From contig JAMCZT010000036.1 in assembly GCA_023485445.1 (NCBI GenBank), positions 1 to 36,136 of the forward strand: 36,136 nt of DNA, read 5' to 3'. The position numbers and the translations under genes were made by a program. The first letter of the stretch is position 1; the number at the start of each line of letters is the position of its first letter. Below the pieces are notes generated by a model, which saw nothing but the letters and a program-made list of their open reading frames with translations, did no database searches and had not been told where the DNA came from. This document shows, one piece after another, positions 1 to 36,136 of the stretch. The stretch is from Patescibacteria group bacterium. GTDB taxonomy: Bacteria; Patescibacteriota; Microgenomatia; Woykebacterales; 2-01-FULL-43-14.

Positions 1-48
1 ACGTTTCTGTAACTGACTTAAGTATTCTTTTGCCACCCTTGTTTTCAT
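1..48 (-). CDS. 5' end of a CDS running off the window (MKTRVAKEYLSQLQKR...)
   Basis: ATG at 48..46 on minus strand preceded by GAGGAGGTGATTCT SD; open to window edge. Confidence 0.6.
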   Translation of the reverse strand, partial: MKTRVAKEYLSQLQKR

Positions 49-239
49 AGAATCACCTCCTCTCATGGTGTGAATTACCTGTGAGTAAACGATGATTCTA
101 TAGTGTGATTTTTAATGAGTCAATTCGCTTTCTTGACAATTATTAGATAAAAGCCTATCATGGTGTCACTTGATTGCTCGAATAGCGAGATTTTTTTAAT
201 CATCCGTTTCTTAAAGGGAAAGACAAGGGAGACAAAGGT

Positions 240-518
240 ATGAAAACCAAAGGTAGTACGAACGGATCGGAATATTTGCAGACGGATTGGATTTGTGCTG
301 CTTGTGGGAGGAAATTTAGAGCTCTTGGCAAATGTAGAGTCTCTTTACCAGAGAACAACTGTCCTCATTGCGGCGGTAAGCTCTTATCTGTTTCTCAGTT
401 GCTTCAGTACCCAATGAGGATAGAAAAAGTTAACCTGGAGGAAGGAGCAGTTTTTAGAAACATCTATTGTCGCTCAGTGGGGAGATTCGACACAAAAAGT
501 AGCAGCTATACCTACTAA
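240..518 (+). CDS. small zinc-ribbon protein
   Basis: CAAC...CPHC cysteine pairs; followed by GGAGAGGTT/AACCTCTCC terminator. Confidence 0.6.
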   Translation: MKTKGSTNGSEYLQTDWICAACGRKFRALGKCRVSLPENNCPHCGGKLLSVSQLLQYPMRIEKVNLEEGAVFRNIYCRSVGRFDTKSSSYTY

Positions 519-523
519 CTTCA

Positions 524-555
524 TCGGAGAGGTTTTTCCAACCTCTCCTTTTTTT
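524..555 (+). terminator. intrinsic terminator
   Basis: ggagaggtt-tttcc-aacctctcc followed by T-run. Confidence 0.85.
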
Positions 556-848
556 ACTATTTTTCCTCTTGACAACTGCTTAGTCGCTGTTTTACCATTA
601 AAAACATGAGTTGAGAGAGTAAAGCATTTCTAATAAATTTACGTTTTTACTTCCCATTTGCCCGCTTGCTGGCAAAAATTTTGTCGGTAAACGGGCATCT
701 GGGAAGAGTCGTAAAGGATTGAAAGCTCGGCGCTTGCGTCTATAGTTACCACATCCTATTGACGGGAAGCACAAGGTGAGTAGGGCTAACGAGAATCCTA
801 GAGGCCGCACGAATCTCTCCTTATATTGTTCGTTAAAAGGAGTGAAAC

Positions 849-974
849 ATGGTTCTAAACAGAGGGTCTACGTTTGCCACCGGTCACAAGACGCACAACG
901 AGAAGGTGACTGCGCTCACGATCGGCTCAAGAAGCGCACGCATGGTTACCGTTACTGAGTGGATCATCAGCTAA
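849..974 (+). CDS. possible small ORF MVLNRGSTFATGHKTHNEKVTALTIGSRSARMVTVTEWIIS
   Basis: ATG preceded by AAAAGGAGTGAAAC; 41 aa; inside the structured region. Confidence 0.3.
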   Translation: MVLNRGSTFATGHKTHNEKVTALTIGSRSARMVTVTEWIIS

Positions 975-1333
975 CGGACGGGGTCTGGACTAGGGGAAGG
1001 GATCGTCTAAGATGTGGTAGAAGATCTTTTCCAGGATGTTGGTTTGGAGCAAGCTCTAAGCCAAAGAAGGTACTTGGGCGTGCAAGGAAACCTTCCAGGT
1101 ACCCTCCTTCTTTTGCCAGGTAGAGGCTTCGGCCTGCCTGAGATTGACCTGAGGGATTTACGTGGAAAAGCGAGGGATCCCAAAACAGTCATGCAAACGT
1201 TGGCATAAGGCCAGAGCACCGGCGAGGTAAGTTTCCCTGTCAAAGCGTTACTTTACGGTGACTTGCAGGTATCGTTGCCAATGACTGAAGGAAATGAGGC
1301 ATTGGCGAAAAGATGATGTGCGTCTGAGCACAC

Positions 1334-1378
1334 GGGGAAGGCGATTTTGATGGTATACATCTGCCTTCCCCAAATTTT
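1334..1378 (+). terminator. intrinsic terminator
   Basis: ggggaaggc...gccttcccc then aaattttt. Confidence 0.7.
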
Positions 1379-1454
1379 TCTTGGTTGACAAGAGTTGTTT
1401 AGCTTGCTAAAATATTTAACATAAATCGAAAGATTGAAAGAGATCCTATAGCAC

Positions 1455-1483
1455 TTGACAAGAGGGAGTGAGCATGTTATAAT
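1455..1483 (+). promoter_or_regulatory. sigma70-like promoter
   Basis: TTGACA (1455-1460), 17-nt spacer, TATAAT (1478-1483). Confidence 0.85.
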
Positions 1484-1587
1484 GCTCCCCGCTTGGTTTC
1501 GGTGAACTATTTGTTTGCAAATAATTTTAAGTTTACAGATGAATAGATCACCGGAAGGTGACGGAAAGAAGAAAGGAGGTGAGCCAA

Positions 1588-1665
1588 TGAGAGACCCGAC
1601 GTTAGAATTAGAATGCGTACATAATTATCTGAATCTGATCGTGAACGAGGACGGCGCCCGCTAGC
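1588..1665 (+). CDS. short ORF MRDPTLELECVHNYLNLIVNEDGAR (possible leader peptide)
   Basis: AAAGGAGGTGAGCCA-ATG strong SD and spacing. Confidence 0.4.
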
Positions 1666-1717
1666 CCTGGCGTGCAAAATTAGTTTTTTTAAAAAATTGA
1701 AGAAGGAGGTGAGAAAA

Positions 1718-1912
1718 ATGAAATGGTCAAAATCGGCCAGGCTTATTGACGACTTTTGACCAGGCTTTTTCGACGAACTAATTTCAGGCGGGCGCGAAGA
1801 GTTGCGCTTACGGGTATTTTTGATTGGATTTTTTACCGGTCCATTTATACCGGTCGTACGATCCCTAAGCCGCAAGCATTGCGCCGCCCAAACTGGGAAG
1901 ATCACACGTTGA
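1718..1912 (+). CDS. small ORF with in-frame TGA: MKWSKSARLIDDF[TGA]PGFFDELISGGREELRLRVFLIGFFTGPFIPVVRSLSRKHCAAQTGKITR
   Basis: AGAAGGAGGTGAGAAAA-ATG; TGA at 1757-1759; same frame stays open to TGA at 1910-1912. Confidence 0.35.
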
Positions 1913-1930
1913 TTTTCCCAGTCTTTCTTG
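1890..1930 (+). terminator. probable terminator hairpin
   Basis: actgggaa...ttcccagt then ctttct. Confidence 0.55.
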
Positions 1931-2003
1931 AGTCTACTTTAAGTTAAATTAGATTCAAGACAAGACTGCAATATTGACAATTGGTTTACAAATCCTATAG
2001 TCC

Positions 2004-2032
2004 TTGACAAACGGTTGGTTATATGCTATAAT
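2004..2032 (+). promoter_or_regulatory. sigma70-like promoter for the downstream ncRNA
   Basis: TTGACA (2004) / TATAAT (2027), 17-nt spacer. Confidence 0.85.
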
Positions 2033-2038
2033 ATTACT

Positions 2039-2192
2039 ATCTTTAAGAATTAGAAAAATGTTGCTCAAGTGATTGAGGGGCATTTCTCTAAGGCTCGAAG
2101 AACGGGTTTTAGGGTAAGGCTGATGGAGAGGGAGAATGGGCTAATCAAAAGGTCTCTAGTTCCTCTCCTCAAGCCATTTTTAAATCCTAAAT
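2039..2192 (+). ncRNA. candidate 6S-like RNA
   Basis: Consensus promoter; long rod fold: gaaaaatg...catttttaa and attgagg...cctcaag closing a central region; no ORF. Confidence 0.45.
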
Positions 2193-2209
2193 TTCTTTAT
2201 GGAGAGATC

Positions 2210-2268
2210 AAAGGCAACCAATGACTGGAAAGAAAATTTTTCTCTCTAATAACTGGTTGCTTTTTTGT
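2210..2268 (+). terminator. intrinsic terminator
   Basis: gcaacca...tggttgc then tttttt. Confidence 0.65.
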
Positions 2269-2367
2269 TGGTCAAAATGCTGATAACAGGTTAACACTTT
2301 TTAGGACGCGTTGTGGGAGCAAGGTTTGCTTTTAGAGCGGGTCCTAAAAAATGCGGAGGTGTGGTTG

Positions 2368-2531
2368 TGGAAGGAGTAGCAGTGCTCCAGTCACTTCCAA
2401 AAGAAGTGACATACTCAGCGGCCTTTGCCTTGATATTTTTTATGTTCTACATCATGGCAAAAGGGTCGCCGAAAAAAGGACCAAGCCGGCGAGGAGTCGG
2501 CGCAATAAAGCTGAAGAAAGGAGGTAAGTAA
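2368..2531 (+). CDS. small single-TM protein with basic tail (VEGVAVLQSLPKEVTYSAAFALIFFMFYIMAKGSPKKGPSRRGVGAIKLKKGGK)
   Basis: CGGAGGTGTGGTT-GTG start; the ORF track extends further 5'. Start approximate. Confidence 0.5.
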
Positions 2532-2533
2532 CG

Positions 2534-2692
2534 ATGGAAAAAGTCCAATCTTCAGCGATGATCGTCGTCGGAGTTACTTTAGTCGTTTTTGGGGTGCTAT
2601 TTCAAATAGAGCCTCAAGTCGTCTCAAAAGTAATCCAGACGGCAACGGCGGCTTCAGGAGTGCTAATTATTTGGCACGCCAGAAGCAAGTAG
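2534..2692 (+). CDS. small membrane protein MEKVQSSAMIVVGVTLVVFGVLFQIEPQVVSKVIQTATAASGVLIIWHARSK
   Basis: AAAGGAGGTAAGTAACG-ATG; two hydrophobic stretches; coupled to the preceding ORF. Confidence 0.55.
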   Translation: MEKVQSSAMIVVGVTLVVFGVLFQIEPQVVSKVIQTATAASGVLIIWHARSK

Positions 2693-2726
2693 CTAAGTAA
2701 AGGGACCAAAAAGCTTAGCTACGAAT

Positions 2727-2800
2727 TCGGGGGTGGATGTGTGGTGGTGGAAAAACTGGTGTCTGTTGAACTTCAACAAACACCCCCGATTCCCCTATTT
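2727..2800 (+). terminator. terminator-like hairpin
   Basis: tcgggggtg...cacccccga with T-rich tail. Confidence 0.5.
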
Positions 2801-2897
2801 CTTCTTATCGTCATTTTCCAAATTTAGGTACTTTGTTCGCAGCTGCCTTTTCTCTTGTTATAAACATTTAATTTTGATAACATAAATTAATCGCGAG

Positions 2898-3434
2898 ATG
2901 AAATATAAAAATATTGTTATTTCTGGTGACATAGGAACAGGGACTTCGACTTTGGCAAAAAATTTGGCCAAGAATTTAGGGTGGAAATGTCTTTCCGTCG
3001 GCGATTTATTTCGCCGATATGCCTTAGAGCACAACATCCCTCTTTGGGATAAAGCTTCAGTCCCGATCGAAGAAGAAAAAAAGGTTGATTACAGCTTCCA
3101 GAAAAAAATGGCAGCCGTAAGTAAAACCGTTTTTGAAGGGCATTATAGCGGATGGTTTGCGAAGGAACTAAATGAAAGTTTTAAAATTCTCCTTAAAGCT
3201 GACTTAGAGGTTGCCCTAGGACGCGCTGTTAAAAGGCTCGATCATACTCATGTCGAAACAAGAGACGAAGTTTTAAAAAGAAGGAAGGGAATAACCCTTA
3301 AATTTCATAAAGTTTATAGCAGTGATGATTATCTGGATGAAAAATATTTCAACATTGCTATCGACACGACTAATATCTCCCCCGACGAAGTCCTCAAAAT
3401 CGCTCTTGACGCTTTTCAAGAAGCCAATATTTGA
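2898..3434 (+). CDS. cytidylate kinase-like P-loop kinase
   Basis: ISGDIGTGTSTLAKNLAKNLGW Walker A; NMP-kinase-like layout. Confidence 0.7.
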   Translation: MKYKNIVISGDIGTGTSTLAKNLAKNLGWKCLSVGDLFRRYALEHNIPLWDKASVPIEEEKKVDYSFQKKMAAVSKTVFEGHYSGWFAKELNESFKILLKADLEVALGRAVKRLDHTHVETRDEVLKRRKGITLKFHKVYSSDDYLDEKYFNIAIDTTNISPDEVLKIALDAFQEANI

Positions 3435-3490
3435 CTTTCAATCTAACGACGGGTAAAATGTTAAGCAATATTTAAAAAGGAGACAAGGAG

Positions 3491-3955
3491 ATGAGATTAT
3501 TTCTTGTCCTGTTAGACATAGCGATGATTATCGGAATAGGACTAATTTTGTACACCGTTCTTCCTAAAATGATGAATAATCCAGCTAATACCGGTGTACT
3601 TGCTGTGGGAGAATACCAAATCTTGGGGGCAAGCTACACATCGGAAGGGTTGTGGTTGGAAAAACCACACGCCAGCGTTGCCTATATTAAAGACGGAAAA
3701 CGAACGGAGGCGTATCTTTACCGATCTTATACCTTAGGGTGTAGCGAGGAAGATTTGATGGTGGTTTCTGAAGAAAACGTGGCCTTGTATTTTCGAGATT
3801 CAGAAATGTACCGAGAACCAGGATGGCTAACCCAAACAAGGCAAGGATTCATGTTTTTTATTCCTTGGCTTATAGGATCCTTGTTTTGGATTATTTTGTT
3901 CAGGTATTCGTTTACGGATGGGTCTGGGCTATCTTTTGGCCGCTTTCGGGTCTAA
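3491..3955 (+). CDS. hypothetical membrane protein
   Basis: SD aaggagacaaggag; N- and C-terminal TM segments. Confidence 0.6.
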   Translation: MRLFLVLLDIAMIIGIGLILYTVLPKMMNNPANTGVLAVGEYQILGASYTSEGLWLEKPHASVAYIKDGKRTEAYLYRSYTLGCSEEDLMVVSEENVALYFRDSEMYREPGWLTQTRQGFMFFIPWLIGSLFWIILFRYSFTDGSGLSFGRFRV

Positions 3956-3957
3956 CA

Positions 3958-4000
3958 CTAAAAACCCGCGGATGACTTAAAAGTATTCGCGGGTTCTTCA
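3958..4000 (+). terminator. intrinsic terminator
   Basis: aacccgcg...cgcgggtt. Confidence 0.8.
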
Positions 4001-4020
4001 TTTATTTTCTTAAGTAGATT

Positions 4021-4103
4021 ATTTAAGGAATGGTATTAGTAGTAAGGCTACAATATTAGCCACCTTAATCATTGGGTTTGTGACTGGTCCTGCTGTATCC
4101 TTT
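4021..4103 (-). pseudogene. duplicated 3'-terminal fragment of hppA ([26 protein letters not shown])
   Basis: Minus-strand translation matches the intact hppA C-terminus [26 protein letters not shown] with three substitutions. Confidence 0.85.
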
Positions 4104-4168
4104 AGAGAGCATTAGACTATTGAAGAAACTATTTCAATAATCGTTAGCTCTCGCAAGGATACGGCGTT
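4089..4168. repeat. long imperfect inverted repeat (arms about 33 nt)
   Basis: GCTGTATCCTT-TAGAGAGCATTAGACTATTGAA versus reverse complement GCCGTATCCTTGCGAGAGCTAACGATTATTGAA. Confidence 0.8.
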
Positions 4169-6185
4169 ATTTTAAGAACGGTACGAGCAGTAAGGCAACT
4201 ATATTGGCGACTTTAATCATAGGGTTTATAGCCGGTCCCGCCGTATCCTTATAAGGATCGCCTACCGTGTCTCCCGTTACTGCCGCTTGATGAGCGGGAG
4301 ATTTTTTACCACCAAAATTACCGGCTTCGATGTATTTTTTAGCATTATCCCAGGCTGCACCACCGGTGGTCATTGAAATGGCAACAAAGATACCTGTAAC
4401 GATTACCCCAACCAGCAGGCCACCTAAAGCAGCAGCTCCTAGAGTTAATCCAATAATCGCGGGAACGGCTACTGGAATCAAGGCGGGGATAATCATTTCT
4501 TTTTGAGCGGCGGCCGTAACGATACCAACGGCTTTAGCGTAATCAGGCTTAGCCTTTCCTTCCATAATACCTTTGATTTCTTTAAACTGTCGGCGGACTT
4601 CATTCACAACGGCGTAAGCCGCTTTGCCAACCGCCTCCATGGCCAAAGCGCCAAAAATATATGGCAAGGCACCTCCGATAAACAAACCAATGATAACGTT
4701 TGGATCAGATAAAGAAAAGGTTAAAGTTTGTCCAGCCGCTTTTAAGTCCTGGGAATAAGAGGCAAAAAGGACGAGCGCCGCTAGTCCTGCAGAAGCGATA
4801 GCATAACCTTTTGTGACGGCTTTAGTGGTGTTTCCAACGGCATCAAGTGGGTCAGTTACTTCTCGGACAGACTCTGGAAGTTCCGCCATTTCGGCGATGC
4901 CACCAGCGTTGTCGGTAATCGGTCCGTAAGCGTCAATGGCAACCACGATGCCGGTCATTGATAACATCGACATGGCGGCGACTGCGATTCCATAGAGACC
5001 TGCAAAGCTGTAAGCCGCAAAAATTGCTGCCGAGATTAAAAGAATTGGCGGTAGGGTTGATTTCATGGAAATGGCCAAACCAGCGATAATGTTTGTCCCG
5101 TGGCCTGTCGTGGAAGCTTGAGCGATGTTTTTGACGGGATTAAATTTAGTCGACGTGAAATATTCCGTAATGACGACCATTCCGATCGTAACGATCAAGC
5201 CTAATAAAGAAGACCAATAAAGGTTAGAGGTTCCAAAAAGTTTGTTGTCCTCCATCAGCCAAGCGGTAATCGGATAAAAAGCGATCGCGGCAAGCAATGC
5301 CGAAACGCCCAGCCCTTCGTAAAGAGCCCTCATAATGTTTTTACTTTTTCCGAGATGAACAAAGAAAGTCCCGGCAATAGAGGCGATGATCGAAGCCGCC
5401 CCTAAAACTAAAGGATAAATTACTGCGTTGCCAAAAGCAGGAAAAACCAGACTCCCTAACAACATTGTCGCTACAGCGGTGACGGCGTAAGTTTCGAAAA
5501 GGTCAGCCGCCATGCCGGCGCAATCCCCAACGTTATCTCCAACGTTATCAGCAATAACTCCCGGGTTTCGAGGATCGTCTTCAGGGATTCCCGCTTCGAT
5601 TTTTCCGACCATATCCGTTCCAACATCCGCTCCTTTGGTGAAAATTCCACCCCCGAGCCTGGCAAAAACACTAATTAAACTTCCGCCAAAACCAAGTCCG
5701 ATCAGAGCCTTGACATCATGAGTGAAAGTGTAAAAAGCGGCCACGGAAAGAAGCCCAAGCCCGACGACCATCAACCCAGTAACTGCCCCACCTTTGAAGG
5801 CAACATTTAGGGCTTGACCTAACCCTTTCTTTGCGGCCTCGGTTGTTCGAACATTGGCCCTAACGGAAACATTCATACCGACATAACCCGCAGCAGCCGA
5901 TGCAATAGCCCCAACCAAAAAACCAACAGCGGTACTTGAACCTAGGAAGTACCAAAGGCCAGCAAATAATAACACGGCGACGATGGCAACTGTTCGATAC
6001 TGTTTATTTAGATAGGCACTTGCACCTTCCTGAATCGCTTTCGCGATCGAAACCATTTTTTCACTTCCTGTAGGAAGAGAAAGAACCCAACGAGTTAGGA
6101 TCAACCCATAGATAATTCCGATAGCTCCAGAGGCCAAAACTAAATAAAGAATCTGGGTGCTAGTTAAATTTGCAAAAAGCTGCAT
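4167..6185 (-). CDS. hppA: membrane-bound proton/sodium-pumping pyrophosphatase
   Basis: [54 protein letters not shown] and C-terminal [21 protein letters not shown] signatures. Confidence 0.97.
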
Positions 6186-6228
6186 TTGTCCTCCTTTTGT
6201 AATTTGATTAAATTTTCTATAAAATTAT

Positions 6229-6257
6229 TGACAAGCCATCAAGCTTTCATGTTACAA
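6229..6257 (+). promoter_or_regulatory. promoter of the metK leader
   Basis: TTGACA then TACAAT with near-canonical spacing. Confidence 0.75.
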
Positions 6258-6278
6258 TATAAACAATTGAATACAAAA

Positions 6279-6378
6279 TATCAAGAGTGACGTGAGAGTC
6301 CTGGCTCGTTTGAAGCGTCCAGCAACCTGTTAAATTTAATGAGGTGCTAAGTCCAGCCCGCATAAGGGAAAGATAAGA
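6279..6378 (+). promoter_or_regulatory. SAM-I (S-box) riboswitch
   Basis: ATCAAGAGTGACGTGAGAGTCCTGGCTCGTTTGAAGC..CCAGCAACC...AGGTGCTAAGTCCAGCC...GATAAG core, directly upstream of metK. Confidence 0.88.
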
Positions 6379-6396
6379 CCCAAAATTGGGTAATAT

Positions 6397-6421
6397 GGCT
6401 CTCCTTAGGGAGAGTTTTTAA
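6397..6421 (+). terminator. riboswitch expression-platform terminator
   Basis: ctctcc-tta-gggagag-ttttt. Confidence 0.8.
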
Positions 6422-6451
6422 TTATTAGTTTTTAGTATTTAGGGGGCGTTT

Positions 6452-7561
6452 ATGAATTACAAGGTCTTCACTTCCGAATCTGTTTGTTCTGGACATCCAG
6501 ACAAAATTTGTGACCAAGTTTCTGATGCGATTTTGGACGCGGCATTGTTGGGCGATCCGATGAGTCGGGTGGCAGTCGAAACGATGGTAACGACGGACCA
6601 ACTGATCATGGCAGGCGAAGTTACTACCCAATCGAAGATCAACTACGAGGATATCGCGCGAAAAACTGTCTGCGATTTAGGCTACACCGATAACACCTTG
6701 AATTTTTGCGACCGGTCCAAAATTTTAGTCTTGATTCATCAGCAATCCCCCGATATCGCTCTTGGGGTAGATAAGGACGGTGCGGGAGACCAAGGAATGA
6801 TGTTTGGCTATGCCTCCAACGAAACTCCTGAACTTATGCCTTTGCCGATCGTTCTTTCCCACCGTCTCGCCCAAAAGATCGATGAAGCTCGTGAAAATAA
6901 TATTCTCCCCTACTTGCGGCCCGATGGGAAAACTGAAGTGACGATTTCATATGAAAATGGCAAACCGGTTAAAGTAGAACGCTTGATAATGGCTGTTCCC
7001 CATAAGGAAGAAGTTGACACACCCCAGATAAAAACTGATCTTTATAAAAATGTGGTCTTGCCAGTTTTAAGCCAATACGGTTTGGAATTTCCTGAAGACC
7101 AGGTTATTGTAAACGGGACGGGACGCTGGATTATCGGCGGTCCCGCGTCTGATACGGGTGTAACGGGACGGAAAATAGTCGTTGATACTTACGGCGGAAT
7201 GGGAAGAATTGGCGGTGGAGCTTTTTCCGGCAAGGATCCTACGAAAGTCGATCGTTCAGGAGCGTACGCAGTTAGGTATATCGCAAAAAACATCGTCGCA
7301 GCTGGATTGGCAGATCGAGCAGAAGTCCAAATCGCTTACGTGATCGGCCAACGTGACCCAATCGCTAAGGCGGTGGAAACTTTCGGAACAGAAAAAGCAA
7401 CCATTGCGGAAATTGAAAAGTTTGCCTGGGGTTTGCTAGATTTGTCTGTGCCTGGAATATTGAAAAGCTTAAATCTACGACGACCCATTTATCGTGAAAC
7501 CGCTCGGTATGGGCACTTTGGACGAGACAATTTCCCGTGGGAAAAAATTGCTAGTCGCTAA
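6452..7561 (+). CDS. metK: S-adenosylmethionine synthetase
   Basis: FTSESVCSGHPDKICDQVSDAILD, GAGDQGMMFGYA, GGGAFSGKDPTKVDRSGAY. Confidence 0.98.
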   Translation: MNYKVFTSESVCSGHPDKICDQVSDAILDAALLGDPMSRVAVETMVTTDQLIMAGEVTTQSKINYEDIARKTVCDLGYTDNTLNFCDRSKILVLIHQQSPDIALGVDKDGAGDQGMMFGYASNETPELMPLPIVLSHRLAQKIDEARENNILPYLRPDGKTEVTISYENGKPVKVERLIMAVPHKEEVDTPQIKTDLYKNVVLPVLSQYGLEFPEDQVIVNGTGRWIIGGPASDTGVTGRKIVVDTYGGMGRIGGGAFSGKDPTKVDRSGAYAVRYIAKNIVAAGLADRAEVQIAYVIGQRDPIAKAVETFGTEKATIAEIEKFAWGLLDLSVPGILKSLNLRRPIYRETARYGHFGRDNFPWEKIASR

Positions 7562-7565
7562 GAGA

Positions 7566-7608
7566 AGGCAAAACCGGGTAAATTTTACTTGCTTACCCGG
7601 TTTTATTC
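7566..7608. terminator. intrinsic terminator
   Basis: aaaaccgggtaa...ttacccggtttt. Confidence 0.8.
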
Positions 7609-7621
7609 AAGTAGAGAGTTA

Positions 7622-8017
7622 TTAAGTGCTTTTCTTGTACTTTTGTCTCACGGTTTCAGTCTGAATCCAACGACCATATATATATGGTTGTTCGTTGCTT
7701 TGAACCTTCTTGTGTTTCTCAAGACTACACAACCAAGCAGATTCAGTCAAGAATTCTAAACCGAATTTATCGTTGCCGAAGTACTGAATCCTGATGGCAT
7801 CCACCGTTTCTTCAATTAGCTTTGCGTCTCGACGAATCCGCGCTAAGGATAGTGTCCCAGAGTAGACGTAGACATCTTCAGGGGCGATCCACGCCTCTTG
7901 GCCGGTTTCCATGGTGCAAACAAACTTCCTAAACTCCTTCCCGCGCAGGCGTTGCCAAAGAACAAAAAGACCAATAATCACCAGCACTACCAGGATAACC
8001 CAAGATTCTCCTTTCAT
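7622..8017 (-). CDS. hypothetical protein with N-terminal TM helix
   Basis: ORF with N-terminal hydrophobic segment, SD aaaaggggaggatacc. Confidence 0.55.
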   Translation of the reverse strand: MKGESWVILVVLVIIGLFVLWQRLRGKEFRKFVCTMETGQEAWIAPEDVYVYSGTLSLARIRRDAKLIEETVDAIRIQYFGNDKFGLEFLTESAWLCSLEKHKKVQSNEQPYIYGRWIQTETVRQKYKKST

Positions 8018-8142
8018 GGTATCCTCCCCTTTTTTGTGTAGTTTTCTTAACTGCAGTATTTAACATAATTAGAGTAAAGAGTCAAGCTCGCGCTTGAATT
8101 ATTGAATAAGAAGTAGTAAAAAATAGATAAGGAGATAACCCG

Positions 8143-8715
8143 ATGGGAAAATTAGTCTTGGGGTTAGTCGGAAAATTTGGCGCGGGGAAAAGCTTGGTGG
8201 CCATGCATCTTGAAAAAAGGGGATTTTTAAAAATTACCCTCTCTGATTTCTTAAGAGAAAAAGCTAAAGCCAGAGGTCAAGAACCAAACCGAGACGTTTT
8301 GCAAAATTTGGGAAACGAACTCCGCGAAAAGTTTGGCATCGGCGTGCTTTCCCAACTAGCGTGGGAAAGAATCTACCAATCAAAGGTTAGCTTAGCCGTA
8401 ATAGACGGGATCCGCAATCCAGGCGAGGTCGAGTTTTTTAGAATGAAAGATAATTTTTATCTACTCAAAATCGAGGCTGATGAGGAAATTCGTTTCCAAA
8501 GGCTTCTCCAGAATTCTGATCCTCGTTATCCAAAAACTTGGGAAGAATTCGCGATGACCGAAAAACGAGATTTGGGTGAGGGGGAAAAAGAATCTGGCCA
8601 ACAGGTTGGAGAAGTCTTGAAAATGGCTGATTCTACGATTTTTAATGAAGAAACGGAAGAAAAACTTTACCAAAAGGTCGATGATCTCATAGTAAGATTA
8701 ACAGCGTCGTCCTAG
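8143..8715 (+). CDS. AAA/P-loop nucleotide kinase-like protein (dephospho-CoA kinase-like fold)
   Basis: LGLVGKFGAGKSLVAMHLEKRGF Walker A; VIDGIRNPGEVEFFR. Confidence 0.65.
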   Translation: MGKLVLGLVGKFGAGKSLVAMHLEKRGFLKITLSDFLREKAKARGQEPNRDVLQNLGNELREKFGIGVLSQLAWERIYQSKVSLAVIDGIRNPGEVEFFRMKDNFYLLKIEADEEIRFQRLLQNSDPRYPKTWEEFAMTEKRDLGEGEKESGQQVGEVLKMADSTIFNEETEEKLYQKVDDLIVRLTASS

Positions 8716-8807
8716 AGGGATTGACAAGATGCTGCTAGGATGGTACAGTTTCATTAGAATATTGCTCCCGAATTAAGAATACATGCTCTTAGAAAGGGGG
8801 TGAAAAA

Positions 8808-9488
8808 ATGACAGATTTCTACTCATCAGTTAATCAAGCAGTTGTTAGCTCGTTAAACCAAACGGCTGCTTTCCTACCAAACCTTTTGGCCGCAATTGTC
8901 ATCTTTGTCATTGGGGTAATCGTCTCCGTAATCGTTAAGAATATCCTAGTTAAAATCCTCCAAGCAATTAGTTTTGAAGCATTCCTGGCGAAAACCGGAG
9001 TTCCTCAAACCTTAAAGAAGACCGACCCTAACCTTACGGCCACCAAGCTTCTAGGTGAAATTATTAAATGGTTTGTCATTCTAGTATTCCTGGTTCCAGC
9101 TGTAGAAGCGTTAGGCTTGACAGAAGTAACAAAATTGATCGATTCGTTACTTCTTTACTTACCAAACGTAGTTGTTGCTGTGATTATTATTATGGTCGGG
9201 GCGGTTTTTGCGCAGTTCACAAAGGATTTTGTCTTGGCAGCGGCGACAGGTTTAGGTTCTACCGTTGCGCGGGCGTTAGGGCAAGTTGCACGTTGGTCGA
9301 TACTAGTTTTTGCTTTCTTAGTTGCCCTTAACCAGCTCGGCATCGCACCGCGATTAATCGAAATACTCTTTACCGGTTTTGTCGCGATGCTCGCCTTAGC
9401 GGGAGGCTTAGCCTTTGGCTTAGGTGGTAAAGAAACAGCGGAAGATATCTTAAAAGCGGTCCGAGATGAAATTGCAGGAAAAAAGTAA
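8808..9488 (+). CDS. MscS-related conserved TM-helix repeat protein
   Basis: Repeated hydrophobic pattern; LPNLLAAIVIFVIGVIVSVIVKNILVKIL and GLAFGLGGKETAEDILK. Confidence 0.75.
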   Translation: MTDFYSSVNQAVVSSLNQTAAFLPNLLAAIVIFVIGVIVSVIVKNILVKILQAISFEAFLAKTGVPQTLKKTDPNLTATKLLGEIIKWFVILVFLVPAVEALGLTEVTKLIDSLLLYLPNVVVAVIIIMVGAVFAQFTKDFVLAAATGLGSTVARALGQVARWSILVFAFLVALNQLGIAPRLIEILFTGFVAMLALAGGLAFGLGGKETAEDILKAVRDEIAGKK

Positions 9489-9507
9489 ACCAAAACTTAG
9501 CCTGATC

Positions 9508-9548
9508 TTTAAGATTTCCCTTCCTTTAAAGGAAGGGAAATCTTTTTG
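9508..9548 (+). terminator. intrinsic terminator
   Basis: agatttcccttcc-tttaaa-ggaagggaaatct-tttt. Confidence 0.9.
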
Positions 9549-9553
9549 AAAAG

Positions 9554-9592
9554 GAAAAAGCCAGAGTTAAAAAATTCTTTCTCTGGCTTTTA
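9554..9592. terminator. bidirectional terminator
   Basis: aaaagccagag...ctctggctttt. Confidence 0.75.
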
Positions 9593-9593
9593 G

Positions 9594-9992
9594 TTATTGG
9601 ACATGTCTCGACAAAACTTCGCTTTTATTCTGACAAATCTTAACCTCGAGAGGAATATAACCACTGTCAGGTTTTTCTTTTTGCTGGAAACGCTTGGCTG
9701 ATTCCGGCTTGTCAATAATAAGCAAATACTTGTCACCTACACGGACGACTTTTGGCTGCCCTGGGAAAAGTGAGGAATTAAAGATCCTCTGCCCTGGGAT
9801 TCCCCAACATTTCCCACTCGAATCGATGTAGACGTCTCTGGCATTTATCCAGCCAGGCTGGTTTCTAATCATCGTGCCTAACGTGTCGCCTTCTTTTTCC
9901 GCCCTTTCCTTCTTATTAAGCTTAAGGATGTAAAGAAGGATGCCGGCAACAGAGGCAATGAGAACGAAAAGTGTCACTCGTTTCTTTCTCAA
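9594..9992 (-). CDS. hypothetical protein with N-terminal TM helix
   Basis: ORF; TM then GWINARDVYIDSSG. Confidence 0.55.
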   Translation of the reverse strand: MRKKRVTLFVLIASVAGILLYILKLNKKERAEKEGDTLGTMIRNQPGWINARDVYIDSSGKCWGIPGQRIFNSSLFPGQPKVVRVGDKYLLIIDKPESAKRFQQKEKPDSGYIPLEVKICQNKSEVLSRHVQ

Positions 9993-10335
9993 GTCTTACT
10001 CCTTTTGATTTTTCATTGGATGTTTCCTGTGCCTTACTCTCCCTTTTCCATTCGTTCTCGTTTGTGCAGCCGTCCAAGTTCACAGATATCAACAATGATC
10101 CGAATGAAACCAAACGTCAGGAGAGAAAAGTAAACGACTAAACACAAAACTTCATTTTCCTCCATCGCCTTCTCCTTTTTTCTTCCTTTCTTCCGCTTTT
10201 ATAAACGATATCACAACCATTCTGGCAAGTCAAAAAATTAATAATACATTTAACATCATACTTTGCAGGGAAATTGACACCTATAGTATAATTATAGGTA
10301 CTTAAAATACGCTACTTTTGTCAGGAGGAGATCCA

Positions 10336-10686
10336 TTGGCACTCACCGGAGAAGGAACAAAAATTGAAGATTCTCAAATCGCAGAGGAGGGCGTGACAAT
10401 AGGTAAAAACTGCACCATCGTCAGATCTAAAATAGGTCCGAAGGTGACAGTTGAAGATAGTTGCACAATCAGAGATTGCATCATTGGAAAGTGGGCGAAT
10501 ATAGGATCGGGGGCATATTTGGAAGGAATCGAAATCAGACCAGAAATGGTTTTTGTTCCATTAGGCGCCGTGTTGAAAAATAGAGACCTACGATACGGTC
10601 AATTAGAAGTTGACCTTTCCTGCCACGGCTCGCTGCCCTTCAAACAACCTCTCTCGAAAGTGTTTCAGATACGCCTGGCGTCCTGA
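10336..10686 (+). CDS. hexapeptide-repeat (left-handed beta-helix) protein
   Basis: GTKIEDSQIAEEGVTIGKNCTIVRSKIGPKVTVEDSCTIRDCIIG repeats; likely TTG start after AGGAGGAG. Confidence 0.65.
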   Translation: MALTGEGTKIEDSQIAEEGVTIGKNCTIVRSKIGPKVTVEDSCTIRDCIIGKWANIGSGAYLEGIEIRPEMVFVPLGAVLKNRDLRYGQLEVDLSCHGSLPFKQPLSKVFQIRLAS

Positions 10687-10859
10687 TAAGCATTATAAAG
10701 GCCACGTCTTTTAAAATAAGAGTGGCCTTTCCTTTTCCTACTTATAAGAATATGTTATAATCTCTCTAGAAATAAGCAATCAAGGAGGTGAGATAGTTTT
10801 TATTTTCCCTGCAAATGCTGCTAAAAGCCTAGAAAGGAAAAAGTAAGCTAAAGGAGGGA

Positions 10860-11363
10860 GTGATGGCTCTAGAGGTAGTCATAGGAATAGAACCCTCAAT
10901 CCAAAGGTTGTCTGTGCCTTCGGTGGAGCCATTCAAAAGCGATTTCCATCGAGAGTGGAAGGGATCGCAGTCGATTTGGGACTTCTTACGTGTACCCGAC
11001 CTAATCGTGTATGAAGTTAACTACTTTAAATGGCAGGGTGGGTATGTAGCTAAAGGTGTTAATATCCCTGAAAACCTTGAACTTGGCGATGGAAGCGTCA
11101 TCGGTCCCGGTGTCATAATTGGAAATAAGGTGAGGGTTGGGCCTGAAGTTAAGATCTACCCGGGTGCCGAGCTTGAAGATGAGGTAAATTTAGAGGGTAA
11201 AAACATCATCGGTGCGGGATCTGTCATAAAGAAAGGGGCTTGCCTTGGTTGGAATCGAAAAACGCGGGAACGTGAAATAGTTGGCAAGGCCAAGCTTTGT
11301 GACGAGTCGCTCGAGACATTTGATGGCATCATCGAGGATACACTTGCGATGGCGTGTGTGTAA
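10860..11363 (+). CDS. hexapeptide-repeat (left-handed beta-helix) protein
   Basis: VNIPENLELGDGSVIGPGVIIGNKVRVGPEVKIYPGAELEDEVNLEGKNIIGAGSVIKKGACLG. Confidence 0.65.
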   Translation: MMALEVVIGIEPSIQRLSVPSVEPFKSDFHREWKGSQSIWDFLRVPDLIVYEVNYFKWQGGYVAKGVNIPENLELGDGSVIGPGVIIGNKVRVGPEVKIYPGAELEDEVNLEGKNIIGAGSVIKKGACLGWNRKTREREIVGKAKLCDESLETFDGIIEDTLAMACV

Positions 11364-11456
11364 ACTTTGGAGACCACTTCCTTAAAAAAGAATGGTCTCC
11401 TTTATTTTCTCTAAAAAGTTGAAGAACTTTCGACCAAATGATAAAATGAAAACAGT

Positions 11457-11855
11457 ATGGATGCCTTACCTCCCGACCTAAAACAAAATCTTCTTCAATC
11501 GATTTACCTCCTTTTTAGCCACAACCACATTGTAATTGCTTACAGTGGAGGCGCTGTCTTAGCGGCCATTCTTTCGTTCCTCAAACCAAACCGGTTCCAT
11601 TTGCTTTTACTTTTAGGCTTTTTGATATTGGCCTTTAACTTTGAATACGATAAGCACATCATCGAACCATTGCGAAACCAAACCTTAACATCCATCATCG
11701 GCAATGGCAATCATGTCAAAGCAGAATATTATCTGGACCTTTTTATTTCTGAAGTTATTCCCGTTATTTTATATGTTTTGGGATGGGGTTTAATTTTTCT
11801 CGCGATGATCATTGGGGGAAAACCGAAAAATTCAGATAGTCAACCAAGGGCTTAA
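11457..11855 (+). CDS. hypothetical membrane protein
   Basis: ORF with three or so TM segments. Confidence 0.55.
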   Translation: MDALPPDLKQNLLQSIYLLFSHNHIVIAYSGGAVLAAILSFLKPNRFHLLLLLGFLILAFNFEYDKHIIEPLRNQTLTSIIGNGNHVKAEYYLDLFISEVIPVILYVLGWGLIFLAMIIGGKPKNSDSQPRA

Positions 11856-11935
11856 CAAAGAGCTTTGGACACAGTATAATATAAAAGTAATAATAAAAGA
11901 AAGATTTTTACATTCGGAAATAATAATTGAAATTT

Positions 11936-12655
11936 ATGCTTGTCAAGACTACAGAATTAATTTCTAATACAGGGGTAATTCCCGCTTTTAATACTTCTAC
12001 CTTTGAAATGGCTAAGGCAATCGTTTCCGCCGCCACTGAAATTAACCAACCGGTGATTATCCAAACTTCCGAAAATGAAGCCCGTTTTATGGGGCCGAAA
12101 TACGTTTTTTCGATGATTAAAGCTTTAGCCGAAAATTCGCCAGTACCAATCGCTCTGCATCTTGATCATGGAAAAAGCCTCGAACTCATCAAGGAGTGCA
12201 TAGAAGTTGGATATTCATCCGTAATGGCAGACGGCGATAGAGATTTTATCAAGCAAGCCGTTGTTCTAGCTCACCAAAACGGGGTCTTAGTGGAAGGGAA
12301 TACCGCAGATTTCGAAGATGTATCAAACTTTGTAAACGAAACCGGCCTTGATCTTTTAGCCCCAGAAAAAGAAAATAAGATCGAATTATCCCAAATCCAG
12401 CAAGTCCACCAGCAGACTCAGATTCCTTTAGCCCTTCATGGGGAGTCAAGCTATTCAGACGAAATGATACGGCAGTCATTAAATTTTGGCGTGAAGAAAG
12501 TAAATTTTTGTACCCCTCTAAGGCGTGCTTATACTGAAACCCTAAGGGCTGTCCTAGATGAAAATCCGGAAGAAATCGTTCCTTACAAATATCTAGACAA
12601 AGTAAGCGAAGCCGTAAAAAAAATAATTATTGAGAAAATAAATCTTTTAAGATAA
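11936..12655 (+). CDS. fba: class II fructose-bisphosphate aldolase family
   Basis: VIPAFNTSTFEMAKAIVSAA, PIALHLDHGKSLELIKECIEVGYSSVMADGD, ALHGESSYSDEMIRQSLNFGVKKVNFCT. Confidence 0.85.
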   Translation: MLVKTTELISNTGVIPAFNTSTFEMAKAIVSAATEINQPVIIQTSENEARFMGPKYVFSMIKALAENSPVPIALHLDHGKSLELIKECIEVGYSSVMADGDRDFIKQAVVLAHQNGVLVEGNTADFEDVSNFVNETGLDLLAPEKENKIELSQIQQVHQQTQIPLALHGESSYSDEMIRQSLNFGVKKVNFCTPLRRAYTETLRAVLDENPEEIVPYKYLDKVSEAVKKIIIEKINLLR

Positions 12656-12685
12656 TATTAATTAATTCTATATGAGGGCCTGTCC

Positions 12686-14989
12686 ATGGAAAAAAATGTT
12701 GTTTGGTTTAGAGAAGTAGACCATGAAGACCTGAGCCTTGTTGGCGGTAAAGGAGCCAACCTAGGTGAACTTACAAAAATCGGTATTCCTGTTCCCCAAG
12801 GATTCATCGTTACCTCTTCAGCTTACTACCGATTCATGGAAGAAACAAAATTGATCCCCCGGATAAAAATGCTTTTGAAAGACGTCAAGGCCGATAACAG
12901 TGAACTTTTGGCGGAAGCGGCGGAATTGATTAAGAAAACGATCGCGAAAGAAAAAATGCCAGTCGGAATTGTTGAGGAAATAAAGTCGTCTTATCGGAAA
13001 CTTTGTGGAAAAAAGGATTTTTACGTAGCTGTGCGTTCTTCGGCCACTTCTGAAGACTCGGCTGACGCTTCTTTTGCCGGTCAACAACGGACTTATCTAA
13101 ATATTATCGGTGAAGAAGATGTTGTCCGAGCTGTCCAAGGCTGTTGGGCTTCGCTTTTCGAACCTCGGGCTATTTTTTATCGAATGGAGAAAAAATATGA
13201 CCATTTTAAGATGGGAATTGCCGTTCCTGTCCAACAAATGGTCCAGTCGGAAGTTTCGGGGATCATGTTTACGATTGACCCGGTAACTAACGATAAAGGA
13301 AAAATCATTGTCGAAGCGGTTTACGGATTAGGGGAAATGATCGTAGGCGGGGCAGTAAACCCGGATCATTTCGAGGTAAATAAAAATGGTTTTGAACTAG
13401 CTTCAAAGCAAATAGGCAACCAAGCGAAACAGATGATTAAAGTAGGTGAAAAAACGAAGGTTATTCCGGTTTCTAGAGCTTACCAATCGAAACAAAAGAT
13501 CAGCAATCAAAAGATTATTGAATTAGCCAAAATAGGAAAAAAAATTGAAAACCATTACCTTTTCCCCCAGGATATCGAATGGGCATATAATAACAGTAAA
13601 CTTTACATTGTCCAGACCAGACCGGTCACAACGACTAAGGTTGAAATTGCTGCCCAAACAACTGAAGAGGCAGTTAAGGAATCGCTGCAAGGGTTGAAAA
13701 TTCTTTTGTCTGGCTCCCCCGCTTCTCCCGGGATCACCAGTGGGCCGGTCAAGATTATTCATTCTCCTTCTGAAATAAACAAGGTCAAAAAAGGAGACGT
13801 TTTGGTTACCGAAATGACCACCCCTGATTTCGTTCCTGCCATGAAGAGGGCTTCCGCGATCGTAACCGATAAAGGCGGACGGACTTGCCACGCGGCAATC
13901 GTTAGCCGTGAGTTGGGAATTCCTTGTGTTGTGGGGACGGACAAAGCTACGGCGGTGCTAAAAAACGACCAAATGATCACCGTTTATGCTACAGAAGGAC
14001 GCGTTTATAGCGGGGTCCTCAAAGTTGGATCAAAATATCCGGAGAAGGCCCCCGAAATCGACGCCTTGATTCGACCAATTGTTCAAACCAAGATCAAAAC
14101 GGCGACGAAGGTTTATGTTAATTTGGGCGAGCCGGAGTTGGTGACCGAAATCGCGAAGAAAAATGTCGACGGAGTGGGCTTGCTCCGGGCGGAGTTTATG
14201 ATCGCCGAGATCGGAACTCATCCGAAAAAGCTAATCGAAGAGAAAAAATCAAAAGTTTTTGTCAACAAATTAACCGAAGGTCTAAAAACCTTTTGTGAGG
14301 CTTTTGATCCACGACCAGTAATATACCGAGCAACTGATTTTAAATCTAATGAGTATAAAAACTTAATTGGCGGCGCCAAATACGAAACTGATGAGCCAAA
14401 TCCGATGATCGGTTACCGAGGTTGTTTCCGTTACATTTCTGATCCAGAAGTGTTTAATCTTGAGTTGGAAGCGATCAAGAAAGTCCGAAACCAGTATGAG
14501 CTGAAAAATCTTTGGTTGATGATTCCCTTCGTCAGGACGGTGAAAGAGATGGCCGAGGTAAAGAAATTAGTTTCTTCGGTTGGCTTGCATCGGTCTCCTT
14601 CCTTTAAATTGTTGATGATGGCCGAAATCCCTTCAAACGTAATTTTGATCGATAAGTTTCTTGATTTGGGAATTGACGGGGTTTCGATCGGTTCAAACGA
14701 TTTGACAATGCTAACCCTAGGGGTTGACCGGGATAATTCTAAGATCGCCAGTGAGTTTAGCGAATTAGATGAATCCGTCTTGTGGAGCCTAGAACGGCTG
14801 GTCACAACCTGCCGCAAAAGAGGGGCTATGGTTTCGATCTGCGGACAAGCGCCTTCAGTGTACCCCGAGTTAACGGAAAAATTAGTCCACTGGGGAGCCA
14901 CTTCCGTTTCCGTCTCTCCTGATGTTATCGATAAAACCCGCCAAGTGGTTGCTGAGGCAGAAGCAAAGTTAGTCAGGTCTAAAAAGTAA
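12686..14989 (+). CDS. ppsA: phosphoenolpyruvate synthase
   Basis: LVGGKGANLGELTKIGIPVPQGFIVT, GGRTCHAAIVSRELGIPCVVGT, SIGSNDLTMLTLGVDRD. Confidence 0.96.
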   Translation: MEKNVVWFREVDHEDLSLVGGKGANLGELTKIGIPVPQGFIVTSSAYYRFMEETKLIPRIKMLLKDVKADNSELLAEAAELIKKTIAKEKMPVGIVEEIKSSYRKLCGKKDFYVAVRSSATSEDSADASFAGQQRTYLNIIGEEDVVRAVQGCWASLFEPRAIFYRMEKKYDHFKMGIAVPVQQMVQSEVSGIMFTIDPVTNDKGKIIVEAVYGLGEMIVGGAVNPDHFEVNKNGFELASKQIGNQAKQMIKVGEKTKVIPVSRAYQSKQKISNQKIIELAKIGKKIENHYLFPQDIEWAYNNSKLYIVQTRPVTTTKVEIAAQTTEEAVKESLQGLKILLSGSPASPGITSGPVKIIHSPSEINKVKKGDVLVTEMTTPDFVPAMKRASAIVTDKGGRTCHAAIVSRELGIPCVVGTDKATAVLKNDQMITVYATEGRVYSGVLKVGSKYPEKAPEIDALIRPIVQTKIKTATKVYVNLGEPELVTEIAKKNVDGVGLLRAEFMIAEIGTHPKKLIEEKKSKVFVNKLTEGLKTFCEAFDPRPVIYRATDFKSNEYKNLIGGAKYETDEPNPMIGYRGCFRYISDPEVFNLELEAIKKVRNQYELKNLWLMIPFVRTVKEMAEVKKLVSSVGLHRSPSFKLLMMAEIPSNVILIDKFLDLGIDGVSIGSNDLTMLTLGVDRDNSKIASEFSELDESVLWSLERLVTTCRKRGAMVSICGQAPSVYPELTEKLVHWGATSVSVSPDVIDKTRQVVAEAEAKLVRSKK

Positions 14990-14992
14990 CTA

Positions 14993-15026
14993 GGCTGATT
15001 AAGTAAAACTTAGATCAGCCTAATTG
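14993..15026. terminator. intrinsic terminator
   Basis: taggctgat...atcagccta. Confidence 0.65.
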
Positions 15027-15035
15027 GAAAAGGCA

Positions 15036-15650
15036 TTAAACCTTTGTTCCTTTTTCCTGTTCCTCTACTCTTAAAACGGACTTTAGTTTTGTGACTAATC
15101 GATGGCGTTGGATCTTAAACGCGCCATGGGTTGGGGCGTCGACTTTACCTTGTTCTTTCAGCCTCTTGTACACTTCAAAACTTAGCATTCCTGAAGCGAT
15201 CAAAACACCGGCCGCAAGTAACCACTTCTTTTTTTCGTCTCCGCCAGTAACTTTTTCCACCGCTGCTCGAAGATCTAATCTATCCACTAATTCTTCAATG
15301 CCGCTTGGAGCTACACCTTCGAACCAATCTGCCAAAGGTTGAACGACTTTACTGTGACGGTTTTTGGCTCGATAATAGTTTTTTAAGTGGTTTTCAGCGA
15401 TTTTGAAAAGCCAGCTCCCTACAGGAAATCCTCTTTCCTGATAAACGCTTAAGCTTCTTAGTGCTTTTTCGAAAACTTCTTGTGATAGATCTTCCGCATC
15501 AGCATGAAAGTCCAATTGCCTGCTTAGCTTCCGAAAAATGCCACCCCAATAACGGCTAAAAATCTCTCCGAAGGCTTCACTTTCCCCATTTTTAGCTAAA
15601 ATGATCAGCTGTGAATCAGCTACCTGTCTATATTTTGATAATCCTTCCAA
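15036..15650 (-). CDS. ECF-type RNA polymerase sigma factor
   Basis: Region 2: FGEIFSRYWGGIFRKLSRQLDFHADAEDLSQEVFEKALRSL...GSWLFKIAENHLKNYYRAKNR; TTG start after GGAGGGATCGATTC. Confidence 0.75.
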   Translation of the reverse strand: MEGLSKYRQVADSQLIILAKNGESEAFGEIFSRYWGGIFRKLSRQLDFHADAEDLSQEVFEKALRSLSVYQERGFPVGSWLFKIAENHLKNYYRAKNRHSKVVQPLADWFEGVAPSGIEELVDRLDLRAAVEKVTGGDEKKKWLLAAGVLIASGMLSFEVYKRLKEQGKVDAPTHGAFKIQRHRLVTKLKSVLRVEEQEKGTKV

Positions 15651-15712
15651 GAATCGATCCCTCCTTCCTCGAGAAGTAATAATACAATACGAAAAATGAA
15701 TAAACAAGCAAA

Positions 15713-15753
15713 AAATAAGCAGGACACAGAAATTTGATTCTGCAACCTGCTGT
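15713..15753 (-). terminator. terminator of the upstream minus-strand small gene
   Basis: agcagg-acacagaaatttgattctgcaa-cctgct with A-run on plus strand. Confidence 0.6.
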
Positions 15754-15774
15754 AAGCAAATAGACAATTAGCCT

Positions 15775-16026
15775 TTATGTCAGTATTCTGACAACCACAT
15801 AAAGGATTACGATTGTGATCAATAGTAAAATGCTAAAACTTCTTACGTCATCACGGGCGACTTTCCGGTTTTGCTCGGCAAGTTTCTCAACCTTTCACAG
15901 TGACGGTCCAATCAAAAGAACAACTACGATTGAAACAACTGCAACAATTAGTGCCAAAGTTAACCAGAGTAATCCTTTCAACTGCTCACCCATCTTCCAT
16001 CTCAAACTTAATTGCTGTAAGCTCAT
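15775..16026 (-). CDS. small membrane ORF with in-frame TGA: MSLQQLSLRWKMGEQLKGLLWLTLALIVAVVSIVVVLLIGPSL[TGA]KVEKLAEQNRKVARDDVRSFSILLLITIVILYVVVRILT
   Basis: Read by eye on the minus strand; TGA at 15897..15895, then open to TAA at 15777..15775 just before a terminator. Confidence 0.4.
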
Positions 16027-16186
16027 CCATCAGGGTTTACGTACGAGGTCCCATTTTCTCCCTTCGAATAATTTTTCTTGATCGTTACGCCCCTAGTTGG
16101 TAGCTTGTAGTGTATACTTTTAGGCAAAAAAACAAGTGGTATTAATCCCTTGCTCAAAAAGCGACTCACTTGGTATAATCAAATAG

Positions 16187-16819
16187 ATGCTTGAACAATT
16201 ATCCACTTTCATTATCCATTTTATCCAAAGCACCGGCTACTTAGGAATTTTTGTCTTGATGACTTTGGAATCTGCTTTAGTGCCTATCCCATCAGAAATA
16301 ACAATGCCTTTTTCAGGATTTCTAGCTGCCCAAGGCTATCTTTCTTTGCACTTAGTTATTTTAGTTGGCGCTTTAGGAAACTTGGCAGGCTCCCTGATAG
16401 CCTACGGCTTAGGTTTTTATTTAGAAGAAACGGTTATCGTCACCGGAGTAGAAAAATATGGGCGCTTCCTGTTAATCTCTAAGGAAGATTACTTGAAATC
16501 GGTTCATTGGTTTAAGAAATACGGCCAAAGCGTCACTTTTTTCAGCCGTCTTTTGCCGATCGTCCGAACTTTTATTTCTTTACCGGCCGGTCTATCTGAG
16601 ATGAGTGTCGCGAAATTTTCTATTTATACTTTCGTCGGATCCATTCTTTGGTCAGCAGTTTTAACTTATATAGGCTTCTATCTAGGCAACCGTTGGGCTA
16701 GCTTTGAAGGTTATTTTCGACAGTTCCAAATTTTAATTACCGCCCTACTTATCATAGCCGTTCTCTTTTACCTCAACCACAAATTGAAGCTAATCAAACT
16801 TCCAGGAAAAAAATCATAG
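16187..16819 (+). CDS. DedA-family membrane protein
   Basis: LESALVPIPSEITMPFSGFLAAQG, FFSRLLPIVRTFISLPAGLSEMS. Confidence 0.9.
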   Translation: MLEQLSTFIIHFIQSTGYLGIFVLMTLESALVPIPSEITMPFSGFLAAQGYLSLHLVILVGALGNLAGSLIAYGLGFYLEETVIVTGVEKYGRFLLISKEDYLKSVHWFKKYGQSVTFFSRLLPIVRTFISLPAGLSEMSVAKFSIYTFVGSILWSAVLTYIGFYLGNRWASFEGYFRQFQILITALLIIAVLFYLNHKLKLIKLPGKKS

Positions 16820-16832
16820 TCCCATAGTATGT

Positions 16833-16861
16833 TGACAATCGGCTAATTAAATGGTACAATT
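16833..16861 (+). promoter_or_regulatory. sigma70-like promoter
   Basis: TTGACA...TACAAT, 17-nt spacing. Confidence 0.75.
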
Positions 16862-16892
16862 AAGAGTACTATAAATCAGAGGAGAGTTGGTT

Positions 16893-17069
16893 GTGGGAGA
16901 TCTAACGCTGGAGGAACAAATGGCAAGATGTATCAGGCTCGTTTTGAGTGAGATAGAAACTTCTCCAGAGATAGCAAGAAAACGAGCGTGGATATGCCTA
17001 AAGATCGGGAAGGAGAATGGTATGGATATTACAAGACTGCTATCATATATCCGCCGAACCGAGAACTAA
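16893..17069 (+). CDS. small hypothetical protein
   Basis: GTG start after AGAGGAGAGTTGGTT. Confidence 0.4.
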   Translation: MGDLTLEEQMARCIRLVLSEIETSPEIARKRAWICLKIGKENGMDITRLLSYIRRTEN

Positions 17070-17194
17070 CACGCAGGTTTATGAGGGGAGAGTTTTTGTT
17101 GGTAATTTCCGCGAAATACCTCCCCTTTCCTTTTTTAATTCTCTTGTTTTCATTGCATTTTTTGTTTACAATCTAATAAGAGAGGTTTTTTGTA

Positions 17195-18232
17195 ATGTTA
17201 GAAATTAAAAACGAAGGCGTCATTTTAGAAAAAACTGATTTGGATTTTGAAAACGAAGCGGTACTAAATCCTGCTTGCATCGAGGTTGACGGTGTTACTC
17301 ATATGTTTTACCGTGCAGTTAGCACTGGAAATTTTTCTACCATCGGTTATTGTCAGCTCAAAGACAATAACGTCATCCAGAGGCATTCCTCCCCAATTTT
17401 AGTCCCGGGACACGAGTATGAAAAACATGGACTGGAAGACCCGAAAATCGTTTTTCTTGACGGGTTTTATTACCTTTTCTACACCGCTTACGATGGGAGA
17501 AATGCCCGCGTGGCTTACGCGACTAGTACGGACCTAGTCCATTTTGAAAAAAAAGGCCCCATCACCCCGGCCATCACTTATGACGAAGCGGAAGATCTAT
17601 TCCCTCAAGTCGGCCTGAAGGAAAAGTACCGGCTATTTGAGTCCCACCTGATGAAAGAAGTCGGGAAAAGGGTTCTTCTTTGGGAAAAAGACGCCTTTAT
17701 TTTTCCTAAAAAGTTCAACGGCAAATTTGCCTTGATCCACCGAATACTTCCAGGGATGCAGGTAATATACTTTGACAATTTTTCGCAATTAAATGAAGAA
17801 TACTGGAAAAACTATCTTAAAGATCTGAACAAATACATCATGCTGGATCCAAAATACTGGTTCGAAAGCAGAAATATCGGTGGAGGTTGCCCTCCTATCG
17901 AAACGGAAGAAGGATGGCTATTGATTTACCACGCCATCGAAGATACCGACGACGGAAAAATCTATCGCGCCTGCGCGGCGCTGTTGGACCTAAAAGACCC
18001 AACAAAGGAGATCGGGAGACTGGAAGAACCTTTGTTTTCACCTGAGGAACCGTGGGAAAAGAGGAACTTGAAAGAGCCTTGCAATGATTTAGTGGGAGTG
18101 GTATTTCCGAGCGGGTCGGTAATTAGAAACGGAAGAATTTATATTTATTACGGGGCTGATGACCGTCTTATCGCCTGCCGTTCCGTGAATCTCAAAGAAT
18201 TATTAATTGAATTAAAGAAAGCTCGTCCTTAA
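17195..18232 (+). CDS. GH130-type glycosidase/glycan phosphorylase
   Basis: NPACIEVDGVTHMFYRA, HGLEDPKIVFLDGFYYLFYTAYDG, GGCPPIETEEGWLLIYHA, YYGADD. Confidence 0.85.
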   Translation: MLEIKNEGVILEKTDLDFENEAVLNPACIEVDGVTHMFYRAVSTGNFSTIGYCQLKDNNVIQRHSSPILVPGHEYEKHGLEDPKIVFLDGFYYLFYTAYDGRNARVAYATSTDLVHFEKKGPITPAITYDEAEDLFPQVGLKEKYRLFESHLMKEVGKRVLLWEKDAFIFPKKFNGKFALIHRILPGMQVIYFDNFSQLNEEYWKNYLKDLNKYIMLDPKYWFESRNIGGGCPPIETEEGWLLIYHAIEDTDDGKIYRACAALLDLKDPTKEIGRLEEPLFSPEEPWEKRNLKEPCNDLVGVVFPSGSVIRNGRIYIYYGADDRLIACRSVNLKELLIELKKARP

Positions 18233-18240
18233 AATACTCT

Positions 18241-18720
18241 TCATGCCTTTTCTTTTGAAACAGTTTGTTTAGCGATCATGCCGCCAAGGGTAGTTTCCAG
18301 AACCGTAAAGACTGAACTAATCAAAACGGGAACGACTTGGTATTGAATAATTTCAGTCGTACTTAATGTCGGATACGCCGGCCCAAAAGGAGTTGATTTT
18401 AATAAGGTGTAAGAAAGGCCAATGAAAATCAGGATTAAGACCATCGGAATCAGGCCGACAAGGAAACTATAAAAAATCGGCTTTTGCTTGATAATCCTTA
18501 CGGCTAAATAACCGGATAAAACTGGCAATAAAACAGAAAAGACGTCGTTAAAATCTTTATCAAAGGTCGCAATTAGCTGGCTAGAGTATTGGGAAGCATC
18601 AAGAACGGACATCAAAAGATAAGAAGAAACATTTAAAGCTACTGCTCCACCCACCAAAACCAAGACTCCAACCGTTAAACCAAATAACCTTCTTCTCCAA
18701 GCAATAAATAATTTTTTCAT
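18241..18720 (-). CDS. hypothetical membrane protein
   Basis: Multiple TM segments. Confidence 0.55.
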   Translation of the reverse strand: MKKLFIAWRRRLFGLTVGVLVLVGGAVALNVSSYLLMSVLDASQYSSQLIATFDKDFNDVFSVLLPVLSGYLAVRIIKQKPIFYSFLVGLIPMVLILIFIGLSYTLLKSTPFGPAYPTLSTTEIIQYQVVPVLISSVFTVLETTLGGMIAKQTVSKEKA

Positions 18721-18851
18721 TTTTTATCCTTTCAATCCTAGATAAGCTAGGATCTTATTTAATTTTAGCCTAAAATCTCTAGGAAGTAAACCAAGTAGGG
18801 TAAATGTGCTAGAATATAGTAAAACACTAAATGTGGGAGGGATTAAAAAGG

Positions 18852-20153
18852 ATGTACCCAAAATATGTTCGACCAAACATGGAAAAGGTTTGGTCCGAAG
18901 AAAACAAACTGGACCTTTGGTTACGGATTGAGATAGCAATTGTTCGAGCGCGAGTAAAACTCGGAGAGGTTCCAGCGGAAGCATTAGTGGAAATCGAAGA
19001 AAAAGCGACCTTTGATAAAGAAGAAATCAGGCGGATCGAAGGACGGACCCAACACGATGTGGTCGCTTTCTTGGAATACGTCGGGCAAAGAGTCGGCGAG
19101 TCTTCGAAATATTTGCACGAAGGGATTACTTCTTCAGATATCTTAGACACCGCTTTTGCGATTCAATTAGGGGATGCCGCTAGGATACTCATTAGCGACA
19201 TAAAAGAATTATTGGACGTTTTAGTGAGTAAAGCCGACGAATATGCTGATACTATTTGCGTCGGACGAACTCACGGGATGCACGCTGAACCGATGGTCTT
19301 TGGCTTAAAATTTGGTAACTGGGCCTTTGAAATGCATCGAAATTTGGAACGACTAAAAGCCTCAAAGGATGAAATATCCTTTGGCAAAATCTCTGGTCCG
19401 GTGGGAACATATTCCAACGTTAATCCCCAAGTCGAAGAAGATGTTTGTTTCGATTTTTGCTTAGAACCGGATCCTGTTTCAAACCAGATCATCCAGCGAG
19501 ACCGCCACGCCCATTTCATGTCTGTTCTTGCTGTCTGCGCCGGATCGTTGGAAAGGATTGCCCTGGAGATTCGAAGCCTCCAGCGGCCGGAAATCGGAGA
19601 GGCGGCGGAACCGTTTGGAGAAGGCCAAAAAGGTTCTTCGGCTATGCCCCACAAGAGGAACCCTATCCTTTGCGAGAGGGTTTGCGGATTGGCCAGAGTA
19701 ATTCGAGGTTATGCCCAAACGGCCTTCGAAAACCAAGCCCTTTACCATGAGAGAGACATTTCCCATTCATCAGCCGAGCGGGTAATCTTTCCTGACGCAA
19801 CGAAAGCTCTGGATTATATACTCAGCTTGATGACTAACATTTTGGAGAATCTTGAAGTCTCCCCGGAAAAGATGCTGGAAAACCTTAAGCTTACAAAAGG
19901 CCTGGTCTTTTCTTCCCGAGTCTTAACTATCTTAAGCGAGAAATGCCCTAACCGACAGATGGCTTACGAGATTGTCCAAAGAGTTGCCCTAAAAGCCTCT
20001 CGCAGTGGTCAGAGTTTCAAACGCCTCTTGTTAAAAGATGCGGAGGTGAGAAAGTACTTGTCGCCTAAGGAAATAGCGGATCTTTTTGACGTGGGATACT
20101 ATATAAGGAATACGGGCAAAATATTCGCCCGCCTTGGTGAATTAGAATACTAA
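18852..20153 (+). CDS. purB: adenylosuccinate lyase
   Basis: GRTHGMHAEPMVFGLKFGNWAFE, GSSAMPHKRNPILCE; likely start after GGGAGGGATTAAAAAGG. Confidence 0.96.
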   Translation: MYPKYVRPNMEKVWSEENKLDLWLRIEIAIVRARVKLGEVPAEALVEIEEKATFDKEEIRRIEGRTQHDVVAFLEYVGQRVGESSKYLHEGITSSDILDTAFAIQLGDAARILISDIKELLDVLVSKADEYADTICVGRTHGMHAEPMVFGLKFGNWAFEMHRNLERLKASKDEISFGKISGPVGTYSNVNPQVEEDVCFDFCLEPDPVSNQIIQRDRHAHFMSVLAVCAGSLERIALEIRSLQRPEIGEAAEPFGEGQKGSSAMPHKRNPILCERVCGLARVIRGYAQTAFENQALYHERDISHSSAERVIFPDATKALDYILSLMTNILENLEVSPEKMLENLKLTKGLVFSSRVLTILSEKCPNRQMAYEIVQRVALKASRSGQSFKRLLLKDAEVRKYLSPKEIADLFDVGYYIRNTGKIFARLGELEY

Positions 20154-20240
20154 GCTAAGGTGCCGTTTGTTAGTGTCGTATTGATAAAATGTAGACTTGG
20201 CGGGAGTTCTTTTGCAAGATTGAGCTCTCGCCTTTTTCTT
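20152..20240 (+). repeat. decayed single NNNGT pentamer unit with terminal hairpin (array C)
   Basis: aagct aaggt gccgt ttgtt agtgt then phase lost; ggcgggag-ttcttttgcaagattga-g-ctctcgcc-ttttt closely matches array A/B terminal hairpins. Confidence 0.7.
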
Positions 20241-20244
20241 TCCT

Positions 20245-20839
20245 TAGGCAGATTTGACAATCTTTACTGTTCCCCGCCCGCAATGGAGTTCAACAATGTC
20301 ACCATCGTGGATTACCTTGGTTGCAATTTGTGTACCCACAATACAGGCTTTTTAAATTCCCTAGAAATAATCGCCGCATGACAAAGCATTCCTCCGCTAT
20401 CGGTAATGATTCCTCCAGCTTTCTTCATTCCTTGAACGAAATCAGGGCTGGTCATAGTCGTAACCAGTATGTCCCCTTCTTCAATCTTTTTAACTTCACC
20501 AACTGTCAAAACCACTTTGGCTGTTCCCCGAAAATAATTATTCTCTCCAACTGAAGCTAGGATTCCATGGATCGTGTTCTTTTCGATATCCTTAACCCCA
20601 AAAAGAGGATCCGCCACAACTAACCCATTTGATCCAGTAATATTCTCGATGTTGTTAGCTTTTATTGCAAAAACCAAACATTTCTTACGAGCTAAAATGG
20701 TTTCCTCATTGATAAAATCTAAAGACCCTGAAAGCTCATCAGGTAATAAAAGTTTTAAGTCGGAAATCTCTTTTTTAGTTCTTCGCGCAAATTCCAAAAC
20801 AAATAATTCGAGGTAATAGTCAGCTCGAAAATTATCCAT
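20245..20839 (-). pseudogene. PEP-utilising mobile (phosphohistidine) domain protein with C-terminal frameshift
   Basis: GDILVTTMTSPDFVQGMKKAGGIITDSGGMLCHAAIISREFKKP then alternate frame IVGTQIATKVIHDGDIVELHCGRGTVKIVKSA*. Confidence 0.8.
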
Positions 20840-20857
20840 TTTTCTTTCATCTTGAAG

Positions 20858-21106
20858 CTGGCTAAATTTCTTGGGGTTACGGGAAGCATGTTATTATTGA
20901 CCACGGTGATAATGTCACTTCGATTTACGCCCATTTGAGTGAAATTGAAGTGGTTAAAGGGCAAGAAGTCGAAATAGGAGAAGTGATTGGCAAAGAAGGA
21001 GAAACTGGCTGGGCCACCGGCCCTCATGTCCATTTGCAAATTAACGTTTGGGGTATACCCGTTAACCCAAGAATATTTTTAGGAAGCGATCAGCCAAGTC
21101 TGGAGT
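20858..21106 (+). pseudogene. 3' fragment of M23 (LytM) peptidase gene, copy 1
   Basis: AG*ISWGYGKHVIIDHGDNVTSIYAHLSEIEVVKGQEVEIGEVIGKEGETGWATGPHVHLQINVWGIPVNPRIFLG. Confidence 0.88.
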
Positions 21107-21117
21107 AACTCACTTCC

Positions 21118-22221
21118 TTAACTTTCTCTTAAAATTTTGAACAATTGAGGGCTGAAGTAAAGAAAACGGTTCTTGTGAAGCGTTTTTCGAAGGATGTTAT
21201 TTTGCTCTAAAGTTTGAAGGTACTTTCTCGCCGTGACATAGCTTAAGCTCATGTTTTTCTGAAATTCAGCAATACTAAAAAATGGATTGGTGAAGATGTA
21301 TTCAACTAATTCTGCTGAGTAAACCTGAGGAATTTCCTCGCGTAACTTTTTGCGGGTACTTGCAATAACATGATTAACTTCTCTTAAAGCATGGGTTGTA
21401 TATTCAGCTTGAACAGCGGTTGCTTTGGTCATAAAAAGTATCCACTTTTTCCAGTCATTTTCTTTGGTTACGGCCCGTAAGCGCTGATTGTATTCGTCTC
21501 TGTGCTCAAGAATGTACTTACTCAAAAAGATAACTGGAAGAGTAAGTCTTCTTTGTTTTAATAGATATAGTGGCATTAACATTCTTCCGGTACGTCCATT
21601 ACCATCATAAAATGGATGAATTGCTTCGAATTGATAGTGAAGAATAGCCATCCTAGCATAGACCTCATGGGTTGGTGATTCCTCATTAAAGTACTCTTCA
21701 AAGTTTTTCAGAAGGGTTCGGATTTTTTCCTCTCCTTCTGGGGGAGTGTAATATATTTCCTTGGTGTGAGGATTACTTATTGTTGTCCCTGGTAGTTTTC
21801 TAATTCCGGCCCGGCTCGAAACCAACGTCTGTTGTAATTCTACATATTGATTTGTTGCTAAAAAGCCTTTCTTCAAAATAAAATCCATTCCTTGTACTAA
21901 AGCTTTTTGATAGTTCATTGCTTCTTTTTCGGCCCCGCTAATTTCTTTTTTATCTGTAACCGCAAGCGCCTTCAAAACGAGTTCGTTTGTTGTTGCTACG
22001 TCTTCAACTTGACTACTGGCGACAGCTTCTGGAATAAAGAAGGGAGAGAACATATGCGAAGTAATAATAACTGCAACCTCACTGTCAGTTAAAGTATTTA
22101 AAGCTGCAATAGCTTCAGAAGCCTCAAGAGAGGCGATCAGTATATCCTGGTCTTTAAAGTTTACTGTTGGAGGTAGGATTGGTAATTGATTGTATGGTTT
22201 TTTTGGGTCAAAGTTGCTCAT
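21118..22221 (-). CDS. Fic-family protein with C-terminal winged-helix-like region
   Basis: HPFYDGNGRTGRML Fic motif. Confidence 0.95.
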   Translation of the reverse strand: MSNFDPKKPYNQLPILPPTVNFKDQDILIASLEASEAIAALNTLTDSEVAVIITSHMFSPFFIPEAVASSQVEDVATTNELVLKALAVTDKKEISGAEKEAMNYQKALVQGMDFILKKGFLATNQYVELQQTLVSSRAGIRKLPGTTISNPHTKEIYYTPPEGEEKIRTLLKNFEEYFNEESPTHEVYARMAILHYQFEAIHPFYDGNGRTGRMLMPLYLLKQRRLTLPVIFLSKYILEHRDEYNQRLRAVTKENDWKKWILFMTKATAVQAEYTTHALREVNHVIASTRKKLREEIPQVYSAELVEYIFTNPFFSIAEFQKNMSLSYVTARKYLQTLEQNNILRKTLHKNRFLYFSPQLFKILRES

Positions 22222-22370
22222 AATGTAATTATATACTTTTTTGTCAAATATATACAGTTATTTTCTTTGTTGTATAGATTCTATACAAACATATTTTTAG
22301 CTGTATAAATATCTAAGGAAATTGTACTCTAAAAAATATAATCAAACAACTTCTTGTAGAGTAACTAATT

Positions 22371-22649
22371 ATGGAAACAATTATTACTTCCATTTATGGG
22401 CATTTAAGCGAAATTGATGTTACTGAAGTACAGGAGGTTGATATCGGCCGACTCATCGGCAAAGAAGGCGAAACCGGCTGGGCCACCGGCCCTCACGTCC
22501 ATTTGCAAATTAACGTTTGGGGTATACCCGTTAACCCAAGAATATTTTTAGGGGATGGAGATCCTGAAGATATTGTTATAACGCAGTCTTTTTCACAACC
22601 CGCTGGATTTATAAACGATGATCTGGTATATTTCGGGCATAAGACATGA
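22371..22649 (+). pseudogene. 3' fragment of M23 (LytM) peptidase gene, copy 2
   Basis: ITSIYGHLSEIDVTEVQEVDIGRLIGKEGETGWATGPHVHLQINVWGIPVNPRIFLG; lacks N-terminal half. Confidence 0.85.
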
Positions 22650-22792
22650 GAAGAAAAGCTATAATTATCAGTGTTAATTAAAAAAACTCTGGGGTGTTAG
22701 GGCTTTGCGTTGTCTGAGTTTTACCTGTCCGTTATAACTTTAACAAAGGTTGGGCGGGATACAAAATCAAAAGAGTAACAAGCGTGCGTATG

Positions 22793-23460
22793 TTAAATCA
22801 GTTTCAAACACTCAAAAAACTCCTTCAAAATTGACTCTTTATCACCATTTGAATTTGGAACTGCTCCGTCATGCAATTCAATGTTTAGGTCATCACACAA
22901 ACGGGTAAATTTCTGCAATTTTATCACATCATCAAAATCGACAATTTTTTCCTTGGATAGCTTAGTTGTGAATGTCCTCACGCTTTTCTTCTCTGCTATT
23001 TCCTTCTTTAAATTAAAATAATACTTACATTTGAAAATATGCTCTAAGACCTCACGACAATCAGCCTCAAATACTGTGTTGAATGCACGTGTATCTAGTA
23101 TCTCTTTAAGCTTTTCTACGCGATGGGAAATATCATTGTCTGGAAAATCTTGAGCAAAATCAGTATGAGTAATCTTGCTTCTTTTCTGTCCACCATTAAC
23201 AGATTCCTCAATTTTCAGAGTGCACGCGTTCGGTATTAAACGTGCCAATTCTTTTGCGAACCGATCTTCGTGAGTCAGGATAATTTTTTGCATAGGCAAA
23301 ACTGTTTTCTCCATCCCGCCAGGTTCTTTATATTTGCAAACAATATCTGTAATCAAATGCACGGTTTTACGACGACGCTCGCTGTCAAAGCTCGACATAG
23401 GATCATCAAAAACAAGAATTTTTCGAACAACGGTAACTCTGGAAAGGAAAGAGAATGTTT
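22793..23460 (-). pseudogene. C-terminal remnant of an AAA ATPase (AAA_13/RloC-like Walker B)
   Basis: Minus strand FLSRVTVVRKILVFDDPMSSFDSERRR then 195 aa; N-terminal half absent. Confidence 0.6.
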
Positions 23461-23498
23461 GGATTTAGATGGAAAACAAAAAAAGGAGGGGTTAGCGC

Positions 23499-23705
23499 GT
23501 GAACGAGTCTCACAGGAGTCTCCCCGATAAACGGCAGCTAAAAGTAAAGCGGCTCACCAAACCGACCGGCTTCTGGTTCTGGCGGCGGTGCGAATACTTA
23601 GTATATTGGGAGGACAACAAAGGCATACAGTGGGAAGTTCTCCGAAATGAGTTTTGCAACCATAAACAAGCTCTCACTGCAGCACGAAAAATCGTGAGAC
23701 ACTAA
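23499..23705 (+). CDS. small hypothetical protein
   Basis: GTG start after AAAAGGAGGGGTTAGCGC. Confidence 0.5.
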   Translation: MNESHRSLPDKRQLKVKRLTKPTGFWFWRRCEYLVYWEDNKGIQWEVLRNEFCNHKQALTAARKIVRH

Positions 23706-23731
23706 TCAAACAACTAAAAAAGGCCTCAAGA

Positions 23732-23770
23732 GGCAGGTTCAAAAAGGAACTGGCCTCTTTCTTTTTTCTA
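23732..23770 (+). terminator. terminator hairpin
   Basis: agaggcaggttc-aaaaa-ggaactggcctct then T-rich. Confidence 0.65.
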
Positions 23771-23960
23771 AATGTAAAAAGAATTAATGAGAAAATATAT
23801 GAATAGATGAAGATATTCCTGTTCTTGGTGAGCCTAGTTGCTCGTAGGTGGAACCAAATTCTTCCAAGCCTCCTTAGTACCTTCGAAAAACTCAAAAAAC
23901 TAGGATTTAAGTATTCCGAAGGAAAAATTAGCATCAATGTAGATCAAAAGGAGGCAGAAA

Positions 23961-24458
23961 ATGTTTAACTTAGCGTCGTTTGATTTCTGGCCGTTTAAAA
24001 ACAACTCTGCAAAGTTTTTTAACTCTAAACTCCACGATGAAACCACTTTTTATCAAGCTTTTATTAAGGATCTTAAGAATTGTCGGAAAGAAATCATTAT
24101 TGAAAGTCCGTTCATATCTTGCCGACGAATGGCTGCTCTTGAACCGATATTTAAAGCGTTGATTAAAAGAAAAATTAAAATTTATATTGTAACTCGACAC
24201 CCAGGGGAACAAGATAATTTAATGAAGGAGCAGGCGGAAGCGAAAATATATGATTTTGAAATGATTGGCGTTCACGTGATTATTAGTCCAGGTTATCATC
24301 ATCGTAAACTAGCTATCCTTGATCGAAAGATTCTCTGGGAAGGAAGTTTAAACATTTTGTCCCAATCAACAAGCCGAGAAATTATGAGAAGAATCGACGG
24401 AACAAAACCGTCATCTGAGATGTTTAAGTTTCTTAAGTTAGGCAATTATATTTATTAA
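23961..24458 (+). CDS. phospholipase D-like domain protein (single HKD-like motif)
   Basis: IIIESPFISCRRMAALEPIFKALIKRKIKIYIVTR; YHHRKLAILDRKILWEGSLNILSQS. Confidence 0.8.
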   Translation: MFNLASFDFWPFKNNSAKFFNSKLHDETTFYQAFIKDLKNCRKEIIIESPFISCRRMAALEPIFKALIKRKIKIYIVTRHPGEQDNLMKEQAEAKIYDFEMIGVHVIISPGYHHRKLAILDRKILWEGSLNILSQSTSREIMRRIDGTKPSSEMFKFLKLGNYIY

Positions 24459-24473
24459 CCTTAAAGAGATAAT

Positions 24474-24710
24474 TTGGTGTATAATGAACCTATGACTAAA
24501 TCAGGCAAATATGAAATTAATGAAAAAGATATCGAGAATGTAATCCGATTTTTGAAAACCACTGATCCGGACAATGCGACGACGGAAATGGCGATTGCCA
24601 TTTTGGAGCACCTGCAAGCTAAATTTCATGAAATTGGTCATGCGGAACCGGAAAAGTTATTGGAGATTTATAACGATTTAAAACGAGAATTAAATAAAAA
24701 TAATAACTAG
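24474..24710 (+). CDS. small hypothetical protein
   Basis: ORF; real start probably ATG at 24492 (MTKSGKYEINEKD). Confidence 0.5.
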   Translation: MVYNEPMTKSGKYEINEKDIENVIRFLKTTDPDNATTEMAIAILEHLQAKFHEIGHAEPEKLLEIYNDLKRELNKNNN

Positions 24711-24937
24711 AAGGGTAAAATTTCTGAAGAGGTAATTCCAAGGGCTTTAGTGATCTTTTCTATAGTTACAACTGACGGTTTTGCCTCTCCTCGCTCGACT
24801 TTTGAGTAGTAGTTGCTGTTAATACCGGCTTTCTTAGCAACATCCGTTTGCGTTAAACTTTTTTTCAGCCGAATTTCTTTTAATTTATTGGCAATTTCCA
24901 AAGTTAGTTTTTCGTTTTGATTTGTACTCATGAGCAA
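24707..24937 (-). CDS. XRE-family HTH regulator
   Basis: LKEIRLKKSLTQTDVAKKAGINSNYYSKVERGEAKPSVVTIEKITKALGI. Confidence 0.92.
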   Translation of the reverse strand: MLMSTNQNEKLTLEIANKLKEIRLKKSLTQTDVAKKAGINSNYYSKVERGEAKPSVVTIEKITKALGITSSEILPF

Positions 24938-24964
24938 ATTATACTACAAGATTCTGTGGTTGAG

Positions 24965-26599
24965 CTAGAGCGTAACTTCTTTATTTCCCGTGTTAATAAC
25001 TTCCCTTGGTCTCCAATTGGCTTTCTTTGGATACTTTTTAAGAAAATTCTGGTTATCCTTTTCTAGATAAAGCGTAAAATAAATCATACCCTCTCGGTTT
25101 ACGAGATTTATTGGTTGTAATAAACCTTCCTTTTCGAGTTTCGTTCTTCGTATTGGAGGGACTCCATAATCGTAACTTACTTGGCTCTTATCAAACCATT
25201 CACCATCATTATTATGCCTTGATTTTATCGAAGGAATTACACCATCTTTAATATTTTTGTGGCAATTTATGCAACGCAAGCCATCTAAATTCCACCATAT
25301 TTCATTTCCATAATGTCCCGTTCCGCATATTCCGCAAGAATACGGGCCATCGTCAATATTAAGAAAGAACCCTTCTGGTTCCTTTTCCAATCTTCTCTTT
25401 CTCACGTTCTCAATTCCATCATGTTCGCCAAACACTCGAAATAACTGAACAAGATTATGGCTGCCGTACTTCATTCTTTTTTCATAATCCAATTCGGATT
25501 CTGGAGACTCTGTTTTCTTTTTCTTCCCTAGTATTTCCAACAAGTCATCTTCCCGCTCATACCCCTTTAGCCGTCCCGAAACATAGCCAAGACGATAATC
25601 AACATTATCGCCAATAAGCCTCCAGTTTGTTTCTTCGATGGTTTCTTTAATCAATTTTCGAAGATTGTCTACGCTTTTTGTTGATCTTCGACTTAGATCC
25701 GAATCTTGAGCCGTGAAGGGAACAATAACGTATTTGCCAATTTCCGGCTTCTCTAACACAAACTTTATATAACTTTCTTTTTCCAAAAGGTTGCTTAAAA
25801 TTTTTTCTAACTCGGCGATGCTGAGCTTCTTTAATTGAGCTGATTTTTGGTACACTGGATCATCATATTTACGTTTTTCTTCGTTATAAACTTGATTGGC
25901 GTACTTCATTGCTTCAAGAAATTCGAGGCGTTCCTTGCCTTTTTCGTCTGATAAGCAAAATTCATTGCGATATTTTTCCAGAAGCTCTTTATCTTCGCGT
26001 TGTTTTTTCTCCCAGTCTCTATCGTTTTCTTCTAAGTCGTCCATTTCCGTTTCTCTAAAACCACAAGAAGGACAGGTAATTATTGAGGTAATAACCTTTC
26101 CTTTCCTTGTTCGAGCAACAGAAGCTTCAGTTTTGCATTTTGAACAAAGATGAGGCTTTGGTAATCGTTCTTCGCCATTGTCGTAGACCCCTTTTCGTCC
26201 ATTGCAACTAGAACATTCGAAAAAGAACAAAACGCGAAGGGGCTCGTTAGGAAAATGTTCCAGATCTTTCATAGTGCTGTGCATCAAAGATCCGCAATTA
26301 GAGCAGTGAATTGATTTTGGCTCGGCTGTATTATCATACGTATCTTGTTCAATCCGGCCCTCGTCCATCCATCTTTTGATACTAGACTGCTTTTTGGCGT
26401 ATTCTTCACCTTCCAAAATAAATAACTCCCAATTAAGAGCATGGGAAGCAGCTTTTTCTTTTTCCTCTTTATTTAGGCTTTCATCTTTGGCTTTGTCGTT
26501 ACAAACTTTTCTCCAGTAGTTAATAGTACGGAGGCACCCCTTAATGGTAAGGAGATCGTAGAAGTCGACGTAGTACTGTTCGTCTTTAAGATATTGCAT
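24965..26599 (-). CDS. multi-zinc-ribbon hypothetical protein
   Basis: CSNCGSLMHS, CSSCNGRKG, CSKCKTEAS, CPSCGF, CGICGTGH, CINCHKN. Confidence 0.65.
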   Translation of the reverse strand: MQYLKDEQYYVDFYDLLTIKGCLRTINYWRKVCNDKAKDESLNKEEKEKAASHALNWELFILEGEEYAKKQSSIKRWMDEGRIEQDTYDNTAEPKSIHCSNCGSLMHSTMKDLEHFPNEPLRVLFFFECSSCNGRKGVYDNGEERLPKPHLCSKCKTEASVARTRKGKVITSIITCPSCGFRETEMDDLEENDRDWEKKQREDKELLEKYRNEFCLSDEKGKERLEFLEAMKYANQVYNEEKRKYDDPVYQKSAQLKKLSIAELEKILSNLLEKESYIKFVLEKPEIGKYVIVPFTAQDSDLSRRSTKSVDNLRKLIKETIEETNWRLIGDNVDYRLGYVSGRLKGYEREDDLLEILGKKKKTESPESELDYEKRMKYGSHNLVQLFRVFGEHDGIENVRKRRLEKEPEGFFLNIDDGPYSCGICGTGHYGNEIWWNLDGLRCINCHKNIKDGVIPSIKSRHNNDGEWFDKSQVSYDYGVPPIRRTKLEKEGLLQPINLVNREGMIYFTLYLEKDNQNFLKKYPKKANWRPREVINTGNKEVTL

Positions 26600-26714
26600 T
26601 GATTAGATTATAACGTAATAAGTAATGTGAGTGATAATTTATTTTTTTAGTTATAAATCCATTATTTTTATAAGTTATATGTCAAACAGTAGATTGATAG
26701 CAATATTATAGTCA

Positions 26715-26743
26715 TTGACAATCTAGTTAATTTATGCTATAAG
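26715..26743 (+). promoter_or_regulatory. sigma70-like promoter upstream of the candidate guide-system gene
   Basis: TTGACA (26715) - 17 nt - TATAAG (26738). Confidence 0.75.
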
Positions 26744-26783
26744 ATATAAACTGGCAAAAAAATTGGCTTAAATAAAAGCTTAT

Positions 26784-27464
26784 TTGCTGGTGCTCAAAAA
26801 AAGAAAGGGGAAAGAAAAATTGAGCGAAACTAATGCTGTCATGTCGCGTGAAGGCTGGAGCAGGTTTAGGGTCTATTGCGAGGGCGAAAGTCCCGTAATG
26901 TTCACTAAGCCGACAGAGGAAATTTTAGAAGCCTTACGGAAAGGCGTTTCGCAACCGAAGGTTAAGGACCGCCCCGCAAAAGAAGAAGCAGCCGAAAAGC
27001 TACATCGCGAAAACGGTGCTACAGGTAGGATAGGCATTCCTAGACGAATGCTTTTTGCCTGTTTGGCATCGGCTGGGCGTCACGTGACTTACTCGGGGAG
27101 AAAGAAAATGTCGACAGCGGATTCAACATTGCTGCCGGCGTTTTTAAGAATCCAAGAACGGTTTATCCCGTTTGGACTGAGAGACGAGCCTGGTTTGGAC
27201 TTCGATAACGCTTGGGAAGTTGACATCCAGAAAGGCCAACACGAGAGTGCCGGCCGAAGGATAATGATTGTTTTGGTTCGGCCGAGGTTCGATCGCTGGG
27301 GATTCGAGGCGACTGTCTCCGTAAAGGACTCCGAGGTGGACGACAAATCCGTTCGACAGCTGTTTGAGGTTGCAGGATCGATGTACGGCATTGGTGCCTT
27401 TGGTCCTCGCAACAGCGGCGATTTCGGAATGTTCAATGTGGTAGACTGGAAAAAGCTAAGCTAA
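26784..27464 (+). CDS. uncharacterised protein; possible RAMP/Cas7-like RNA-binding protein
   Basis: RPRFDRWGFEATVSV...VRQLFEVAGSMYGIGAFGPRNSGDFGMFNV Gly-rich C-terminus; adjacent to pentamer array and helicase. CDS confidence high, fold assignment tentative; start may be the TTG at 26820. Confidence 0.5.
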   Translation: MLVLKKRKGKEKLSETNAVMSREGWSRFRVYCEGESPVMFTKPTEEILEALRKGVSQPKVKDRPAKEEAAEKLHRENGATGRIGIPRRMLFACLASAGRHVTYSGRKKMSTADSTLLPAFLRIQERFIPFGLRDEPGLDFDNAWEVDIQKGQHESAGRRIMIVLVRPRFDRWGFEATVSVKDSEVDDKSVRQLFEVAGSMYGIGAFGPRNSGDFGMFNVVDWKKLS

Positions 27465-27480
27465 CACAATCCATCGCGAC

Positions 27481-27842
27481 CCGATGAAGTAAGGTAAAGT
27501 TATCTGCGGTTGCGTGAAGTGCCGTTTGGTTTCGTTGCCGTAGGAGGAGTTAGTCCGGAAGGTTATCTCCTCCCCCATTCCTGATATTGTCCTGTTCGGT
27601 CCGATACGGTATTGTTGGGTTCGGTAAGCTAAAGTTTGGTAAGGTCACGTTCGGTCGGGTTTTGTTGACCAAAGGGGAAGTTATTCCGGAAGGTTAGCTT
27701 CCCCACCAATACCAAATATTGTCTTGTCGGGTTCAGTCGCGTAGGGTTAGCTACTGTGATGTTCTGTCTGGTACGGTCATTTTTTGTGGTGTACTGGTTT
27801 GGCGAGAGTTTCTTTCGAAAGATTGACCTCTCGCCTCTTTTT
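27481..27842 (+). repeat. Array A: three NNNGT pentamer tracts (11, 16 and 15 units) separated by hairpins, ending in a terminator
   Basis: Tracts 27481-27535, 27586-27665, 27718-27792; hairpins ggaggag/ctcctcc (27543-27573), ggggaag/cttcccc (27674-27704), ggcgagag/ctctcgcc (27801-27835)+T-run. Confidence 0.93.
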
Positions 27843-27888
27843 ATGCAGATTTTGTTTTAGGGTTTGATTGTGTTAAAATCCTGAAACA

Positions 27889-27912
27889 AGTTCGGCAGAA
27901 AGCAGAACTTAA
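27889..27912 (+). promoter_or_regulatory. leader hairpin before the helicase gene
   Basis: aagttc-ggcagaaagca-gaactt. Confidence 0.45.
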
Positions 27913-27932
27913 ATTTTGAAAGGGAGAGGAAA

Positions 27933-29777
27933 TTGAATCAACTGCACCATCAGAACCATCAAGGCGAGCAAAGCCCTGAACTTCTGGCGCATTTTCCTTG
28001 GGAACAGTATCCAAACATTCATCCCAATCAAATGCAAGGCCTTGAAGTCATCGCTCGCCATCAGGATGAAGGGCAACCGATCATCCTGGAACTTCCGACC
28101 GGCAGCGGAAAGACAGCTATTGGTTACACTGTGCTAAAACGAGCCGCTGACTTAGGAAAGAAACCGCTCTTTTACATTGTCCCAACGAAAACTTTGGTTG
28201 ATCAGGTGAAGTCGCTTCACCCAGAAGTCACTGTTGTCTATGGACGCAACGAGTACCTGTGCTCCTATTTCCCGGATAAGGAATTCACCGCGGAGGAAAT
28301 TCCTTGCATGATGCTCTCCGATTGCCCTCACCGGGTGGACCAGGAAACGGGCCAGACGAAAGTTCCGGGGGAAACACCTTGTCCGTATCTATGGGCAAAG
28401 TACCAGGCGAAACATGCCGAAATCGTCGTTTGCACTATGGCTTTTTACCTTTACACCCAGCTTTACACTCGAGAATGGGATGAACCAGCGGTGCTGATAA
28501 TCGATGAGGCTCATCGGATCGCTCAGGTAGTACGTAACGCTCTAAGCTTCGAAATCACCGATGCACACATCCGAACGGCCATCAAGCTGCTTCAAGGTGT
28601 GGATCTGGACGAGGCTTTAGGCTTGCAAAAGTTCTTGGATACCATGATCAAAATTGCCCGAAGCAAACCTTCTAAACGCCCGACTCTTTTGGAAGACGAA
28701 GAAATCCAGGAGCTGATGTCAACCCTTCTCCAAATTGATCTAAGAAGTCTAAAGTACAAAATTGGCGAGGCGGTTGAACGAGGATTAATCGACACAAACG
28801 AAAACATGGAAACTCTTCGGCGTTTGGAGAAAGGCGTTTACGAACTCGGTCGATACTTGAAGGCCTTCGAATACTCTCTTTCGACTGATCGACGGCAAGC
28901 CCTAAACTACACCTACGGATTCTATAATGAAGAACTCGACGAAGGAAAGAGAGTTCAACACAAACTGGTTATCAAAGCCTACTACGTTGGGCCGCTCATC
29001 AGAAAACTTTTGCCTTCTAGTGGATTAACCGTAGCCTACTCAGCGACGATCAGTAACGCGGAGATTTTCGGGTTTGAAACGGGAATCAAAGGAAAGTTCT
29101 ACAGCTTTCCTTCCGATTTTCCAGTGGCAAATGCCCGAATTCTGATCCCGAAGGACACGCCTGATCTATCAGTGAAAAATCGAGGTAAGGGAGAACCGGA
29201 AGGATCGCTTCGCCAAATGGCGACCTCGTGTAAACAACTGGCTGAAAAAGGTATCAGAAGTTTGGTGGTGGTTGTTTCTGATGCTGAACGCGCGATGTTC
29301 TTGAACCTGTGTGCTAAGAAGGGGATAAGAGCAATTAGTTATGGAAACGGCGTTCCACCCAAAAAGGCGGCGATGAAGTTCAAAGACGGGGAAGGAGATG
29401 TTCTGGTTGGAACGGTAGCAAATTATGGCGAAGGAATCGATCTTCCCCGAAGCCTAGCGCCGGTGATCTTTTTCCTTCGGCCGTCCTACCCCTCGCCTTA
29501 CGATCCGGGGACGCTTTTTGAAGAAAAACGTTTCCGAAATCAGCGCTGGTCAGTCTGGTTGTGGCGGGCCATGATGGATGCCCTTCAAGTTAGAGGCCGA
29601 AACATTCGAAGTGCCGAAGACGTTGGAGTCACTATTTTTGTCTCTCAACAGTTTCGACGATTCGTCTTTGCGTCGTTGCCGAAGTGGTTGGAAGAGGCTT
29701 ATCGTTCAGATCTGACCCTCAAAGAATGCATTTCAGAGGCGGTAAGAGTAATCCAAGGGAAAGAGGTGGTTTCGTAG
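27933..29777 (+). CDS. XPD/DinG-family SF2 DNA helicase
   Basis: LELPTGSGKTAIGYTVLKRA (motif I), VLIIDEAHR (DEAH), Cys-rich candidate Fe-S region between them, VGTVANYGEGIDLPRSLAPVIFFLRPSYPSP. Confidence 0.9.
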   Translation: MNQLHHQNHQGEQSPELLAHFPWEQYPNIHPNQMQGLEVIARHQDEGQPIILELPTGSGKTAIGYTVLKRAADLGKKPLFYIVPTKTLVDQVKSLHPEVTVVYGRNEYLCSYFPDKEFTAEEIPCMMLSDCPHRVDQETGQTKVPGETPCPYLWAKYQAKHAEIVVCTMAFYLYTQLYTREWDEPAVLIIDEAHRIAQVVRNALSFEITDAHIRTAIKLLQGVDLDEALGLQKFLDTMIKIARSKPSKRPTLLEDEEIQELMSTLLQIDLRSLKYKIGEAVERGLIDTNENMETLRRLEKGVYELGRYLKAFEYSLSTDRRQALNYTYGFYNEELDEGKRVQHKLVIKAYYVGPLIRKLLPSSGLTVAYSATISNAEIFGFETGIKGKFYSFPSDFPVANARILIPKDTPDLSVKNRGKGEPEGSLRQMATSCKQLAEKGIRSLVVVVSDAERAMFLNLCAKKGIRAISYGNGVPPKKAAMKFKDGEGDVLVGTVANYGEGIDLPRSLAPVIFFLRPSYPSPYDPGTLFEEKRFRNQRWSVWLWRAMMDALQVRGRNIRSAEDVGVTIFVSQQFRRFVFASLPKWLEEAYRSDLTLKECISEAVRVIQGKEVVS

Positions 29778-29795
29778 GAAAAGAAAGCTTTTATG

Positions 29796-30125
29796 CTGTG
29801 TTGTCTTGTGCAGCTCTGTTAAGTCAGGTCTCGTCTTGTCCTGTTTTGACGAAACCTTGGGAGGAGTTTCTTGGAAAAGACTCTCCTCCTCCACTTAAAT
29901 CTTGCTTAATATTGTCTAGTACAGTTGGGTCTAGTAGAGTCTCGTCTCGTTTCGTGCTGTTATGGAAAGAAGGAGTTGAAATATCCATCCTCCTTCTACG
30001 TTTCTGTCCAAATATTGTTTCGTAATGTTCCGTGTGGTTAGGTGAAGTTTCGTGCAGTAAAGTTCGGTGTCGTCCTGCCTTTGGCGGAAATTCTTTCAAT
30101 AGATTGAGTTTCCGCTATTTTTTTG
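29796..30125 (+). repeat. Array B: three NNNGT pentamer tracts (10, 10 and 12 units) separated by hairpins, ending in a terminator
   Basis: Tracts 29796-29845, 29912-29961, 30015-30074; hairpins at 29861-29890, 29969-29998, 30084-30116 + T-run. Confidence 0.93.
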
Positions 30126-30168
30126 TTTATAAATACCCAGACGAACAGTCTCTGTAATTATAAGGGTA

Positions 30169-30200
30169 TTGACAGGCTATGATTGAATATGCTAGATTAG
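30169..30200 (+). promoter_or_regulatory. probable promoter of the T4SS-like operon
   Basis: TTGACA at 30169 with tatgctagat -10 region. Confidence 0.55.
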
Positions 30201-30211
30201 GTCTTAAGATG

Positions 30212-30238
30212 AAGGCTGCCTATATGGCAGCTATTTTT
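30212..30238 (+). terminator. attenuator-like hairpin at the start of the T4SS leader
   Basis: ggctgcc-tata-tggcagc-tattttt within tens of nt of the predicted TSS. Confidence 0.6.
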
Positions 30239-30409
30239 GTGGTCTTTTTTGAAGTCACAAGGCGGAATCTAATGAGAGTTAAGTTACCAATTCTCATATC
30301 CCGCCTGCCCGCCAAAGCTTTAGCCTCTCTAAAGCGGGATATTTCTCCCTCAATTTTCAACTTAATCTTTAATCATGATTTAATCTTTTTCTTGAAAGGA
30401 GGTGAAATC

Positions 30410-30733
30410 ATGAAAAAAGCCATTGTTATTAACGGACTTATTTTGACGGCCTTAATCTTTGCGTCTCCCGTTTTTGCTGATGATCCGGATGTTTCCAAAA
30501 TCCAAAGCTTTATCCAAAGTATTATCCAAGTTTTGGTTACTTTAGCCGGCTTAGTCTCAGCCGGTTTTTTTGTATGGGGAGGTTTTGGCTACGTCACCAG
30601 TTCCGGCAACCCTGAATCCTTGGAGCGATCAAAGCGCACGATTCTTTATTCTGGATTGGGACTAGCGATCATTCTGGGGGCGTTTGTCTTAAGCAACATT
30701 GTGACGCAGCTAGCAACTTCTGCCTTCAAGTAA
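30410..30733 (+). CDS. T4SS pilin-like protein (VirB2/TrbC-like)
   Basis: AAAGGAGGTGAAATC-ATG; signal peptide then two TM helices; GGFGYVTSSGNPESLERSKRTILYSGLGL. Confidence 0.8.
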   Translation: MKKAIVINGLILTALIFASPVFADDPDVSKIQSFIQSIIQVLVTLAGLVSAGFFVWGGFGYVTSSGNPESLERSKRTILYSGLGLAIILGAFVLSNIVTQLATSAFK

Positions 30734-30747
30734 AAAGGTAGGGCAAT

Positions 30748-32013
30748 ATGAAAATTATTTTTAGCCTGATTTGTTTCTTTGGGCTAATGGTCATATTTTC
30801 CTGCCCGGCAAATGCGGCTTCGGGGGATATCAAAAGTTACGCAACCGAGACGCTAAGCCTTATCGTTCTTATTTCTTCTTTAGCCTCCGTTCTATTTCTT
30901 ATCCGCGGCGGTTACCTTTACGTTACTTCGGCCGGCAATCCAGAAGCGATCGCCTCTGCCAAGAAAACCATTCGCAACGCTCTTTTAGGTTTGGCGTTGG
31001 TGTTAGCGGCGACCGTTATTCAATCGATCTTTAGCAACGCTCTAAATACTTCTTCTACCGCTACCCCAACCAATCAATTTTCGTTATCCCCCATTCAGCC
31101 GGCTGACACAACAGGTGGACTAACGAAAGTTTTAATCGACGCAATTGCCGGTTTCTTGCAAAACATTATTGAAAGCGCCACTAAACCGTTAGTCGACGGA
31201 GTAATTGGCTTTCTAACCACTACTCCGAGCGTTGCTTCCAATTCGGTTATCTTTAACTTCTGGTTAGTGACTTTAGGCATCGCCGATTCTTTATTTGTTC
31301 TGGTGCTGGCCTTGCTTGGCTTGCAATTAATGAGCGCCGATACTTTTGGTTTTCAAGAACTGGAGTTTAAACAAATTCTTCCGCGTGTTGGGCTAGCCTT
31401 CCTGGGAGCCAATATTTCTATCTTTTTAATCGACCGGATCATTTCTTTGAATAACGCTTTGATTAAAACAGTACTGGATGCAACCGGCGGGATAGAAAAA
31501 GCCTGGGTGTTAAATGCTTTTGATCCAACTTCCTTAGCTTCCGGGGCAACCTCTTTGATAACTTTGGTCTTTATGATTCTTTTTGTCATTCTGGTCATCG
31601 TCTTAATGTTGTTTTATATCAGTCGAATGATTTTGATTGCTTTAGGAGCGGCCTTATCGCCGCTTCTTTTTTTAATCTGGGCCATTCCTAAAACGGCTGA
31701 TCTTGCGGAAATTGCCGTTCGTGGTTACTTAGTCACTATTTTTAGCATCTTTATCCACGTGGTCATTATTCAACTCGCGTCAGCCTTTTTAACCATTCCC
31801 GGCCAGTCGGGAACTAATTCCGTGATTTCCATATTAGTTAGCATTGGTTTGTTCTTTACCTTATTGAAAACTCCGTCTTTGATGATGCAAATGGTTTTCT
31901 ATACTTCAAAGAATGGGGCAGTGAAAAAGATCGGCGGGCAAATCTTAAACGTGATTGGCGGAGGAAGCCAAGCAGGAAGTAAAGAAGCAGTTGTCAGGGA
32001 GGCGAAAGGATAA
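30748..32013 (+). CDS. VirB6/TrbL-like membrane protein with N-terminal pilin-like domain
   Basis: N-terminus GGYLYVTSAGNPEAIASAKKTIRNALLGLALVL resembles the upstream pilin; C-terminal multi-TM TrbL-like region. Confidence 0.75.
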   Translation: MKIIFSLICFFGLMVIFSCPANAASGDIKSYATETLSLIVLISSLASVLFLIRGGYLYVTSAGNPEAIASAKKTIRNALLGLALVLAATVIQSIFSNALNTSSTATPTNQFSLSPIQPADTTGGLTKVLIDAIAGFLQNIIESATKPLVDGVIGFLTTTPSVASNSVIFNFWLVTLGIADSLFVLVLALLGLQLMSADTFGFQELEFKQILPRVGLAFLGANISIFLIDRIISLNNALIKTVLDATGGIEKAWVLNAFDPTSLASGATSLITLVFMILFVILVIVLMLFYISRMILIALGAALSPLLFLIWAIPKTADLAEIAVRGYLVTIFSIFIHVVIIQLASAFLTIPGQSGTNSVISILVSIGLFFTLLKTPSLMMQMVFYTSKNGAVKKIGGQILNVIGGGSQAGSKEAVVREAKG

Positions 32014-32016
32014 CTT

Positions 32017-32535
32017 ATGAAAACAACGATCATTCCAGCCCAAATTACTACCGTTGAAGATAAAATTGCCGGGAATTTAAATTCCACTCAACTGATGCTT
32101 CTTATGATCTTTCTTTTTTCTTCGGCGATTATTTATCTAGTTCTTCCGCCTCGCTCGGGTGTGGTTCTTTACAAGATTATTCTAAGCGGTTTCTTTTTCT
32201 TAGTTTGCGTTACCTTAGCTATTAGAATCAAAGGAAAGATTGTTCTAGAGTGGTTGAAAGTAACAGGGGTCTATAACTTGCGGCCAAAATACTATCTCTT
32301 TAACAAAAACGATCTTTATTTAAGAGAGGTAGAAAATCAGTCGGTGGATTTAAAAATTGCATCATCTAAAAATCAGGCTGAAGAGATAAAAGATTTTGAG
32401 GCAAAAGAAACGGTAATTGATCAAGGTAATTTAATGGCGATTGAAAAGTTAATTTCGGGAAGAAAGTATAAACTGGCGTTTATTCCTAGTACCAAAGGAG
32501 GTTTAAATGTGGTTGTTAACCAAATCAAAAGATAA
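32017..32535 (+). CDS. PrgI-like/VirB3-like T4SS protein
   Basis: Position before VirB4; N-terminal two-TM layout (IPAQITTVEDKIAGNLNSTQ). Confidence 0.65.
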   Translation: MKTTIIPAQITTVEDKIAGNLNSTQLMLLMIFLFSSAIIYLVLPPRSGVVLYKIILSGFFFLVCVTLAIRIKGKIVLEWLKVTGVYNLRPKYYLFNKNDLYLREVENQSVDLKIASSKNQAEEIKDFEAKETVIDQGNLMAIEKLISGRKYKLAFIPSTKGGLNVVVNQIKR

Positions 32536-33127
32536 AGTTAGTTCTCGAGGCCAGATTAGAATCAAAGAAGTTAAAGACGGGATTTTAATCTTGCCGGATA
32601 ACAGATACCGAATCGCGATTGAAACTTCCTCGGTTAATTTTGAATTGAAAAGCGATTCCGAACAGGACGTTTTAATAGAGAGCTTTCAAAGTTTCTTAAA
32701 CTCGCTCCCCTGCCCGATCCAAGTCTTGATTCGGGTACGGGAAGTAGATATTGAGAGGTATTTGGAACAGATGTCGAAAGCCGAAGATTCCGAAACAGAA
32801 AAGGTGTATAAAGCTCAAGTTAAGAATTACTGCGCTTTTATTAAGAATTTAGTCTCCGGCAGCAAAATTTTATCGCGAAGGTTCTATTTAATTGTTTCTT
32901 ACGATCACTTTGAAAAGCAAAATGATTTTGAACTCATTAAAGAACAACTCCGTCTTCGCCAGGACTTAATCGTGAAAGGTTTAGAAAACTTAGGCATGAA
33001 AGCTAAAGTGCTAGACAGCCTGGAAATCTTGGAGCTTTTCTACAGTTTCTACAACCCGAATCGTTCAAAAATTCAAGAACTCAAAAGCCAAGCATACGTT
33101 AGTTTGATGGAATCAGTTGGAGGTTAA
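32507..33127 (+). CDS. VirB4/TraC N-terminal domain-like protein
   Basis: Overlaps flanking T4SS genes; FQSFLNSLPCPIQVLIRVREVDIERYLEQM. Confidence 0.7.
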   Translation: MWLLTKSKDKVSSRGQIRIKEVKDGILILPDNRYRIAIETSSVNFELKSDSEQDVLIESFQSFLNSLPCPIQVLIRVREVDIERYLEQMSKAEDSETEKVYKAQVKNYCAFIKNLVSGSKILSRRFYLIVSYDHFEKQNDFELIKEQLRLRQDLIVKGLENLGMKAKVLDSLEILELFYSFYNPNRSKIQELKSQAYVSLMESVGG

Positions 33128-34877
33128 GATGTTTTTAATTAAGCACGGTAAGAAAAGATCCGAGCAAAAATTAGCTCAGTTCTATTTCGGGCAACAAGAC
33201 AGCGTTGATTTAATTTCCTATTCTGGTTTGGAAGAGTTTCCGACTTACCTTAGGTTAGAAGATAAATTTATCCGCACCATATTTATTTCTGGTTATCCTT
33301 ACGTGGCAACAACGGGTTGGTTAAACATGTTTATTAACTTTAATCACAACATTGATATTTCCTACCACATTGAAACAATTGATCCATTTCTGGCTCTGCC
33401 AAAACTAAATCGCAAAATTACAGAATTGGAATCAACCAGACGGGCAATGCAGCGCTCCGGTAAAATAGTTGGTTCCGAATTAACTGATCCCTTGGAGTCA
33501 GCAATTGATTTGAAGAACAAAATCCAGCGGGGCCAAGAAAAGCTTTTCCAGATTTCCATTTACGCCACTATTACCGCCGATACATTATCGGATTTAAACA
33601 AAATTACGGCCAGTTTAGAAGCAGTTCTTTCCACTAAGCTATTTTATTCTAAAACCGCCACCTTGCAGCAACTAGAAGCTTTGCAGTCAGTTTTGCCTCG
33701 TGGAGAGAACATTTTAAATCAAAAAAGAAATTTAGATAGCTCTTCCGCTGCATTGACTTTTCCTTTCGTTTCTTCCGAATTGGTTCAGGAGTCAGGCATA
33801 CTTTATGGAATCAATAAATCAAATAACTCGTTAGTTATTTTAGATCGATTTTCTTTAACCAACGCTAACAGCATTCTTTTTGCTCAATCGGGAGCCGGGA
33901 AAAGCTATACCGCCAAGGTTGAAATACTTCGGCAACTGATGCAGAGCACCAAAGTGATCGTGATCGATCCGGAAAGAGAATATCAGCAACTCTCCGAATC
34001 AGTATCGGGAACTTACATTAAAGTTTCCGCCAAGTCTAAAGAAAAGATTAATCCTTTTGATTTAACTTTGAACTCGCACGGGCAGGAAAGCTTATCGGAT
34101 CATATTCAGGATTTAACGGAAATTATTTCTTTGATGTTAGAAGCTGGTACCGCCAAAGAAAAGGCCGTGATCGATAAGGCGATCTTTCAAATCTACAAAC
34201 GTTTAGGCTGGAGCCAAGGAAGAAAATCGACCAAAATAAGGGAGTATCCCCTTCTTAAGGATTTCTATAAAACTTTAAGAGAAATGAAACAAAAAGATCT
34301 TTGCTTACGCTTGGAAAAGTATATTAAAGGTTCATTATCTTCCGTCTTTGATTCCCAAACTAACATTAAGCTTGATAACCGCTTAATTATCTTTGACATT
34401 AAAGATTTAAGCGAAAGTTTAAGGCCGGTGATGATGTTGGTGATTGCTAATTTTGTTCATAGCCAAGTGAAAGCCAAGCCTCAAAAAAGAATACTAGTGA
34501 TTGATGAGGGGTGGCTTTTATTGCAGCATCAAGAAAGCGCTCGGTTCATTTCGGGGTTAGTCAGACGGGCTAGAAAGTATTACTTAGGGGTAACGATTAT
34601 TTCCCAGCAGGCCAGCGATTTCTTAAACAATGAATACGGCAAAGCCATTGCTTCCCAATCATCATTGAGAATTTTAATGAAGCAAGACACCACGACTATT
34701 CGAAAAGTGGCGGAAGAATTTAACTTAAGCGAATATGAACAAAAGTTTTTATTAACTTGTAATCGAGGCGAAGCGTTAATTATCGCCGATCAAAACCACG
34801 TGGCCTTAAAGGTGGTGGCTTCGGAAAAAGAGCACCCATTAATCACGACTGACCCGGGAGAAGTTTATTCGAGTTAA
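33126..34877 (+). CDS. virB4: VirB4-family T4SS ATPase
   Basis: LFAQSGAGKSYTAKVEILRQ Walker A; ILVIDEGWLLLQHQESARFISGLVRRARKYYLGVTIISQQ. Confidence 0.93.
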   Translation, partial: KMFLIKHGKKRSEQKLAQFYFGQQDSVDLISYSGLEEFPTYLRLEDKFIRTIFISGYPYVATTGWLNMFINFNHNIDISYHIETIDPFLALPKLNRKITELESTRRAMQRSGKIVGSELTDPLESAIDLKNKIQRGQEKLFQISIYATITADTLSDLNKITASLEAVLSTKLFYSKTATLQQLEALQSVLPRGENILNQKRNLDSSSAALTFPFVSSELVQESGILYGINKSNNSLVILDRFSLTNANSILFAQSGAGKSYTAKVEILRQLMQSTKVIVIDPEREYQQLSESVSGTYIKVSAKSKEKINPFDLTLNSHGQESLSDHIQDLTEIISLMLEAGTAKEKAVIDKAIFQIYKRLGWSQGRKSTKIREYPLLKDFYKTLREMKQKDLCLRLEKYIKGSLSSVFDSQTNIKLDNRLIIFDIKDLSESLRPVMMLVIANFVHSQVKAKPQKRILVIDEGWLLLQHQESARFISGLVRRARKYYLGVTIISQQASDFLNNEYGKAIASQSSLRILMKQDTTTIRKVAEEFNLSEYEQKFLLTCNRGEALIIADQNHVALKVVASEKEHPLITTDPGEVYSS

Positions 34878-34878
34878 T

Positions 34879-35586
34879 ATGGAAGCAATTTTATTAAAAA
34901 ATGCTTTTTTAATTTTTTCTTATCGAAACGAGCTGAAGTATTTGCTTTTTACGTTTGTGGTCATTTTAGCCTTGCCAATTATCGCCGTGATTGTTTTGAC
35001 TCAATCGGGAATTAGCCTAGTCTCGGATGCGCTAGCCCATTACAATCCGCAGACAAAATCAATCGAGCTTTTCTATCCGGATGGGACGAAGTATAATACA
35101 ATCCAAGCGACGACCGTTTGGCCGGTGAAAGGAGTGGTCACTTTAGAGTTTGGCGACTCAGATCTTCCCTATCAAGTTTTTCATTCCGGAATTGATATCG
35201 CCAATCCGGATGGGAAAATTGGCGATGACGTAGTCGCGATTATGCCGGGGAAAGTAATTTACGCTGGCGAAATTTCCTGGGGATTTGGCAAGCACGTTAT
35301 TATCGATCATGGAAACAATATTACCTCAATTTATGGCCATTTAAGCGAAATTGACGTGACTGAAGGACAGGAGGTTGCTATTGGAGAGATAATCGGCAAA
35401 GAAGGTGAAACTGGTTGGGCAACCGGTCCTCATGTCCATCTACAAATTGATGTTTGGGGAATACCAGTTAATCCGAGAACATTTTTAGGAGAGGAGGACC
35501 CTCCAGGAAAAATAAAACTATTAAGTATAATTACTTATCAACTAACTTTATCTCAGCAAACCCAGAATAAATTCCTTGACTTATAA
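34879..35586 (+). CDS. M23 (LytM) peptidase with N-terminal TM helix, full-length copy
   Basis: VTLEFGDSDLPYQVFHSGIDIANPDG..HVIIDHGNNITSIYGHLSEI..GWATGPHVHLQIDVWG. Confidence 0.9.
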   Translation: MEAILLKNAFLIFSYRNELKYLLFTFVVILALPIIAVIVLTQSGISLVSDALAHYNPQTKSIELFYPDGTKYNTIQATTVWPVKGVVTLEFGDSDLPYQVFHSGIDIANPDGKIGDDVVAIMPGKVIYAGEISWGFGKHVIIDHGNNITSIYGHLSEIDVTEGQEVAIGEIIGKEGETGWATGPHVHLQIDVWGIPVNPRTFLGEEDPPGKIKLLSIITYQLTLSQQTQNKFLDL

Positions 35587-36007
35587 ATATTCTGTCAAAT
35601 TTTTTAGGCAAATCCGTTTCTCTTAATGTATCGTCTAAATCGTGATCTGATATAAAGCTTCCCCCTGAAATAACTAACCATATTTCTTCAATATCTTGAT
35701 CCTTATAATCATTAATAGACTTCGTTCTAATACGAGATATTACTTGGTTAATTATCGGCATAGGATTGTATCCAAGACGTTGGTCATAAGGCGCTCTCGA
35801 TAAATTTGGATCAGCCTCTTCAGGTAATATTACCATTGTTTCTTCAATGCCAACTTTTCTGTTTCCATTTAACACACAAATTGCGTCAGGATTTTCCTGT
35901 TTTTCGTCCGAAATTCGTATTAAATTTCCTAAAGCTACGTTATTGAAAGATGAAATAAATGTATCAATGTTTTCTAGTTCATACTTCTTGAACATAATCA
36001 TATCCAA
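35531..36007 (-). CDS. hypothetical protein; convergent with and overlapping the M23 gene end
   Basis: 158-aa ORF opposite to the T4SS operon. Confidence 0.55.
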   Translation of the reverse strand: MDMIMFKKYELENIDTFISSFNNVALGNLIRISDEKQENPDAICVLNGNRKVGIEETMVILPEEADPNLSRAPYDQRLGYNPMPIINQVISRIRTKSINDYKDQDIEEIWLVISGGSFISDHDLDDTLRETDLPKKFDRIFISQGIYSGFAEIKLVDK

Positions 36008-36136
36008 TCAATATCTTTAACTTGGCTGTTTGAATTTTGAATTTGTTTATATAGTTTCTGGGATATTTTCTTAACTCGCTGCCTTAATTTTTGGTCTTCA
36101 ATATTTTGATAAGCGGTGTAAATCGTATTTAAATCA

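Follow-up and report, generated by a model that had tools for sequence, protein, structure and literature searches.

The stretch of DNA analysed here (the window) comprises 36,136 nucleotides, positions 1 to 36,136 of contig JAMCZT010000036.1 from the assembly GCA_023485445.1 of a Patescibacteria group bacterium. It contains, in this order and on the plus strand, a gene for a small protein of the Vipr family (vipr), an array of pentamer tracts (array A, 27482-27843), a helicase gene and a second array of the same kind (array B, 29795-30125). The features are given below by coordinates, strand and description, followed by the evidence used.

26715..26743, +, probable promoter TTGACA-17 nt-TATAAG; read in the sequence, the same motif preceding the paralog on contig C17 of the same genome
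26820..27464, +, vipr, RAMP protein (Cas7-like), predicted RNA-binding, 214 aa; phrog_4652, BLASTP, AF2 and PDB fold matches
27482..27536, +, guide A1, 11 NNNGT units; sequence, lag-5 test
27543..27573, +, A1 tail hairpin GGAGGAG...CTCCTCC; fold z -2.6, compensatory changes among five such tails
27586..27665, +, guide A2, 16 NNNGT units; sequence, lag-5 test
27674..27704, +, A2 tail hairpin; fold z -3.6, compensatory changes among five such tails
27718..27792, +, guide A3, 15 NNNGT units; sequence, lag-5 test
27801..27843, +, terminal tail hairpin GGCGAGAG...CTCTCGCC with T-run, probable terminator of array A; fold z -3.3
27933..29777, +, XPD/DinG-type helicase, candidate vipr-accessory protein; PADLOC, Pfam and PHROG matches, motifs
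29795..29844, +, guide B1, 10 NNNGT units, homolog of D3 on C17; sequence
29859..29890, +, B1 tail hairpin; fold z -2.4
29911..29960, +, guide B2, 10 NNNGT units; sequence
29968..29997, +, B2 tail hairpin; fold z -2.0
30014..30073, +, guide B3, 12 NNNGT units, homolog of D4 on C17; sequence
30082..30125, +, terminal tail hairpin with T-run, probable terminator of array B; fold z -5.1

The promoter motif was missed by an automatic scan because the scan demands a T at position 6. The length of 226 aa given to the first protein in an earlier note (start TTG 26784) was revised to the more likely 214 aa, with the start at TTG 26820 as in the paralog; a ribosome-binding site lies just 5' of this codon. 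Directly after array B (30179-35586) follows a cluster of genes resembling a type IV secretion system (T4SS), which encodes two proteins with a T4SS pilin domain, one TraC-like protein, an ATPase of the TraG type and an M23 peptidase. Part of an M23 peptidase gene is present three times (20913-21096, 22382-22565 and 35319-35502; 79-82% identical), and these partial copies flank the region with the cassette and the T4SS-like genes. A Fic-domain protein (SoFic-like) is encoded a few kb upstream of the cassette at 21118-22221.

The tracts of array A were re-read in positions 27482-27792 and agreed letter for letter with the earlier note, which had described three tracts of 11, 16 and 15 units in unbroken phase, with exceptions that mostly keep the terminal T. 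The tracts were placed at 27482-27536, 27586-27665 and 27718-27792. GT ends 36 of the 42 units, the other six being NNNAT, NNNCT or NNNTT. The periodicity at lag 5 was evaluated in 27481-27842 against 2,000 dinucleotide-preserving shuffles of the same positions, and 28 GT-GT pairs were counted versus 5.4 +/- 2.1 in the shuffles (maximum 14), with further peaks at lags 10, 15, 20, 25 and 30. When the whole 899-kb genome was searched for GT(NNNGT)x6 with at most one mismatch, four arrays only were retrieved, two of them in the window (A, B) and two on contig C17 (C, D; locus L033), and none in the reversed control. The six guides of the window thus counted have 10-16 units each, in which GT is fixed and three positions are variable. 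The earlier note had listed neither the hairpin of 31-35 nt behind every tract, nor the twin array at 29795-30073, nor the second cassette on C17. Its placement of array A in the 3' untranslated region of the protein gene holds in part: the tracts lie directly 3' of the open reading frame and end in a hairpin and a T-run, and co-transcription with the reading frame and termination near 27836 are therefore plausible from the sequence. The adjoining gene is, however, that of a Vipr, each tract with its hairpin would be a separate guide RNA, and the unit also takes in the helicase gene and array B.

Each of the six tracts in the window is followed by a structured 3' tail, a hairpin. The internal tails have the form GGAGGAG...CTCCTCC with a GGAA-type loop, and in the five internal tails of equal length pairing was found at 45/45 cells, and in three pairs both partners are substituted, a pairing that was lost in a control in which the partners were slid. 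One common sequence forms the terminal tail in arrays A, C and D, array B has a diverged version of it, and a T-rich run stands behind all four array ends. The Rfam scan of 26600-30400 returned no known RNA, including the hammerhead ribozymes of hammerhead-interspersed VIPR arrays.

VIPR, described only recently, is related to CRISPR, but the letters that specify its target are spread along the RNA instead of forming one continuous stretch; according to the preprint (PMC13142463; bioRxiv 2026.04.26.720920) it is composed of Vipr, vrRNA and vap. As described there, Vipr is an ancestral RAMP protein, and the vrRNA consists of 9-16 YNNGG pentamers and a 3' tail, with one target base skipped; the unit consensus is given as GGY/NN or "a related consensus", and of the seven types III-V are the enzyme-bearing ones.

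The window protein was assigned to phrog_4652 (1.2e-9), the same family to which the Vipr of phage SUSP1 was assigned (1.4e-96), and BLASTP aligned the two proteins directly with an E-value of 5e-6. A profile of 41 Viprs, from which SUSP1 had been left out, retrieved the PDB entry 36pp, "SUSP1 Vipr protein", at 3e-28. Structure prediction with AF2 from two sequences only gave a pLDDT of 31 and was redone with the same alignment of 41 sequences, which gave a pLDDT of 85. Foldseek searches of the PDB with this model returned Cas7-like subunits of type VII and type III (Csm/Cmr) CRISPR systems (E-value approximately 3e-6, probability 1.0) at moderate whole-chain TM-scores of approximately 0.4-0.5. 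The glycines of the C-terminal G-loop (G198, G202 and G215) are invariant, and the modelled protein has a predicted RRM-like RAMP fold with G-loop. The 214-226 aa protein had no match in Pfam, NCBIfam or PADLOC, tblastn of the window Vipr in phages had no match, and the peptide-pattern search of IMG/VR retrieved no close relative of the window Vipr or of the helicase.

The best defence profile for the helicase (614 aa) was typeIV_DinG of PADLOC (9e-49), and it also matched Pfam Helicase_C_2 and DEAD as well as phrog_2488 (1.4e-41). Its motifs are intact (Walker A LPTGSGKT, DEAH), with four cysteines in the FeS position. This DinG/XPD-type helicase is, judged by its sequence, the likely accessory protein of the window VIPR. 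When 384 genomes of the phylum were searched by profile, Viprs were identified in 11, and among the neighbourhoods fetched a homologous helicase adjoins the Vipr in seven other genomes of the phylum; since both genes are adjacent there, the pair was considered a conserved unit. The intergenic regions of four such loci (L275-L278) have the same layout of tracts and hairpins, most of them without strict NNNGT; a five-column model nevertheless performed better than shuffles throughout (z 3.0 to 11.8 versus 16.7 for the window). Clear GT units are present at the Vipr-helicase locus of another genome of the phylum (L282). Most of these sister loci show a weak five-nucleotide base bias and possibly carry degenerate or different guide codes. 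A tRNA-Asp gene lies within the vrRNA-like array of L275 (10332-10408), between Vipr and helicase, and two different Vipr genes are adjacent in L276 (8675-10010).

The second full cassette (Vipr, array, helicase, array) was located on C17 (6820-10112, minus strand) and has two guides in array C and four in array D. Upstream of it lies an integrase-like fragment, and a LexA gene (Pfam LexA_DNA_bind, Peptidase_S24) follows the cassette. The paralogs of the two cassettes are 77% (Vipr) and 84% (helicase) identical, with dN/dS values of 0.07 and 0.04, respectively, at saturated dS, which denotes purifying selection on both; the cassettes are old duplicates. Third codon positions differ between them at about half of the sites. 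Even so, B1 can be recognised as the same guide as D3, and B3 as the same guide as D4; the other guides are unmatched. Over the 22 units of these two pairs the variable positions differ 2 (N1), 5 (N2) and 8 (N3) times, and when the overlapping guide pair of viral contig L252 was added the counts became 2, 7 and 11 of 32 (Fisher p 0.03 for N3 versus N1 plus N2 over 32 units). The trend at the third base is suggestive only, because B1/D3 alone has no such trend and the three guide pairs were picked by eye. The changes fit a code in which N1 and N2 are the read bases and N3 is unread or a wobble position, and by analogy with SUSP1, together with the pattern of constrained positions, the two leading variable bases of each unit may specify the target.

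When IMG/VR was scanned with nothing but the repeat pattern, at least 120 contigs were retrieved; many of them carry a Vipr gene, and among the loci searched there were 56 Vipr matches. The units of the viral arrays are GGT/NN, CGT/NN or strict NNNGT, or have a fixed first position (C, T or G), so that NNNGT is one of several dialects. The window does not have the strict GGY consensus; NNNGT is a relaxed form that also occurs beside viral Viprs, and it is not claimed here as new, because PMC13142463 allows "a related consensus". The 76-kb viral contig L252 carries 92 NNNGT units at 7853-8970; they form four arrays that surround its Vipr, with 32 units in the longest, and a guide common to two of these arrays in overlap differs mainly at the third variable base. 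Another dialect is found in viral contig L179 (3395-4990, minus-strand coordinates), with ten CGT/NN tracts and gcagagcagagca repeated between them. L034 and L036, brief runs of NNNGT elsewhere in the class, were rejected as they have no array around them, and the true CCTGT microsatellites in L035 (G060) and L037 (G087), also genomes of the class, are unrelated to VIPR.

Very probably, the tracts encode the guides (vrRNAs) of a VIPR system; the contig that carries them is chromosome-like and belongs to a small genome of Patescibacteria type. Membership in VIPR is secure when sequence, fold, anatomy of the arrays and gene context are taken together. This analysis itself showed the homology and fold of the Vipr, how the arrays are built, the pairing of the hairpins, and the gene order with its conservation. 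Transcription, processing, RNA binding, reading rule and helicase recruitment, we infer, would run as follows. Several units of tract plus hairpin would be made on one transcript and most likely then be separated into single vrRNAs; Vipr subunits would form a row on each tract, every pentamer holding one of them by its fixed GU, and the hairpin tail would cap the 3' end of the vrRNA. The variable bases of successive units would jointly pair with a gapped DNA target, the first two of each unit being read, one target base being skipped and the third variable base being free or weakly read. The DinG-like helicase would be recruited and would unwind the DNA once it is bound, or clear it, like CasDinG in type IV-A CRISPR. 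That the guides target DNA is suggested by analogy with the SUSP1 experiments described in PMC13142463.

One alternative is that the VIPR belongs to a mobile element (an integrated virus or a conjugative element) and acts against competitors of that element instead of serving the host. Most published VIPRs are viral or proviral (PMC13142463), T4SS-like genes follow the cassette, and an integrase-like fragment flanks the C17 copy; no phage structural genes were recognised in the window, though, housekeeping genes were assigned by sequence on the contig (SAM synthetase, PEP synthase-like, adenylosuccinate lyase), and several genomes of the phylum have a Vipr paired with a helicase. We regard ownership by a mobile element as a real but rather doubtful possibility.

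Within a VIPR locus the variable bases could also be read as contiguous triplets, giving a target period of 3 with GU bulged out, which appears unlikely. The order of change N3 > N2 > N1 in B3/D4 and the two overlapping guides of L252 also fits codon positions 3 > 1 > 2 of a coding target read in antisense, and the antisense frame is stop-free in both B3 and D4 (TDFANSYTELK and TEITNSYTEFK with N3 as third base). The same pattern is, however, produced by an unread N3 alone, and N3 differs at 8/22 units of the shared guides, nearer to the saturated synonymous sites (approximately 0.5) than N1 and N2.

Sites of the protein TRAP consist of 11 (G/U)AG-NN repeats, and the spacing of 5 nt and the number of units in the window resemble them. 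The GU pentamers could accordingly be a platform for a ring-shaped RNA-binding protein, working as an attenuator or protein sponge with no target pairing, for which the hairpins and the terminator-like end would also be suitable. This is very improbable, since the neighbouring protein is a RAMP with no TRAP fold, the variable bases differ among tracts and in two shared guides are better conserved than synonymous sites, and the same repeat pattern stands beside Vipr genes in many viral contigs. A functionless, degenerating pentanucleotide microsatellite, for which only the true CCTGT microsatellites of G060 and G087 speak, is already refuted by the conservation pattern, as the units are nearly all different yet keep GT in phase across four separate arrays, a base-paired hairpin closes each tract and both cassettes are under purifying selection.

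Targets of the putative guides were searched for at several scales. The whole of the own genome, scanned with 0-3 skipped bases and the NN or NNN reading, gave no target above shuffled guides, and all VIPR guides compared with approximately 1.3 Mb of fetched viral loci and the own genome gave no consistent signal. Exact gapped scans of IMG/VR with B3/D4, A3, C1 and the shared L252 guide gave few matches, whose extension was no better than chance, and 384 genomes of the class, with 2 mismatches allowed, gave one match versus one in the control. The single match of B3/D4 in the GTDB scan (85,000 species), in Thioglobus with 20/24 bases, was taken as chance. The absence of a target match neither supports nor refutes guide function, because the viruses of such bacteria are probably poorly sampled and the targets may be missing from the databases.

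VIPR is a discovery only months old and a proposed ancestor of CRISPR, and the present locus shows a VIPR with a helicase in Patescibacteria; the genome has two diverged copies of it, and the code is looser than published. The locus can serve as a natural experiment to learn which bases of the guides are read. If the two guides have indeed been kept despite saturated synonymous sites, this would mean a long-term fixed target, and therefore the regulation of genes or a conserved element and not an immunity that changes fast. Tentatively, and with some doubt, we suggest a phylum-wide Patescibacteria branch of VIPR in which Vipr is paired with a DinG helicase and the guide code is relaxed and still evolving; in such a branch the code may be read as triplets, or by a Vipr that needs few fixed bases.

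Among known systems, TIGR-Tas (PMC12045711), of phages and parasitic bacteria, likewise has guide-RNA arrays next to a small protein, but Tas proteins carry a Nop-like guide-binding domain; membership was rejected, as the window protein has a predicted RAMP fold and its guide a pentamer code. The re-examined phage SUSP1 (VIPR type II) has GGTNN pentamer arrays flanking vipr where the preprint states, and resembles the window in that a Vipr-family RAMP gene is flanked by long non-coding pentamer arrays. The window further agrees with published VIPRs in the number of units per tract (10-16 versus 9-16), the structured tail after each tract and the single accessory gene, and with types III-V in that this gene is a predicted nuclease or helicase. 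It differs from published VIPRs in its unit, where only GT is fixed and three bases vary as against GGY/NN, in the DinG-like helicase as candidate accessory protein, in simple hairpin tails of internal and terminal kinds, and in its position on a cellular contig of a genome with two cassettes. Membership in CRISPR-Cas type IV-A was likewise rejected, as there are no identical CRISPR repeats, the neighbouring open reading frames include no other csf genes, and the Vipr lacked a match in the profile databases named above. Type IV-A (CasDinG, Csf2/Cas7) shares with the window the combination of a RAMP protein and a DinG-family helicase, whereas here the RAMP is single and small and the guide is coded in pentamers; the locus also bears on the question whether the type IV pair of RAMP and DinG has its ancestral form in Vipr plus DinG.
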